NCBI RefSeq assembly: GCF_900520355.1
Contig: NZ_LS999521.1
Span: 3,286,001 to 3,350,000 of the forward strand
DNA length: 64,000 nt
Direction: 5' to 3'
Origin: Acinetobacter calcoaceticus
GTDB lineage: Bacteria; Pseudomonadota; Gammaproteobacteria; Pseudomonadales; Moraxellaceae
The stretch's first letter is position 1, and each line of letters opens with the position of its first letter. Positions 1-64,000 of the stretch are shown piece by piece. The translations under genes and the position numbers were made by a program. Under the pieces are notes generated by a model. That model saw nothing but the letters and a program-made list of their open reading frames with translations, ran no database searches and was not told the DNA's origin.

Positions 1-183
1 CATTAAAGCATCAATTAAACGCTCATCAACTGGAAGTTTCTGAATTTGTTTAATAGAAAGTTGTGCTAATTGCTCACCTAAAGCAGCCATGCGTTGCACT
101 GCTTTTTTCTGTTCGGTTTTGCTTGCACGTCCTTCTAAAGAACCGAAATCTTCTTCAGTATAACGTTGGGAACCACGTGCCAC
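1..183 (-). CDS. darP: Ribosome-associated protein DarP/YjgA (DUF615), N-terminal part
   Basis: Runs off the left edge, so only the first 61 codons are visible. The reading starts MARGSQRYTEEDFGSLEGR and continues with a basic helical stretch ending PVDERLIDALM, which fits the N-terminus of the DUF615 family. YjgA (DarP) associates with late 50S assembly intermediates. The start is a GTG at 183-181, two bases after the stop of the upstream HPr-like gene, so the two are probably cotranscribed. No strong Shine-Dalgarno is visible. The family call rests on the N-terminal pattern alone. Confidence 0.7.
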   Translation of the reverse strand, partial: MARGSQRYTEEDFGSLEGRASKTEQKKAVQRMAALGEQLAQLSIKQIQKLPVDERLIDALM

Positions 184-185
184 GA

Positions 186-455
186 TTAATCTGCCTCATA
201 AAATTTTGCTGCGAATAACGCCAGTACTTCACTTAATGCCTGTTCTTCGTCGGTACCATCAATGACCAATCTTAAAGTGGTCCCTTTACCTGCACCTAAC
301 ATCAGCAAAGACATAATATTTTTTGCATCTACCAAATGATCGCCTTTTCCAATCTGGATCGACGAACGAAACTTTGTAGTGACCTCTATCAGTTTCCCTG
401 ATGCACGAGCATGTAAACCGAGTTTATTAATTACATCAACAGTTGTGTCTATCAT
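186..455 (-). CDS. ptsO: HPr-family phosphocarrier, NPr type
   Basis: Small phosphocarrier of about 89 residues. The active-site block is [13 protein letters not shown] with His15 in the expected place. Residue 46 is Asn where Firmicute HPr has the regulatory Ser, so HPr-kinase control is not expected. The start is the ATG at 455, which overlaps the rapZ stop (ATGA). A longer reading from 497 would run back into rapZ and is less likely. In Proteobacteria rapZ-ptsO pairs belong to the nitrogen-related PTS (EINtr-NPr-EIIANtr), which signals metabolic state rather than transporting sugar. That role is family knowledge. Confidence 0.85.
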
Positions 456-1303
456 GACCAGTGCTTCATTTCTCTGTGTAAGACCTGAACAGACCATTCT
501 GCCTCAAGTGCTTGTTTTAGTCTATCTACGATATAAACCGAACGATGTTGCCCCCCAGTGCAACCAATAGAAATCGTCATATAGTGACGATGTCCTTCAG
601 CAAATGCGGGAAGCCATTTTTTTAAGAAGTGAAGAATATCATCAAACATTTCGTTTGCTTGTGGACTTGCTTCTAAAAATTGTCTTACTGGCTCATCCAA
701 ACCAGAAAAACGTCTTAATTCTAAATCCCAATGCGGATTTGGTAAATGCCGTACATCAAAAACATAATCGGCATCTAACGGAATGCCATGTTTATATCCA
801 AAGGACTGCAATATGACAATAAGCTTATCTGACTGTCCCAATTTAGACAGTAAAATATGCTTTAAATCATGAACGCTTTTATCCGTTGTATCAATATGAA
901 CTGTAGCGCGGAACTGAATTGGAAGCAGTAACTGCTTTTCTTCTTGAATACATTGCAACAGGCTTTTAAAACGGTTGGCTAATGGATGCGGACGACGGGA
1001 TGCACTAAAACGCGCAATCAAATCCTGATCTTGCGTAGTAAGGTAAATAACGTCAACTGTCCCATGTCTTTGTAATTGCTCAAAAACATGATCGAACTCT
1101 TGCATATCTGCCCGAGTACTTCTTACATCCACACCTAAAGCCAATTGCTCTAAGTTATTTTCATGATCTAGCTTTGCCACAATTTCAGGCAGCAATGCCA
1201 AAGGCAAATTATCAATACAGTAATAGCCCAAATCTTCTAATACTTGAAGGGCTGAAGATTTTCCTGAACCAGACTGTCCTGTCACGATAAGTATACGCTT
1301 CAT
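452..1303 (-). CDS. rapZ: RNase adapter protein RapZ (P-loop)
   Basis: 283 residues, the normal length. The N-terminus carries a Walker A loop, GQSGSGKSS at residues 9-17. The C-terminal half has the conserved [12 protein letters not shown] block typical of YvcJ/RapZ proteins. In enterobacteria RapZ binds glucosamine-6-phosphate and guides RNase E to the sRNA GlmZ. Whether that sRNA circuit exists in this organism cannot be read from here. The gene is translationally coupled to the NPr-like gene downstream and lies 24 bp after panC. Confidence 0.93.
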
Positions 1304-1327
1304 GGCATGGCTGTCCTTTGATCTCTT

Positions 1328-2176
1328 TTATTGGGGTGTAAAGGCAACTTCTAAATTATCAATCAAACGGGTTGCACCCAGTTTTGCCGCGATAAATAAC
1401 ACAATATCACGATCAAATTGAGTAGCAGGTAACAGATTTGTCTGACGAGCTTCGACATAATCAACAACAAGACCATTGTCTGTCAACCGAGTTTTGATAT
1501 CTTCTACAACTTGTTGCAAATCTTTGCCTTGATGTAACTGTTGCTCGGCCTGCTTCAAGCTTTGATAAATAACCGGAGCGACCTGACGGTGTTCAGCGCT
1601 TAAATAACCATTTCTCGAGCTAAGCGCCAAACCATCCGCTGCACGAACAATTGGCACACCAATTACTTCTAAAGGAATATTTAAATCTTGCACAAATTGG
1701 CGAATAACGGCTAACTGCTGGTAATCTTTTTGGCCAAAAAAAGCATAATTGGGTTGCACAATATTAAAGAGCTTAGTTACAACCAAAGCTACACCATCAA
1801 AGTGTCCCGGGCGTGAACTACCGCATAAAGCATCTGTAATCTGGCTTACACTGATGTTAGTTAAACGCGGTTGTGTACCGTACATTTGCTCAACTGATGG
1901 AGCAAAAATAATGTCACAGCCTACATCTGCAAGCAAACGACTATCTTGCTCTAAAGTACGAGGATAGTTATCAAAATCTTCGCCCGGCCCAAATTGAGTC
2001 GGATTTACGAAGATGCTTACAACTACAACATCACATAGCTTTTTCGCTTCACGAACAAGTGTGAGATGTCCTTCATGTAGATTTCCCATTGTTGGGACAA
2101 AACCAATAATTTTACGTGCAGCTCTAGCAGGATTTAGAGAGGCTGCAAGACCTTGTATGGTGGTTTCTGTTTTCAT
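1328..2176 (-). CDS. panC: Pantothenate synthetase (pantoate-beta-alanine ligase)
   Basis: Joins pantoate and beta-alanine with ATP hydrolysis to AMP, the last step of pantothenate (vitamin B5) synthesis. The 282-residue protein shows the adenylate-forming signature [10 protein letters not shown] at about 28-37 (HxGH-like), [13 protein letters not shown] and GQKDYQQLA, all hallmarks of PanC. It starts three bases after the panB stop, so panB-panC are one operon. Length and motifs are complete and no defect is seen. Confidence 0.96.
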
Positions 2177-2179
2177 GAA

Positions 2180-2989
2180 TTACAGCTCAACGTGAAAAGT
2201 ATGTTCTTTAGCAGGGAATGACTGATCAAGCACCGCAGCATGATAAGCTTTAAATGCATCTAAAATGGCAGTTTCACCTGATTGCTCTTTCATAAAATTG
2301 CGAACAAAGCGCGCAACTCGACCAAAAGTTAAACCCAGCATATCTTGTACAACCAATACTTGACCATCGGTTGCATTACCTGCACCAATACCAATTACAG
2401 GTGTATTTGGGAATAATTCAGCAATTTCTTGTCCTAACTGAGCAGGAACACATTCAAGTAATAACACCGATGCGCCCGCCTCAACTACAGCGGTACAGTC
2501 AGCAATGAGCTGATCTGCTGCTTCACGTGTTCTAGCTTGTAATTTATAGCCACCAAATACATGTACAGATTGAGGTGTTAAACCTAAATGTACACAAACA
2601 GGCACCCCATTACGGGTTAAAACTTGCACGATTTCACTTAACCATGCGCCACCTTCGATTTTCACCATTTGAGCGCCAGCCTGCATGACTGTTCTTGAGT
2701 TCTGCAAAGCATCATTTAAGGTTGCATAACTCATAAATGGCAAGTCTGTCATGATCAAGGCATGCTGGTTACCACGACGAACCGCTGCCGTATGATAAGC
2801 CATATCTTCAACGGTGACTGGCAAAGTTGAATCTCGCCCTTGAATTGCCATTCCAAGAGAATCACCAATTAAGATTGTATCAACTTCAGCAAGTTCCATT
2901 GCTTTTGCCATGCTTGCATCGTAACAAGTCAGGCAAGAGAACTTGCGTCCTTCGGTTTTAAATTTTCTTAAGTCACTTAGACTAATCAT
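2180..2989 (-). CDS. panB: 3-methyl-2-oxobutanoate hydroxymethyltransferase
   Basis: Transfers a hydroxymethyl group from methylene-THF to ketoisovalerate, giving ketopantoate. Ketoisovalerate also comes from the IlvC branch encoded further right in this window. The start was set at MISLSDLRKFKTEGRKF (position 2989), giving 269 residues. An AGAGG lies eight bases upstream, and a further 23 codons can be read upstream without support. The metal-site and substrate segments LIGDSLGMAIQGRDSTLPVT and KIEGGAWLSE are present. Cytoplasmic TIM-barrel enzyme, operonic with panC. Confidence 0.96.
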   Translation of the reverse strand: MISLSDLRKFKTEGRKFSCLTCYDASMAKAMELAEVDTILIGDSLGMAIQGRDSTLPVTVEDMAYHTAAVRRGNQHALIMTDLPFMSYATLNDALQNSRTVMQAGAQMVKIEGGAWLSEIVQVLTRNGVPVCVHLGLTPQSVHVFGGYKLQARTREAADQLIADCTAVVEAGASVLLLECVPAQLGQEIAELFPNTPVIGIGAGNATDGQVLVVQDMLGLTFGRVARFVRNFMKEQSGETAILDAFKAYHAAVLDQSFPAKEHTFHVEL

Positions 2990-3035
2990 GATGATATCCT
3001 CTACAGGAGTTCGCAGAACATAATGAATCGAAAGT

Positions 3036-3518
3036 TTAAGCCCAAGACTCATCAGCAAGTACAGTCAGCGTCGGCTGCTGTATCAGCTCTAAATCTTTTA
3101 GTGGCTGACCATTCAATTGTAAATCTGCATCTAAATCTAATAAGGGAATTACAACAAAATCTCGTTGTAAAATTCCTATGTGCGGCACAGTTAAGCGCTC
3201 ATTGTGAATTTTTTCATTGCCATATATAAGCAAATCCAGATCTAAGGTTCGCTCACCCCAACGACGAAGTCGTACACGACCAGCTTCTTGCTCAAAACGT
3301 TGTAAATGATCTAGCAAATCTAAAGGCGCAAGATCCGTATTTAATTCTGCAACTGCATTTAAATAATTTGGCTGGTCTTGAGGCCCCATAGGTGGACTTT
3401 CATAAAGTCTAGAAACTTTAACCATTCCTAACGTCTTAAGCTTAGCAATGGCTTCAGATAAAATTTGACGTGAATCGCCTAAATTACTTCCCAAACCAAT
3501 ATAAGTGGTTATTGTCAT
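3036..3518 (-). CDS. folK: 6-hydroxymethyl-7,8-dihydropterin pyrophosphokinase (HPPK)
   Basis: Pyrophosphorylates the pterin precursor of folate using ATP. The 160 residues hold the N-terminal GLGSNLGDS segment, the ESPPMGPQDQPNYLN loop and the diagnostic RWGERTLDLDLL block, whose Asp residues bind Mg-ATP. The start codon overlaps the end of pcnB, so the pair is translationally coupled. pcnB-folK-panB-panC is a common gammaproteobacterial arrangement. Confidence 0.95.
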   Translation of the reverse strand: MTITTYIGLGSNLGDSRQILSEAIAKLKTLGMVKVSRLYESPPMGPQDQPNYLNAVAELNTDLAPLDLLDHLQRFEQEAGRVRLRRWGERTLDLDLLIYGNEKIHNERLTVPHIGILQRDFVVIPLLDLDADLQLNGQPLKDLELIQQPTLTVLADESWA

Positions 3519-4978
3519 TGCGTCGGCCCAAAAACAACTTGGCTTAAATCGCGCTGTACCCGCTTACGTTTTAAAATTGGATGATCACCCGTCACGCCTG
3601 CGTCTGAAGAAGACGCTTTTTCAACAAATCGGCTTACGGCCTGATCTTGTCTAGTACGTTCTTTTTTCCCACGGCGAGTGCGTGGTTCCGGAATATCAAC
3701 TAAAGGTTCAATTTCCGTCTCAACTTTATTATTTTCGATAGGCTCAGCAGCAGCTTTACGGCGGTTTCTAGCTTTCTGACGATTATATTGGCTAATAGTA
3801 GCTTCTTTTTCGTCATTCGACATTTCTTGGTAAGCTTCCCACCAGCTTCCCATTCCTTGTGTTGTGTCATCACCTGACTTTTCACGAAGTAATAAGAAGT
3901 CAAAACCAGCACGGAAGCGAGCATGCCCTGCCAATGCTTCTATTTGCTGTGGTTTTGGATTGAGCAAACGAGTCTGCATTTCCCAAACTTCACGAATAAA
4001 CGTTTCTGCAAAGCGAGGAATAACTGTGCGTGTTGCTTGACGTTTTAAAATATCTAAGCCAGCCTGCGCACGGGCTTCAGCCGGCACAATGCCTTTAGAT
4101 AAGTAAAACTCACAACGTTCTAAAAACGGCTGCCACAATAACACTGCATAGAAAAATGCAGGATTAATGGTTTTACCCACTTGTATACGTTGATCTGTAT
4201 TCTTTGCTGCTCTTAAAATAAATGGGGTGAGATTAGGTTGAACATCGGCAAAAAGTTGCTTCCAGACACCAAACTCAATCAACATTGGCAAAACACGCGC
4301 CAAATGTCCCATTGTGAACAACTTCTGAGATTCATCATATAAACGATGCGGAGAGACATCACGCAATAATTGCGTCATTTCAGCATTAAATATATCGAGA
4401 ATATTTGAATCAATTTTGAAATTTAACTTGGCCGCAAAGCGTAGAGTTCGCAGCATACGCACAGGGTCTTCTTCAAAACGCTGTGCTGGATCGCCCAATA
4501 AACGCAAAGTTTTGTTTTTAACATCGTCAATCGCTTTGCAGAAGTCGAGCACAATACTCTTACGTGGTTGGTAATATAGAGTATTGATAGAAAAATCACG
4601 TCGAGCAAAGTCTTGTTCGATGGTACCCCAGTTATTGTCACGTAAAATCATGCCTGAGGCACTCGTAACTGCTTTTTTAGGAGGGGCACGGAATGTTGCA
4701 ACTTCAATAAGCTCACGCCCAGAATAGACGTGTGCCAATTCAAATCGACGGCCAATGATTCGGCAACGTCGGCCAAAAACTTCTTTAATTTGAGCAGGTG
4801 TCGCATTGGTGACTGCATCGAAATCTTTAGGATTAAACCCTAGCATTAAATCACGGACACCACCCCCAACAATATAAGCTTCATAGCCAGCTTTAGTCAG
4901 GCTATCGATCACATCTAAAATCGAAGAAGGAAGTTGGGCTGTGGACAAACCACATTTTGACGCTCGCAAGGTTTGCAA
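3515..4978 (-). CDS. pcnB: Poly(A) polymerase I
   Basis: Template-independent 3' adenylation of RNA, which promotes decay in bacteria. The head domain has the class II nucleotidyltransferase pattern, IVGGGVRDLMLG followed by PKDFDAVTNA with the metal-binding Asp pair, then the RNA-binding segment RRDFSINTL. The C-terminal ~90 residues are very basic and Arg/Lys rich, the tail expected of PcnB rather than of a CCA-adding enzyme. Start: the frame has no ATG early enough. A TTG at 4978 preceded by AGGAGA at suitable spacing is the best start, giving 487 residues. Confidence 0.92.
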   Translation of the reverse strand: MQTLRASKCGLSTAQLPSSILDVIDSLTKAGYEAYIVGGGVRDLMLGFNPKDFDAVTNATPAQIKEVFGRRCRIIGRRFELAHVYSGRELIEVATFRAPPKKAVTSASGMILRDNNWGTIEQDFARRDFSINTLYYQPRKSIVLDFCKAIDDVKNKTLRLLGDPAQRFEEDPVRMLRTLRFAAKLNFKIDSNILDIFNAEMTQLLRDVSPHRLYDESQKLFTMGHLARVLPMLIEFGVWKQLFADVQPNLTPFILRAAKNTDQRIQVGKTINPAFFYAVLLWQPFLERCEFYLSKGIVPAEARAQAGLDILKRQATRTVIPRFAETFIREVWEMQTRLLNPKPQQIEALAGHARFRAGFDFLLLREKSGDDTTQGMGSWWEAYQEMSNDEKEATISQYNRQKARNRRKAAAEPIENNKVETEIEPLVDIPEPRTRRGKKERTRQDQAVSRFVEKASSSDAGVTGDHPILKRKRVQRDLSQVVFGPTQ

Positions 4979-5103
4979 AAGACGCTGTCTCCTACGTCAG
5001 GACGTAAATAACAAGTTGTCGCTAATCATAGCTCTAACGCACACAAAGGGCAATTTGATTCTCTGTAGTTTGCGCATGAAATGACAATTGACAAACAGAT
5101 GAT

Positions 5104-5502
5104 TTATAAACTCAACCGTGGTTTATTCTTTTCAAAAATGGCTGGACCAATACCTTTTACATTTTTAAATTCATCAATATTTTTAAAGCCACCATTCTTT
5201 TGACGGTATTCCACAATCGCTTGAGCCTTTTTCTCACCGATACCTTTTAGCTTTTGAAGCTCATCAATATTAGCTTGATTCAAGTGAACTTGCCCTGAAG
5301 AATCAGTCATTATAGTACTTTTTGAGACATTAGAATGAGATGATTGCTGCATGCTCAACTTCTGATCATACATCTGCTGTTTAGCTTTCCACTCCTTAAA
5401 ATTTTGATCGAAAGATTGAGCCTGAATAAAGGTTGATGAAATCAGGCTCCAAAATAAAATAATAAAATACTTACTCTTCGAAAGATTCATGCTGAGTTGC
5501 AT
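5104..5502 (-). CDS. Secreted ComEA-like helix-hairpin-helix DNA-binding protein
   Basis: 132 residues: an N-terminal signal peptide (hydrophobic run FIILFWSLISSTF, cleavage near QAQS), a Gln-rich linker, then two helix-hairpin-helix motifs. These read LNQANIDELQKLKGIGEKKA and IDEFKNVKGIGPAIFEKNKP. This layout matches ComEA, the periplasmic DNA receptor of natural transformation, which Acinetobacter performs. The start ATG at 5502 has AGGGG nine bases upstream and lies inside the end of mazG (32-nt overlap), so coupling to mazG is likely. ComEA function is inferred from architecture; a short HhH protein of other use is possible. Confidence 0.8.
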   Translation of the reverse strand: MQLSMNLSKSKYFIILFWSLISSTFIQAQSFDQNFKEWKAKQQMYDQKLSMQQSSHSNVSKSTIMTDSSGQVHLNQANIDELQKLKGIGEKKAQAIVEYRQKNGGFKNIDEFKNVKGIGPAIFEKNKPRLSL

Positions 5503-6277
5503 GTGTTTTTTCCCCTAACTTTAAGTGCCGCTTTGCCTGATTCCACAATTCATCCATTTCAGACAAGCTCATGTCCTCTAATGTTCTTTGCTGTTTTTTC
5601 GCTTGATCTTCAATAAAAGCAAAACGGCTTCTAAATTTATGTATTGTTGATAAAAGTGATGTTTCACTTGAAATCGCAAGTTTACGTCCTACATTCACCA
5701 ATGAAAACAGGCAATCTCCAAATTCATCTTGAATTTCATCTATATTTTGATTTTTTAGCGCCTGCTTGAACTCATCCAGCTCTTCTTCTAGTTTTGTATA
5801 AGCATCTTCTACGGTTTCGAAGTCGAACCCAACTTTTGCTACATTTTCTTGAATTTCTTGTGCCTGTAACAGGGCTGGGCCATGCTTTATTTCATCTAAT
5901 CTTGATTGTGGCTTCCCTTGCTTTTCTTGCTGTTTAATTTGTTTCCACAGTTCACTTACTTGTTCTGGCGTTAAGTTATTAAATTGATCTGCCTGAAAAA
6001 CATGGGGATGACGGCGAATTAACTTCTCGCTTATTGCTTCAATCACATCTTGAAAATTAAAAACGCCTTGCTCACTAAACATTTGTGATTGAAACACAAC
6101 TTGTAATAGCAAATCGCCCAGCTCATTTCGAATTTCCTCAATGTCACCCTGACGAATAGCGGCCTCGACTTCATAGGCCTCTTCAATGGCATATTTGGTA
6201 AGACTCATGGGGGTTTGAGCTTGATCCCACGGACATTTTTCTCGTAACTCTTGCATAATTTTAAGCAATTTATCCAT
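5471..6277 (-). CDS. mazG: Nucleoside triphosphate pyrophosphohydrolase MazG
   Basis: Hydrolyses (d)NTPs to monophosphates. The N-terminal half carries CPWDQAQTPMSLTKYAIEEA then EIRNELGDLLLQVVFQ, the EExxE...ExxD metal site of the all-alpha NTP pyrophosphatases. A second MazG repeat follows (KLEEELDEFKQAL...EIQDEFGDCLFSLVN). The start is set at the ATG at 6277, with GAGGG six bases upstream. An in-frame TTG four codons earlier lies in that Shine-Dalgarno. Its closeness to relA repeats the relA-mazG neighbourhood of other Gammaproteobacteria, where MazG tempers the stringent response. Confidence 0.94.
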   Translation of the reverse strand: MDKLLKIMQELREKCPWDQAQTPMSLTKYAIEEAYEVEAAIRQGDIEEIRNELGDLLLQVVFQSQMFSEQGVFNFQDVIEAISEKLIRRHPHVFQADQFNNLTPEQVSELWKQIKQQEKQGKPQSRLDEIKHGPALLQAQEIQENVAKVGFDFETVEDAYTKLEEELDEFKQALKNQNIDEIQDEFGDCLFSLVNVGRKLAISSETSLLSTIHKFRSRFAFIEDQAKKQQRTLEDMSLSEMDELWNQAKRHLKLGEKTHATQHESFEE

Positions 6278-6389
6278 GGTAGCCCTCAAGTTTAAAAAGT
6301 CGGTCAGTAAAACTAAGATTTTAATTTGTTATGATCAAAATCAAAGCGATTAAATCAGTCGCACTATTGTACTGACAAAGAGAAAAAAG

Positions 6390-7163
6390 ATGAGACACAG
6401 TATTCTGATTAGTGGCGCCGCTCAAGGTATTGGGGCAGAAATTGCACGTGTATTTTACCAACAAGAATATAAAGTAGGCATTTATGATATTAATGAGTCG
6501 CTTGCTCAAAAACTAGCAAGTGACTTGGGACCCAATGCCTGTGCTGGCTATCTAGATGTAAGTGATTACGATCAATGGCAACACATATTAAAAGAATTTA
6601 CTGACTGGGCTGGCGAACTCAACATCTTGGTAAATAATGCCGGCATTCTATATTCTGGTGCATTTGAAGCGATTGATATTAAAGCTCATCAAAGAACAAT
6701 AAATATTAATGTAAACGGTGTCATTAATGGCTGTCACGCTGCCCTACCGTATTTAAAGCAAGCTGCTTTTGCACGAGTCATCAATCTCTCTTCAGCCTCT
6801 GCAATTTATGGGCAGGCCGATTTAATTTCTTATTCGGCTAGTAAATTTGCTGTTCGGGGGATTACTGAAGGCTTAGATGTGGAATGGAAGAAATACGGTA
6901 TTCGTGTTTTAGATGTGATGCCGCTATTCGTACAAACTGCAATGGTTAACAACATGAATGCAGGTACTATTCAAAATATGGGGATAGATTTAACACCAAA
7001 TGATATTGCTCAACAGGTGCTTACCCTTGTAGAGAAAAAGGCTCATTTCTGGACTCCTACTCACACTCCTGTTGGCATAAAAACCAAGCTACTTTATCAA
7101 CTCTCGACTTTAAGCCCTCAGTTTTTAAATCGACTCACTAATATTTATTTATCAAGAAAGTAA
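6390..7163 (+). CDS. Short-chain dehydrogenase/reductase (classical SDR)
   Basis: 257 residues of one Rossmann domain. Visible are the nucleotide loop GAAQGIGAEIA, the NNAG motif (LVNNAGILYSG), the catalytic Ser in NLSSASA and the YSASK catalytic Tyr/Lys pair. The substrate cannot be assigned. Asp38 after the second strand (YDINES) favours NAD(H) over NADP(H). It stands alone between divergent mazG and convergent relA and ends at a strong bidirectional terminator. Confidence 0.88.
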   Translation: MRHSILISGAAQGIGAEIARVFYQQEYKVGIYDINESLAQKLASDLGPNACAGYLDVSDYDQWQHILKEFTDWAGELNILVNNAGILYSGAFEAIDIKAHQRTININVNGVINGCHAALPYLKQAAFARVINLSSASAIYGQADLISYSASKFAVRGITEGLDVEWKKYGIRVLDVMPLFVQTAMVNNMNAGTIQNMGIDLTPNDIAQQVLTLVEKKAHFWTPTHTPVGIKTKLLYQLSTLSPQFLNRLTNIYLSRK

Positions 7164-7170
7164 TTTTTAA

Positions 7171-7200
7171 TAAAAAGGCTGTCATTTGACAGCCTTTTTA
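7171..7200. terminator. Bidirectional Rho-independent terminator between SDR gene and relA
   Basis: A perfect 14-bp inverted repeat (arms 7171-7184 and 7187-7200, two-base centre) has a GGCTGTCA core flanked by A-runs and T-runs on both sides. It serves both convergent genes. Confidence 0.9.
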
Positions 7201-7210
7201 CTCAATTTAG

Positions 7211-9517
7211 TTAAACACCTTGGATCATACGTCGCGCACTAATGATTCCAGGTTGCTGCTCTAGACGTGCCAATAAACGAGACAGCTGCGCTAAACCCTT
7301 AACCTCAATTAACAACTTCATATTCGCAATACCATCTGCTTCAGAAATTGTATTAACCTGACGAATATTGATTTGGTCAGAGAAAATCACTTGAGTTAAG
7401 TCTTTAAGCAGACCACGACGATCATATGCTTCCACTACAATCTGAACGCTTTGACCACGTGTTGGCTGCATTTCCCAATCAGCTTCAACAGCACGCTCTG
7501 GTTCTTGCTTAATCATACGCTGATAATCTGAACAAATGACTTTGTGGATACTCACACCACGGTTCAAAGTAATATATCCAGCGATTGATTCGCCATGCAC
7601 GGGCTGGCAGCACTGAGCGATGTGCAACTCTACGTTGTCTAAACCATCAATTAAAATTCCGTGGGCCGATAACGTATGGCTTGCACGCGGATTTAATGCT
7701 GGTTTAAGCACTAGTTCAGGTTCATCCTGATCTAGATGCATTTGGCGGTTCACCTGATTAATCAAGGCATGTAAGCTAATATCACCGCTTACTAGACTCA
7801 CCAAAATGTCATCACCCGTTTTCACGTTAAAGTGTGATGAATAATCATTTAGGTCGATACTTTTTGGGTGAATCGCTAGGCGAGCTAACTCTTTATTGAG
7901 AAGTTCACGGCCGACTTCAAGATTTTTACTACGATCTTGTTGTCTAAACCAATGACGCAACTTGTCACGGGCACGAGAGGTTTTAATATAACCTAAAGAA
8001 TTCACCAACCAATCTCGGTTTGGATCACGATCTTTTTTAGTTAAAATCTCAACCTGCTCGCCAGTTTTTAAAGTATAGGTTAATGGCACATAGCGCTGGT
8101 TAACTCGCGCTGCGTAACACTTATTCCCTACTTCCGTATGCACATGATAAGCAAAATCTAAAACTGTTGAGCCACGTGGCAATTCCTTAATATCACCATC
8201 ACGACTGAAAACATAAATCTTCTCAAAACCTTCAAAATCTTGTAGTTGATCAAAGCCTTCTGTTTCATCTTCGTTTTGATGTACCGTCGTGTCATTGCGC
8301 TCTTGGTAGTGTTCAAGAACGGCCCGCAATGAATGTAAACGATGGTTAAAGGAGTGGTCTGTATTCTTTGAACCTTCTTTATAGTTAAAGTGCGAACATA
8401 CGCCTAATTCTGCTTCGTCGTGCATCTCATGAGTACGAATTTGTACTTCAAGCGACTTATTTTCAGCAATTACAGCGGTATGCAAAGAGCGATAGCCATT
8501 TGCTTTCGGGTTGGTAATATAGTCATCAAACTGGTGAGGAATATGACGCCAGATTTGATGAACAATACCCAAAGAGTGATAACACTCTGGGACACTCTTA
8601 ACCAACACACGTAAGGCACGAATATCATAGAGCTGATCAAAACTCAGGTTTTTGCTTTTCATTTTTCGATAAATCGAATAAATGTGCTTTGCTCGACCTG
8701 TGATTTCTGACTCGATTCCGTAAGACGCTAACTCATTTTTCAAACGATCAATGACGAACTGAATATAATGTTCACGCTCTAAACGTTTTTCATTCAGTAA
8801 TGACGCAATTTCTTTATAACGGTCTGGAGCTAAATAGCGAAAAGCGAGATCTTCAAGTTCCCATTTAAGCTGGGCAATACCAAGTCGATGTGCCAATGGC
8901 GAATAAATAGTAAGAATTTCACGTGCTACGCGTTCCTGACGTTCACGAGAGGAGTTTGCTAGCTCTCGTAAAGAATAGGTACGTTCAGCAAGTTTAATTA
9001 AAACAACACGAACATCTTCGGTGACCGAAATCAGCATTTTATAAATGCCGCTTAAATGTTCTCGTTGATTGTTATTAAAATGGTCTTCTAACCGCTTATT
9101 TTTTTCAATGAGTTCCGATAGTTTACCCATTGCCAAAGCGCCTTTGACAAGGTTATAGACCTGATCTCCAAATTTCTTTTTTACTTCTTCTATATCAGTA
9201 ATTTCTTCACGCACACTACGATAGAGCATGGCTGCCGATAGAGTATCTTCGTCTACATGGAGATGTGCCAAAATATCGGCCATTCCAACGCCAGTAGCGA
9301 AAGTATTGGAACGATGATTAACCGTTGAGTCTAACTCTTTTTGCAGGGTTTCATTCGCAACCTTTTCAAGCTGTTCAAGCTTCGCCCCATCTAATATTTC
9401 ACGCACTCGATCCAACCATGAGGCTAAACCGATTTGCGTTTCGGCGGCATGCTCTACAGTCGTTTCCTCGGACAACTCAGTTAGTTGTTCAGGTAACTGT
9501 TCACGTACTGTGACCAT
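7211..9517 (-). CDS. relA: GTP pyrophosphokinase RelA
   Basis: Ribosome-dependent (p)ppGpp synthetase of the stringent response, 768 residues. Order of parts: pseudo-hydrolase domain (the HD dyad expected near residue 100 in SpoT is absent, reading HVDEDTLSAAMLYRS), synthetase domain (GRAKHIYSIYRKM...YDIRALRV...NPKANGYRSLH), TGS domain about 407-468 (IYVFSRDGDIKELPRGST), zinc-finger-like region (IAQCCQPVHGESI) and C-terminal ACT domain. The lack of HD residues and the position between rlmD and mazG argue for RelA rather than SpoT. The synthetase specificity motif, usually ExDD in RelA, reads QFDD here. GAGGAG precedes the start at ideal distance. Confidence 0.95.
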   Translation of the reverse strand: MVTVREQLPEQLTELSEETTVEHAAETQIGLASWLDRVREILDGAKLEQLEKVANETLQKELDSTVNHRSNTFATGVGMADILAHLHVDEDTLSAAMLYRSVREEITDIEEVKKKFGDQVYNLVKGALAMGKLSELIEKNKRLEDHFNNNQREHLSGIYKMLISVTEDVRVVLIKLAERTYSLRELANSSRERQERVAREILTIYSPLAHRLGIAQLKWELEDLAFRYLAPDRYKEIASLLNEKRLEREHYIQFVIDRLKNELASYGIESEITGRAKHIYSIYRKMKSKNLSFDQLYDIRALRVLVKSVPECYHSLGIVHQIWRHIPHQFDDYITNPKANGYRSLHTAVIAENKSLEVQIRTHEMHDEAELGVCSHFNYKEGSKNTDHSFNHRLHSLRAVLEHYQERNDTTVHQNEDETEGFDQLQDFEGFEKIYVFSRDGDIKELPRGSTVLDFAYHVHTEVGNKCYAARVNQRYVPLTYTLKTGEQVEILTKKDRDPNRDWLVNSLGYIKTSRARDKLRHWFRQQDRSKNLEVGRELLNKELARLAIHPKSIDLNDYSSHFNVKTGDDILVSLVSGDISLHALINQVNRQMHLDQDEPELVLKPALNPRASHTLSAHGILIDGLDNVELHIAQCCQPVHGESIAGYITLNRGVSIHKVICSDYQRMIKQEPERAVEADWEMQPTRGQSVQIVVEAYDRRGLLKDLTQVIFSDQINIRQVNTISEADGIANMKLLIEVKGLAQLSRLLARLEQQPGIISARRMIQGV

Positions 9518-9562
9518 ACCATTCTCCTCAATATGTAACTCATGTTTTTAATCGTTTATCTC

Positions 9563-10939
9563 TTAAATTTTTTCAAATAGTGCAATGGATTCAACATGTT
9601 CTGTATGCGTAAACATGTCCATCACAGCTGCTTTTTTTAACTGGTAACCATGCTGTACCAAAACACCCGCATCCCTTGCCAGTGTAGCTGGGCTACATGA
9701 TATATAAACGATTCTTTTTGCTCCAAAATTTGATACATACTGCATAATTTCAAATGCACCAGCACGAGGAGGATCAATCAATAATGCATCAAATCCTTGA
9801 TTTGCCCAAGAATGATGCGAAAAATCTTTTGTTAAATCTTGTGAAAAGAAGGTTGCCTGCACCAAACTATTGCATTTTGCATTAGCTGTTGCGCGCCTCA
9901 CCATTTCTTCACTCCCTTCCACACCAACAACCTGACCACTCTCACCAACACATCGTGCTAACGGAAGCGAGAAATTGCCTAAACCACAAAATAGATCAAG
10001 TACTTTTTCACCTGATTGCAATTGAAGCAATTCACATGCCAATTGAACCATTTGTTCATTTACTGTGGCATTGACCTGAGTAAAATCCAATGGCGAAAAA
10101 GCAAAATTTACATTAAACCTCTCTAAGGCATAATGTAAACGTGAAGCGCCTTTTTCATCATCAATACGATGAATACTTTCAGGGCCCTTAGGCTGCAAAT
10201 ACAACTGCCACCCCTTGTCTAACGCAAATTGCTTTAATTGGTTGACATCAGAATTGTTTAATTTTTCTATATGACGAACCAATAAAGAAATTTCATGATC
10301 ACCTTTTGCTAATTCTACATGACCAATGTGTGCTTTGCCTTTTAGACTTTGGAGTAAAATACGCAACTCAGGCAAGCTATTTGATAGTTTTTCATCCAAA
10401 ACACTACAACTATGGATATATGTTAATCGATTACTATGATGTTCACGAAACCCCATAATTAAGCGATCTGGCTTTGGCAAATAGCGCACGCCAATTCGTG
10501 CTCGACGACGATAATCACTTTGTAAAGATCGAATCGGCTCTAGCCACTGTTCAGGTTGAATACCTGCAAAGTGCTGTAAATGTGATTGGAGCACACTTTG
10601 CTTTAAACGGATTTGTTCATCAGGATGGATATGCTGCATGCTACAGCCACCGCAAATACCATAATGAGGACAAATTGCTTCTATACGATGAGTTGAAGGC
10701 TCTCCTAACAACTGCACCATCTCAGCCTCTTCAAGACGCTTCGCTTGATGGGTAATTTGAGCCTTTACAGTTTCTCCAGGCAAGGCATAGCGAATAAAAA
10801 CTTTTTTGCCATGCTTATCTGCGGGGTGGTCAGGATGAGAACCATAATGCGCAATTCCCCGCCCCTCATGAGAAAGTGTTTCAACTTGAAAAATATATTC
10901 AGGTTGTTGGGGCTTGCGAGATTTGGCTTGTTGTTTCAA
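9563..10939 (-). CDS. rlmD: 23S rRNA (uracil-1939-C5)-methyltransferase RlmD
   Basis: SAM-dependent m5U methyltransferase of 458 residues. It has an N-terminal TRAM-like segment, the Fe-S cysteine cluster [14 protein letters not shown], the SAM loop [16 protein letters not shown] and the catalytic/product-release segment [14 protein letters not shown]. The start is a TTG at 10939 with AGG about eight bases upstream. No ATG is available near the N-terminus. It is followed by relA, the classical rumA-relA order. Confidence 0.94.
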
Positions 10940-10948
10940 AGGATGAAC

Positions 10949-11767
10949 CTAAAAATCTAAAGGATTAAAATAATGTGAAGTAAATTCAGTATGTTTCGAG
11001 GTACGTTCCCATACTTCAAGAAAATCTGCTTGCTGAGGAATATTTTTCAAATAATCAATACTAGAGTTTACCCAATCATTATGCTCATCGACAGTTAATT
11101 GTCCTTTTAATAACAACCAACGTACATAGACGAACCACGTATTAAGTACATCTCCTTCACAATAGCTGGTCAGTTTTAACCACTGCTGCGTACGGACATA
11201 TTCTGGTACATGATAACCCGACTCACCGCGCTTACCCGGCAAACCTAAAATACAGGCAATATCATCAAGCTTTTGAAAATTACGCCCGTTAAACATTGCC
11301 ATCACATCCATTAAATCGATGTGGCGATGGTGATAACGGTTTTGGTAATTATTAAAACGCTTCTGGCTATCAATCTCGCCTTGATCAAAGAGGCCCGGTG
11401 CAGAAAGCCCATGATACATCGCACGGAATAGAATGACAGGTAAATCAAATTGCGAACCATTCCAACTCACTAAAGTCGGATGACGCTTATCAAAAATTGA
11501 CAAGAACTTCTGCAAAATCTCAGCTTCAGAATATTGTTCTCGACTAAAAGAAAACAATCTAAAACCTGACTCATCAATCCATAGGCCAGAAATACAAACA
11601 ATTTCATGCAAAGGTAACCGTTGAAAATCCACACCTGATTCTTGACGGCGCAGTTTAGTCAATGCTTGCTCTACATCAGCCTCTGGTAAATCAAGATGAT
11701 ATAAATGCGCTCCCGCTTTTAAATCAGTTAAAGTTTCAATATCAAAAACTAAGGTAGGGAAACGCAT
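10949..11767 (-). CDS. PolB-like 3'-5' exonuclease
   Basis: 272 residues with a DnaQ/RNase H-like fold: LVFDIETLTD (ExoI, catalytic D and E), LVSWNGSQFDLPVI (ExoII) and a later YCEGDVLNTWFVYVR (ExoIII-like YxxxD). This is the layout of the predicted PolB-like exonuclease family (DNA_pol_B_exo2). Its cellular role is not established; nucleic-acid repair or RNA turnover is possible. Start set at the ATG at 11767, with GAGAG five bases upstream. It follows cysM by 12 bases and precedes rlmD by nine, so all three may share a transcript. Confidence 0.82.
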   Translation of the reverse strand: MRFPTLVFDIETLTDLKAGAHLYHLDLPEADVEQALTKLRRQESGVDFQRLPLHEIVCISGLWIDESGFRLFSFSREQYSEAEILQKFLSIFDKRHPTLVSWNGSQFDLPVILFRAMYHGLSAPGLFDQGEIDSQKRFNNYQNRYHHRHIDLMDVMAMFNGRNFQKLDDIACILGLPGKRGESGYHVPEYVRTQQWLKLTSYCEGDVLNTWFVYVRWLLLKGQLTVDEHNDWVNSSIDYLKNIPQQADFLEVWERTSKHTEFTSHYFNPLDF

Positions 11768-11779
11768 TATTTCTCTCAA

Positions 11780-12712
11780 TTATGAGTTGTCATCCTGTAC
11801 TGAAAACAATCCTGTAGACAAGTAGCGGTCGCCACGGTCACAGATAATGCAAACAATAACAGCATCTGAATTTTCTTCTGCAATCTTGACGGATGCCCAT
11901 ACTGCACCACCTGAAGATGTACCCGCACTGATACCTTCCATACGTGCTAATTTACGCATGGTTTTTTCAGCATCAATTTGTGGAATATCAATAGTACGAT
12001 CCACACGGCTACTATCAAAAATAGTAGGTAAATATTCTTTTGGCCAACGGCGAATACCAGCAATACTTGATCCATCTGCTGGTTGTAAACCAACAATCTG
12101 AATATCTGGATTTTGTTCTTTTAAATATTTAGAAACGCCCATAATAGTACCTGTTGTACCCATTGAGCTTACAAAATGGGTGATTTTCCCACCTGTTTGT
12201 TTCCAGATTTCAGGACCAGTCGTTAAGTAATGAGCTTCAACATTGTCGGGATTACCAAACTGGTTTAAAACGTGACCTTTACCTTCTTTTTCCATTTGCA
12301 AGGCTAAATCACGTGCACCTTCCATGCCTTGCTGGGGCGTTACTTCAATCAGCTCTGCACCATAAGCCAGCATCGCATCTTTACGCTCCTGACTCATGTT
12401 GTTCGGCATAATAAGTTTCATTTTATAGCCACGCATTGCAGCAACCATTGCCAAAGCAATACCCGTGTTTCCACTGGTTGCCTCAATCAAGGTGTCGCCA
12501 GGCTTAATTTGACCACGTTTCTCTGCCTGCATAATCATGTTATATGCAGGACGGTCTTTTACAGAACCTGCCGGATTATTACCTTCTAATTTTGCTAAGA
12601 CTGTCGCTTGCGTATGAGAAGCTAATCGCTGCAAACGAACTAGAGGTGTCTTACCTACATAGTAATCTAACAAAAATTCGTCGGCTAAAAAGTCAGGTTG
12701 CGTATTACTCAT
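11780..12712 (-). CDS. cysM: Cysteine synthase B (O-acetylserine sulfhydrylase B)
   Basis: PLP enzyme making cysteine from O-acetylserine and sulfide or thiosulfate. 310 residues from the ATG at 12712 (AGGTG six bases upstream). Key parts are GKTPLVRLQRLA, the PLP lysine in NNPAGSVKDRPA, the substrate loop EATSGNTGIALA and the phosphate-binding turn SSMGTTGTIMGVS. The NNPAGSVKDRPA sequence and length favour CysM over CysK. It diverges from gacS across 172 bp. Confidence 0.94.
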   Translation of the reverse strand: MSNTQPDFLADEFLLDYYVGKTPLVRLQRLASHTQATVLAKLEGNNPAGSVKDRPAYNMIMQAEKRGQIKPGDTLIEATSGNTGIALAMVAAMRGYKMKLIMPNNMSQERKDAMLAYGAELIEVTPQQGMEGARDLALQMEKEGKGHVLNQFGNPDNVEAHYLTTGPEIWKQTGGKITHFVSSMGTTGTIMGVSKYLKEQNPDIQIVGLQPADGSSIAGIRRWPKEYLPTIFDSSRVDRTIDIPQIDAEKTMRKLARMEGISAGTSSGGAVWASVKIAEENSDAVIVCIICDRGDRYLSTGLFSVQDDNS

Positions 12713-12884
12713 GATCAACACCTATATCGAGGTGGGCCTATTGTATGAAAAAATGCTCGTTACTGCACCCATTTCAATATGCTTTTTCATAAAAGCGATT
12801 AAAGCTCGGTCATTTATAAAATGCCGTCTGTTTTAAAATAAAGCGTGATAAGATGCCGTACAGAGAGATAAATCTGATGTAGCC

Positions 12885-15692
12885 ATGTCTAATTTCAATA
12901 AAACCTTATCGAAACGCTTACGTCTGAATCATGCATATGGGCAATTGATTGCTCTAATTTTTGTGCCGATTATGATTTTAACAGGGGTCGGTGCTTTTCT
13001 GGTTTTAACTGAAACGACACATTCGGTAAAACAGCAACAGCTACATCACGCCTCAGCAATTTTAGCTCGCTACAACCAAATTGCGAAAGACTTGTATACG
13101 CTGGTTGAACTACAGCCCGATGAATACGATCATGCCCAGCACATCATGCAAAGCATGTTTAGCGAAAAAAATGTAAAACGCGCAGTACTCATCGATAACA
13201 ATGGGCAGACTTATTTAAGTATTGGTTATCGTGATAATCGTTATTGGCCTAGTTTCCCCAATAGTAATAGTTTTTTTGGTCCTATTTCCCATAATAAAAA
13301 TAACATTTATGGGCTTCGTATCATTAACAGTCCAGGAAAAGCGCAGGTCTGGTTAGTGATTGAAATGGATAACCAACCTCTAGAGCTGGCACGTTATCGC
13401 ATTCTGATTGCCCTCGTCATTACTGGATTAATGACCCTACTATTACTTTTACTTTGCTTGAATTTTTATTCTCGTCGCTGGATTGCGCCGATGTATGAAA
13501 TTCGCATGCAGTTACAACGTCTAAATGCAGATACTCTAGACCAACACCTAGTCATTAATAGTACTGGGGAGCTACGCTTACTACAGCGTGATATTGCAAA
13601 TGTTGTTAAGCGATTACACTTTAGCTTTTTAGAGTTAAAAGAACACACTGAACAAACTGAAGAAGACTTACGCAGAACATTAGATACCTTAGAAGTTCAA
13701 AACATTACCTATCGTCAAGCACGTGACCAAGCGATTTCATCAAACCAAGCAAAGTCAGTTTTCCTTGCCAATATTAGTCACGAGCTTCGAACACCTCTCA
13801 ACAGTATTGATGGCTTTATTCATTTATTGCTTCGTCAACAAAATTTAAATAACGAACAAAACCTTTATCTACAAACCATTCGCAAGTCATCTGCCCATTT
13901 ATTGGCATTAATTAACGATGTATTAGATTTCTCAAAAATTGATGCGGGTAAGTTAGAGCTTGAAACAGCGCCATTCGACTTAGAAGAAGCCATTTTTGAT
14001 GTTATGGATATGCTGTCGCCTTTGGCTGCTCAAAAACATATCGCCATGGCTTTTTACTATGCGGACAATATTCCACAGCAAGTGATTGGTGATGCTTTAC
14101 GCTTCAAGCAAATTCTGACCAACTTGATTTCTAATGCCATTAAGTTCACTCCAGATGGTGAAATTATTGTTCGTGTTCGTATGGAACATGATGATATTGG
14201 GCAATGCCTACTTCATTTTAGCGTTCAAGATAGTGGTATTGGCTTAAGTGGCACCGACCGTAAAAAATTATTTGAATCATTCTCTCAAGGCGATGCATCA
14301 GTTACACGTCAATTTGGCGGTACAGGTTTAGGTCTTGCGATCTCTAAACAGCTTGTTCATCTCATGCATGGTCAAATTGGCTTTGAGGATAATCAGGAAC
14401 GTGCACCAACAGAAAAAGGCTCAACCTTCTGGTTTACAGCACAATTTGTAGTAGATGAAGATTACGAGATCGAACACCCACACTTTGAGCATTTACAAGT
14501 GGTGTCTTATCTTGCTCATCCTGCTACAGCAAGTGTTTTACGTTATTATCTTGAAAACTACCATGTTCCTCACATCGAAACTCAATCGATTCTGGACTTA
14601 TTTAGTCGCTTAAAACATCTTGATCAGAAAGATAATACATGGCTTATCGTTGATCATAGCGGTGATACGGAAGCATTATTAAAAGAAATCCGTAGCCGTT
14701 ATCAAGGTAATTTAGCAGTCTATGGTTATCAAATGACGCTTGAGCCGAACATGCTCAATGAATACCGCGCTCGTCCGCTATATCAACCATTAAGTCGAAG
14801 TGGACTCATTCAATTATTAAGTAACCAACCTATTTTTGAAGAGGAACAACAAGACTTCAATGGTCAGGGTTTACACATTCTGGCAGTAGATGACCATTTA
14901 CCAAACTTAATTGTTTTAGAAGCTTTGTTGGGTGAATTAAACGTTAAAACAACCAAAGCGTTAAGTGGTCAAGAAGCACTTAACCTTATTCAAGAACGAA
15001 TTGACCAGAAACTTAAACCATTTGATTTAGTGTTTATGGATATTCAAATGCCGGTTATGTCGGGCATTGATACCACACGTGCTATTCGTTCTTTAGAGTC
15101 GACACTCGACGGGGAAATGCAGCTTCCAATTATTGCGTTAACGGCCCATGCCCTTGCCGATGAAAAACAAAAACTCCTTAAAGTAGGCATGAATGACTAT
15201 GTCACCAAGCCAATTCAAATGGATCAAATCATCCAGATCTTAACGCAATGGACTAAAAACAACTTTACAGCAAAAGCCATAGATAAAGACCACCTTGTAG
15301 TTGCAGAAGCTTTAGACCCACAAATTTTAAACTGGCAACAAAGTTTGCAACTCGCAGCAAATAAAGAAGACTTAGCACAAGATCTCCTCAAAATGTTAGT
15401 TGATAGTTTTCCAACTGAGCTAGACGAAATGCAGCAGCTCATTGAGCTTGAAGACTTCCCTCAACTTGAGCATGTTTTACATCGCCTGTATGGTGCCACT
15501 CGCTATGTAGGTGCCCCGAAACTCCAACAAGTTACTGGTGACTTTGAGCAATTCATTTCAACGCTACGTAAAGAACGCCGTATAGCAGATGAAGGCTTCA
15601 TTGAAGAGGTCATGCAACGCTTTAATGAATTAGGTCTTGTTGTTAAAGAGGTAGAAAGTGCTGCTCTTCAGATCTTGGTAACACCTGACTAA
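12885..15692 (+). CDS. gacS: Hybrid sensor histidine kinase GacS/BarA
   Basis: Tripartite hybrid kinase of 935 residues. Order: TM1 (about 20-42), periplasmic sensor, TM2 (about 168-192), HAMP linker, HisKA with phospho-His299 in NISHELRTPLNS, HATPase (NAIKFTPDG, SGIGLS, GGTGLGLAIS), receiver with Asp719 in FMDIQMPVMSG, and a C-terminal HPt with His866 in HRLYGA. In Pseudomonas and Acinetobacter, GacS/GacA governs virulence, biofilm and aromatic catabolism; GacA is not in this window. All phosphorelay residues are present. It lies next to cysM on the opposite strand. I see no clear Shine-Dalgarno before the ATG. Confidence 0.94.
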   Translation: MSNFNKTLSKRLRLNHAYGQLIALIFVPIMILTGVGAFLVLTETTHSVKQQQLHHASAILARYNQIAKDLYTLVELQPDEYDHAQHIMQSMFSEKNVKRAVLIDNNGQTYLSIGYRDNRYWPSFPNSNSFFGPISHNKNNIYGLRIINSPGKAQVWLVIEMDNQPLELARYRILIALVITGLMTLLLLLLCLNFYSRRWIAPMYEIRMQLQRLNADTLDQHLVINSTGELRLLQRDIANVVKRLHFSFLELKEHTEQTEEDLRRTLDTLEVQNITYRQARDQAISSNQAKSVFLANISHELRTPLNSIDGFIHLLLRQQNLNNEQNLYLQTIRKSSAHLLALINDVLDFSKIDAGKLELETAPFDLEEAIFDVMDMLSPLAAQKHIAMAFYYADNIPQQVIGDALRFKQILTNLISNAIKFTPDGEIIVRVRMEHDDIGQCLLHFSVQDSGIGLSGTDRKKLFESFSQGDASVTRQFGGTGLGLAISKQLVHLMHGQIGFEDNQERAPTEKGSTFWFTAQFVVDEDYEIEHPHFEHLQVVSYLAHPATASVLRYYLENYHVPHIETQSILDLFSRLKHLDQKDNTWLIVDHSGDTEALLKEIRSRYQGNLAVYGYQMTLEPNMLNEYRARPLYQPLSRSGLIQLLSNQPIFEEEQQDFNGQGLHILAVDDHLPNLIVLEALLGELNVKTTKALSGQEALNLIQERIDQKLKPFDLVFMDIQMPVMSGIDTTRAIRSLESTLDGEMQLPIIALTAHALADEKQKLLKVGMNDYVTKPIQMDQIIQILTQWTKNNFTAKAIDKDHLVVAEALDPQILNWQQSLQLAANKEDLAQDLLKMLVDSFPTELDEMQQLIELEDFPQLEHVLHRLYGATRYVGAPKLQQVTGDFEQFISTLRKERRIADEGFIEEVMQRFNELGLVVKEVESAALQILVTPD

Positions 15693-15786
15693 CATATCGA
15701 CCAAATAGGCATGACTGAGCTGTCATGTTTCCAGATTACAGCCATGTTATGCTCCGTTCATCTATAAAAAAAGAAGCGGGAATCTC

Positions 15787-16575
15787 ATGGCACTCTTACG
15801 TATTGAAAAAAATAATGGCATTGCAACGGTATATTTAAACCGTCCTGACAAACGCAATGCGATGAGTTTTGCTCTATTAAAAGAGTTAGTTTCAACTGCA
15901 AAAGCAATTAAAAAGGATCGAGATATCCGCTGTGTTATTTTGACAGGCGAAGGAAATGTGTTTAGTGCTGGCATTGATTTATCTGACCTTAACAATCCCA
16001 AAAACTCTGCTTTTGCCATTTGGGAACTTATAAAACCCGGACAAAGCCTTTTTCAAAAAGCATTTCTGACTTGGCAGAATTTACCTGTCCCTGTTATTGC
16101 GGCACTAGAAGGATATTGTTTCGGTGCGGGCATGCAACTTGCCTTGGCTGCCGACATCCGAATTTCTCATCCAGAAACAAAAATGTCGATTATGGAAAGC
16201 CGCTGGGGTTTAGTTCCTGATATGGGACTTACTCGTTCATTAAAAGGTTTAATTAGCGTTGACCTTGCAAAAGAACTCACCTTAACTGCCCGTGTTTTTG
16301 ATGGGAATTATGCAAAAGAAATTGGTCTTATAACTCATTTAAGTGACACTCCTTTAGAGAGAGCAAATGAGATTGCCTCTGAAATGTTGCAGCGCTCCCC
16401 CGATGCCCTCACTGCGGCAAAACGTGTACTTGATGCAATGGAACATCAACCAGAAAAATCATTACGTCTAGAAAAAATCTGGCAACTCAAATTATTACTT
16501 GGTAAAAATAGCAAACTTGCTCGTAAAAAAGACAAACATCCTGAAGTTGAATTTTTACCACGCCAATATAAATAA
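15787..16575 (+). CDS. Enoyl-CoA hydratase/isomerase (crotonase) family protein
   Basis: 262 residues. Oxyanion-hole segments are NRPDKRNAMSFALL and GNVFSAGIDLSDLN; the second is EGYCFGAGMQLALAADI, followed by ESRWGLVPDMG. The usual catalytic glutamates of true enoyl-CoA hydratases are not clearly both in place, so dehydration, isomerisation or another CoA-thioester reaction are all possible. CGGGA lies six bases before the ATG. It starts a three-gene run with a beta-hydroxyacid dehydrogenase and a hydroxypyruvate isomerase-like protein, suggesting small-acid catabolism. Confidence 0.85.
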   Translation: MALLRIEKNNGIATVYLNRPDKRNAMSFALLKELVSTAKAIKKDRDIRCVILTGEGNVFSAGIDLSDLNNPKNSAFAIWELIKPGQSLFQKAFLTWQNLPVPVIAALEGYCFGAGMQLALAADIRISHPETKMSIMESRWGLVPDMGLTRSLKGLISVDLAKELTLTARVFDGNYAKEIGLITHLSDTPLERANEIASEMLQRSPDALTAAKRVLDAMEHQPEKSLRLEKIWQLKLLLGKNSKLARKKDKHPEVEFLPRQYK

Positions 16576-16586
16576 GAGCTCAGACT

Positions 16587-17456
16587 ATGAATTTTGATCG
16601 CAATACTCCTATTGCTTTTTTAGGCATAGGACTAATGGGAAGCCGGATGGCTACCCGTTTGATTCAGGCAGGTTTTCAAGTTGCTGTATGGAATAGAACA
16701 TCCTCCGCCTGTGAAGAACTTATTGATATCGGTGCACAACCTTTAGAACTTTCAAATATTGGTGAGTATCCAGTTGTTTTAATCTGCCTAGCAGATGACA
16801 CAGCAGTAGAAGCAGTATTTGAACAAATTCAGCCGAACTTAAAAGCTGAGCAGGTTATTGTTGATTTCTCAAGCTTATCCGTTGCTGTAACAAAAACGCT
16901 TGCTCAAGCAACGAGTTCACAAAATGTAAAATGGATTGACTCCCCTGTATCAGGCGGAACAGTGGGTGCCGAACAAGGCACACTTGTCATCTTTGCAGGG
17001 GGTGATGCCCAAACTATTACAGATCTGACTCCTATTTATAATGTTCTATCCCAACGCGTGACCCGAATGGGAAATACAGGAACCGGCCAAGCCACCAAAA
17101 TTTGTAATCAACTCATTGTTGCAGCTAACAGCGCTCTTATTGCAGAGGCGGTCGCACTTGCAGATCGAGCTGGTGTAGACACAAAGCTACTCGCTCCTGC
17201 CTTAGCGGGTGGTTTTGCGGACTCTAAACCCTTTCAAATTCTCACTCCTCGCATGGCAACTCATACATTTGAACCAATTCAGTGGAAAGTTCAAACATTA
17301 TCTAAAGATCTTAACAACGCAGTAACATTGGCTAACAATGTTAATTTAGACCTCCCAGTTGCACAAAAAGCTCTATTACAGCTACAAACTCACCAAAAAA
17401 ATGGCTTTGCTGAGAAAGATTTAGCTACTATGATTCAATTAGTAGAGCAAAAATAA
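16587..17456 (+). CDS. Beta-hydroxyacid dehydrogenase (3-hydroxyisobutyrate / tartronate semialdehyde reductase type)
   Basis: 289-residue NAD(P)-dependent oxidoreductase. Visible are the Rossmann loop FLGIGLMGSRMATRL, the substrate-binding DSPVSGGTVGAEQGTL and the catalytic lysine in GQATKICNQL. NRTSSA after the second strand, with Arg, suggests NADP(H). The neighbouring Hyi-like isomerase makes tartronate semialdehyde reduction (GlxR/GarR role) plausible; 3-hydroxyisobutyrate oxidation, as in valine breakdown with the crotonase upstream, is the rival. Starts 11 bases after the crotonase gene. Confidence 0.85.
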   Translation: MNFDRNTPIAFLGIGLMGSRMATRLIQAGFQVAVWNRTSSACEELIDIGAQPLELSNIGEYPVVLICLADDTAVEAVFEQIQPNLKAEQVIVDFSSLSVAVTKTLAQATSSQNVKWIDSPVSGGTVGAEQGTLVIFAGGDAQTITDLTPIYNVLSQRVTRMGNTGTGQATKICNQLIVAANSALIAEAVALADRAGVDTKLLAPALAGGFADSKPFQILTPRMATHTFEPIQWKVQTLSKDLNNAVTLANNVNLDLPVAQKALLQLQTHQKNGFAEKDLATMIQLVEQK

Positions 17457-17469
17457 ACGGAGTTTGAGT

Positions 17470-18264
17470 ATGGGTCGTCTTGCAGTCAATTTATCCATGA
17501 TTTTTACCGAAGTTCCTTTAATTGAACGCTTTGCTCTGGCCCATGCACAGGGCTTTGAAAATGTAGAAATTCAATTCCCTTACGAATTGGAAATTTCTGA
17601 AATTCAAACCCAACTTGAACGCTACAATCTTAACTTGTGTCTGATTAATGTCCCAGCAGGCGATCTGATGCAAGGCGGAAATGGGTTGGCAGGTGTACCC
17701 GGTCAAGAAATAGCTTTTCATGAAGCCTTAGAATTAGCAATTAGCTATGCCACTACTTTAAAAGTTCCTCGTATCAATATTTTGGCAGGCAAACAACCAT
17801 TAGATACCGACCTACTTCCTTGCTTAAAAACATTAGCAAGTAATTTAAAGCTTGCATGCAATTTACTCAGTGAACACGACATAGAACCTGTTATTGAAAT
17901 GATTAACGGGACAGATATGCCACGCTTTTTAGTACAGAATATTGCTCAGGCACAAGAAATGTTAGAAGCAGTAAATCATCCTTCTCTAAAAATGCAATAT
18001 GACTGCTATCACATGGCAATGATGGGCGAAGATATACTTGAAGGATTACAAGAAAATATTAATTTAATTGGACATATTCAATTTGCAGACTGTCCGGGCC
18101 GTCATGAGCCAGATACTGCTCAAATTCCTTATGAACAAATTTTTTCTTGGTTAAAGCAAAGCTCTTATCAAAACTATATTGCAGCAGAATATAAACCTGA
18201 AAATACTTCAAATCAGTCATTTACTTGGAAGAAAAAGTATTTTTCGGATGATGTAAATATATAA
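17470..18264 (+). CDS. Hydroxypyruvate isomerase family protein (xylose isomerase-like TIM barrel)
   Basis: 264 residues from the ATG at 17470 (CGGAG eight bases upstream; an in-frame TTG lies two codons before). It has the AP-endonuclease-2/xylose isomerase-like barrel pattern: GFENVEIQFPYE, catalytic Glu in PVIEMINGTDMP, QYDCYHMAMM, HIQFADCPGRHEP and YIAAEYKP. These are the metal-ligand positions of Hyi. Next to a GlxR-like reductase it would interconvert hydroxypyruvate and tartronate semialdehyde. No glyoxylate carboligase is nearby, so the pathway is not fixed. Confidence 0.85.
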   Translation: MGRLAVNLSMIFTEVPLIERFALAHAQGFENVEIQFPYELEISEIQTQLERYNLNLCLINVPAGDLMQGGNGLAGVPGQEIAFHEALELAISYATTLKVPRINILAGKQPLDTDLLPCLKTLASNLKLACNLLSEHDIEPVIEMINGTDMPRFLVQNIAQAQEMLEAVNHPSLKMQYDCYHMAMMGEDILEGLQENINLIGHIQFADCPGRHEPDTAQIPYEQIFSWLKQSSYQNYIAAEYKPENTSNQSFTWKKKYFSDDVNI

Positions 18265-18345
18265 ACTGTTACGAGTTCTGTTTGAAATTCGGATCAAAAA
18301 CCACTATATTAGATAGTGAGTAATTGTCAGGAAAATATACCCTAT

Positions 18346-18747
18346 ATGAATTTAGAACCATCGCCCAGCGTGTCTAATTCTCACGATTTCGCAATGAATG
18401 CTTCAAGTAAAGACGTACAAGCTTGTCTCCAAGCAGTTCATGACGCTTTAATTGATGTAAAAGCAAAAGATATTCTCCAGTTAGATGTTAGCTCAATTAG
18501 CAATGTCTCTGATGCTATTGTAATTGCGAGCGGCACTTCTACTCGCCATGTCAAAGCACTCGCTGACAATGTTGCAGAAGAAGCTCGAAAAGCCGGTTTC
18601 CGCCCGATTGGTGTTGAAGGCGAACGAGATGCAGAATGGATCTTAATTGATCTCGGCTTTGTTGTAGTACATGTGATGCTACCAACAGCTCGTAAATTTT
18701 ATGATTTAGAAAGCTTATGGCGTACCACTCCAGAGTCGGTTGCTTAA
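18346..18747 (+). CDS. rsfS: Ribosomal silencing factor RsfS
   Basis: RsfS binds uL14 and blocks subunit joining during starvation. 133 residues with the Iojap-type core: DALIDVKAKDILQLDVSSIS, VIASGTSTRHVKALAD, GVEGERDAEWILIDLG, VVHVMLPTARKFYDLESLW. The start is the ATG at 18346, with AGGA about 13 bases upstream, somewhat far. A reading ten codons longer has no better support. Single gene ended by a strong terminator. Confidence 0.93.
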   Translation: MNLEPSPSVSNSHDFAMNASSKDVQACLQAVHDALIDVKAKDILQLDVSSISNVSDAIVIASGTSTRHVKALADNVAEEARKAGFRPIGVEGERDAEWILIDLGFVVVHVMLPTARKFYDLESLWRTTPESVA

Positions 18748-18760
18748 AATTTTGCTTTTA

Positions 18761-18790
18761 AAAAAAGCGGCTCTTTTGAGCCGCTTTTTT
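18761..18790 (+). terminator. Rho-independent terminator after rsfS
   Basis: A 13-bp perfect stem (six A's then GCGGCTC, paired with GAGCCGC then six T's) with a TTTT loop, 14 bases after the rsfS stop. Confidence 0.92.
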
Positions 18791-18906
18791 GTTTATCTGA
18801 CAGTCGTCAGCCACCTTTAAATTTGACATGACAAATTGTCAGATTTGCAGCAATATACACTTTCTTGAAGTCCCTACCAATAAATAGCATAACCGGAGTA
18901 CAGAAA

Positions 18907-19728
18907 GTGAAGATATTAATTACGGGCGCCAACACTGGTATTGGTTTCGCCACAGCAGAACAACTGGTTAAACAAGGGCAACATGTTATTTTAGCTTGCC
19001 GAAATCCAGAAAAAGCACAAGCTGCACAAAACAAATTACGTGCTCTTAACCAAGGACAAGTCGATTTAATTTCTCTCGATTTAAACAGTCTTGAATTAAC
19101 TCAAAAAGCTGCTAATGAGATTGCCGACCGCTATGGTAGCCTTGATGTACTCATTAACAATGCAGGGTTATTTGCCAAAACCAAACAGTTAACTGCCGAT
19201 GGTTTCGAGCAGCAATTTGGTGTGAATTATTTAGGCCATTTTTTACTAACTCAAAAACTACTTCCAGTTTTACAACAATCCCCTAAAGCACGGATTATTC
19301 ATCTCGCTTCTATTGCACATTGGGTTGGCTCAATTAAACCAAACAAATTTCGTGCAGAAGGTTTTTACAATCCCCTGTTCTATTATGGGCAATCGAAACT
19401 TGCAAATTTATTATTCAGCAATGCTTTAGCAGAACAACTAGCAGGTAGTTCAATCACCAATAATGCGTTGCATCCTGGCGGTGTCGCTTCTGATATTTAT
19501 CGTGACTTACCAAAACCTGTTTACGCTGCCATGAAATTAGGTTTAGTTCCCACTTCAGTTCCAGCAAATCTTATTACAGAAATGGCAACCGGAGATGCAT
19601 GGCAGAACCGTAACGGCGAATATGTCAGTGCGCATATGCCAGACTGGAGATCTTCACATGCTAAAAACCAGCAACTGGCACGTGATCTCTATCAAAAATC
19701 TATGGATCTTGTAGAAAAATTTCTTTAA
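18907..19728 (+). CDS. Short-chain dehydrogenase (retinol-dehydrogenase-like SDR)
   Basis: 273 residues starting VKILITGANTGIG from a GTG at 18907, with CGGAG eight bases upstream. A TTG-started reading 14 codons longer would include that Shine-Dalgarno and is rejected. Motifs: TGxxxGIG loop, ACRNPEKA (Arg suggests NADP(H)), NNAG, catalytic YYGQSKLAN (YxxxK) and LHPGGVASD. This pattern is typical of the RDH11-14/WWOX-like SDRs found in bacteria. Substrate unknown. Monocistronic, ending at the terminator shared with pntB. Confidence 0.85.
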   Translation: MKILITGANTGIGFATAEQLVKQGQHVILACRNPEKAQAAQNKLRALNQGQVDLISLDLNSLELTQKAANEIADRYGSLDVLINNAGLFAKTKQLTADGFEQQFGVNYLGHFLLTQKLLPVLQQSPKARIIHLASIAHWVGSIKPNKFRAEGFYNPLFYYGQSKLANLLFSNALAEQLAGSSITNNALHPGGVASDIYRDLPKPVYAAMKLGLVPTSVPANLITEMATGDAWQNRNGEYVSAHMPDWRSSHAKNQQLARDLYQKSMDLVEKFL

Positions 19729-19747
19729 AAAAAAATAAACCTAAATA

Positions 19748-19771
19748 AAAAGCCACCCGAGGGTGGCTTTT
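19748..19771. terminator. Bidirectional terminator between SDR gene and pntB
   Basis: AAAAGCCACCC paired with GGGTGGCTTTT around a GA centre. A- and T-runs flank both sides, so it can stop both convergent genes. Confidence 0.88.
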
Positions 19772-19792
19772 ACAATCCTGTTTGAGATCAGA

Positions 19793-21247
19793 TTAGTGAC
19801 CGCCACCATTGATTGCTTTAGTCATATCTTCCACAACTTTCTTCGCATCACCAAAGATCATCATGGTTTTTTCATTGTAGAACAAATCGTTGTCTAGACC
19901 CGCGTAACCTGTTGCCATAGAACGCTTAATCACCATGATCGTACGTGCTTTATGTGCTTCAAGAATCGGCATACCATAAATCGGTGAAGTTGGATCATCT
20001 TTCGCAGCAGGGTTTACTACGTCGTTTGCACCAATGACAAGCACAACATCTGTTGCTGGGAAATCCGAGTTAATCTCATCCATTTCCAAAATATCTTCAT
20101 ATGCTACGTCTGCTTCAGCAAGCAATACGTTCATATGACCAGGCATACGGCCAGCAACTGGATGGATCGCAAAACGAACGCGAACACCTTGCTCTTTTAG
20201 AATTTCACACAATTCTTTTACAGCATTTTGTGCACGACCTTGCGCCATACCATAACCCGGTACAATCACAACGCTATCTGCATTTGACATCAAGAAACCG
20301 GCATCATCAGCAGAACCTGAACGATGGTTACGTTGAACTTGTTCACCTTTAGCAGCTGTAGCAACCGCTGCACCACCCATTGCACCACCAAACAATACAT
20401 TGATGATTGAGCGGTTCATTGCTTTACACATAATGTACGACAGAATCGCACCAGATGAACCTACGAGAGAACCCGCAACGATCAACATATTATTTTCAAG
20501 GGTAAAACCAATACCTGCTGCCGCCCAACCCGAGAATGAGTTAAGAAGCGATACCACTACAGGCATATCACCACCACCAACTGGTGCAATCCATACCCAG
20601 CCAAATGCAAGTGCAAGTGCTGTCATTGCCCAGAATGCGGTCATGTTACCAGTGGTAAAGAAGTAGAAACCACAAGCCAACATCGCAATAAAGATAAGCG
20701 CTTGAACCGGTTTAACCCATGCACCAGAAATCGTTTTTGCCCATTTTTTTGCAGCCAATTTACCGTATGCAAACACAGATGCAGTAAAGGTAATCGCACC
20801 AACAAAACAACCAACGAACAATTCAAATAAATGAACACTGCTCATGTGTACATGTTGCACACCAGCCGCAGTTAAAGCTGCCTCATTTTGAGCAAACAAT
20901 TCAGTGAGTTGGTTGTTATGCAAAATTGCAGCGATTGCAATGAGAACAGCAGCCAAACCAACTAAAGAGTGCATCAACGCCACAGTTTCAGGCATTTGAG
21001 TCATTGGTACAGTACGAGCACGTGCAATACCTACGATTGCACCCAACACCATTGCGCCAACAATCATCCAAATGACTGGATTATTGGCAACAAAGAAGGT
21101 CGTAACTACAGCAATCGCCATCGCGATCATACCGTAACGGTTACCTTGAATTGCTGTTTTAGGGCCAGACAAGCCACGAAGCGTCAAGATAAAGAGGATT
21201 GCGCCAACAAGGTACAACCAGTTTGCGTTTGCTTGAATAAATTCCAT
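19793..21247 (-). CDS. pntB: NAD(P) transhydrogenase subunit beta
   Basis: Membrane domain plus NADP(H)-binding domain III of the proton-translocating transhydrogenase, 484 residues. The first ~270 residues hold about eight to nine hydrophobic helices. Domain III is recognisable by VVIVPGYGMAQGRAQ, FAIHPVAGRMPGHMNVLLAE, GANDVVNPAAKDDPTSPIYG and VIKRSMATGYAGLDNDL. The enzyme drives NADPH formation from NADH with proton motive force. Operon order pntAA-pntAB-pntB with short gaps. Confidence 0.96.
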   Translation of the reverse strand: MEFIQANANWLYLVGAILFILTLRGLSGPKTAIQGNRYGMIAMAIAVVTTFFVANNPVIWMIVGAMVLGAIVGIARARTVPMTQMPETVALMHSLVGLAAVLIAIAAILHNNQLTELFAQNEAALTAAGVQHVHMSSVHLFELFVGCFVGAITFTASVFAYGKLAAKKWAKTISGAWVKPVQALIFIAMLACGFYFFTTGNMTAFWAMTALALAFGWVWIAPVGGGDMPVVVSLLNSFSGWAAAGIGFTLENNMLIVAGSLVGSSGAILSYIMCKAMNRSIINVLFGGAMGGAAVATAAKGEQVQRNHRSGSADDAGFLMSNADSVVIVPGYGMAQGRAQNAVKELCEILKEQGVRVRFAIHPVAGRMPGHMNVLLAEADVAYEDILEMDEINSDFPATDVVLVIGANDVVNPAAKDDPTSPIYGMPILEAHKARTIMVIKRSMATGYAGLDNDLFYNEKTMMIFGDAKKVVEDMTKAINGGGH

Positions 21248-21259
21248 GTCAAAGCCCTC

Positions 21260-21574
21260 TTATTTCTTTTGCTTAGGCTTGAACATTTCCAGCATGCGTG
21301 CAGTTACTGCAAAGCCACCGAAAATATTAATGCTTGCCAAAAATACTGCAATCGCACCCAGTACGCTCACCACATTCACACTTTGAAATGCAACGTTAGC
21401 ATCTACACCCAAAATAGGCAGACCCACAGTTTGCAACATCGCACCTACCACAATAATAGATGACAACGCATTGGTTACAGCCATAAGTGGCGTATGTAAA
21501 GCTGGTGTAACACCCCAAACTACGTAATAACCTACGAAGATGGCAAGGACGAAAATTGTAATAGTTTCAACCAT
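21260..21574 (-). CDS. pntAB: NAD(P) transhydrogenase subunit alpha, membrane part
   Basis: 104 residues of membrane helices ([40 protein letters not shown]). This corresponds to the C-terminal membrane section of E. coli PntA. Here the alpha subunit is split in two genes, as in Rhodospirillum and many other Proteobacteria. 12 bases separate it from pntB. Confidence 0.93.
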
Positions 21575-21585
21575 GAGAAATCTCC

Positions 21586-22713
21586 TTAACCACGCTTAAG
21601 CAGTACTTGACCGCCATGAGTGACCAATAGGGCTTTTTGGATTTCGTCTTCCAGATTAATCGCAAAGTTTTTCTCTTTGTCGAATAAAGTTTCTACGAAA
21701 TTGAATACGTTACGCGCATATAGTGCGGAAGCTTCTGTCGCTACAGTTGCCGGAATATTTGGAACACCCAAAATTTTCACGCCATTTTCTGTAAACACAG
21801 TCTCGCCCACTTTAGAGCCTTCAACGTTACCACCAGTTTCAACAGCCATATCAAGAATGACAGAACCCGGTTTCATCTTGGCAACAGTTTCAGCCTTAAT
21901 CAGACGTGGTGCATCACGACCCGGCAACAATGCAGTAGTAATCACGATGTCCGCGTTAGAAACAGCCTTATCAACAATCGCGGCTTGGTCTTTGATGTAT
22001 TGCTCACCTGGCATCCATCCATAACCATTTTTAGCGGCATCTGCTGCGCGTTGTTTTTCTTCTTCAGACATTGGTACGTCTAACCACTTACCGCCTAAAG
22101 ACTCAACCTGATCTTTTGCTGTAGGACGCAAATCAGTCGCTTCAACAATTGCACCTAAACGTTTTGCTGTTGCAATTGCCTGAAGGCCCGCAACACCCAC
22201 CCCCATAATCACAACACGAGCAGGTTTTACAGTACCGGCAGCAGTCATAAGCATTGGGAACATACGTTGATATTCAGCAGCAGCAAGCAAAACTGATTTA
22301 TAACCAGAAAGGTTTGCCTGAGAAGACAATACATCCATGTTTTGTGCACGAGAAAGCGTACGAGGAAGCAATTCCAATGCAAAAGCAGAAACTTGCTGAT
22401 TCGCAAACTGATCTAGTTCGGTATTACGATAAGGATCAAACATTGCCACAACAGCAGTATTTGCTGGAAGTTTTTGAATTTCTTCGCCTTGTGGCGCACG
22501 AACTTTCAAAATAATTTGACTACCCGTATAGGCATCATCCGTAATGGTTGCACCGACCTGTTCATAAGCACTGTCAATGTACGCAGCCTTTACACCAGCA
22601 CCACGTTCAATCACAACGCTATGACCAGCGCTAATCAACTTCTTTACTGTCTCTGGCGTAGCAGCTACACGATTTTCACCGACGACAGTTTCGGTTGGGA
22701 TTCCGATTTGCAT
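21586..22713 (-). CDS. pntAA: NAD(P) transhydrogenase subunit alpha, NAD(H)-binding part
   Basis: Soluble domain I, 375 residues from the ATG at 22713, with GAGG seven bases upstream; an ATG two codons earlier is too close to it. It is alanine dehydrogenase/PntA-like: [19 protein letters not shown] at the N-terminus, the mobile [18 protein letters not shown] region, the Rossmann turn [18 protein letters not shown] and [12 protein letters not shown]. Together with pntAB and pntB it forms the complete enzyme at the inner membrane. Confidence 0.95.
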
Positions 22714-22951
22714 GAGCATTCCTCAAGCTAATTTCTCATTGTCAAAAACATTGCAACCTGCAATGTTTCCCCCATGTGTATTCTTTGTACAGAATTTGGA
22801 TTCTAATTGAACTTTTTTAAAATACCACCCAATATTTATTTAATAAATACCCATATTTTGAACTGATGATTCACGATATTTGATTTAAGGTGTAATATAG
22901 GAAGCTTTTTCTTTTTTTGCAGACAATAGTCTCTCTTATACAGTCTTGTAT

Positions 22952-23878
22952 ATGAAAATTTCTTTATCTTCGTTTCAAATCGGGTCTTTTTTTGCTCTTT
23001 GCTCTGCTTTTCTATTCAGTACAAAAGCAATCTTTATTAAACAGACTTATGCCCTTTCTCCACTAGTAGATGCTACAGTCCTGATGGCTTTACGCATGTT
23101 AAGCGCTTTACCGTTCTTTCTACTAATCTGTTGGTTTAACAGGCATCATAATCAGGGCATAAAAAAGAAGGATTGGCTAATTTTAATTTTTGCCGGTCTA
23201 TTAGGCTACTATTTTGCCAGCTGGCTCGATTTTATGGGTCTGATGTTTATTAGTGCTTCTCTAGAACGAATTATTCTATTTTTATATCCCACTCTTACTG
23301 TCATAGTCTCAAGTCTGCTCTACAAACAAAAATTAGATGCAAAAAGTTTATTTGCCATTTTCCTTAGTTATGGTGGAACTGTGTTGGTCATGCTTCAAGA
23401 GCACAACAACGCACCAATTCAGGGCAACTTCTGGCTAGGTACAAGTTTAGTATTTGCAGGTGCGGTCGCTTTTGCGGGCTACTTATTACTAACCCCACCA
23501 TTAATTAAGAAATTTGGTTCTTGGAATTTCACGGGTTTAGCATTAACTGTGGCTTGTATTGGTACATTAACGCACTATGTATTAAGCACACCTCACCCAA
23601 TTCAACTTCTATTACAACTGCCCTCTAGTGTGATTTGGTACGGCATCGGACTCGGTTTTTTGGTAACAGTTTTACCTACCGTTATGCTTATGCAAAGTAT
23701 TGAGCGACTTGGCGCCTCTCAATCTGCCATGATTGCTTCAATCGGGCCGGTTTTAACTATTTTGCTCGCGGTTACTTTTTTAAATGAAAATTTAAATATG
23801 TGGCAATGGGTAGGCTGTATTTTAAATATTGCAGGTGTGATGATAATTACACTCAGAAAGAAAAGATTAAAATACTAA
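22952..23878 (+). CDS. EamA/DMT-superfamily transporter
   Basis: 308 residues with about ten hydrophobic helices in two EamA repeats. The first begins FALCSAFLFSTKAIFIKQTY, the second LGTSLVFAGAVAFAGYLLL. The C-terminus LNENLNMWQWVGCILNIAGV is typical of drug/metabolite transporters. The ATG at 22952 is used; a TTG two codons earlier is possible. Substrate cannot be told. It is followed by the MerR-type promoter of the next unit and has no obvious terminator of its own. Confidence 0.85.
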   Translation: MKISLSSFQIGSFFALCSAFLFSTKAIFIKQTYALSPLVDATVLMALRMLSALPFFLLICWFNRHHNQGIKKKDWLILIFAGLLGYYFASWLDFMGLMFISASLERIILFLYPTLTVIVSSLLYKQKLDAKSLFAIFLSYGGTVLVMLQEHNNAPIQGNFWLGTSLVFAGAVAFAGYLLLTPPLIKKFGSWNFTGLALTVACIGTLTHYVLSTPHPIQLLLQLPSSVIWYGIGLGFLVTVLPTVMLMQSIERLGASQSAMIASIGPVLTILLAVTFLNENLNMWQWVGCILNIAGVMIITLRKKRLKY

Positions 23879-23884
23879 TTTCCC

Positions 23885-23915
23885 TTGACCTCAACTTAAG
23901 TTGAGGTTGGATACT
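23885..23915 (+). promoter_or_regulatory. MerR-family-type promoter with operator palindrome
   Basis: -35 TTGACC (23885-23890) and -10 GATACT (23910-23915) are 19 bp apart. A perfect 20-bp palindrome, ACCTCAACTTAAGTTGAGGT (23888-23907), fills the spacer. An over-long 19-20-bp spacer with a dyad is the hallmark of promoters that MerR-family activators untwist (SoxR, CueR, ZntR). It resembles the SoxR box but with the central bases inverted. No merR-like gene is in this window. The target is the Rid-MFS pair just downstream. Confidence 0.75.
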
Positions 23916-23945
23916 CATCTAAATTTTACTGAACGGTTGAGTTCC

Positions 23946-24353
23946 ATGAATCAAGAAACTTTTAAAATAATAAATCCATCAACTTTATACGACCCTACTC
24001 CCAATGCTTATAGTCATGTTGCTGTGGTAGAAAATTTTAAAAAGATTATTCATATTGCTGGTCAAGGAGGGGAAAATCCAAAAGGCGAATTAAGCCCAAA
24101 CTTTGAAGAACAAGTTTCTCAAGCTATTGATAATATTAAATATGCTTTAATTGCTGCCAATGCAGAGCTTAGCAACATTGCCGTCTTAAGAGTTTTAGTT
24201 GTTGACCATTCGGTCGAAAAACATCAAATTTTGATTAAAATTATGCAAAATTTATGGAAAAATCATCTTTTTCCAGCCTGTACACTCATTCCTGTACCAC
24301 GCCTTGCATTAGAGCATATGCTCATTGAAGTCGAAGCAACCGCATACACCTAA
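23946..24353 (+). CDS. Rid-family (YjgF/UK114-like) protein without the catalytic Arg
   Basis: 135 residues from the ATG at 23946, about 30 bases after the predicted MerR-type promoter. Recognisable Rid elements are IIHIAGQGGENPKGEL, QVSQAIDNIKYALIAANAEL, VLRVLVVDH and the C-terminal LEHMLIEVEATA. In E. coli RidA, Arg105 (in FPARS) is needed for 2-aminoacrylate deamination. The matching position here is Cys (FPACT), so a classic RidA deaminase is unlikely. It may act on another imine/enamine or as a binding protein. Eighteen bases separate it from the MFS gene, so the two are co-expressed. Confidence 0.82.
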   Translation: MNQETFKIINPSTLYDPTPNAYSHVAVVENFKKIIHIAGQGGENPKGELSPNFEEQVSQAIDNIKYALIAANAELSNIAVLRVLVVDHSVEKHQILIKIMQNLWKNHLFPACTLIPVPRLALEHMLIEVEATAYT

Positions 24354-24371
24354 TAAAATCGAGAGAACATC

Positions 24372-25562
24372 ATGTCTACCCCTGAAGATATCAGTCAAAA
24401 TAAACCTTTGCTTTGGTTGATGGCAGCAGCATGTGGTTTATGTGCAGGTGTGAATTATTATTGCCAGCCCCTTATTCACTCGATTCAACAAGACTTTGCC
24501 GTGACTCAAGCACAAGCAGCCTTAACAGTGACATTTGCTCAGGTATCTTACGCCCTCGGTTTACTTTTTATTGTTCCGATGGGTGATATCGTCAATAAAG
24601 CCAAGGCTATTCCTTTTTTAATGGTGCTTTGTGCAGTTGGCCTATTTACTTCTGCTTTTGCTGTTAACTTACCCATGCTATGGATCGGTACAATTTTAGC
24701 GGGTTTGTTTTCGGTTGCAGCTCAAGTGCTTATTCCACTTGCCACAATGACAGTAAAACCTGAAAAAACTGGCGAAATCATAGGTTTTTTAATGAGCGGC
24801 TTATTGGTCGGGATTTTACTCTCTACCAGCCTTGCAGGTTTATTTTCTAATTTCTTTCATTGGAAAGTCGTTTATGTAGTAAGCGGCATATTAATGTTGC
24901 TGTTGGCCTACACACTCAAAAGCCGTCTCCCTTATGTTTTGCGCATGAAAATGAATTATGGGCAAATCTTTCTCTCAATGGGTCAGCTTTTAAAACAGGA
25001 AAAACGACTATTACTAAGAGCACTTACAGGAGCTTTCGCCTTCGCATCTGTGAGTATTTTATATTCCACCATCGCATTACTCCTCACCTCAGCACATCAT
25101 TTACCTGATCTGTTTATTGGACTAGTACCTTTAGTCGGTATCTTTGGTGCCTTATCAACCCGTTATATTGGTAAATATGCTGATCAGGGACGTACCACGC
25201 TACTCACATGGATGGGCTGTGGTTTATTCCTGTTAAGTTGGCTCTGTTTTTATTATGGACAAAGTTTGCTTGCAAGTTATGTTGCTGGTTTTGCCATAAT
25301 TCAGTTGGCATTAGCTTTGGTACACACTAGCAATCAGAGCATTATTTTCCGTTTACGACCAGATGCTAAATCTCGTATTAATGCCATCTATATGACCACA
25401 TATTTTATTGGTGGTGCTGGCGGTTCCGCTTTAGGAATTTTTGCATGGAACCGTGGTGGATGGACCATGACTTGCCTTGCTGGTATTGGGTTGGTTGTGC
25501 TTTGTATTTTGTTTAGCTTGTTTGATGCGTTCTTACAAAAAAGTAAATTGCCCCTTAAGTAA
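24372..25562 (+). CDS. MFS transporter (12-TM, YnfM-like)
   Basis: 396 residues with about twelve membrane helices. The first (LLWLMAAACGLCAGVNYYCQ) is followed by the loop-2 signature region VPMGDIVNKAKAIPF. A helix-4/5 segment (MSGLLVGILLSTSLAGLFS) carries the Gly-rich pattern of efflux proteins. Substrate unknown. Co-transcription with the Rid protein behind a MerR-type operator suggests export of an inducing compound (drug, redox-cycler or reactive amino-acid derivative); this is inference. Confidence 0.88.
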   Translation: MSTPEDISQNKPLLWLMAAACGLCAGVNYYCQPLIHSIQQDFAVTQAQAALTVTFAQVSYALGLLFIVPMGDIVNKAKAIPFLMVLCAVGLFTSAFAVNLPMLWIGTILAGLFSVAAQVLIPLATMTVKPEKTGEIIGFLMSGLLVGILLSTSLAGLFSNFFHWKVVYVVSGILMLLLAYTLKSRLPYVLRMKMNYGQIFLSMGQLLKQEKRLLLRALTGAFAFASVSILYSTIALLLTSAHHLPDLFIGLVPLVGIFGALSTRYIGKYADQGRTTLLTWMGCGLFLLSWLCFYYGQSLLASYVAGFAIIQLALALVHTSNQSIIFRLRPDAKSRINAIYMTTYFIGGAGGSALGIFAWNRGGWTMTCLAGIGLVVLCILFSLFDAFLQKSKLPLK

Positions 25563-25655
25563 GTAACTCGTTATAAATCATCTCTCTATATTTAACATAA
25601 GGGCGGTTATAAATTACTCGGTTAAATGCCTCTGTCGATTCAAGCGTAAACCCCG

Positions 25656-25661
25656 TATAAT
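25656..25661 (+). promoter_or_regulatory. Probable -10 box of the ancestral dusA promoter
   Basis: TATAAT lies 42 bases upstream of the stub start codon at 25704, in the 141-bp gap after the MFS gene. The -35 is poor. It would have driven dusA before the island split promoter and gene. Confidence 0.45.
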
Positions 25662-25703
25662 GCTGCCCTTTCATTAATTTAGCGACTTTTGGGTCTCTTG
25701 GTT

Positions 25704-25769
25704 ATGCAATCACTTCAATCGTTACAACCTCGTATTTCTGTCGCTCCAATCATGGATTGGATCGCATAA
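25704..25769 (+). pseudogene. Stranded 5' end of dusA (left junction of island)
   Basis: 21 codons then TAA: MQSLQSLQPRISVAP followed by IMDWIA. The tail matches RISVAPMMDWTTKDYRFFARL of the intact dusA starting at 39985. This is the original N-terminus, cut off when the island entered and closed by a stop from element DNA. The original dusA promoter stays here. Confidence 0.88.
25739..25761. repeat. attL-like repeat (island left junction in dusA)
   Basis: 23 bp matching 40032-40054 at 21 positions. Shared blocks are TGTCGC, CCAAT and ATGGATTGGA; the differences are T/C at the seventh base and C/G after CCAAT. It sits in the codons for SVAPxMDW, a stretch known to be an attachment site for tyrosine-recombinase elements. 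Confidence 0.8.
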
Positions 25770-25982
25770 AAAATTTTATTTAAATATCATTCCTTTACTT
25801 AAATTAAAAGTGTGAAATTGGCGTAATACTTTTAAACTAGAATATTTTAAAAGTTTTATAAAAAATTGAAAAATTCTCATATTCCAAAAGAATGAGGCTT
25901 AATATTTTCAAGTAATACATATTTATTAACGTTTGCTACCTCATTTAATTCTTCATTAAAATCAATAAACTTTTTAAGAATT

Positions 25983-26490
25983 TTATAATGGTGGTGCTGT
26001 AACTCTAGATAGACCTAAGTTTTGTAATCCAATTTTAATATAGTTTTTTGTACTATATCCAAGATAAATTGACCAATTATATTTAGCATTATCTTCTTCT
26101 AAGATATAAGTTAAATATTTATAATTTAAATAATTTTCATAAATGAAAGTTAATATATTTTTTATATTACAAAGAAGATTATCAATAACAAAATTAACAT
26201 GAGCTAAATCAGTACAATCAAACCTAACAGATAGCACTTTTTAAGTTTTTTATAGCCTCGCGTTGGTTATCAAAGTTTTGCATTACATCAGATTCAGATC
26301 TATCTTCAAATAATTCCTCATCTTCTAAATCCATTTCAAAAATAGCATTAGCAAAACCCTGATTTGACATACGATCCAAAACTTCCTGATAAAATCCTAC
26401 GACTTTATTTTTTTCATCAATTTGCTTGGTTTGAACTAAGTATCCGGAAGCTTCTTTGAATCGGGTATTTAATATACAGGTTATGTACAA
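25983..26490 (-). pseudogene. Hypothetical protein gene, probably frameshifted
   Basis: Two overlapping minus-strand readings: 26490-26224 (88 codons, acidic, ending AIKNLKSAIC) and 26237-25983 (84 codons, starting at a GTG). They join if one A is removed from the AAAAA run near 26238-26242. This gives ...KNLKVLSVRFDCTDL... and one protein of about 170 residues. The upstream reading starts only from a TTG and has no Shine-Dalgarno, so the 5' end may be lost too. No family recognised. The 220 bp between the dusA stub and this gene are AT-rich with nothing assignable. Confidence 0.5.
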
Positions 26491-26635
26491 AGGCTAAAAA
26501 GTACATGGTAAAAATATCCAGCAAAAAGATAATCACTTTTTAACTTATAAAAGATATCTATTATGTACGTTTAGCAAAAGCTAGATAAACCTTTTTATCG
26601 CATTCATCTAGCAACTGTAAAAAAATTAAACTACT

Positions 26636-27220
26636 TTATAAAATAGGTAAAATGGATGGGACCATATCCTGAATTGTTTTGCCATTACATGTTTCGCCTA
26701 ATGCAGACATTTTCCATGCACCATTGTGACGATAAACTTTAGCAATAATTAATGCTGTATAATTACCTTTTGCTGAAAGATTATATTTTGCAATTTCAAC
26801 ATTGGTTGTAGCGTCAACTACACGGCAAAAAGCATTTTCAACTTTTTCGAAAGTTTGTCCACGGAAACTACTGATTGTAAATACAATTGATTTCACTTGG
26901 CTAGGAACTTGAGTCAGATCCACATGGATTGCCTCATCATCACCCGCGCCATCACCAGTACGATTGTCACCAGAATGTTTAATACTGCCATCACGACTCT
27001 GTAATTGACCGAACCAAATGCTATCTAACGCTTTGTTATTTTCATCAAAAACAATTGCAGAGGCATCGAGATCAATCGAATCACCACCACCACCAAACAT
27101 GCCAAGTAAACCGCCTTTTTTTGCGACATCCCAACCTGCACCAAGAAATATTTTAGTTAAAGATGAACCATCACCCTTTTCTAAAGAAATTTTTTGACCT
27201 TTTACTAAGCTAATGCCCAT
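26636..27220 (-). CDS. terZ: TerD-family protein, TerZ-like
   Basis: 194 residues, one TerD domain. Diagnostic segments are GWDVAKKGGLLGMFGGGGDS with its Gly insertion, IDLDASAIVFDENN, IWFGQLQSRDGSIKHSGDN and the Ca-binding GDGAGDDEAIHVDL, then NAFCRVVD. The Gly-rich insertion and the NAFCRVVD block are shared with TerZ rather than TerD/TerE. TerD proteins bind calcium and take part in tellurite, phage and stress resistance at the cell envelope; the mechanism is unsettled. Last gene of the minus-strand ter operon. Confidence 0.88.
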   Translation of the reverse strand: MGISLVKGQKISLEKGDGSSLTKIFLGAGWDVAKKGGLLGMFGGGGDSIDLDASAIVFDENNKALDSIWFGQLQSRDGSIKHSGDNRTGDGAGDDEAIHVDLTQVPSQVKSIVFTISSFRGQTFEKVENAFCRVVDATTNVEIAKYNLSAKGNYTALIIAKVYRHNGAWKMSALGETCNGKTIQDMVPSILPIL

Positions 27221-27232
27221 TTATAATTTCCT

Positions 27233-27955
27233 TCAGTTTGAATTTGAATGACCACGACCTAAAGCCGTAGCTAACCACTGTAAATAACTCGCACGATTAC
27301 GTGAGCACACAATCACTTTGCCATGTCCACGGAACTTAATCACTAAACCTTCACCACTCGTAAAGCTATTGACGATATTGCCAACAAAACCACCGCCACC
27401 AGAACTCGGAATGCCAATATTATAATTTAATGATGCATCCCAAGCCGCAACATGACCATTATCGATGGTGACTTCACCTTGCTCTGGTGTAATATCCAGT
27501 TCGAGTAAAGTTCCACTGCCAGAAATACACACTTTACCCTGCCCACTGGTTTCCATAACCACAAAACCGCCTGTGCCCCCAAACAATGCACCGCCTATAT
27601 TACTTTGCACTTTTGCTTTGATCATGGTGTGTTCGGTTGCTGCAACAAAAGAACCATCAGATAAAATATACTGTCGTTGACCCACATCAAGGATCTGCAT
27701 ATCACCATCTAAATTCGGTGATAATAGACACTCTCCTGCACCTCTCACGGCTTTAATTTGCTGTTGAAATAAAGACTCTCCAGAGGTAAATTTACGCATA
27801 AAAGCTTGAAAAATTCCGCCACGTAATTTACCGCCAACCTCAAGATTTTGTTCAACCATGACCATCGCATCAGATTCACAATAGATTGCTTCACCTTGCT
27901 GCATACTGACATGTAAAAAAGGTTCTGGGCTACCAACAAGACTAAATTCTGCCAT
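27233..27955 (-). CDS. AIM24-family (TIGR00266-like) protein
   Basis: 240 residues rich in beta strands and Gly: GEAIYCESDAMVMVEQNLEV, GECLLSPNLDGDMQILDV, QSNIGGALFGGTGGFVVMET, SGSGTLLELDI, RGHGKVIVCSRNR. This is the pattern of the AIM24/TIGR00266 trimeric beta-prism family, which is recurrently found in Ter clusters. Its biochemical role is unknown; scaffolding or membrane association is a common guess. It lies 12 bases upstream of terZ in the operon. Confidence 0.85.
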   Translation of the reverse strand: MAEFSLVGSPEPFLHVSMQQGEAIYCESDAMVMVEQNLEVGGKLRGGIFQAFMRKFTSGESLFQQQIKAVRGAGECLLSPNLDGDMQILDVGQRQYILSDGSFVAATEHTMIKAKVQSNIGGALFGGTGGFVVMETSGQGKVCISGSGTLLELDITPEQGEVTIDNGHVAAWDASLNYNIGIPSSGGGGFVGNIVNSFTSGEGLVIKFRGHGKVIVCSRNRASYLQWLATALGRGHSNSN

Positions 27956-27964
27956 TATATTTAC

Positions 27965-29248
27965 CTATGCTCTCACGATATTTTTATTTTTTGCTTCTGC
28001 TAACCATATCGGAAATTCTTGAAGTAAAAAGTCATACAACATTGATTCAGAAATACTTTCAATATTATCTATTTTAAAGAAATTACAATTGTCTACCACG
28101 CTCCCCTCCATGGTATCTAATTTTTCTAACACACCGTAATTTTTGCCACCAATACCTACAAATTGCCAAAATATGGGTTGCAATGATGCCTCTTGTAAAA
28201 TCTTTTTAATTTTTCTAGCTTCAGAAACACCACCATCAGAAATAAAAACAATATAGACCGGTAAATTGGATGGGCTTTCTTTGGTAAAATAATGTAAAAC
28301 CTCTTCAAGAACGGCAGGCTCATTATTATAGCCAGCTCCTGCATTCCATTTTTTATAACCTCCTTGTTCTGAAGCTATATAGTTATTCAAATTATTCAGG
28401 CTTACATCATTTAAACGGAGTGCTTTTTCTGCAAATGCCCAGCACTCAAAGCTGCCATCGTCATCAAAATTGATTGCCAAAGGTATAATGCGATCCATAA
28501 CTTTCTGCACATCACCACATTTATATTGTTGGCTCATTGAACCTGAATAATCCAATATCAACGCCACTCTTGCTTTTACCTCAAGTAATTTATTTTTTTC
28601 TAAACTAATCAGTGATTTTTTAGTGAGATCGAGCAAATGGGGTGCAAATTTTTCCACCTTATCTAAAATAACTTTTTTCTTTAAATCAATTTTAGACGCT
28701 GTAGGGGCAGGAGAAGAATTTTCAGCAACCTCCCCGCCAAAATGTTTCACTAATGCGGTTAATCCACCATTAAAACCTTGTCCGATAGCAGCCATGCGCC
28801 ACAGATCATTTTTAAAGTAAATTTCAGTCAACATGACTGCTTTTTCTTGGCTAAAATTTGATGGATTTAATTGATAATTTGCCAATACTTCGCCTTGCTG
28901 ATTTACAAGAGAAATTTGACCACTTTGAATATTTTGCATCGTTGCTTGATCATTTGCCACAGTTGCACAAATGACAAATCGGGGCGTTTGTGTCGCATTT
29001 ATTTTACTTAAATCAAAAGTAAATAAATTCAAATTTTCTTGCTGAAGATATTGCACTTCACAGTGAGGCGTCTGCGGTTGATTATAAAAAGTCATATAAT
29101 CATCATGGAAAAGCTGATCATTTTGTCCTACACCAAAACTGGATATATCGATATCAAATGCTGCTTTAAATTGCACACGTAAAGTAAATTTTTGATCATT
29201 TTGAATAACTTGATTAAGTGCTATTTTTTGTCCAGAAACTAACTGCAT
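27965..29248 (-). CDS. terF: TerF-like protein: TerD domain fused to von Willebrand A domain
   Basis: 427 residues. The first ~180 form a TerD-like domain (LVSGQKIALNQVIQND...[17 protein letters not shown]). The rest is a vWA domain with an intact MIDAS: DYSGSMSQQ, the Asp-rich INFDDDGSFECWAF, and VYIVFISDGGV. This TerF architecture is taken as a metal-dependent protein-interaction adaptor joining TerD proteins to partners. It stands between terE and the AIM24 gene; the 107 bp upstream may hold a separate promoter. Confidence 0.88.
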   Translation of the reverse strand: MQLVSGQKIALNQVIQNDQKFTLRVQFKAAFDIDISSFGVGQNDQLFHDDYMTFYNQPQTPHCEVQYLQQENLNLFTFDLSKINATQTPRFVICATVANDQATMQNIQSGQISLVNQQGEVLANYQLNPSNFSQEKAVMLTEIYFKNDLWRMAAIGQGFNGGLTALVKHFGGEVAENSSPAPTASKIDLKKKVILDKVEKFAPHLLDLTKKSLISLEKNKLLEVKARVALILDYSGSMSQQYKCGDVQKVMDRIIPLAINFDDDGSFECWAFAEKALRLNDVSLNNLNNYIASEQGGYKKWNAGAGYNNEPAVLEEVLHYFTKESPSNLPVYIVFISDGGVSEARKIKKILQEASLQPIFWQFVGIGGKNYGVLEKLDTMEGSVVDNCNFFKIDNIESISESMLYDFLLQEFPIWLAEAKNKNIVRA

Positions 29249-29355
29249 TTTTATTCTCTAATTTAGTACTTGAAAATAATTCAATATAAAATAGATTTAT
29301 ACCAATTACTTTCAAGTACTAAAAGATGACTCTTTTAGTACTTTAATTGATTCGC

Positions 29356-29934
29356 TTAAACTGCAACACCATAACTAGCAGCTAACGCACCCAGACCACC
29401 ATTAAAGCCTTGACCAACGGCTTTGAATTTCCATTCGCCATTGTGGCGATATAACTCACCAAAAATCATCGCAACTTCAGTGCTACCGTCTTCAGACAAG
29501 TCGAAACGTGCCAACTCTTCTGCATTTGCATCTTGGTTAATCACACGGATATAGGCTTTATCGACCATACCGAAGTTTTGACCATTTTGCTGTCCTTCGT
29601 GGATCGTCACAGCAAATACAATTTTTGCAACTTCTTGAGGAACTTTAGATAGGTCTACAGAAATTGTTTCGTCATCACCCTCGCCATCGCCAGTACGGTT
29701 ATCGCCTTTATGGTTAACCGATCCACATGGTGAAGTTTTTTGATTGAAGAAAATAAATTCACCATCTAAACGAACTTTACCATCCTCACCTGTTAAGAAT
29801 GCGACAGCATCTAGATCGAATGCCTTACCATCAGTTGCACGTGGATTCCAACCTAAACCCAAGTCGACTTTATTCATCGTCGGAGCAGTTTTGGAAAGAT
29901 TGATATTTCCGCCTTTTGATAAATTAATAGCCAT
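29356..29934 (-). CDS. terE: TerD-family protein, TerE-like
   Basis: 192 residues: [79 protein letters not shown], then [14 protein letters not shown]. The DxD and GDGEGDDE acidic loops that bind Ca in TerD are intact. The GEDGKV and [11 protein letters not shown] segments and the C-terminus align better with enterobacterial TerE than TerD. Downstream of the DUF475 membrane protein by 21 bases. Confidence 0.9.
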
Positions 29935-29955
29935 TTTTGTTTCCTTAACTTTCGT

Positions 29956-31026
29956 TTATGAAGATTGTTGCTTTTTACTATATGAAATTGAAGAGATGAC
30001 AGCCCAAACAATGAAGGCAACACCCACTAATCCGGTAATAACCTCTGGAATATGTAATCCTGTGCCGCTCGCCAACATAATCAACGCAAGTGCACCAATT
30101 GCATAATGCGCGCCATGTTCTAAATATACATAAGCATCAAGCGTACCTTTTTCAACCAGGTAAATGGTCATTGAACGGACAAACATCGCACCGATGGCAA
30201 GACCCAGCATTATAATTACCACATCACTGGTAATTGCAAAAGCACCGATTACACCATCGAAACTAAAAGAGGCATCTAATACTTCTAAATATAAGAAACC
30301 ACCAATACCGCCTTTGACAATCGTACCTGTTGCAGTGGCACTATTTGATTTTTCAGATTCATCATCATTGCTACTGCCTTCTAATAGATGGCCAATGACT
30401 TTCACTCCCACATAGACGACAATACCCCAAACACCAGCCATCATCACAACTAAACGTGATGCATCAGGGATGTAGCTTGCTAAAATAAGTAGCACAACCA
30501 ATGAAATGAAAACTGAAATCGCTTGAATATTACCTAAATCTGCTAATCTTGATTCAAGCCAATGAAACCAATGTTCATCTTTTTCATCATCAAACAAGAA
30601 ATTCAGAAATACCAATAATAAGAACATGCCACCAAATGCTGCGATTTCAGCATGATGGGTCATCAGTTTTTCTGAATAAGTTGTGGGGTCATTTAATGCT
30701 AATTTAGCGACTTCAATCATGCTCATATCGGCGGTGACACCGACAATAAGCAACGGGAAAATGAGTCGCATACCAAAAACAGCAACGATAATACCCACGG
30801 TTAAAAACAGGGTTCGCCAAAATTGGTTCCAATGTTTCAGTACAGAGGCATTGACGACTGCATTATCAAAGGAGAGTGATACCTCCATAACCGCTAAAAT
30901 TGCAGTAATAGCCAATACTTTAAACATTGCCATTAAACCGGCTTGGGGGCCATGGGTTAACCCCCAATATGCCGAAATGGCCAAGCAGATAATGCTAAAG
31001 ATGATCGAAAAACGGAAGTGTTTCAT
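29956..31026 (-). CDS. DUF475 / TerC-superfamily integral membrane protein
   Basis: 356 residues with about nine hydrophobic helices. The two family motifs are present: EVSLSFDNAVVNASVL near residue 50 and EVLDASFSFDGVIGAFAIT near 255. These acidic-helix motifs are those of the TerC/Alx fold, proposed to move metal ions, Mn in better-studied relatives. The protein takes the place that TerC holds in plasmid ter operons. Between terD and terE. No classical TerC or TerB is present in the island. Confidence 0.87.
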   Translation of the reverse strand: MKHFRFSIIFSIICLAISAYWGLTHGPQAGLMAMFKVLAITAILAVMEVSLSFDNAVVNASVLKHWNQFWRTLFLTVGIIVAVFGMRLIFPLLIVGVTADMSMIEVAKLALNDPTTYSEKLMTHHAEIAAFGGMFLLLVFLNFLFDDEKDEHWFHWLESRLADLGNIQAISVFISLVVLLILASYIPDASRLVVMMAGVWGIVVYVGVKVIGHLLEGSSNDDESEKSNSATATGTIVKGGIGGFLYLEVLDASFSFDGVIGAFAITSDVVIIMLGLAIGAMFVRSMTIYLVEKGTLDAYVYLEHGAHYAIGALALIMLASGTGLHIPEVITGLVGVAFIVWAVISSISYSKKQQSS

Positions 31027-31046
31027 TTTTCACCTAAGAATAGAGT

Positions 31047-31622
31047 TTAAATACTAATGCCATATTGACGGCACATAGCACTTAAACCACCGTTATAACC
31101 TTGACCTACAGCTCTGAACTTCCATTCACCGTTATGACGATATAACTCGCCAAAAATCATCGCTGTTTCTGTTGAATAATCTTCATTTAAGTCAAAACGT
31201 ACAATTTCAACATTCGTTTGATCATTAACGACGCGAATAAATGCATTTTGCACTTGTCCAAAATTTTGACCACGGCTTTCTGCATCATGAATGGTAACGG
31301 TAATGGCAATTTTTTGCACTTCAGCAGGCACTTTCGCTAAATCAATCTTAACTGCCTCATCATCACCATCACCCGCGCCCGTACGGTTATCACCGGTATG
31401 TTCTACAGAACCTTCTGGAGAGCGCGTTTGGTTATAAAAAATAAAATCTGTTTCACCACGAACTTTGTCATTTGCAGCCAATAAAAATGCCGAGGCATCC
31501 AAGTCAAAATCTACGCCATCAGTGGCCCGAGCATCCCAACCTAAGCCAATCAAAACTTGGTTAAGTGATGGATCTGTTTTGCTTAAAGATAGATTTCCAC
31601 CTTTATTTAATGAAATCGCCAT
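31047..31622 (-). CDS. terD: Tellurium resistance protein TerD
   Basis: 191 residues, close in pattern to enterobacterial Ter[80 protein letters not shown]. The calcium-binding acidic residues are intact. Transcribed after terA (44-bp gap) and before DUF475. Part of a paralogous set (terA, terD, terE, terF, terZ) sharing one domain within 6.3 kb. Confidence 0.93.
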
Positions 31623-31665
31623 AATTTTCCCTCTTCTTTATTACATGTAAATTAAATGGATAGTG

Positions 31666-32880
<1,215 letters not shown>

Positions 32881-33166
32881 ACGACCCTCTTACAATATTG
32901 TAATATTTCATTTAATAAATTAAGTATATGAATATAAAAAAATATCTTAAAAATTATTTTATTTGCCCTATATTGTTTTAACATAGGCAGATTCAAGCGG
33001 CAAGTGCAACAATATAAAAACCCGTTCCACATCACTGAGCGTATACCAACCCAATGACTTTCTAGGATAATTATTCATTTATTACATGAAAAATTTTATA
33101 TATTTCATGTAGAATGGAAGCATAAATTTATAATTGTTATTAAAGAAAATTGAGAACAACTCTACT

Positions 33167-34183
33167 GTGAAATCGCACTACAATATATGGATTGCTGAAA
33201 GCTACTCCTGTCAAAACGACATTATTCAATTATTAAAACGCTCAAATTTATCTGCCCATCTGACGATTTTTTGTTCTCATAGTAAACAACGTCCAGAATT
33301 AAAGCTCTGCGCAGATTATTTTTTTCAACAACCCCCCGTTGAATACAGTGCAAATTGGCTTTTAGAACAATGTAAAGTGCATTCCATTCAACTACTGTTT
33401 TGTGGAAAACATAGTCAATTTATTGAAAAATTTCGTGAAGAATTTGCTCGGCATGATATTCAACTAGTGACAGGTGCCACTGGTGTAGCGCAGCATGAAA
33501 ACATGAACAATAAATTCCTATTTGGAGAAATTTGTGAAGCTTTAAACTTACCGAATATTCCTGCTGCGAAAGTGGATCATGTTGTTGGATTAAAGCAAGC
33601 AATTGCTGATTATCAAAAAAAATATTCACATATTTGTGCAAAACCCGTGTACGGCGTATATGGTTCTGGTTTTGTTCAACTGCGAGATGAAGTTACATAT
33701 TTTAAGCAATTTCAACTCAATACGCAGTGTAATACGCAACAATTTATAGAAGCCTATGCTCAATTAGATCAACCTATTGAGTATTTGATTATGCCGTTTT
33801 TAACGGGGCAAGAATGTTCCGTCGATATTGCCTGTAGCCATGGGCGAATTTTAGCCTTAGTGACCCGAGTCAAATTTAAATTTTATCAGCAATGCTATAT
33901 CGAGCATCCTTGTCATGAAATCTGCAAAATTCTGGTGCCACATTTCCAATGTGATGGATTGATCAATATTCAATTTAAACAAGACGATCTGGGGGTATGG
34001 CATATTTTAGAAATTAACCCGCGTCCCGCAGGTGGTTTTGCCTATACACAACATACTGGAATTAATTTAATTGCAGAACTGATGGCTGAAAAATTGCAAT
34101 TGACACTGCAACATACTGACTTCGTTCCCGTCGTTCAAGTTTTACCCATTACACAAAGTTTCAAAATGGATTATACACATTGA
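33167..34183 (+). CDS. ATP-grasp domain protein of Ter biosynthetic module
   Basis: 338 residues from a GTG at 33167, beginning VKSHYNIWIAES; a TTG at 33134 is the alternative and neither has a strong Shine-Dalgarno. ATP-grasp features: NNKFLFGEICEAL, the phosphate-binding region KPVYGVYGSGFVQL, MPFLTGQECSVDIA and the metal site FEI-type ILEINPRPAGGFAY. Predicted to form an amide or acyl-phosphate bond. This is the first of five overlapping genes matching the nucleoside-like metabolite module described computationally for Ter systems by Anantharaman, Iyer and Aravind. Confidence 0.82.
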   Translation: MKSHYNIWIAESYSCQNDIIQLLKRSNLSAHLTIFCSHSKQRPELKLCADYFFQQPPVEYSANWLLEQCKVHSIQLLFCGKHSQFIEKFREEFARHDIQLVTGATGVAQHENMNNKFLFGEICEALNLPNIPAAKVDHVVGLKQAIADYQKKYSHICAKPVYGVYGSGFVQLRDEVTYFKQFQLNTQCNTQQFIEAYAQLDQPIEYLIMPFLTGQECSVDIACSHGRILALVTRVKFKFYQQCYIEHPCHEICKILVPHFQCDGLINIQFKQDDLGVWHILEINPRPAGGFAYTQHTGINLIAELMAEKLQLTLQHTDFVPVVQVLPITQSFKMDYTH

Positions 34184-35304
34184 TAAAACATATTGATTTA
34201 AGTCGTGGTCGTATTAGTGTGACTGTGAATCAGCATCATCCACAATGGAAATTGGATGATCTGCTCAGTTTTGCAGAAAGAATTAACCCTAAACGTGCAT
34301 TCTTATTTGTTTCCAAAATTCTTGGAAAACATATCCCCGTTGCACCATCCGCGATGCAAAGAAGTTATCAAGATCTTGCTGCGATCATTCCCAAAGATCT
34401 GCCCTATCCCATTAGTGTGATTGGTATGGCAGAGACCGCCGTAGGTTTAGGGGCAGGTGTTTATCGTGAACTGAAACAAGATTTTGGACAAAATGCCATC
34501 TTTTTAACCACCACGCGACATCCTGTTGAAACCTTACCGACCTTAGGCTTGTTTTTAGAAGAACATAGTCATGCACAAGATCAGTTTATTTTATCCAGTC
34601 ATGATCCACTTAAGCATCAGCATGTGATTGCATCGAAAACGCTTATTTTAATTGATGATGAAATTTCAACAGGAAAGACCTTTAGAAATTTAATCTTGAG
34701 CCTGAAAAAATCGGGTTTACAACAGGTTGAGCGGATTATTTTGGTGACCTTGGTCAATTGGGCGGAACAACATTTAGTCACTGATGACTTAGGGATTCCA
34801 GTTGAAGTGGTGTCATTATTACATGGCCATTGGCAATGGCAGCAGAACCAGCAACCTATAGACATTGACATGCCCGATGTCAGCTCAACCCAGCAGCAAG
34901 CTCAAAAAATTATTGCCCCTCATGATTGGGGACGCGAACCGACCTTTCTAAATTGTAGCGCTTGGAAAAATATTCAACCACCTTTGCCCCATGAAAAAAT
35001 CTTGGTCTTAGGTTCGGGTGAATTTAGTTGGATTCCATTTCTAATTGCCGAGCAATTAGAGCAGCAAGGGGCTGAAGTTTATTACAGCTCAACCACACGC
35101 TCTCCCATCAAGCAAGGTCATGCCGTTGAAAGTATTTGTGCATTTAAAGATAATTATGGACTAAATATTAATAACTATGCCTATAACGTTAAACATCAAC
35201 AGTTTGATCGAGTTTTATTGGTCATTGAAACAGCTCAAGATAGCGTCGATCCTGTCCTGTTTGAACAAATAAAAAATCTGGAAATTATTAGTTATGAATC
35301 CTAA
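34180..35304 (+). CDS. Phosphoribosyltransferase with C-terminal TRSP domain
   Basis: 374 residues. The PRPP-binding loop TLILIDDEISTGKT lies near 150, preceded by VIGMAETAVGLGAGVYREL and the TTTRHPV flexible-loop region. The C-terminal ~140 residues (ILVLGSGEFSWIPFLIAEQL, STTRSPI) fit the TRSP domain that accompanies these enzymes. It starts at a TTG overlapping the previous stop (TTGA), so translation is coupled. Predicted to attach or exchange a base-like group on phosphoribose. The final product is unknown. Confidence 0.83.
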   Translation: MIKHIDLSRGRISVTVNQHHPQWKLDDLLSFAERINPKRAFLFVSKILGKHIPVAPSAMQRSYQDLAAIIPKDLPYPISVIGMAETAVGLGAGVYRELKQDFGQNAIFLTTTRHPVETLPTLGLFLEEHSHAQDQFILSSHDPLKHQHVIASKTLILIDDEISTGKTFRNLILSLKKSGLQQVERIILVTLVNWAEQHLVTDDLGIPVEVVSLLHGHWQWQQNQQPIDIDMPDVSSTQQQAQKIIAPHDWGREPTFLNCSAWKNIQPPLPHEKILVLGSGEFSWIPFLIAEQLEQQGAEVYYSSTTRSPIKQGHAVESICAFKDNYGLNINNYAYNVKHQQFDRVLLVIETAQDSVDPVLFEQIKNLEIISYES

Positions 35305-36073
35305 GCCGTTAATTTTTGTTGACTTAGATGACACGCTGTTTCAAACAAATCGTAAAAGTCCTCCGACACCATTACATAAAATTGCAACGCTAGATCAATT
35401 TGGTGAGCCTCTGTCTTATATGCTTCCCAAACAGCAAATTTTTGTGAATTGGTTGTTGGCATCTGCTGATGTTATTCCTGTGACTGCACGCTCAGTTGCA
35501 GGCTTGCAGCGGGTACATCTTCCTTTTCTGCATGGTGCGGTATGTTCACATGGTGGAACTATTTTAGCGGCAGATCAACAGGTTGATCAGGAATGGCTTG
35601 AAATCCAGCATAAGGCGGCAGCTGAACTGGATGAGTTACTGACTAAGTTACCAGCGCTATTGCTCGATTATGCCAAACCATTTGGTTCAATCCGCACTTG
35701 GACGATGCAAGAAAATGGTGGGAAAATTTATACTGTTGCCAAGCAAAATGATCCTGTGCCTTTATTTCTGCACCAAATGATTGAACACTTACCTGCTGAA
35801 GTACTTGAACACTGCTATGTCCATATCAATGGCAATAATTTAGCCATTCTTCCCAAATTTGTGTCTAAACAAAAAGCAGTTGAGTTTTTTATCAATAAAT
35901 ATGACCCAAATCGTGAACGTGCCATTTTAGGTTGGGGCGACAGTTTGTCTGATGCAGGCTTTTTAGGCTGCTGTGATTGGTTTGGTATGCCTAAAAATAG
36001 TCAGTTAGATAAATTTTTAGTACAAAATCTAGCACAAGATCATCAGGCAAAAGGATATTTAGGACATGTATAA
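35294..36073 (+). CDS. HAD-superfamily hydrolase of Ter biosynthetic module
   Basis: 259 residues. HAD motif I is FVDLDDTLFQTN (DxD nucleophile), motif II falls around VIPVTARSV, motif III is a Lys near FVSKQKAV, and motif IV is GWGDSLSDAGF. The cap is of the C2/Cof type. Likely removes phosphate from an intermediate made by the phosphoribosyltransferase. The start overlaps the previous gene by 11 bases. Confidence 0.85.
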   Translation: MNPKPLIFVDLDDTLFQTNRKSPPTPLHKIATLDQFGEPLSYMLPKQQIFVNWLLASADVIPVTARSVAGLQRVHLPFLHGAVCSHGGTILAADQQVDQEWLEIQHKAAAELDELLTKLPALLLDYAKPFGSIRTWTMQENGGKIYTVAKQNDPVPLFLHQMIEHLPAEVLEHCYVHINGNNLAILPKFVSKQKAVEFFINKYDPNRERAILGWGDSLSDAGFLGCCDWFGMPKNSQLDKFLVQNLAQDHQAKGYLGHV

Positions 36074-37226
36074 AAACCATGCGTTAGCATCTAGTCTTCA
36101 AACACTGGGGTTCCATGGCTCTTATCGACCTGAAGATGTGACCTTCTTGCTCAATATTGATGAAATAGACCCCACACCCGTAGCTGAAAAAGAGTATCTG
36201 ATTCAATCTGGGAAAAAACACTATTCACAAATGATTAGTGTTGAACATCCACCTTCAGATGAACAAATGCGACATTTTGAATACGCTTTTGAGCAAGGTG
36301 CTGAACGTCTGGCAAGTGATGTGCAGAAGATTGGTAACTCACTGATGGTTCGATTTCCCAAGCAACCGATTATTTTAGTTAGCTTGGTTCGCGCTGGCAT
36401 CCCTTTAGGTGTACTCCTTAAACACTATATTCACAAGCATCAGGATTGTGAGCATTACGGGATTAGTATTATCCGTGATCGCGGTATTGATTTTGCAGCA
36501 TTGCAGGCGATTATCGAACAACACGGCGCGGAAAATATTGTTTTTGTCGATGGCTGGACGGGTAAGGGTGCAATTTGTCGAGAATTGACCCAAAATTTGG
36601 CAGATTATCCCGCATTATTTGATGCAGGGTGGGAGGTTCCTCGCCTTGTGACCTTAGCCGATTTAGGTGGTTATTCGTGGTTAAGTGCCAGTTGTGAAGA
36701 TTGGCTGATTCCGTTTGGTATGCTAGGTTCCGTGATCTCAGGCTTAACCTCACGGACTATTTTAAAAGATACGATTGATTTCGATCTGGCAAAGAAAAAT
36801 TGCTACGATCCGAAGAATTGGCATAGCTGTTTAATCTATCAACATCTGGCTCAGTATGATATTTCAGTCGAGTTTATCGACAAAATATTAAATCTTATTC
36901 AACAGCATCCGCATAGCGATTTGGCAAATTGGAATAATCACATTCGACTCAAACAACAAAAAATTTGTTTAAATACCATTGACTGGATCTTTGAGACCTA
37001 TACAGTTAAAAATATTAATCATATTAAGCCTAGTATTGCAGAAGCCACGCGTGCCGTATTAAGACGCGTTCCTGAAAAAATATTAATCCGTGATCCATCC
37101 AATCCACATGTACAATTACTGCTGCATTTTGCCAAAGAACGGAATATTGCCGTAGATATTTTAGGTGCCAAGTTAGGCCCATATCATGCAGTGACTCTGA
37201 TAAAAAAAGTCGAGAAAAATAAATGA
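36066..37226 (+). CDS. StiP-domain protein with C-terminal PELOTA-like domain
   Basis: 386 residues. The N-terminal part (SYRPEDVTFLL) and the core LVSLVRAGIPLGVLLKHYI, SIIRDRGID and IVFVDGWTGKGAI give a phosphoribosyltransferase-like fold with a PRPP-type loop. Pfam calls this StiP, a cysteine-protease name from a single precedent that I doubt applies. The C-terminal ~80 residues (EKILIRDPSNPHVQLLLHFA...VDILGAKLGPYHAVTLIKKV) fit the PELOTA RNA-binding domain. Overlaps the HAD gene by eight bases. Probably a second PRPP-dependent step. Confidence 0.8.
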   Translation: MYKNHALASSLQTLGFHGSYRPEDVTFLLNIDEIDPTPVAEKEYLIQSGKKHYSQMISVEHPPSDEQMRHFEYAFEQGAERLASDVQKIGNSLMVRFPKQPIILVSLVRAGIPLGVLLKHYIHKHQDCEHYGISIIRDRGIDFAALQAIIEQHGAENIVFVDGWTGKGAICRELTQNLADYPALFDAGWEVPRLVTLADLGGYSWLSASCEDWLIPFGMLGSVISGLTSRTILKDTIDFDLAKKNCYDPKNWHSCLIYQHLAQYDISVEFIDKILNLIQQHPHSDLANWNNHIRLKQQKICLNTIDWIFETYTVKNINHIKPSIAEATRAVLRRVPEKILIRDPSNPHVQLLLHFAKERNIAVDILGAKLGPYHAVTLIKKVEKNK

Positions 37227-38161
37227 AACAACTGCAACATGCGATTGAGCTGGGTGCAACTATGTACATTCCTGCAACCCATGAGCAATTATGGGAAGTG
37301 ACTGAAGGCATTAAATTTCCAATACTAAAATCGATTGCGGTCTGTTTAGAAGATGCCGTGTTGGAAAAAGACGTGCAAACAGCCATGGTCAATTTAAAGC
37401 ATTTATTACAAAAACGTTTAGAGCAGCCAAACTTAAAGGCGCCTGCGATATTTATTCGCCCTAGAAATATTGAAATGGCGAAACATATTGTCGATTGGGA
37501 CTTAAATCACACCTATAGTGGCATGATTTTACCCAAGTTTACGCTGCACGATTTAAAGCAGTGGATGGACATTTTGCCACCCAATATCAACCTGATGCCG
37601 ACGCTTGAAACCAAAGAAATTTTTGATATGGGCCATAATATGGAGCTTAATCAAGCACTCAAATATGACTTTCATAAAACCCTATGTCTAAGAATTGGCG
37701 GTAATGACCTGTTGTCCTGTTTACATTTACGTCGCCCTAAAAACAGTACGATTTACCAAACTCCAGTGGGCATGTTAATTGCACAATTGGCAGGCTTATT
37801 TATTCCAGCGGGCTTTCAACTCAGTTCACCTGTATGTGAACATATTGACCGCACGCAATTGCTGATGGATGAATTATGCCAAGATATGAATAACGGCATT
37901 TATACCAAAACGGCCATTCATCCCTCACAAATTGAATATATTCATCGCGCCTTGCAAATCAATAGCGAAGAATTTCATGAAGCACAGCAAATTTTATCGC
38001 AAGATGCGAAAAGTGTATTTAAAAGCCACGGTTCCATGTTAGAACCAGCGACACATCGCAATTGGGCAGAGATGATTTTATTACGCTATAAAACTTTTGG
38101 TTTATCTAAACCTCAGGCCTCAAGCCAAGAAAAATTCATGCTCAATACATTCTCACTTTAA
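37223..38161 (+). CDS. HpcH/HpaI aldolase / citrate-lyase-beta (CitE-like) protein
   Basis: 312 residues. CitE-like segments are SIAVCLEDAVLEKDVQTAM, AIFIRPRN, GMILPKFTLHD, INLMPTLETKEIFDMG (metal-ligand Glu), LRIGGNDLLSCL and KTAIHPSQIEYIHRAL. Predicted C-C bond lyase or ligase. ATGA overlap with the previous gene makes five cotranslated genes. The next 526 bp hold no full gene: only a hairpin terminator and a 19-codon remnant. Confidence 0.85.
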   Translation: MKQLQHAIELGATMYIPATHEQLWEVTEGIKFPILKSIAVCLEDAVLEKDVQTAMVNLKHLLQKRLEQPNLKAPAIFIRPRNIEMAKHIVDWDLNHTYSGMILPKFTLHDLKQWMDILPPNINLMPTLETKEIFDMGHNMELNQALKYDFHKTLCLRIGGNDLLSCLHLRRPKNSTIYQTPVGMLIAQLAGLFIPAGFQLSSPVCEHIDRTQLLMDELCQDMNNGIYTKTAIHPSQIEYIHRALQINSEEFHEAQQILSQDAKSVFKSHGSMLEPATHRNWAEMILLRYKTFGLSKPQASSQEKFMLNTFSL

Positions 38162-38470
38162 CTATTTTAATACCAAATTTTATTGCACAAACATGAAGAA
38201 ATTGAATTTCTCCTATACTAGCCAAATTTAAGATATAACTCGGGTATAGGGTCAGTCTAATTTAGTAAACTTACTGAATATAGCAATTCGAGCGTGTACA
38301 TTACCTGACTTAATTCTAAAAAATTTTTGCTATTAACTTGCCTACTGAAATTGGGTAAAAACTATTTTTCGATTTTCTCAAGGAGAGGACTCAAAAATCC
38401 AAATACTTGAAACTCTAAGAAATAGAGCTATTATTCTCCCAGCTAATTTACTATTAAAAATTAAATCAGT

Positions 38471-38500
38471 AATAAAGGGCATCAATCGACGCCCTTTATT
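38471..38500. terminator. Hairpin terminator between ter module and phage remnant
   Basis: A perfect 10-bp stem, AATAAAGGGC / GCCCTTTATT, with a 10-base loop, directly after the stop of the minus-strand remnant. No long U-run follows on the plus strand, so plus-strand use is less sure. Confidence 0.6.
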
Positions 38501-38559
38501 CAATTCAAAGCCCTAACACTCTCCTGCAACCCTTGCTGAATTTGATTCAATCTAGGCAT
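38500..38559 (-). pseudogene. 19-codon remnant of a phage-like gene
   Basis: A short minus-strand reading, MPRLNQIQQGLQESVRALN then stop, is immediately followed by a good terminator and preceded by a stop in the same frame. It looks like the C-terminus of a longer, mostly deleted gene, helical and Gln-rich. Family not recognised with confidence; a real microprotein cannot be excluded. Confidence 0.3.
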
Positions 38560-38687
38560 GTCTATTTAAAAATCGCTCTTTTTACCACATTGCTTATGTT
38601 GAGCTAGAATTTAATATTGCCACATGTCTTATAGTCATTTTCAGGACCACGAATTTAATTTAAGACTTTAAAATAAAAGGAAAAAAC

Positions 38688-38975
38688 ATGAATCCAGTTC
38701 TTAAGATATCAGACTATGTTTTCATGCAGTTTAGAACATCAATACCAACATTAAAGAAAGTGGGTGAAATTTACTATCCTCACCTAAGTAAAGCTAAATT
38801 GCTTGAAAAGGCTAGAAAAATGGAGTTCCCCTTTGTATGTTATAAACTTGATGAAAGCCAAAAATTACCATATTTAGTTGATATTATTGACTTAGCATTT
38901 ATCCTTAAACAACGTTATCAAGCGATAAGAGTTGAAGCCTTTATGAAAGGAACTCTAGCAAATTATCAAGGCTAA
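38688..38975 (+). CDS. PrtN-family pyocin-activator-like protein
   Basis: 95 residues: MNPVLKISDYVFMQFRTSIP, then LSKAKLLEKARKMEFPFVCY with a helix-turn-helix-like region, and LVDIIDLAFILKQRYQ. This agrees with the PrtN-like family that accompanies tyrosine integrases in Acinetobacter prophages, where it may act as a regulator or directionality factor. A good AAAGGAAAA lies upstream of the ATG. Its end overlaps the end of the integrase pseudogene on the other strand. Confidence 0.75.
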   Translation: MNPVLKISDYVFMQFRTSIPTLKKVGEIYYPHLSKAKLLEKARKMEFPFVCYKLDESQKLPYLVDIIDLAFILKQRYQAIRVEAFMKGTLANYQG

Positions 38976-39891
38976 GCGTCTCCTTTCTTCGCTTAACAGA
39001 TACATATCGCTCCAAACTCCCCCATGAATCATGCAAACTTACTTTCTGAATTTCAGGTATCGTAAAACTTTGTTCTACAAGTCTCCTACAGCCTTCATGT
39101 CTTAAATCATGAAAATGTAAATCTTCAATTCCCAGTATTTTACATGCTTCACGAAACTCTTTTCCTATGCTTTTTAGGTTCAAAGGCAATAAGAGCTATT
39201 TATCATACCCTAATCGCAGCATACAACTTCGCACTTCATTATCTAATAAATATGCTCAATTATTGTTTTTACGTGGCTCCAAAACATAAAAAGACTTGTG
39301 ATTACCTTTAGAACTACTCAGATTTTTCAAATCATAGACTTTCCATGAAGAGTTGTAAGAATCATAATCTTGCCGCCATAAACGTGTTAACTCTGCTTCT
39401 TCCATGCCCCACATAACAGATGCATGAGATAGAACACCTCTAATATGTAAAAGCTCATACTGCTGTGTACTTGCAATTGGTTCTAAGCCAAGATTCGGCA
39501 CACCTCTCCGTCTTAGAGCAACATGCTCAGTCAAATGTATTGAATGTATTTTTGTGATAATATTGCGCGCGATTGGCAACTTCTTAATTAAGAGTAGAGC
39601 ACATAGCGTTTCGTTGTTCCGTATTCGCTCCCAACTTCATCCAAGTATTTATCTATGGCATCTGACAAAGCTAGATCAATCAGTTGTTCTTTGCCAAGTA
39701 AAATTTCTGGATTTTCTTGGATCTCAACTTCTCTTTTTTAAGACAGTTTTCTGCCACTTTTTTGAATGAAATGTTTTGCTTTCAGAGTAAGCTGGATAAC
39801 CTTTTTTGTTGATCCGGATAGTAGCTCGGTAACTAACACTTCCATCTGCACTTTTTCTGGCAGTAATTGACCCATAAACTATTTTTTCCAT
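38941..39891 (-). pseudogene. Tyrosine recombinase (integrase) pseudogene
   Basis: From an ATG at 39891 the reading begins MEKIVYGSITARKSADGSVS, a typical arm-binding N-terminus. It hits a stop after TVLKKRS near 39724; the sequence continues in another frame (REVEIQENPEILLGKEQL) and shifts again near KRY (about 39605). The third piece runs PIARNIIT...GMEEAELTRLWR to a TGA at 39256, then a TAG before the last piece. The last piece still shows the catalytic HDLRHEG box, LHDSW and the tyrosine in LERYVSV. At least two frameshifts and two in-frame stops make it non-functional unless the sequence is wrong. Confidence 0.85.
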
Positions 39892-39984
39892 TATGGTGTA
39901 AACGCAAACAGATTAACGCAGCTAAACATGAGTTCCCTCAGATTCAAACAAGTTACAAAACACTGATTAAAGGTATGATTTTTA

Positions 39985-41001
39985 ATGACTCTTAACAAAA
40001 CCATTGAAACTATTAAATCTCCAAGAATCAGTGTCGCCCCAATGATGGATTGGACAACGAAGGATTATCGATTCTTTGCGCGCTTGTTTAACCCAAACGT
40101 TGTGCTATATACAGAAATGGTCACTACAGGCGCCATTCTTTTTGGTGATGCAAAACGTCATCTAGACTATAGCGCTCAAGAACACCCTATCGTATTACAG
40201 TTGGGCGGTTCAAACCCGCAAGAGCTTGCGACCTGCACAAAAATGGCCGAAGACTGGGGTTACGATGAAGTCAACCTCAATGTAGGCTGCCCTAGCGACC
40301 GTGTACAGAACAATAAAATCGGTGCTTGCCTAATGGCAGAACCAGATTTGGTTGCTGAATGCATTCATACCATGCAAAAAGCAGTAAACATTCCGGTAAC
40401 AGTAAAACACCGTATCGGGATTGATGACATGCACTCTTATGAAGAGATGCTTCATTTTGTAGATACAGTTGCTGCAACAGGTTGCACTCATTTTGTAGTG
40501 CATGCTCGCATTGCTATTTTGAAAGGCCTGTCACCAAAAGAAAACCGTGAAGTTCCACCTTTACGCTACGAAGATGTTTACCGTTTAAAACAAGAGCGCC
40601 CACACCTCACCATTGAAATTAACGGCGGGATTAAAACGTTTGCTGAAACTCAAACACATTTACAGCACGTGGATGGTGTCATGATTGGCCGTGAAGCCTA
40701 TCACAACCCATACTTACTCGCGGAAATGGGTCAGCTTTGGAATTTAGATGCTCCAGATCGATTCGAGATTATGGAACAAATGCTACCTTATATTGAACAG
40801 CGTATGGCTGAAGGTGCTCCACTCTCCATCATTACACGCCATATTTTAGGATTATTCCAAAATTTACCGGGTGCTCGTAAATGGCGTCAGGCGCTAAGTG
40901 GCGGAAATGCAAAAACTTTAGCTGATGTAGAACAGGCTATTTGCAACATGCAATCAGCTTTAATTCGTACTGAGGAATATTTAAAAGAACATCAGGCTTA
41001 A
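39985..41001 (+). CDS. dusA: tRNA-dihydrouridine(20/20a) synthase DusA with island-derived N-terminus
   Basis: 338 residues. FMN enzyme reducing U20/U20a in tRNA D-loops. Visible: SVAPMMDWTTKDYRFFARL, LYTEMVTTGAIL, QLGGSNPQELATC, NLNVGCPSDRVQNNKIGACL with the catalytic Cys, VKHRIGIDD, HARIAILKGLSPKENR and NGGIKTF. The first ~14 codons (MTLNKTIETIKSPR) differ from the stub left at 25704 and come from the island, as do promoter and Shine-Dalgarno (AAAGG about ten bases upstream). Function should be retained. Confidence 0.95.
   Translation: MTLNKTIETIKSPRISVAPMMDWTTKDYRFFARLFNPNVVLYTEMVTTGAILFGDAKRHLDYSAQEHPIVLQLGGSNPQELATCTKMAEDWGYDEVNLNVGCPSDRVQNNKIGACLMAEPDLVAECIHTMQKAVNIPVTVKHRIGIDDMHSYEEMLHFVDTVAATGCTHFVVHARIAILKGLSPKENREVPPLRYEDVYRLKQERPHLTIEINGGIKTFAETQTHLQHVDGVMIGREAYHNPYLLAEMGQLWNLDAPDRFEIMEQMLPYIEQRMAEGAPLSIITRHILGLFQNLPGARKWRQALSGGNAKTLADVEQAICNMQSALIRTEEYLKEHQA
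40032..40054. repeat. attR-like repeat (island right junction in dusA)
   Basis: Partner of 25739-25761, lying about 16 codons inside dusA. Mismatches within the core suggest integration at a divergent site or later drift. Confidence 0.8.
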
Positions 41002-41136
41002 GCATGTGATGGCTTCTTAAATTGTAAGAAAATGTGGCATTTTAAATCAGGGACTTAGATTTTGAGTATATTCGCAATGACTGAATTAAATTATTCAAAT
41101 TTAAGCTCTGATTAATTATTTTTAAATAATAATATC

Positions 41137-41160
41137 AACAACTTAAGTTGAGTTGTTTTT
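41137..41160 (+). terminator. Possible terminator downstream of dusA
   Basis: A seven-bp stem, AACAACT / AGTTGTT, with a seven-base loop is followed by T's, 136 bases after the dusA stop. It is AT-rich, so weak. The rest of the 334-bp gap shows nothing else assignable. Confidence 0.4.
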
Positions 41161-41335
41161 ATGTTTCATTTTAACGAATATCTTCTTACCTCTAAGCAAT
41201 AATATTTGGGAAAAAGATACGTTATTACATAACACAAACAAAACTTTTAAGGTACGCCTATTAGTATCTCTGAACGCCACAGGTAGGTGGTGATTTTTTA
41301 AATATGGATATAGATAGTACGGTAGAGATTTCACG

Positions 41336-41848
41336 ATGATTATTTATGACGGACAAGTAGCTGATAATTATATGTATCAGGACTCAAATCAGGCAGCCAT
41401 TGTTGTATCCCACAGCACCCCAAGCCTCCCTTATCCTTTCACCATGAAGCCCAATAATCATCAAACTGAAACTTCAGATACTCCAGCAATAGATGTTGAT
41501 AAATTTGTAGCTAAATTAGAAAGTATTACTTCAAGACGTAGCAAAGCCCGTTGTGCACGTAGTATTCGCCTTGCTCTCGAATCTGCTGGTGCAGATATTA
41601 GGAATCACCCCATTGCAGCTTCGGACTGGGGAGATACTCTCAAAAAGATTGGCTACAAACAGATAAATCCATCATTTGATGAACCACAAGAAGGCGACAT
41701 CTATATCATCCACAGAACTCGTAACCACGTATATGGACATATTGCTGGATATACAGGAAGTGAATGGGTCTCTGACTTCAAACAAAATAGCTATGATGTT
41801 TATAAAGACGATAGCGTTACTTATACTTATTATAGATTAGCTGCCTAA
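41336..41848 (+). CDS. Putative NlpC/P60- or CHAP-like cysteine amidase
   Basis: 170 residues, no signal peptide. The N-terminal ~50 are Pro/Asn/His rich and disordered-looking. Then comes a compact domain: RRSKARCARSIRLALESAG (Cys at the head of a helix), ASDWGDTLKKIGY, PQEGDIYIIHRTRNHVYGHI and AGYTGSEWVSDFKQ. This Cys-helix...GD(I/V)xxI...HxxGHIA order is the papain-like NlpC/P60/CHAP layout of peptidoglycan amidases and several antibacterial effectors. Without a signal peptide, export by another route (for example type VI) or lysis is possible. No immunity-like gene is next to it. Function inferred. Confidence 0.55.
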   Translation: MIIYDGQVADNYMYQDSNQAAIVVSHSTPSLPYPFTMKPNNHQTETSDTPAIDVDKFVAKLESITSRRSKARCARSIRLALESAGADIRNHPIAASDWGDTLKKIGYKQINPSFDEPQEGDIYIIHRTRNHVYGHIAGYTGSEWVSDFKQNSYDVYKDDSVTYTYYRLAA

Positions 41849-41856
41849 TCAATTTT

Positions 41857-42756
41857 CTAAGATTGAAACGTTTGATGAATGAGTTCGGCACAATGCTGAA
41901 TAATTTCATCGTTCTCTTTTCTATAGACTAAAACCACCTCTGAAAATAATAGATGATCTGCCAACGATAACAATTTTACATTGGCAGGTAAAATCTGCTC
42001 AAACTCTTCAGGAACAATACTTACCCCTAAATTTGCAGCCACAAGCTGTAATTGTGAAATTTTGCGTGACTGAATCGCAGCCTTCTGAGGTGTAAACCCA
42101 GCAGCTAAACATAGATTTGAAACAAAATAGCTTAAACCACCTCTTTTAGAATGTGGTGTAGAAACGAAATATTCATCTTTTAAGTCTTTAACTTGAATCT
42201 CTTGTTTATTTGCAAACTTAGCATGATCAATATGCACAGCCACCATTAAGGGTTCTTCATATAACTTAAGAACATTAATCTCATCTAATGTGTGCCGAAC
42301 CGGAGGCCTGATCAAACCAATATCAATTTCACCATTCATTAAAGCTAAAATTTGATGCTCTGATGACAAGGTGTTTATCTCAAAATTGATCTCTTGGGTT
42401 AAGCTCACTTCTTTTAATATCTGAACCTTTTTATCATCCATAACAATACTGCTCGAGTGAGCAATCTTAATCTGGCGGTTTCTCCCTTCCGAAACACCTT
42501 TAGAAAGATCAATAATTTCATTTAAGTAGTGTAGGTTATCTTTTATTTTCTTATAAAAGACTTCACCAGCTGCTGTAAGTTTTACTTTTTTGTCAGTACG
42601 ATTAAACAACTGAAACTCAATCTCTTCTTCTAATAGCTTAATTTGTCGACTTAAAGCTGACTGAGCAATAAAGAGTTTTTCTGAAGCAGCCGTAAAACTG
42701 CCTTCTTCAACAATTTTTATGAAATATTGAAATTGTTTTAAAGTGAGCATTTCCAT
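41857..42756 (-). CDS. LysR-family transcriptional regulator
   Basis: 299 residues. The winged HTH at 1-65 (LKQFQYFIKIVEEGSFTAAS, SALSRQIKLLEEEI) is followed by a periplasmic-binding-like effector domain. MEMLT or MLT start (42756 or 42750) are both possible; the second has a better-spaced GAG. It ends eight bases from the amidase-like gene, convergent. The divergent space holds a small membrane ORF that could be its target. Effector unknown. Confidence 0.9.
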   Translation of the reverse strand: MEMLTLKQFQYFIKIVEEGSFTAASEKLFIAQSALSRQIKLLEEEIEFQLFNRTDKKVKLTAAGEVFYKKIKDNLHYLNEIIDLSKGVSEGRNRQIKIAHSSSIVMDDKKVQILKEVSLTQEINFEINTLSSEHQILALMNGEIDIGLIRPPVRHTLDEINVLKLYEEPLMVAVHIDHAKFANKQEIQVKDLKDEYFVSTPHSKRGGLSYFVSNLCLAAGFTPQKAAIQSRKISQLQLVAANLGVSIVPEEFEQILPANVKLLSLADHLLFSEVVLVYRKENDEIIQHCAELIHQTFQS

Positions 42757-42851
42757 CTCAAAATTAGATCATTAAGTCTATTTTCTATATTAGATTAGAT
42801 ACTTTTGCTTCGCTAGACTTTTATCAAAGCCCTTCACTTGTTGAATTATTC

Positions 42852-42974
42852 ATGAAGTATTTAAAAAGTTTCGCCATATTCACTGTCATTATTTTAATTT
42901 TATGGTGCTTTAAATTTTATGATCAGCAGCTTCCAACACAGCCTAAACACGACACAATAGAGTTATATGATTAA
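42852..42974 (+). CDS. Possible 40-residue single-pass membrane protein
   Basis: ATG at 42852 to TAA at 42974. Lys-containing N-terminus, a hydrophobic helix (FAIFTVIILILWCF), then a polar tail (DQQLPTQPKHDTIELYD). It looks like a genuine small inner-membrane protein and is followed by a hairpin, but there is no clear Shine-Dalgarno. Divergent from the LysR gene. Confidence 0.4.
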   Translation: MKYLKSFAIFTVIILILWCFKFYDQQLPTQPKHDTIELYD

Positions 42975-42978
42975 AAAA

Positions 42979-43015
42979 GAAAAAGACATGCCCAAACATA
43001 AAAGCATGCCTTTTT
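42979..43015. terminator. Imperfect terminator between small ORF and tcdA
   Basis: AAAAG-a-CATGC pairs with GCATG-c-CTTTTT around a loop of about 13 bases. A-run and T-run ends let it work for both convergent genes; one A-C mismatch. Confidence 0.6.
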
Positions 43016-43024
43016 ATATTTAAA

Positions 43025-43786
43025 TTAAGCTTTCTTTAAATCGAGTTTCTTTAAAACTTCAGCTACAGCAATCATGGCAAAACTTGAAGTCACCACTACT
43101 GCGGAACCATAACCACCACAGCGCAACCCAGCCGATGGGCAAACATCTGCATTAGAAAATGGATTGTCGATTGAGTAAACACAAGTAATTCCAAATTTCT
43201 CTTTTGGCTTTTTACAGATGCCTCGAGCGCGAAGCTGACTACGTAGCTTTGCCAACATTGGGTCTTGTTCTGTTTTTGATAAATCAGCCACGCGAATTTT
43301 AAGAGGATCAAGCTTGCCACCCGCCCCACCAGACACAATCAAAGGAATTTTGTTAAAACGGCAATGCAGCATTAAAGCCAACTTCGCTTTAACGTCATCA
43401 ATACAGTCTAGAACAATGTCCGGTACGGGATTTAAAAGCTCTACAACATTCTCAGGTGTTAAGAAGTCATCAATAATATTTACTCTAATGCGCGGGTTAA
43501 TCTGGCGACAACGCTCCGCCATAATCTCAACTTTTTCACAGCCCAGCGTTGATGTCATTGCAGGTAACTGACGATTTACATTTGATGCTGCTACCACGTC
43601 CATATCTACCAACGTGATCTCGCCAATACCTGTACGTGCTAAAGCTTCAACCGCCCAACTGCCGACGCCACCAATACCAATCACCATCACATGACTTTTT
43701 TCATAGTGCTGGAACGATGAATCACCATAAACTTTGGCTACACCTGCAAAACGACGTTCATATTCATCTTGTTGGAGATCGGTCAT
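43025..43786 (-). CDS. tcdA: tRNA threonylcarbamoyladenosine dehydratase TcdA (CsdL)
   Basis: 253 residues of E1-like fold. Segments: RRFAGVAKVYG, the nucleotide loop VIGIGGVGSWAVEALARTG, VDMDVVAASNVNRQ, DCIDDVKAKLAL, VSGGAGGKLDP and a C-terminal GYGSAVVVTSSF. ATP-dependent cyclisation of t6A37 in tRNAs to ct6A. In E. coli it works with CsdA/CsdE, not seen here. Monocistronic, convergent with the small ORF. Confidence 0.93.
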   Translation of the reverse strand: MTDLQQDEYERRFAGVAKVYGDSSFQHYEKSHVMVIGIGGVGSWAVEALARTGIGEITLVDMDVVAASNVNRQLPAMTSTLGCEKVEIMAERCRQINPRIRVNIIDDFLTPENVVELLNPVPDIVLDCIDDVKAKLALMLHCRFNKIPLIVSGGAGGKLDPLKIRVADLSKTEQDPMLAKLRSQLRARGICKKPKEKFGITCVYSIDNPFSNADVCPSAGLRCGGYGSAVVVTSSFAMIAVAEVLKKLDLKKA

Positions 43787-43959
43787 TGCTACTCTTTGGG
43801 GGGATATAAAAACACGGTGTGTATTTTACTGCTTTTCAGAAGAAAGTGTATTTCATATCAAAGAAAACTTGAGATTGGGATATTTGAATTCACGGTAAGT
43901 CTTGTCATTATAAGTCAAATTATATTATTTAAGATTTAAGTCATCATTTACTAACGTGA

Positions 43960-44054
43960 GGCGGCATGGATGCCGCCCAGTTGGGCTGTGGTATAAGGAC
44001 ATACCATCAGCCCGACAAAGGATTTTTGTTACTTTTTATCCTCTTAAAAAGTAA
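43960..44054. repeat. Composite palindromic intergenic element
   Basis: Three adjacent hairpins in the 335-bp gap between acnA and tcdA. First: GGCGGCAT/ATGCCGCC, 43960-43977. Second: GGGCTG plus TGGTAT pairing with ATACCA plus CAGCCC, one bulge, 43983-44013. Third: TTACTTTTT/AAAAAGTAA, 44029-44054. This compact GC-rich block in AT-rich DNA looks like an interspersed REP-type repeat, but no second copy is in this window. It could also help terminate acnA. Confidence 0.6.
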
Positions 44055-44121
44055 AGATACGCCTATAAATCTAACATTAGCTCATACACATTCATTATAA
44101 GGCTCTGCTAAGTTTATTGAT

Positions 44122-46878
44122 TTATGAAGCAATCAAATTCCGAAGTACATAATGCAAAATACCACCAGCCTTAAAGTACTCAACCTCATTTAATGTATCA
44201 ATTCGACATAACACATTAAAATGGCTAGCGACTCCATCCGGCCCTTTTACATCAACTTCAAGAATTTGATGAGGTTCAATTCCATCCGATAAACCACGGA
44301 TTGATATCACCTCATGACCAGTCAAGTTCAGAGATTGTCTAGTTTGACCATCGACGAACTGTAAGGGCAACACTCCCATACCCACCAAGTTTGAACGGTG
44401 AATACGTTCAAAGCTCTCCGCAATCACTGCTTTCACGCCTAATAAATTTGTTCCCTTAGCAGCCCAGTCTCGTGAAGATCCTGTTCCATATTCTTTACCG
44501 GCAATAATCACAAGTGGTGTATGTTCTTGTTGGTAAAGCATCGCTGCATCATAAATGGCAAGCTTTTCACCACTTGGAATATAGATAGTATTACCACCCT
44601 CTTCACCGCCCAGCATTTCGTTTTTAATACGAATATTGGCAAAAGTCCCGCGCATCATGACTTCATGATTACCACGTCGAGAACCATAAGAGTTAAAGTC
44701 TTTTGGTTCAACGCCCTGCTCTTGTAAATATCGACCTGCTGGGCTGTCTTTTTTGATATTACCGGCTGGGGAAATATGGTCTGTCGTTACTGAATCTCCC
44801 AACACTGCCAAAATATTTGCCTGTTCAATATTTTTAATTGGTTTTGGGGGTTCACCAATACCTTCAAAGAAGGGAGGATGACGAATATAAGTTGAGTCAT
44901 CAGCCCACTCATAAGTTTTGCTTTGTGGAATTTGAATCGCTTGCCATGTTGCATCACCATCAAACACAGCAGCATATTCTTTGTGGAACATCTCTGTATT
45001 TACTTTCTGCAAAGCTTCATCAATTTCTGCCTGACTTGGCCAGATATCTTTTAAATAGACAGGTTGTCCATCTTTGCCTAACCCAAGAGGCTGTGTGGTC
45101 AAATCAGTACGAATATTACCAACCAAACCATAAGCCACTACAAGAGGTGGTGAAGCAAGCCAGTTTGTTTTAACTAACGGATGTACGCGTCCTTCAAAGT
45201 TACGGTTACCAGAGAGTACAGATGCAACATTCAAATCATGGCATTGAATTGCTTCTTCCACTGGTTCCGGTAGTGGACCTGAGTTACCAATACAAGTGGT
45301 ACAACCATATCCCACCAAGTTATAACCCAACTCATCTAAATAAGGCGTAAGCCCAGCAGCCAGTAAATAATCGGTAACGACCTTAGAACCGGGTGCGAGA
45401 GAGCTTTTCACCCATGGTTTTCGTTGTAAGCCTTTTTCAATAGCTTTTTTAGCAAGCAAGCCTGCCGCTAACATCACGCTTGGGTTAGAGGTATTAGTAC
45501 AAGAGGTAATTGCTGAAATAACAACATCCCCATGATTGAGTGGATAGGTTTCCCCTTCAATCACGCAAGATGGACTTTCATGTTGAATATTTGCTTTTTT
45601 CGCTTCTACCGCGGTACCGCCACCGCCTTCATTTTCTAAACGCTCTTTAGCTTCTTTTGCTGGTTTTAAAGTTAGCTCCATGAGTGCATTAAAGGTTTTA
45701 GGCACTTCTGATAAAAGCACACGATCTTGCGGGCGTTTCGGGCCTGCCAAACTTGCTTGCACCGTGGTCATGTCTAAACTTAGAGTATCTGTAAACACAG
45801 GTTCATCACCCGCGTTTCGCCATAAACCTTGTGCTTTGCTATAAGCCTCAACCAATTCAATACGGTCACTTTGACGGCCAGTTAGTCTTAGATAACCCAA
45901 TGTCACTTCATCAATCGGGAAGAAACCACAAGTCGCACCATATTCCGGTGCCATATTGGCAATAGTTGCGCGATCAGCCAGTGGCAAATCTGCCAGACCA
46001 TCCCCGTAAAACTCTACAAATTTACCCACCACACCTTTTTGGCGAAGCATTTGAGTAATGGTAAGCACCAAGTCAGTTGCCGTAATACCTTCTGGTAATT
46101 TTCCTGTGAGTTTAAAACCGATGACTTCAGGAATAAGCATCGAGATAGGTTGGCCCAACATAGCTGCCTCAGCCTCAATACCCCCTACACCCCAACCTAA
46201 AACCCCAAGACCATTAATCATGGTGGTATGCGAATCTGTCCCTACCAAAGTGTCAGGAAATGCAAAAGTTTTGTCTTCATCTTCTCCCAACCATACTGCT
46301 TGGGCCAAATATTCTAAATTGACCTGATGGCAAATCCCCGTACCTGGCGGCACTACACTAAAATTATTAAATGCAGACTGTCCCCAACGTAGAAATTGAT
46401 ATCGTTCGCCATTACGCTGCATTTCAATCTGTACGTTATCAGCAAAAGCATGGTCATCGGCAAAATGGTCAACCATCACCGAATGGTCAATGACTAAATC
46501 AACAGGAGATAACGGATTAATTTTTTCAGGGTCGCCCCCCGCTTGAGCCATAGCCGCACGCATAGCCGCTAAATCAACAACCGCAGGAACACCCGTAAAA
46601 TCTTGCATTAAAACTCGCGCGGGCCGATATTGAATTTCCTGATCTGAGCTTCGATTTTTTAACCATTCTGCTAAAGCATGGATGTGTTCTGTTTTAACAC
46701 TATGTTGATCTTCAAACCGTAATAAGTTTTCCAATAATACTTTTAAAGATTTCGGTAGTTTGGCAATGTCCCCTAGCGTTTTCTCTGCTTGGGCTAAGCT
46801 AAAAATCTGATAATTGCTGGAACCTACTGTTAGCGTCTGTAAAGCATTAAAACTATTTATATTGCTATACTTAGCCAT
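44122..46878 (-). CDS. acnA: Aconitate hydratase A
   Basis: 918 residues, the usual length of monomeric AcnA/IRP-type aconitase. 4Fe-4S cysteines are seen in [16 protein letters not shown] and [17 protein letters not shown]. Other blocks are [54 protein letters not shown] and [16 protein letters not shown]. Citrate-isocitrate interconversion; apo-form RNA binding is possible by family. Single gene. Confidence 0.97.
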
Positions 46879-47002
46879 CGGGTTATCCTCCCATATCTGG
46901 CAATGTTATTTTTCACGTTTTTACATGTTGTTTTCTTACTTTAAGCTTCTTTTTTAATCGCTGTGTTTTGTTTTAGTTAATATTTCTAATCTTTGATTTT
47001 TA

Positions 47003-47815
47003 TTACGATAATTTCAGCGCCAAGAGCGAGTTTTCCCAAAGCTGTACGGCCAAATCTGGCTCTGATATGTTTAAGTTTTCTGCCAAACTTTGCAAAACAT
47101 AAGGCAAATTAACTGGAGTATTACGGGTACGTTGTTCTGTTGATGTTTGACAACAAAGTGGGGTCATATCGGGACAATCCGTTTCAATCACCAAGTGCTC
47201 TACACCTATAGCCTGCACAACCGTATGAAGCTTTTTCGCATTCGGGTTGGTAATTTGCCCTGTCACACCAATTTTAAATCCGAGCTTAATGAGCCCCTTT
47301 GCTTCTTCTATTCCACCACTAAAAGCATGCGCAATTCCACCCAGTTTAAATTTTTGAGCTTTTAATATTGCGAGTACATCGCCATGTGCTTTTCGAATAT
47401 GAAGTAATACTGGCTTCCGATATTGAGTTGCCAGTTCAAGCTGCTGGGCGAAATATTCTTTTTGCTTCGCATAGATATCTGGATGCTTATGCTCTTTTAA
47501 AAAAGTATCTAAACCGATTTCACCCACAGCTACACAGTCTTGTTGCTGCAAAATTTGTTCAAGGTGAGAAAGATGGTCTGGCTGATGTTGCTCAATATAA
47601 AATGGGTGTAAACCTGGAGCTAAATATGAAGTCGGTACATTTTCCCAGCTCTTTAACTGATAATGCGTTTTTAGCAATTCATCAAAACGTGACTGCACAA
47701 AACCAATTAAAACCAGTGCATCCACTCCAAATTTTTTGGCGTTAAGCGCTAACTGTTGCCGATCTTCATCAAAATCGGCAACATCAAAATGCGTATGCGT
47801 ATCAAACAGACGCAT
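47003..47815 (-). CDS. TatD-family metal-dependent DNase
   Basis: 270 residues of an amidohydrolase-like barrel. Metal ligands: DTHTHFDVADFDED, GEIGLDTFLKEH (Glu), LHIRKAHGDVLAIL, AHAFSGGIEEAK and IETDCPDMTP. The protein is closest to the YjjV branch by overall pattern, though this is not certain. The start overlaps the stop of the upstream lipoprotein gene (TAATG), so they are coupled. Confidence 0.9.
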   Translation of the reverse strand: MRLFDTHTHFDVADFDEDRQQLALNAKKFGVDALVLIGFVQSRFDELLKTHYQLKSWENVPTSYLAPGLHPFYIEQHQPDHLSHLEQILQQQDCVAVGEIGLDTFLKEHKHPDIYAKQKEYFAQQLELATQYRKPVLLHIRKAHGDVLAILKAQKFKLGGIAHAFSGGIEEAKGLIKLGFKIGVTGQITNPNAKKLHTVVQAIGVEHLVIETDCPDMTPLCCQTSTEQRTRNTPVNLPYVLQSLAENLNISEPDLAVQLWENSLLALKLS

Positions 47816-48759
47816 TAGCTTCCACTTTTTGCAACAGGTGCTGAAGCTGGTTGCACTTTAGACTGCGGTAAATATTCTTTTTTCAAAACTTCCTGTAATT
47901 GATCATACGGAATGACTAATCGAGGTAATCCCACTACATATGGTCCAATTTCATATTCACCATATTGAAGGATTAAACCTTGCTCACCCAGTAAGAAATT
48001 ATCAGATAATTTAAATGGCCAAGCTTGTTCATAATCCCCGACATTATCAGCCAGTTTAGAGTCTGTTACCCAAGTCTTAAAGGCTTCATGCGCCAACTTC
48101 TCTAACGCTGCCTTTTGCTGTGGACGTAACAAGTCTTCAAGCTTGATCTGCTTTTGTTCTTTTAAATCAAAATTATAATAATGCTGTGCAGCAGAACCAT
48201 GAGCACCACCTAAATAGCTACTGCTATTAAGTACAACAGTGACAACTTTACCTTGAGCCTGCAAAATCTTAGGTTTAACTAAAAGATTAATTTGATGACT
48301 ACTACTTAAAGCTTTTAATTCATTGTCCAGACCAATAAATGAGTTTGCATAACGTTGAACTTGGGCATCAAAGCTATTTTTTTGCTCTGCACCTGCGGCC
48401 GCCGAAGCTTCTATTTTTTGATCAGCTTGCTTCTCTTTAGCATCAGGTTCAGCAATCTCTAAAATTTGATCTAGAGTCTTTAAGATTTGCTGATCTACAA
48501 TTTTATCAATAAATGGGAAATTACTCTGTAAACGCTCAACTGTAAATTCAGGACAAGTCTTACCATCACAATCAGGTAAAGCAACCTTACTCGGAATTGT
48601 TTCACCCTTCAAAGTCAGCTCTACTGGCTTTTGTTCTTCGACTGCTGGTTTCTGCTGTTCTTGAGAATCCTTAGGATCGGCTTTAGGTTGGCATGCCACC
48701 AAAAATATAGCCGAAGCAAGCAAAGTTAATCGCAGTGAAGCTTTAGAAGATAACATCAT
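47815..48759 (-). CDS. Lipoprotein with RsiV/DUF3298-like domain
   Basis: 314 residues with a lipoprotein signal: LRLTLLASAIFLVACQPK (lipobox LVAC). A charged Lys/Glu/Gln linker follows. The C-terminal domain has LSSSHQINLLVKPKILQAQG, SSYLGGAHGSAAQHYYNFDL, EDLLRPQQKAALEKLAHEAF and FLLGEQGLILQYGEYEIGPY, the DUF3298/RsiV pattern. In Bacillus RsiV binds lysozyme; here it may sense or bind an envelope ligand. Two Cys in CDGKTCPEF may form a disulphide. Followed by tatD. Confidence 0.82.
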   Translation of the reverse strand: MMLSSKASLRLTLLASAIFLVACQPKADPKDSQEQQKPAVEEQKPVELTLKGETIPSKVALPDCDGKTCPEFTVERLQSNFPFIDKIVDQQILKTLDQILEIAEPDAKEKQADQKIEASAAAGAEQKNSFDAQVQRYANSFIGLDNELKALSSSHQINLLVKPKILQAQGKVVTVVLNSSSYLGGAHGSAAQHYYNFDLKEQKQIKLEDLLRPQQKAALEKLAHEAFKTWVTDSKLADNVGDYEQAWPFKLSDNFLLGEQGLILQYGEYEIGPYVVGLPRLVIPYDQLQEVLKKEYLPQSKVQPASAPVAKSGS

Positions 48760-48847
48760 ATTTTGCCTTTTATTTTAAGGAGATTACGCAGTGCCTTTTC
48801 TAAGAAATTAGCGCATATAAATAGAGGTTGCAAATTCTGCTACCATC

Positions 48848-49690
48848 TTAAAACATTTGTTCATAAACCTTGGGTTGTAATATTTTTTTTGTTTGTTCTG
48901 TAGATAAATAAATATCGAGCTGTGGTGCCTCTTTAGTAATTTGGTTGGCCTGATAATGGAGTCCAATGCCCTCACCGTCAAAGAACCAATCCGCTTGCCC
49001 CCAATATAAAGTTTTTGGTGCTTCTTTTTTTATCTCAACAGTCTGCTTTTTTAACCAGTCTTGATAGGCTACCTGCACCATTTGATGCATAGCTGTTTGC
49101 TGATCTTTTTTTAAAACATCTAACAAACTTAAACTTTTATGCAATTTTCGGTCAGCAACAAAAAAGTAATAACGATCTTTAATCGTGAGCTCTTCTTGCT
49201 TGGTATCCAGCCCCAATTGCAATAAAACATATTGATTACGCTGTGAAGCAATACGTGTATGAAGATGCAATTCATAAGCCCGATTCTTTGAATATTTATC
49301 TTGCCATTCATCAGACTTTTTTACATAAGCATTAATGGCTTGCTGCAAACTTAAGTCTTTTTTCAAATCAATTTGATCTTGAATCACTTTAGCCTGACTT
49401 TTGGAGATCCATTCATTTAACCATGCGTCTTGAGTCTTTATCGTTTGAATATCAACATCAATACAATTTTTCCTCTCACAAAATGGCACAGCGTAATCGG
49501 CTTTTACTTGTTGCAAGTTGAGAAATGGCAGTACTTCAGCTTTTTCAATATTTTGAGTTTGGGCGCCCGCTAGTTTCGTTTGAGAAGATGATGATGACTG
49601 AGAGCTTTTCCAGACAAAAATAGAAATAGCAGAAATTAATATTATGACTGCAACCACAAGCGCAATAATTGCCTTTTTACTCAAATTCAT
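48848..49690 (-). CDS. Membrane-anchored RsiV-like paralogue
   Basis: 280 residues: MNLSKKAI then one membrane helix (IIALVVAVIILISAISIFVW) and a Ser-rich linker. The rest is an RsiV-like domain matching the downstream lipoprotein in plan: FCERKNCIDVDIQ parallels CDGKTCPEF, LSLLDVLKKDQQTAMHQMV parallels EDLLRPQQKAALEKLA, and WFFDGEGIGLHYQ parallels FLLGEQGLILQY. Apparent duplication with one copy lipid-anchored and one helix-anchored. Function unknown. 88 bp separate the two. Confidence 0.7.
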   Translation of the reverse strand: MNLSKKAIIALVVAVIILISAISIFVWKSSQSSSSSQTKLAGAQTQNIEKAEVLPFLNLQQVKADYAVPFCERKNCIDVDIQTIKTQDAWLNEWISKSQAKVIQDQIDLKKDLSLQQAINAYVKKSDEWQDKYSKNRAYELHLHTRIASQRNQYVLLQLGLDTKQEELTIKDRYYFFVADRKLHKSLSLLDVLKKDQQTAMHQMVQVAYQDWLKKQTVEIKKEAPKTLYWGQADWFFDGEGIGLHYQANQITKEAPQLDIYLSTEQTKKILQPKVYEQMF

Positions 49691-49719
49691 TTCATCATCC
49701 TTTTTTATTTTTCAAAACA

Positions 49720-49744
49720 AAACAGCTTCTATTCGAAGCTGTTT
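49720..49744 (-). terminator. Terminator after prfC
   Basis: AAACAGCTTC / GAAGCTGTTT, 10-bp stem, five-base loop. On the minus strand it is followed by a T-rich tract. Confidence 0.8.
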
Positions 49745-49759
49745 GTCACATTAAAATGA

Positions 49760-51352
49760 TCAGTGTTCACGTGTGTTACGGAACTGAATATCAGGCCAAC
49801 GCTCTTGCATAATCTGCAAGTTCACTCGGCTTGGAGCAAGATACGTTAAATGTCCACCACCATCGATAGAAAGTTGGTCATGTGCTTTCTTCTTAAATTC
49901 ATTCAGAATTTTTTCGTCATCACAGTGAATCCAGCGAACGGTGTTAACGCTTACAGGCTCATAAACACAGTCAACCTTATATTCTTCTTTCAAACGATAA
50001 GCAACCACGTCAAACTGGAGCACACCTACCGCCCCAACAATCAAGTCATTGCTAATTTGTGGCATAAATACCTGAGTCGCCCCTTCTTCAGACAACTCTT
50101 TCAAACCTTTTTGCAACTGTTTTGATTTTAATGGATCTCTTAAACGTACACGACGGAACATCTCTGGCGCAAAGTGAGGAATGCCCGTGAAGTGCAAATT
50201 TTCACCACTTGTGAAAGTATCACCAATTTGAATCGTACCATGGTTATGTAAACCAATAATATCGCCTGGCCACGCTTCTTCTAAATGTTCACGCTCACCA
50301 GCAAGGAATGTCAAAGCATCACTAATGCGGACATCTTTACCAAGACGCACATGGTTCATCTTTAAACCTTTTTCATATTTACCAGAGCAAATACGCATGA
50401 AGGCAATACGGTCACGGTGTTTCGGGTCCATGTTGGCTTGAATTTTAAATACAAAACCAGAAAAACCTTCTTCTTTCGCGTCAACCACACGCTCTTGTGT
50501 AGGGTGCGCTTTAGGTTCAGGTGCCCAGCCCATGAAAGCATCTAGTACATGGTCAACACCAAAGTTGCCTAATGCCGTACCAAATAGAACTGGAGTTTGT
50601 TTACCTTGTAAAAATAAGTCGCGGTCTAATGGCTCATTCGCCATTTGTACGAGCTCAAGCGACTCTTCAAAAGATGCCCAAGCCAAATCGCCTACTTTTT
50701 CACGAATATCAGCATAATCATACCCATCACGTACTTCAATATCTGTAATGGTTGAGCCAAAGCCTGCTTTGTAGATATACAATTTATTTTCAATAATGTT
50801 GTATACACCAGCAAAATCACGCCCCATTCCTAATGGCCATGTAATCGGTACACAGCGAATATTGAGGACATTTTCAATTTCATCAAGTAACTCAAGTGGC
50901 TCACGAATTTCACGGTCCATCTTGTTTACAAATGAAATGATAGGCGTGTCACGCATACGACACACTTCCATCAATTTGATGGTACGTTCTTCGACACCTT
51001 TTGCACCATCAATCACCATTAACGCAGAGTCAACTGCGGTGAGGGTACGATAAGTATCTTCCGAGAAATCTTCATGCCCCGGTGTATCGAGTAAGTTAAT
51101 GGTATGACCTTTATAAGGAAACTGCATCACAGACGTGGTAATGGAAATTCCACGCTCTTTTTCCATTTCCATCCAGTCAGATGTAGCTGCGCGATCAGAT
51201 TTACGGCTTTTTACCATCCCTGCAACCTGAATTGCTTTACCCCACAACAGTAATTTTTCTGTCATGGTGGTTTTACCGGCATCGGGGTGGGAAATGATGG
51301 CAAATGTGCGGCGTTGAGCAACCTGTGCCGCTAACTCATCTTTAAAACTCAT
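49760..51352 (-). CDS. prfC: Peptide chain release factor 3
   Basis: 530 residues from the ATG at 51352 (AGGTG six bases upstream). Translational GTPase recycling RF1/RF2 after termination. G1 [16 protein letters not shown]2 region [14 protein letters not shown]3 [19 protein letters not shown]4 FVNKMDRE. The [18 protein letters not shown]-terminal block is typical of RF3 and excludes EF-G. Monocistronic. Confidence 0.96.
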
Positions 51353-51536
51353 GAAATACACCTACTGCGGAGATTGCAGTGCCAAAGATCTAAAGTCGAT
51401 CAAAATAAAAATTGGCGTAATTGTAGCAGATTTATAGAACTGTTTAATGATTGTTGATATGCCATCAGTCACTCATAAGATTTTTGAACATTTTTTGAGA
51501 ATACAACTTTGTTCATTAGAGATTTTATAATCAAAA

Positions 51537-51562
51537 AAGCCCATTCGATTGTGAATGGGCTT
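51537..51562 (-). terminator. Terminator of the haem-oxygenase-like gene
   Basis: AAGCCCATTC / GAATGGGCTT, 10-bp stem, six-base loop. The minus-strand reading continues into six T's. Confidence 0.85.
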
Positions 51563-51584
51563 ACTTAGGACTTAGCAGAATATC

Positions 51585-52448
51585 TTAAGCTAGTTTCTTT
51601 TCTTCAATAAAGTGGACATCGGCAATTTGTACATCCCAGAACTCCTTCCATAAAGCACAATAATCAATACATAGCTTAGTTAAGCCTTCATAATCATCTT
51701 TTGTAATTGCTTGCGCTAACGTAAACCAAAGATCATCCTGATGGTCATCATCAGCGGCTTCAGACGTTTCATCAGTAGATACACCATGCACATGGTAATA
51801 TCCACCACCTTCAACATCGATATTTACAAATTTAGTCGCTTCACGTAATGGCGGACTAAAAAGAATAACTTCCTCTTCGGCAACTGCTAACAATGCAACT
51901 ACATTGATATAACTATCATAAGAAGATTCTAAAAATGAACGAACCTGATCTGCGGCTTTTGATGGTTTATAGTTACGGCGATCAGCCTCTGTCAAACCAT
52001 AATCATTAAGTAAATCTTCATACAATGGATAATGAGCATATTCAGGATTCCCCAAATAGTAATCATCTTTACCCAATCCCGGTCTAAAACCGAATTCATC
52101 AAGTACATTTAAACTTAATAATACCCGTGGAAACATTTTAGCTCCAGAATGGAGTTTTGGTTCCAGTTGTTTTGTTTGGAACTGCGCTTGTAATAAAGCA
52201 TCAGTAAAAATCTGTACAATTGCATGACGATATTCTAAATGAATATGAGTTAAAGTACTCTTATCTAGATATCCATGATTTAATATTTCAATTGCAGGAT
52301 GTTTACAAACTGGTAATTCTGCAATTTGATTTCTTAACTGCTTGAGAAACTTTAAATTTTCATCCCATTGTTTTGCAGGAATACTATTTCTCATCCCCTG
52401 CAATGCTTTTTCTCGTGGATTATTAAAATCTTCAAATTTTTTTGACAT
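51585..52448 (-). CDS. Haem-oxygenase-like (iron-containing redox enzyme type) protein
   Basis: 287 residues from the ATG at 52448 (GAGA seven bases upstream; a longer reading has no ribosome site). All-helical. HIHLEYRHAIVQIFTDALLQ carries Glu and His that could be ligands of a haem-oxygenase-like diiron fold. Later segments are FPRVLLSLNVLDEFGF, YLGNPEYAHYPLYEDLL and a GGGYYHVHGVST stretch. The acidic HD-rich loop EAADDDHQDDLW is unusual. Enzymatic activity is not predictable. Monocistronic; the 322 bp upstream are AT-rich with nothing else visible. Confidence 0.5.
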   Translation of the reverse strand: MSKKFEDFNNPREKALQGMRNSIPAKQWDENLKFLKQLRNQIAELPVCKHPAIEILNHGYLDKSTLTHIHLEYRHAIVQIFTDALLQAQFQTKQLEPKLHSGAKMFPRVLLSLNVLDEFGFRPGLGKDDYYLGNPEYAHYPLYEDLLNDYGLTEADRRNYKPSKAADQVRSFLESSYDSYINVVALLAVAEEEVILFSPPLREATKFVNIDVEGGGYYHVHGVSTDETSEAADDDHQDDLWFTLAQAITKDDYEGLTKLCIDYCALWKEFWDVQIADVHFIEEKKLA

Positions 52449-52770
52449 AATCATTCTCATTAACAAGTTTTTTCTTATAGTTAAGTTAGGGATTCCCTTT
52501 ATTTCAATTTGCATTCAGTTGCTAAAATAAAATCCATATACCCATCCTTAACAACCTGATATTATGTCTATTAACTCAACAAATCAATGGATTAATTAAT
52601 AATATTTAAAAAAGTAAATTATTGCCAACCAAATATATAAATTATTATTTTTAAGACTAACCAAACTATTGAATAAATATAGTTTTTTAAATATTATAAA
52701 ATAAGTTTTATTTAAGCTTTAACACTTACAATAGCAAAGTTAATCAAAAATATTCGCGACGGTGAACCCG

Positions 52771-53343
52771 ATGACAAAAAGAGAAAATATTATAACAACA
52801 GCAACATCCCTTTTTAACCAGAAAAGCTATACGTCTGTTGGTGTTGATAAGATTATTGCTGAGTCCAATGTTGCAAAAATGACTTTTTATAAGTACTTTT
52901 CTTCTAAAGAAAACTTAATTGAAGAGTGTCTTCATGAAAGAAATTTAGAAATCCAATCTTCAATATTAGAAAAAATTAATAATATTAACAATCCGTTAAT
53001 TAGAATTAAAAGTATTTTCACTTGGTATATCGACTGGATTAATACAGATGATTTCAATGGTTGTTTATTTAAAAAAGCCACCATTGAAGTTCTACAATTG
53101 TACCCATCTATTAAAGATCAGGTTAATGAATATCGAGAATGGATTTATCAATTGGTTTTCTCAACATTTCTAGAATTAGAAATTAAAGATGCCCATACAC
53201 TTACCAGTCTTTTTCTTAATATTGTTGATGGCATCATTATTGATGGCACAATAAATAAATCAAAAATTAATTCCGAACAAACATGGTCTTATATAGAAAA
53301 GCTTATTAACTTTGAGGAAACTCAAGCGTGTTCCGCCGCTTAA
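52771..53343 (+). CDS. TetR-family regulator
   Basis: 190 residues from the ATG at 52771 (GGTGA upstream; a GTG three codons earlier is the alternative). HTH: NIITTATSLFNQKSYTSVGV, DKIIAESNVAKMTFYKYFSS, KENLIEECL. The ligand domain contains FNGCLFKKATIE, a motif of TetR_C_6-type regulators. Target unknown: neighbours are a divergent redox-like gene and a convergent TetR gene. The 273 bp after it hold no gene. Confidence 0.87.
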   Translation: MTKRENIITTATSLFNQKSYTSVGVDKIIAESNVAKMTFYKYFSSKENLIEECLHERNLEIQSSILEKINNINNPLIRIKSIFTWYIDWINTDDFNGCLFKKATIEVLQLYPSIKDQVNEYREWIYQLVFSTFLELEIKDAHTLTSLFLNIVDGIIIDGTINKSKINSEQTWSYIEKLINFEETQACSAA

Positions 53344-53616
53344 TATATCAATTTAATACTTTTAGATCTTTTGTAGAAGAATTAAAATATCATAAAAAAA
53401 CGAGTAGAGCATGAATTACAGCTCTACTGATTAAATATGTCTAACTTATTGTTACAACCCTACAAAAGCAAGGACCTTGCTATTTTAAACACAGGAGCTA
53501 CTCTCATTCCTTATATTTTAATATTATAATTTATATAAATTTAAACAGTTTAAATAAGAAATTTATTAAGAATAACTACACATTTACTGCGTATAACCAT
53601 GCACGTTAATATATTA

Positions 53617-54177
53617 TTAATCTACCGCGATATTCTTTAAGAAATACTCCAATAACACATCTCTATCATCCACACTGTTTTCACCTAAAAGCTGAACCAT
53701 AGCCCCATCTATCACAAATAAAAACATGTACGCATCTTCTTTTGGGGCCTCTGAGTTCTTTGTTAAAAGTAGCCTATAAATTTCGCTAATGAGCCAGTTT
53801 CTGTACTCAACCACAACTTGATAAGCCTTGGGGTAAAGCTTTTCAATTTCAAAAATGGCTTTAAATGGCAAATGGTAAAGGCCTTCTAAATCTGCATGTA
53901 AGAAGTAAATTTTGCGGAGTTTTTCAATTACGGTTAAGTCTTTCTGGATATAAATGATTGAAAGCACCTCTTGTTTTAAGCCATCTTTTTGAAAGGTTAG
54001 GCTCATTTCAATGAGTCTTTCTTTTGAGTGAAAGTAATTATAAAAGGTAGCTTTGGGGAGTTTTGCTGCTTCAATAATTCGGTCTACCCCAACTTTGTGA
54101 AAACCATAATTATTAAAGAGATATCTTGCAGAATGAAGCACGCTTAAAGCACGAAATGAGAGATCTAAATGTTGCAT
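53617..54177 (-). CDS. TetR-family regulator
   Basis: 186 residues: SVLHSARYLFNNYGFHKVGV, DRIIEAAKLPKATFYNYFHS and KERLIEMSL give a TetR HTH. The C-terminal half is helical (GLYHLPFKAIFEIEKLYPKA). Convergent with the TetR gene at 52771, but the two are only alike in the HTH. No dedicated target is seen; the structured region begins about 80 bp upstream of its start. Confidence 0.85.
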   Translation of the reverse strand: MQHLDLSFRALSVLHSARYLFNNYGFHKVGVDRIIEAAKLPKATFYNYFHSKERLIEMSLTFQKDGLKQEVLSIIYIQKDLTVIEKLRKIYFLHADLEGLYHLPFKAIFEIEKLYPKAYQVVVEYRNWLISEIYRLLLTKNSEAPKEDAYMFLFVIDGAMVQLLGENSVDDRDVLLEYFLKNIAVD

Positions 54178-54257
54178 AGTTTTACCGTTATAAAAATAAG
54201 TTCTTGTTGTGTCTCAATGAGATAAAACTGCCTAGGCTCTTGTTTTAAGCAAAAAAA

Positions 54258-54534
54258 GGCATGCAAAGGCCCTCGAAAGACTGCCTCAGCGCATCTCAAG
54301 TTTTATTGTTGATATGATTTTTTCGTCGTGACGAGCTAATATCTGAAAACCCAAAGGTTATCAAACCGCGCTAAAGACTAGTCTGGAGGGGTAAAAATAG
54401 AATGCATAGCCAACTCCTTTATATTGGGAGTTCTGCCAAAGCATTAATCAAGAATTATGGTGGCAGAACGAAAGAGGGTTAGCAGACTGGTGAAAGATTT
54501 AACCAGCACACCCGAGGGTGTCCCTCTCCCGTCC
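54258..54534 (+). ncRNA. Unidentified structured RNA candidate, 5' part (split by IS)
   Basis: A region without ORF but dense in helices. GATAT/ATATC (54311-54343) encloses TCGT/ACGA. Others are AACC/GGTT (54348-54359), AACTCC/GGAGTT (54412-54432), a perfect nine-bp GTTCTGCCA/TGGCAGAAC (54430-54469), CTGGT/ACCAG (54487-54506) and ACACC-CGAG-GGTGT (54508-54521). It ends in the left arm TCCCGT (54527-54532) of a hairpin whose right arm is beyond the IS. Strand and ends are not certain. Not RNase P RNA, tmRNA or SRP RNA by their signatures. Functional class unknown. Confidence 0.45.
54532..54534. repeat. Target-site duplication, left copy
   Basis: TCC immediately before the IS, repeated at 55999-56001. 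A 3-bp duplication is usual for IS3-family elements. Confidence 0.8.
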
Positions 54535-54583
54535 TGAACTGCACCCCATAAGTTAGACTCTTTAAACTTATAAGGTGTGTCCT

Positions 54584-55093
54584 ATGCCAGTTCCAAAGCA
54601 TTCAAAAGAGTTAAAACTAAAAGTAATTCAGGCTTATTTAGATGGGAGTAAAGGCTATAAAATTCTTTCCAAAGAGTTTAATGTAGATCTCCAAACCATC
54701 CGGTTATGGATTGAAAACTATAAAGCACATGGTACTGATGGGCTTAATGTTAAAATTAAAAAGACTTATTATTCTCCAGAATTTAAAATCAATGCGATAC
54801 AAATGCTTCTTGATAAGATACCCGTAAGAGAAGTAAGAAGACGATTAAATCTGAGCGGGACGTCAATTTTAAGAAGATGGTTAGCTCAGTATCATAAAGA
54901 AGGGATTGCTGGTTTTAATACTAAACGGACTTATACCAATATGACTAGGCAAGATAAAATCAAAGTAGTTAAGCCAATCAGAGATGATAAAGACAAGTCT
55001 CAACAAGAACTCATTGATGAGGTTACAGCTTTGCGCGCAGAGGTCGCTTTCTTAAAAAAGCTAAAAGCCTTAAAACTGAAGCAGCGTACTTAA
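54584..55093 (+). CDS. IS3-family transposase OrfA
   Basis: 169 residues from the ATG at 54584 (AAGG eight bases upstream). Two HTH segments, LDGSKGYKILSKEFNVDLQT and KIPVREVRRRLNLSGTSILR, then a C-terminal leucine-zipper-like helix ELIDEVTALRAEVAFLKKL. DNA-end recognition and regulation. Its last codons cover the slippery AAAAAAG at 55054-55060. Confidence 0.9.
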   Translation: MPVPKHSKELKLKVIQAYLDGSKGYKILSKEFNVDLQTIRLWIENYKAHGTDGLNVKIKKTYYSPEFKINAIQMLLDKIPVREVRRRLNLSGTSILRRWLAQYHKEGIAGFNTKRTYTNMTRQDKIKVVKPIRDDKDKSQQELIDEVTALRAEVAFLKKLKALKLKQRT

Positions 55094-55968
55094 GTTCAAT
55101 TTCTACCGCAGACAGTGTTCAGGTTGTTTCAGAATTAAGGCATATCTATCCATTGAAACTATTACTCGGTATCGCGAAGATAGCCCGTAGTACTTATTTC
55201 TACCACATGAAAGCTCTACGCTCCAATGATAAATATACTGAGCTAAAACAAAATATTAAGTCGATATATCACAAGCACAAAGGATGTTACGGCTATCGTA
55301 GAATTACTCTTGCTTTGAAAAGTGCAGGAATAATGATTAACCATAAATGCGTATATCGCCTCATGAAAACTATGGGACTCAAATCAAGGATCAGAGCACT
55401 AAAATATCGCTCATATAAAAGTGGTTGTGTCGGGATGGTGGCTGATAACATTTTACAACGGCAATTTAAAGCAAATCGGCCAAATCAGAAATGGGCAACT
55501 GATGTAACGGAATTTAATGTGAATGGTGAAAAACTTTACCTATCCCCAATTATAGATTTATTTAATGGGGAAATTATTACGTTCCGAATCCAACGCAAAC
55601 TCAATTATGAGTTAGTAAAAGAGATGCTCATTCATGCTTTGGCTAAACTTAAGCGACATGAAAAACCAATTCTCCATTCCGATCAAGGATGGCAATATCA
55701 AATGGCCCATTACCAGCAGCAATTAAAGCAACATGGTTTAATTCAGAGTATGTCTCGTAAGGGAAATTGTTTGGATAATGCTGTAATAGAAAGCTTCTTT
55801 GGAATATTAAAATCGGAATGCTTTCATGGTGAAAAATTTCAATCAATTGATGAATTAGAGAAAACTGTAAAAGAGTACATTCATTATTATAATCATGAGA
55901 GAATCAAGGTGAAGCTACAAGGTTTATCCCCTGTACAATATAGAAATCAGTTTTTAAAAACTGCTTAA
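55057..55968 (+). CDS. IS3-family transposase OrfB (DDE), read by -1 frameshift
   Basis: The open frame reaches back through the slippery AAAAAAG (55054-55060) and reads KAKSLKTEAAYLSSISTADS into the catalytic domain, so an OrfAB fusion by -1 frameshifting is likely. Independent starts are a TTG at 55153 or later ATGs. HTH_21 segment YGYRRITLALKSAG. rve domain with D in NQKWATDVTEF, D in PIIDLFNGEI and E in NAVIESFFGILKSE: the DDE triad is complete. Confidence 0.9.
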   Translation, partial: KAKSLKTEAAYLSSISTADSVQVVSELRHIYPLKLLLGIAKIARSTYFYHMKALRSNDKYTELKQNIKSIYHKHKGCYGYRRITLALKSAGIMINHKCVYRLMKTMGLKSRIRALKYRSYKSGCVGMVADNILQRQFKANRPNQKWATDVTEFNVNGEKLYLSPIIDLFNGEIITFRIQRKLNYELVKEMLIHALAKLKRHEKPILHSDQGWQYQMAHYQQQLKQHGLIQSMSRKGNCLDNAVIESFFGILKSECFHGEKFQSIDELEKTVKEYIHYYNHERIKVKLQGLSPVQYRNQFLKTA

Positions 55969-55998
55969 TTAACTGTCCAACTTTATGGGGTCAGATCA

Positions 55999-56001
55999 TC
56001 C
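55999..56001. repeat. Target-site duplication, right copy
   Basis: TCC directly after the right inverted repeat, matching 54532-54534. Confidence 0.8.
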
Positions 56002-56165
56002 TACCGCTACGGGAGGAGACGAGGAGTTTACGCATAAGACTATCCCTCAGACGGAATAACTCTGATGCGATCTTTCATCACGGTCTGCTAAAACCGACTG
56101 GCAATGTAGGCCAGCTTGCAAAGGATAATCTGAGAGTTTACAGGTGTCAATGTCGAATTTATGAC
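56002..56165 (+). ncRNA. Unidentified structured RNA candidate, 3' part
   Basis: Right continuation of the locus at 54258. ACGGGA (56009-56014) restores the split hairpin with TCCCGT at 54527-54532. CAGAC/GTCTG (56048-56087) encloses TGATG/CATCA. CTGGC/GCCAG lies at 56098-56114. CGCATC near 54293 can pair with GATGCG at 56064-56069, which would close a long-range domain. No poly-U terminator is seen at the end. The 150 bp from here to the GGDEF-EAL gene end are AT-rich and empty. Confidence 0.45.
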
Positions 56166-56315
56166 AAGATCTTAAATTTCTTATTATTTTTCATTAGATT
56201 AAATAAATTATTATTTTAAATATTATATACAATCAAATAGTTTTAATTGAAAATTTATTAAGAAATCGGTCATCAGTCGTTTAAAAATTGGAGTAACTTA
56301 ATCTATCCATTAAGA

Positions 56316-58370
56316 CTAAGCAAAATGAGCGCCTTGGGACTCAATGAGTTGATCAACTTGAACAGGCATTCCCAATAAATAACCTTGGAATTGCTGACAG
56401 CCTAAACGGGTTAAAATCTCAACCTGCTGCTGAGTTTCGACCCCTTCTGCCGTTACGGTTAAACCTAACTTTTTAGCTAGATGAATAATACTTTCGAGAA
56501 TAACTTCTTCTTTCGAACCCGGTTTTAAATCAACAATAAAACCACGGTCAATTTTCAATTCATCTACGGGCAAATCTTTTAAATATAAGAAGCTCGAATG
56601 CCCTGTTCCAAAATCATCAATCGCAACACGAATTCCCATGTCCCGCAGCCGTTCACACGCTCGAATACTCAAGTCAATATGTCGCATTGCAGTTGATTCA
56701 GTAATTTCAACAATTAAATGATAAGGTTGAATTTGATATTTTTTTAATAGTGCTTCGAGCGTACTGAATAGCTTTTTATTTTCAAACTGTAGTGCCGACA
56801 AGTTCACAGCGACTGGATAAAATGGCGTGTTACTGCGCTCCCACTCCTGAATTTGCAGGCAAGCTTGCTCAAGCGCCCAATATCCCATTGGAATGATCAA
56901 ACCCGTTTTTTCCGCACCTTCAATGAACATATGCGGTGTAAGTATGCCTAAGGCTGGGTGATTCCAACGGATTAATGCTTCAACTCCACAAACTTCAAGA
57001 TTGGTATTAAATTTTGGTTGGTAATATAAGATGAACTGTTTTTCTTCGACGGCTTTATAAAGATCATTGATCAGTTTTGACTGACTTCTCGTTTCTTGTT
57101 GATGGGTTGAATAACTAAAGATGGTATATGTATTACGACCTTGTTCTTTAGACATCAACATGGCCGCATCAGCATTCATAAGTAAGTCCTGAACATTCTG
57201 TCCATGCTCAGGAAAAAGTGCGACGCCCAAACTTGCAGAAATATTAATTTCCTTACCAGAAATTTGATAACTTTCCTGAATCAATTGTAAAATTTTCTCG
57301 GCCAAAACAACTGCTTCTTCTGCATTGGTATTTTCTGCAATAAGCAAAAACTCATCGCCACCAATTCTAAGCAGTTTACATTTTTCATTGAGTTGCCAAT
57401 GTAAACGGTTCGCCATTTGAATGAGTAGTTGGTCACCCACGTGGTGCCCAAACGCATCGTTGACCGATTTAAATCGGTCTAAATCAATATATAAAAAAGC
57501 AATTTTTTGGTCTTTATATCGATGATCTGAGAGCAGTACTTCAGCATAATCAACTAAGTAAAGACGGTTTGGCAGTTTAGTTAAGTTATCTTGTATAGAA
57601 AGATTAGCTAATTCTTTATTTGCCTTACGTAACTCTAAGTTTTGTTGAGTAAGCCGCTGCTCCAACATCGCCACAATAAAACTTGCGACCAGTACCAGAC
57701 ACGTGACTAAAATAATTGTAAATAATAATAAGTCATGCTCAGCCTGATATTGGCTAATAAATTTATCAGTAATGTTGGTCGCAATCAGAGCAGTATAGTG
57801 CATTCCCATAATGCTTAAGGTCATCATGATCGCGAATGCTATTTTTAGATTTAATCGATGATGCTCTGTATCTTTTAATTTATAGGACAATAAAAAAGCC
57901 AATCCTGCCCCACTCATAGCAATGAGTACAGAAAATAATAGCAAGAAAGCGGTATAGTCTTTTTTATAGATATCAATATTCCAGCCCAACATACTAATGT
58001 AATATGAAGCTGAAATTCCGATTCCCATTACAACCGAACTTAAAATAAGTCGGAATAAAGGTAGAGTAAAACGAGAAGTTAACCACATTGCAATGTAAGA
58101 TAACAAAGCACTTACGGCAAAAGAAACGGCAATTAAAGGGATATTAGAATTGATTGTTCCAAGCAAATGGTAGGCTTGTATTCCAACAATATGAACGATA
58201 CTAATTGCTGATGCGAGCAATAAGCTATTGATAAGTAAAATTAGAGATTCAAATTTTTTAAGGGCTTTATTGAATAATAATTGCTCCATGGAAATCACAA
58301 TATAGCAAATAATGCCGGCTGCAATAAAAGAGCCGACGATCAATGTGCTATCGTAATCAACATGACCCAT
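56316..58370 (-). CDS. MHYT-GGDEF-EAL bifunctional cyclic-di-GMP protein
   Basis: 684 residues. The N-terminal ~240 form seven hydrophobic helices of an MHYT-like sensor; only the third motif is canonical (SIMGMHYTALIA), while the first two are degraded (VHIVG; SYYIS). GGDEF about 265-420 has LLRIGGDEFLLIA with intact active site and no obvious RxxD inhibitory site. EAL about 440-680: GVEALIRWNHP, VAVNLSALQF, VEITESTAM, DDFGTGHSSF, LKIDRGFI. Both catalytic sets look intact; the net direction is unpredictable. Isolated gene with 325 bp of AT-rich upstream DNA. Confidence 0.92.
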   Translation of the reverse strand: MGHVDYDSTLIVGSFIAAGIICYIVISMEQLLFNKALKKFESLILLINSLLLASAISIVHIVGIQAYHLLGTINSNIPLIAVSFAVSALLSYIAMWLTSRFTLPLFRLILSSVVMGIGISASYYISMLGWNIDIYKKDYTAFLLLFSVLIAMSGAGLAFLLSYKLKDTEHHRLNLKIAFAIMMTLSIMGMHYTALIATNITDKFISQYQAEHDLLLFTIILVTCLVLVASFIVAMLEQRLTQQNLELRKANKELANLSIQDNLTKLPNRLYLVDYAEVLLSDHRYKDQKIAFLYIDLDRFKSVNDAFGHHVGDQLLIQMANRLHWQLNEKCKLLRIGGDEFLLIAENTNAEEAVVLAEKILQLIQESYQISGKEINISASLGVALFPEHGQNVQDLLMNADAAMLMSKEQGRNTYTIFSYSTHQQETRSQSKLINDLYKAVEEKQFILYYQPKFNTNLEVCGVEALIRWNHPALGILTPHMFIEGAEKTGLIIPMGYWALEQACLQIQEWERSNTPFYPVAVNLSALQFENKKLFSTLEALLKKYQIQPYHLIVEITESTAMRHIDLSIRACERLRDMGIRVAIDDFGTGHSSFLYLKDLPVDELKIDRGFIVDLKPGSKEEVILESIIHLAKKLGLTVTAEGVETQQQVEILTRLGCQQFQGYLLGMPVQVDQLIESQGAHFA

Positions 58371-58644
58371 ATTGGACTTCCATGATTATTCAATACTTTT
58401 TTTTATTTTGTTCAACTCATTGCCCAAAATACAACTAAACATGTTCAATACATTCTATTAAATTTGACTTTTTAAGTCAGTTATAAACAATAACATTATC
58501 TATCTTTTGGTCAAGTATTTTTTACTTTATAAATCAATAGAGTAACCAAAAATTAAGCAGCCAATTATATGAAAAATATAGAATTTCTTTAATCCAATTG
58601 AGTTATTTACATGGCTCTTTTCATATTCAAACAAAACAGTATAA

Positions 58645-58675
58645 AAAAGAACCCTGCTTAGCGCAGGGTTCTTTT
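58645..58675 (-). terminator. Terminator of the ilv operon
   Basis: AAAAGAACCCTGC / GCAGGGTTCTTTT, 13-bp perfect stem with a five-base loop, followed on the minus strand by more T's. It lies 21 bp past the ilvC stop. Confidence 0.92.
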
Positions 58676-58695
58676 AAAGCTTTAGAAAAAGAGAA

Positions 58696-59724
<1,029 letters not shown>

Positions 59725-59743
59725 CTAAAATACTTTTAAAAAA

Positions 59744-60235
59744 TTAAATGGCTAATACTTTTTCGCCACGGGCGATACCAGATACACCTGAACGAACGAC
59801 TTCTAGAATAGTGTTTTCTGCAAGTGCATCGATAAAACCATCTAATTTTTCAGTTGTCCCTGCTATTTGAATGGTATAGGTAGTTGGTGTCACGTCTACA
59901 ATTTGCGCACGGAAAATATCCGCTGTTCGCTTAATTTCAGCACGTGAAGCACCTAACGCTTTTACTTTAATCAACATCAGTTCACGCTCAATGTGTGAAC
60001 CTTCTGATAAATCTACTACTTTTACAACTTCAACAAGCTTGTTGAGCTGCTTTGTAATTTGTTCAATCTTATGGTCATCGCCATAAGTAGTTAATGTCAG
60101 ACGTGATAACGTCGGGTCTTCGGTTGGAGCTACATTCAACGTTTCAATGTTGTAGTTACGTTGACTGAATAAACCCACCAAACGAGAAAGCGCACCAGCT
60201 TCGTTTTCAACGAGTACAGAAATAATATGTCTCAT
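59744..60235 (-). CDS. ilvH: Acetolactate synthase small (regulatory) subunit
   Basis: 163 residues: N-terminal ACT domain ([38 protein letters not shown]) that binds valine for feedback control, and C-terminal ALS_ss_C domain (EIKRTADIFRAQIVDVTPTT). The length fits the IlvH/IlvN-long type. Start overlaps the stop of the large subunit by one base (TAATG), ensuring stoichiometric translation. Confidence 0.96.
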   Translation of the reverse strand: MRHIISVLVENEAGALSRLVGLFSQRNYNIETLNVAPTEDPTLSRLTLTTYGDDHKIEQITKQLNKLVEVVKVVDLSEGSHIERELMLIKVKALGASRAEIKRTADIFRAQIVDVTPTTYTIQIAGTTEKLDGFIDALAENTILEVVRSGVSGIARGEKVLAI

Positions 60236-61959
60236 TATGTACGCTCCCCTTTACCTAACCACATATCCTTCATGGACTGACCTGCGATCAGCATTGGATA
60301 AACATGTTCTGTACGATCAACCATGACATTAATGAATACACATTTATCATTAATTGCCATTGCTTCAGCAAGCTTCGACTCTAGTTCATCAGCATGATCA
60401 ATTTGGATACCAACATGACCATAAGCTTCCATTAACTTGCCAAAATCAGGTAATGATTCAACATATGAGCTTGAGTGACGGCCTTCATAGTTCATATCTT
60501 GCCACTGTTTAACCATACCTAAAGCACGGTTATTCAAGCACAAGATCTTCACATTCATACCGTATTGCTTACAAGTTGAAAGCTCTTGAATACACATCTG
60601 AATTGAAGCTTCACCAGTAATACAAACGACCTGTTGATCAGGGAAAGCTAACTTAGCTGCCATTGCATAAGGTAAACCTACGCCCATGGTGCCTAATCCG
60701 CCTGAGTTAATCCATTGACGTGGACGTTTGTACTTGTAATACAACGCGCCAAACATTTGGTGTTGACCCACATCCGAAGTAATAATGGCATCACCATTGG
60801 TCGCTTTATATAAAGCTTCAACAACTTGCTGTGGCTTCATCGTGCCGTCAGTGAGTGTTTCATACTTCAAACCATGAACTTTACGCCATTCATTAATTTG
60901 ATCCCACCATGCAGAAATTGCTTCAGGGTTGGGCTTAGACACATTCAATTGTTTCAATTGCGTCAACATTTCCTGAAGTACAGGCTCAACCGCTCCTACA
61001 ATCGGGATGTGCGCCATGATCGTTTTTGAAATGCTCGCCGGATCAATATCAATATGAATAACTTTAGCATTCACACAGAATTTTGCAGGGTTATTGGTTA
61101 CTCGGTCATCAAAACGTGCACCAATCGCAAGAATGACGTCAGCATTGTGCATCGCCATGTTTGCTTCATAGGTACCGTGCATCCCAAGCATGCCCATGAA
61201 CTGTGGATCATTGCCAGGGAAGCCACCAAGACCCATAAGTGTATTTGTCACTGGGTAACCCAACAAATGAGCTAGCTCAGTCAATAATACTGATGCATTA
61301 CCTTGAACAACACCGCCACCAGTATAAATTACAGGGCGTTTTGCACTTAAAAGTTCATCAATCGCTTTACGAATTTGACCAGAATGACCACGTGAAGGAG
61401 GCTGATAAGAACGCATCTTCACTTTTTCAGGATATTCGTACGCAAATTTTTCTGCAGGATTTGTCGCATCTTTTGGAATATCGACTACAACTGGGCCAGG
61501 GCGGCCACTTGATGCAATATAAAATGCTTTTTTGATAATTGCAGGAATTTCACTTGCGTGACGAACTTGGAAGCTGTGTTTCACGATAGGACGTGAAATA
61601 CCCACCATATCAGTTTCCTGGAAAGCGTCTTCACCAATAAGATGTGATGCAACCTGGCCAGACAAAATCACCATTGGGATTGAGTCCATATAAGCTGTTG
61701 CAATTGGAGTCACAGTATTAGTTGCGCCAGGTCCAGAAGTGACCAGTACTACGCCAGTCTTACCTGTCGCACGCGAGTAAGCATCTGCCATATGACCAGC
61801 AGCTTGTTCATGACGTACGAGGTAATGATTAATTTTGTCTTGTTGAAATAGCGCATCATAAATATGTAATACAGCGCCGCCTGGATAACCAAAAACATGT
61901 TCAACGCCTTCGTCCGCAAGAGCACGAACGAGCATTTCACCACCAGATAAAAGTTCCAA
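60235..61959 (-). CDS. ilvI: Acetolactate synthase large (catalytic) subunit
   Basis: 574 residues, ThDP enzyme. [14 protein letters not shown], the catalytic Glu in [36 protein letters not shown], the FAD-region [12 protein letters not shown] and the ThDP motif [20 protein letters not shown]...NN. The usual GDG of the ThDP motif reads GEA here, an alteration also known in some ALS enzymes. Start is a TTG at 61959 with AGGGTG seven bases upstream; no better ATG is near. First gene of ilvI-ilvH-ilvC. Confidence 0.95.
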
Positions 61960-61983
61960 CGTGATTCACCCTAAAATCTTTAT

Positions 61984-62010
61984 CACTATTTATGGAAGGC
62001 ACAAATAGTG
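61984..62010. promoter_or_regulatory. Hairpin in the ilvI leader
   Basis: CACTATTT / AAATAGTG, eight-bp stem with an 11-base loop, about 25 bp before the ilvI start. It could modulate translation or be part of an attenuator. No branched-chain-rich leader peptide was found in the 504 bp between ilvI and the DUF4124 gene. The rest of that space is AT-rich and unassigned apart from two divergent promoters that it must contain. Confidence 0.35.
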
Positions 62011-62463
62011 TTTCATTCATTGAATTGTCTGCACTGTTATAGCACACATATTGTCTAGTTTTCGTTGCAATAGAAAAATTTCTGTTTTTCAGCCGTATAA
62101 GCTTTTTTAACATTAATAAAGCATGTCTGGATATACATACTTTAAGTAAAATCAATCTCTCGGCTAGAGAGAATGTCTATTACAAAACATGACGGTTATT
62201 CGAAGGGTGATCAAATAATCGCATATAAAACTAAAGGAAGCATTTTTGTTGTTTAATTCACTAAAGTCAAGATTAAAGAAAAAGTTTTTCCATAAAAATT
62301 TTTAGCTGTTGCTTTTTTAATCTAAAATCAAATCGTAAATTTGGTAGTTCAACCTCTATTTATTAAAAATAATTATTCTTTTTTATATAAAACCATACAT
62401 TATAAATTGCTTATTTATGAACTTTATTTAAATATAGCCAGTATTCTTTGGGGAAGATCTGAT

Positions 62464-62799
62464 ATGAATTTATCTTATTTAAAAACAAGCTTATATATAG
62501 CAGTAACAACAGCGATTTTAGTTTGCTCAAGCCAAATTCAGGCACAGCAATATTATAAATGGATGGATAAAAATGGCTCCACTCATTACACCACAACGCC
62601 ACCACCGAAGAGTGCAAAACATTTGAATAAAGTTTCAACTTACGGCAGCCAACCATCCCTAAAAAAATCGGCCCCCACCTCAGAACAACAACCTCAAGTT
62701 AAAACCGATAAACTAGTGCAAGAGGCAGCTAACGTAGAACAGGAAAAAAGTGTACCCGCTGTACCAGTTCCGCCAGCCCCACCCGCAGCAGCACGATAA
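62464..62799 (+). CDS. Periplasmic DUF4124-domain protein
   Basis: 111 residues from the ATG at 62464 (GGGGAAGA upstream). Signal peptide (LYIAVTTAILVCSSQIQA) then the short DUF4124 motif QQYYKWMDKNGSTHYTTTPP, a linker, and a Pro/Val/Ala-rich C-terminus (PAVPVPPAPPAAAR). Exported, probably envelope-associated. The function of DUF4124 proteins is not established. Divergent from ilvI and followed by a hairpin. Confidence 0.82.
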   Translation: MNLSYLKTSLYIAVTTAILVCSSQIQAQQYYKWMDKNGSTHYTTTPPPKSAKHLNKVSTYGSQPSLKKSAPTSEQQPQVKTDKLVQEAANVEQEKSVPAVPVPPAPPAAAR

Positions 62800-62808
62800 C
62801 CAAAATGA

Positions 62809-62832
62809 GAGTGGTGAATATTTTCACTACTC
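62809..62832 (+). terminator. Probable terminator after the DUF4124 gene
   Basis: GAGTGGTGAA / TTCACTACTC, 10-bp stem with one G-U pair and a four-base loop, then a moderately T-rich tail. Confidence 0.6.
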
Positions 62833-62977
62833 TTCTATTATTTAAAATAAAGAAGAATAGATTGAGAAATGTTTATTGCTCATATTAAAAGATAAAATCC
62901 TGATCTAAAAACTGACATTTCCCTTTATTTTGCGCTATGCTGTGCAGCAATCTTTCATTTCAATTTTCGTTGTATAG

Positions 62978-64000
<1,023 letters not shown>

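What the first reader, a model, noticed from the sequence alone, without database searches (positions are those of the whole stretch)
26636..38161. Complete two-operon Ter system: TerD-family sensors plus a predicted nucleoside-like metabolite pathway
Five TerD-domain proteins, an AIM24-like protein and a DUF475 TerC-like channel face, across one divergent promoter region, five tightly overlapping enzyme genes (ATP-grasp, PRTase-TRSP, HAD, StiP-PELOTA, CitE-like). Anantharaman, Iyer and Aravind proposed from genome analysis that such sets make an unknown nucleoside-like metabolite linked to metal or phage stress. To my knowledge the product and mechanism remain undetermined. This copy lacks TerB and classical TerC, so it may be a minimal, self-sufficient chromosomal form. 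It could be a defence island.
Basis: partly seen in the sequence, partly recalled or inferred. Interest (0 to 1): 0.85.

Follow-up and report, generated by a model that had tools for sequence, protein, structure and literature searches.

The report
Mobile Ter stress cassette, Acinetobacter form
This is a known kind of bacterial stress gene cluster whose chemical product is still unknown; here it travels as a compact unit, has exchanged its usual membrane parts, and two of its enzymes seem to carry misleading names, which makes the unknown product easier to hunt.

Summary
In detail: 12 genes at 26636-38161, seven on the minus strand and five overlapping enzyme genes on the plus strand, confirmed by Pfam. 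It is the known Ter system; the two-operon layout is described in Klebsiella (PMC8115787, passages). New here: (1) In Moraxellaceae loci DUF475 replaces TerB and TerC: TerC 0 of 30, TerB 0 of 30, DUF475 27 of 30 (about 23 distinct loci); in 70 other loci 65, 64 and 0. (2) 'Cysteine protease StiP' has a phosphoribosyltransferase fold and no invariant cysteine in 31 sequences. (3) A HAD enzyme of this pathway is already crystallised as 'trehalose phosphatase' (PDB 6D3V; 99.6% to a plasmid Ter-cluster gene); 15 of 20 carrier genomes have no OtsA or OtsB match over cut-off, so trehalose-6-phosphate is unlikely to be its true substrate, though this window's genome is one of the 5 that do. (4) The block is mobile: 94.6% DNA identity to another species whose two tested core genes are 76-78% identical. 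Phage defence, a dusA island and self-sufficiency are not shown. The product remains unknown.

The parts
26636..27220 (-). TerD-family protein (called TerD4 here)
   Evidence: Pfam TerD 187.1 bits
27233..27955 (-). AIM24 / TIGR00266 family protein
   Evidence: Pfam AIM24 185.3 bits, TIGR00266 over cut-off
27965..29248 (-). TerF-like: TerD domain plus vWA-TerF domain
   Evidence: Pfam vWA-TerF-like 254.5 bits, TerD 99.7 bits
29356..29934 (-). TerD-family protein (called TerD3 here)
   Evidence: Pfam TerD 275.7 bits
29956..31026 (-). DUF475 membrane protein that also passes the TerC family cut-off; found in Moraxellaceae loci where TerB and TerC are absent
   Evidence: Pfam DUF475 373.3 bits and TerC 53.3 bits; census; tree
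31047..31622 (-). TerD-family protein (called TerD2 here)
   Evidence: Pfam TerD 298.3 bits
31666..32880 (-). TerA-like protein (name recalled): N-terminal TerD domain, Pro-Thr linker, C-terminal part
   Evidence: Pfam TerD 120.2 bits, residues 25-168
32287..32342 (-). 6-base tandem repeat, 9.3 copies, in the Pro-Thr linker of the TerA-like protein
   Evidence: Tandem Repeats Finder
32881..33166 (.). divergent region between the two operons
   Evidence: sequence; alignment of 16 rows, the window twice; no operator identified
33167..34183 (+). ATP-grasp ligase (ATPgrasp_Ter), GTG start
   Evidence: Pfam ATPgrasp_Ter 99.2 bits; start conserved
34180..35304 (+). PRTase_2-TRSP phosphoribosyltransferase
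   Evidence: Pfam PRTase_2 197.7 bits, TRSP 86.7 bits
35294..36073 (+). HAD phosphatase, homologue of PDB 6D3V and 6CJ0 'trehalose phosphatase'
   Evidence: phmmer E 6.6e-60; D10, D12, T64, K192, D216, D220 invariant in 28 rows
36066..37226 (+). StiP-PELOTA; the StiP part has a PRTase fold
37223..38161 (+). CitE-like C-C bond lyase
   Evidence: Pfam C-C_Bond_Lyase 292.6 bits; conserved acidic and Arg residues
26558..38168 (.). extent of the block shared with genome G011
   Evidence: blastn, 94.6% over 11,685 columns with L035 and no match outside the block

Best explanation
A mobile two-operon Ter cassette. Plus-strand operon: two PRPP-using enzymes (PRTase_2-TRSP and StiP), an ATP-grasp ligase, a CitE-like lyase and a HAD phosphatase make a small phosphoribosylated compound and remove its phosphate, giving a nucleoside-like product. 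Minus-strand operon: TerD-type proteins, a TerF vWA protein and AIM24 assemble at the membrane with DUF475, which does the work that TerC (with TerB) does elsewhere, and protect against metal, metalloid or envelope stress. The product tunes or is sensed by that complex. Shown here: gene content, conservation of likely catalytic residues, a predicted PRTase fold for StiP, the exchange of TerB-TerC for DUF475 across loci, and mobility. Inferred: the chemistry, its order, the role of DUF475 as TerC, and the link of product to complex.
For: Families. Enzymes kept together: in the 80 best GTDB loci, PRTase-TRSP and HAD are in 80 and the lyase in 78 (with a length condition PRTase is in 79); ATP-grasp in 64. 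HAD: the 6D3V protein is 99.6% identical to a phosphatase between a PRTase and StiP on a plasmid. StiP fold; its profile matches PRTase_2 and UPRT about as well as these match each other, and three unrelated controls score much lower. Exchange. Literature: terZ-F suffices for tellurite resistance in E. coli MG1655 (PMC8115787, passages); TerZCD or TerACD suffices, i.e. no TerB (PMC12054061, a passage citing its ref. 43).
Against: No product, substrate or phenotype is known for this strain. Tellurite resistance works without the enzyme operon in E. coli, so the two operons may be less linked than drawn. Genome G069 lacks DUF475 in its block, so it is dispensable there or covered by the core copy. 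In the 17-kb ME3 phage stretch no ATP-grasp or lyase match was found, and 16 of 80 GTDB loci show no ATP-grasp (some are short contigs), so those steps may not be essential. StiP's PRPP-like loop looks, by eye, about two residues shorter than the usual motif, so catalysis is not assured. The hhalign probabilities themselves are low, 6-8%.
Confidence: 0.5

Rival explanations
1. Two loosely coupled functions: the minus operon is a stand-alone metal and metalloid tolerance set, and the plus operon makes an unrelated small molecule; they travel together because both help under similar stress.
For: terZ-F alone gives tellurite resistance to E. coli MG1655 (PMC8115787, passages). Orientation differs among the 20 Acinetobacter loci: four are codirectional and one convergent, so a shared divergent region is not needed.
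Against: The two sets are adjacent in all 20 Acinetobacter loci as far as the contigs reach, and TerD-type genes are within 10 kb of StiP in 78 of 80 wider loci; phage ME3 keeps parts of both.
Confidence: 0.25
2. An anti-phage or anti-colicin defence: the enzymes make an alarm molecule sensed by TerD proteins, which close the membrane to entry.
For: Jumbo-phage authors propose such a role, also for phages against superinfecting phages (PMC7824862, passage). In one Klebsiella strain terC loss lowered growth with 4 of 8 phages (PMC12054061, passage). The cassette is mobile.
Against: No catalogued defence protein in the block or 8 neighbours apart from two weak PRTase hits. The terC effect concerns TerC, not the enzymes, and the same mutant is reported to be metal-sensitive. 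Phage carriage fits defence by the phage as well as other roles.
Confidence: 0.13
3. StiP is a cysteine protease and the plus operon works through proteolysis.
For: Pfam name and NCBI product names.
Against: No cysteine is invariant in 31 aligned sequences (best: C255 in 28 of 31). Of 50 listed PDB matches 45 titles name a PRTase or PyrR; the other five titles do not say.
Confidence: 0.02
4. The HAD enzyme is a trehalose-6-phosphate phosphatase and the pathway feeds trehalose stress protection.
For: PDB name 'trehalose phosphatase'; published work on a P. aeruginosa extrachromosomal TPP (PMC6838324, passages), whose named residues Cys85 and Cys231 agree with the Ter-cluster enzymes L186 and L047. 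The window's own genome has OtsA.
Against: OtsA and OtsB families are over cut-off in the same 5 of 20 carrier genomes only (one more genome has a sub-threshold OtsA-type hit); the window's genome already has its own OtsB. No match to Pfam PF02358 for the window's HAD.
Confidence: 0.03

Closest known systems
ter locus with biosynthetic cluster, Klebsiella and plasmid type
   Same: Two operons on opposite strands in Klebsiella (PMC8115787, passages); the same five enzymes in enterobacterial loci.
   Different: Here TerB and TerC are absent, and DUF475 and AIM24 sit in the operon; identity to enterobacterial loci is about 30% (ATP-grasp) to 71% (TerD).
Ter set of Acinetobacter phage vB_AbaM_ME3
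   Same: DUF475, TerD, TerF-type vWA, PRTase-TRSP, HAD, StiP; described in PMC7824862 (passage).
   Different: No ATP-grasp or lyase match in the 17-kb stretch; DUF475 57% and StiP 35% identical to the window's.
P. aeruginosa plasmid Ter clusters (NZ_CP083368.1, CP109686.1)
   Same: ATP-grasp, PRTase, HAD, StiP, lyase in the same order.
   Different: Enzyme and TerD-TerB-TerC genes run in one direction, with other genes between (a trypsin-like gene, an extra HAD; two IS1182 transposases in CP109686.1); StiP 48% identical.
PDB 6D3V and 6CJ0 'trehalose phosphatase'
   Same: Full-length homologue of the window's HAD, E 6.6e-60; the crystallised protein is nearly identical to a Ter-cluster enzyme.
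   Different: Filed under another function; the close P. aeruginosa homologue L047 is 44% identical to the window's enzyme.

Membership tests
Ter system with nucleoside-like biosynthetic cluster (components as listed in PMC7824862) | TerD-domain proteins | tested here: met
   Five proteins over the Pfam cut-off
Ter system with nucleoside-like biosynthetic cluster (components as listed in PMC7824862) | PRTase and HAD biosynthetic enzymes next to them | tested here: met
   PRTase-HAD-StiP-lyase order in 20 of 20 Acinetobacter loci
Ter system with nucleoside-like biosynthetic cluster (components as listed in PMC7824862) | TerC-type membrane protein | tested here: met
   DUF475 protein passes the TerC family cut-off, 53.3 over 27.8 bits
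Ter system with nucleoside-like biosynthetic cluster (components as listed in PMC7824862) | makes a nucleoside-like product | not testable with these tools
   needs metabolomics or enzyme assays
classical terZABCDE operon | TerB | tested here: not met
   0 hits in the whole genome; so it is not filed under this type
classical terZABCDE operon | TerC proper in the operon | tested here: not met
   no TerC besides DUF475 at the locus
type I phosphoribosyltransferase (StiP part) | PRTase fold | tested here: met
type I phosphoribosyltransferase (StiP part) | PRPP-binding loop | tested here: inconclusive
   D162, G163, W164, G166, K167, G168 in 31 of 31 and T165 in 30, but the loop looks shorter than in PRTase_2
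cysteine protease (StiP as named) | invariant catalytic cysteine | tested here: not met
   none in 31 sequences
trehalose-6-phosphate phosphatase (OtsB) | OtsB family (PF02358) match | tested here: not met
   only Hydrolase_3 and S6PP at E 0.001 or better
trehalose-6-phosphate phosphatase (OtsB) | host makes trehalose-6-phosphate | tested here: inconclusive
   OtsA family over its cut-off in 5 of 20 carriers, the window's own genome among the 5
anti-phage defence system | match to catalogued defence proteins | tested here: inconclusive
   two weak PRTase_III-A hits, E 8e-06 and 2e-05, to one of 20 proteins
dusA-targeted genomic island | integrase next to dusA and a repeated attachment site | tested here: inconclusive
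   broken integrase and excisionase-like gene upstream of dusA; no exact repeat of 16 bases or more

The most novel reading that the evidence does not exclude
StiP-PELOTA is an RNA-directed phosphoribosyltransferase: its PRTase half, joined to a PELOTA half (an RNA-binding domain by name) with invariant charged residues K321, E326, R329, R333 and R334, places a ribosyl or nucleoside-like group made by its partners on RNA, so that the 'metabolite' is really an RNA mark that protects the translation machinery under metal stress or attack.
Probability: 0.12. Interest if true: 0.88.

Novelty: new variant of a known kind. Interest (0 to 1): 0.5.

Why it matters
StiP-type Ter clusters are on at least 2568 plasmid records, yet what the enzymes make is not known in any passage seen. 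Two doubtful labels have hidden useful facts: an enzyme called a protease looks like a second phosphoribosyltransferase, and another already has a crystal structure under the name trehalose phosphatase. With two likely PRPP enzymes, a solved phosphatase pocket and a compact cassette without TerB and TerC, the product can be sought by substrate screening and metabolomics. The natural exchange of TerB-TerC for DUF475 also gives a clean test of what TerC does.

Tried and rejected
Rejected: StiP as protease. HAD as physiological trehalose-6-phosphatase (the window's own genome does have OtsA, so the argument rests on the other carriers). DUF475 captured from this genome's own core gene (tree: 18 core copies form one clade, 100/100, with the 22 cluster-type rows outside it; two more rows that I had labelled core by assumption, from genomes without StiP, fall with the cluster type; the phage ME3 and L180 rows have very long branches and their place is unsure).

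Led nowhere: search for an operator in the divergent region (only short AT-rich stretches recur); attachment repeat at dusA; PHROGs (no hit for the five enzymes); DNA search of E. coli genomes with StiP (no match; the protein search of plasmids does list 439 Escherichia records). The TRSP domain fold was not predicted: every attempt for alignment A3 was answered 'busy'. The Foldseek 'pdb' search likewise; only the VIA second look was obtained. Not held: Anantharaman 2012 and Cross 2018; what I say of them is recalled or comes from passages and reference lists of citing papers. Searches behind 'no passage seen names the product' and for the HAD or StiP links: in an open-licence library only.

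Counting notes. DUF475 is missing in L036 and its twin L054, whose contig ends first, and truly in L042. AIM24 is unmatched in five Acinetobacter stretches that end at or before the gene; two of their twins with longer flanks (L058, L059) have it. Rows given to the aligner: 26 of 37 non-redundant HAD rows, 27 of 30 lyase rows and 19 of 46 ATP-grasp rows (lists), plus the window (and L047 for HAD); for StiP and PRTase_2 all 30 and 25 non-redundant rows. One search gave lower TerC and TerB counts (51 and 39 of 70) because overlapping frames hid genes; one search replaces it.
Full report
Observation. The window lies in a 3.93 Mb single-contig genome, completeness 100. Its genus is Acinetobacter: genome G013 of the same genus has the contig of A. 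kyonggiensis ANC 5109 (same length). The 12 genes are present as described and Pfam confirms each family. The HAD is the weakest family match (24.8 bits) but has a strong PDB homologue.

Known system. StiP, a marker of the enzyme operon, matches 2568 of 72,556 plasmid records, all below 60% identity to the window's, and 3 phage records, two of them of phage ME3. In the 80 GTDB loci with the best StiP matches (of 559 confirmed), PRTase-TRSP and HAD are in 80 and the lyase in 78. [quoted passage not shown] So the finding is a member of a known kind.

The Acinetobacter form. StiP is in 20 of 99 sampled Acinetobacter genomes. Of these 20 loci, 13 have the full 12-gene divergent block, the window included; L042 lacks only DUF475; L036 is cut by its contig end; four are codirectional and one is convergent. 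TerB is found in 1 of 99 genomes, one without StiP. With several queries, TerC and TerB are each in 0 of 30 Moraxellaceae loci and in 65 and 64 of 70 others; DUF475 is in 27 of 30 and 0 of 70 (23 of the 30 are distinct). All 99 genomes have a DUF475 gene, but in a tree the 22 cluster-type rows lie outside a clade of 18 core copies. A paper states, citing other work, that TerZCD or TerACD suffices for tellurium resistance in E. coli (PMC12054061, passage), so a set without TerB is plausible if DUF475 replaces TerC. That replacement is inference.

A third module. A protein kinase and a PP2C phosphatase (Pfam on one example each), with vWA proteins that I call TerY from memory, flank 13 of 20 Acinetobacter loci. 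The kinase is absent from the window's genome; the same search found it in G062 (source of the query) and G013 and not in G011, G069, G046 or G085. The window is one of 7 of 20 loci without this module in the stretch fetched; one of the seven, L031, starts at a contig end.

Mobility. DNA similarity between the window and three loci is limited to the block: 26558-38168 at 94.6% (L035, G011), 26576-38151 at 90.5% (L037, G013), 26628-38161 at 85.1% (L039, G085). A core gene at 7211-9517 is 78, 79 and 78% identical in the same genomes; acnA is 76% in G011, while in G013 and G085 only short weak matches to acnA were found. This speaks for transfer of the block between species, recent in the case of G011. 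Against G069 (L042) the neighbourhood up to dusA and beyond is also shared, at 66-84%, which fits common descent at this site.

dusA. The window and L042 have a close dusA gene in the stretch fetched, and L045 a 26% match. In L042 about 570 bases separate the matched lyase and dusA stretches; in the window about 1870, holding an excisionase-like PrtN gene and a broken integrase. The integrase remnant may be a separate arrival.

HAD. PDB 6D3V and 6CJ0, called trehalose phosphatase, match the window's enzyme at E 6.6e-60 and 7.6e-60. The 6D3V chain (251 residues given) is 99.6% identical to a gene on P. aeruginosa plasmid CP109686.1 that lies between PRTase and StiP in a Ter cluster. A paper on trehalose phosphatase inhibitors names Cys85 and Cys231 as specific to the P. 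aeruginosa enzyme (PMC6838324, passages); this plasmid enzyme has cysteines at 85 and 231 only, the one of L047 at 85, 231 and 239. That activity on trehalose-6-phosphate was measured in detail is recalled from Cross 2018, which is not held, as is the source organism of 6D3V. OtsB and OtsA families are over cut-off in the same 5 of 20 carrier genomes, so most carriers appear unable to make that sugar phosphate by this route. The window's own genome is one of the 5 and also has its own OtsB. The physiological substrate is more likely a phosphate made by the cluster.

Other enzymes. Invariant: E43, D44, R79, R81, E129, D162 in 28 lyase rows; D10, D12, T64, K192, D216, D220 in 28 HAD rows; E227, E293, N295, R297 in 20 ATP-grasp rows. 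That such residues are catalytic is recalled from the families. They suggest working enzymes.

Phage-borne copies. ME3 carries DUF475, TerD, a TerF-type vWA, PRTase-TRSP, HAD and StiP, as published (PMC7824862, passage). The viral collection gave three loci: ME3 again, L130 with a TerC-containing set, and L131. L131 has lyase, PRTase, StiP, a weakly matched HAD and ATP-grasp with a macro-domain protein and an ADP-ribosylglycohydrolase, which hints at ribose chemistry but is a single case; the ME3 neighbour annotated as Appr-1-p processing had no Pfam match.

Verdict. Ordinary as a system, but a distinct Moraxellaceae variant, and two corrected enzyme identities make the old question of the product more testable. 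Interest 0.5.

Noticed in passing
window 38688-39579: Excisionase-like PrtN gene and an integrase broken into pieces just upstream of dusA; the homologous place in genome G069 has no room for them.
   Followed up: partly
window 32287-32342: Perfect 6-base tandem repeat, 9.3 copies, in the Pro-Thr linker of the TerA-like protein; copy changes would keep the frame.
   Followed up: no
L131 4061-14363: Viral-metagenome contig with the Ter enzymes beside a macro-domain protein and an ADP-ribosylglycohydrolase.
   Followed up: partly
L042 (genome G069): Ter block with DUF475 missing between two TerD genes; a core DUF475 gene is present elsewhere in that genome.
   Followed up: partly
L180 (G020) and L181 (G052): DUF475 copies in genomes without StiP that fall with the Ter-type lineage, so Ter-like loci without the enzyme operon may exist; L180 has a long branch.
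   Followed up: no
L186 5691-7064 and 13420-14793: Two IS1182-family transposase genes lie within the plasmid Ter cluster that encodes the 6D3V-like enzyme.
   Followed up: no
window 54575-55968: Two adjacent frames that look like an IS3-type transposase pair (judged from the translation only).
   Followed up: no
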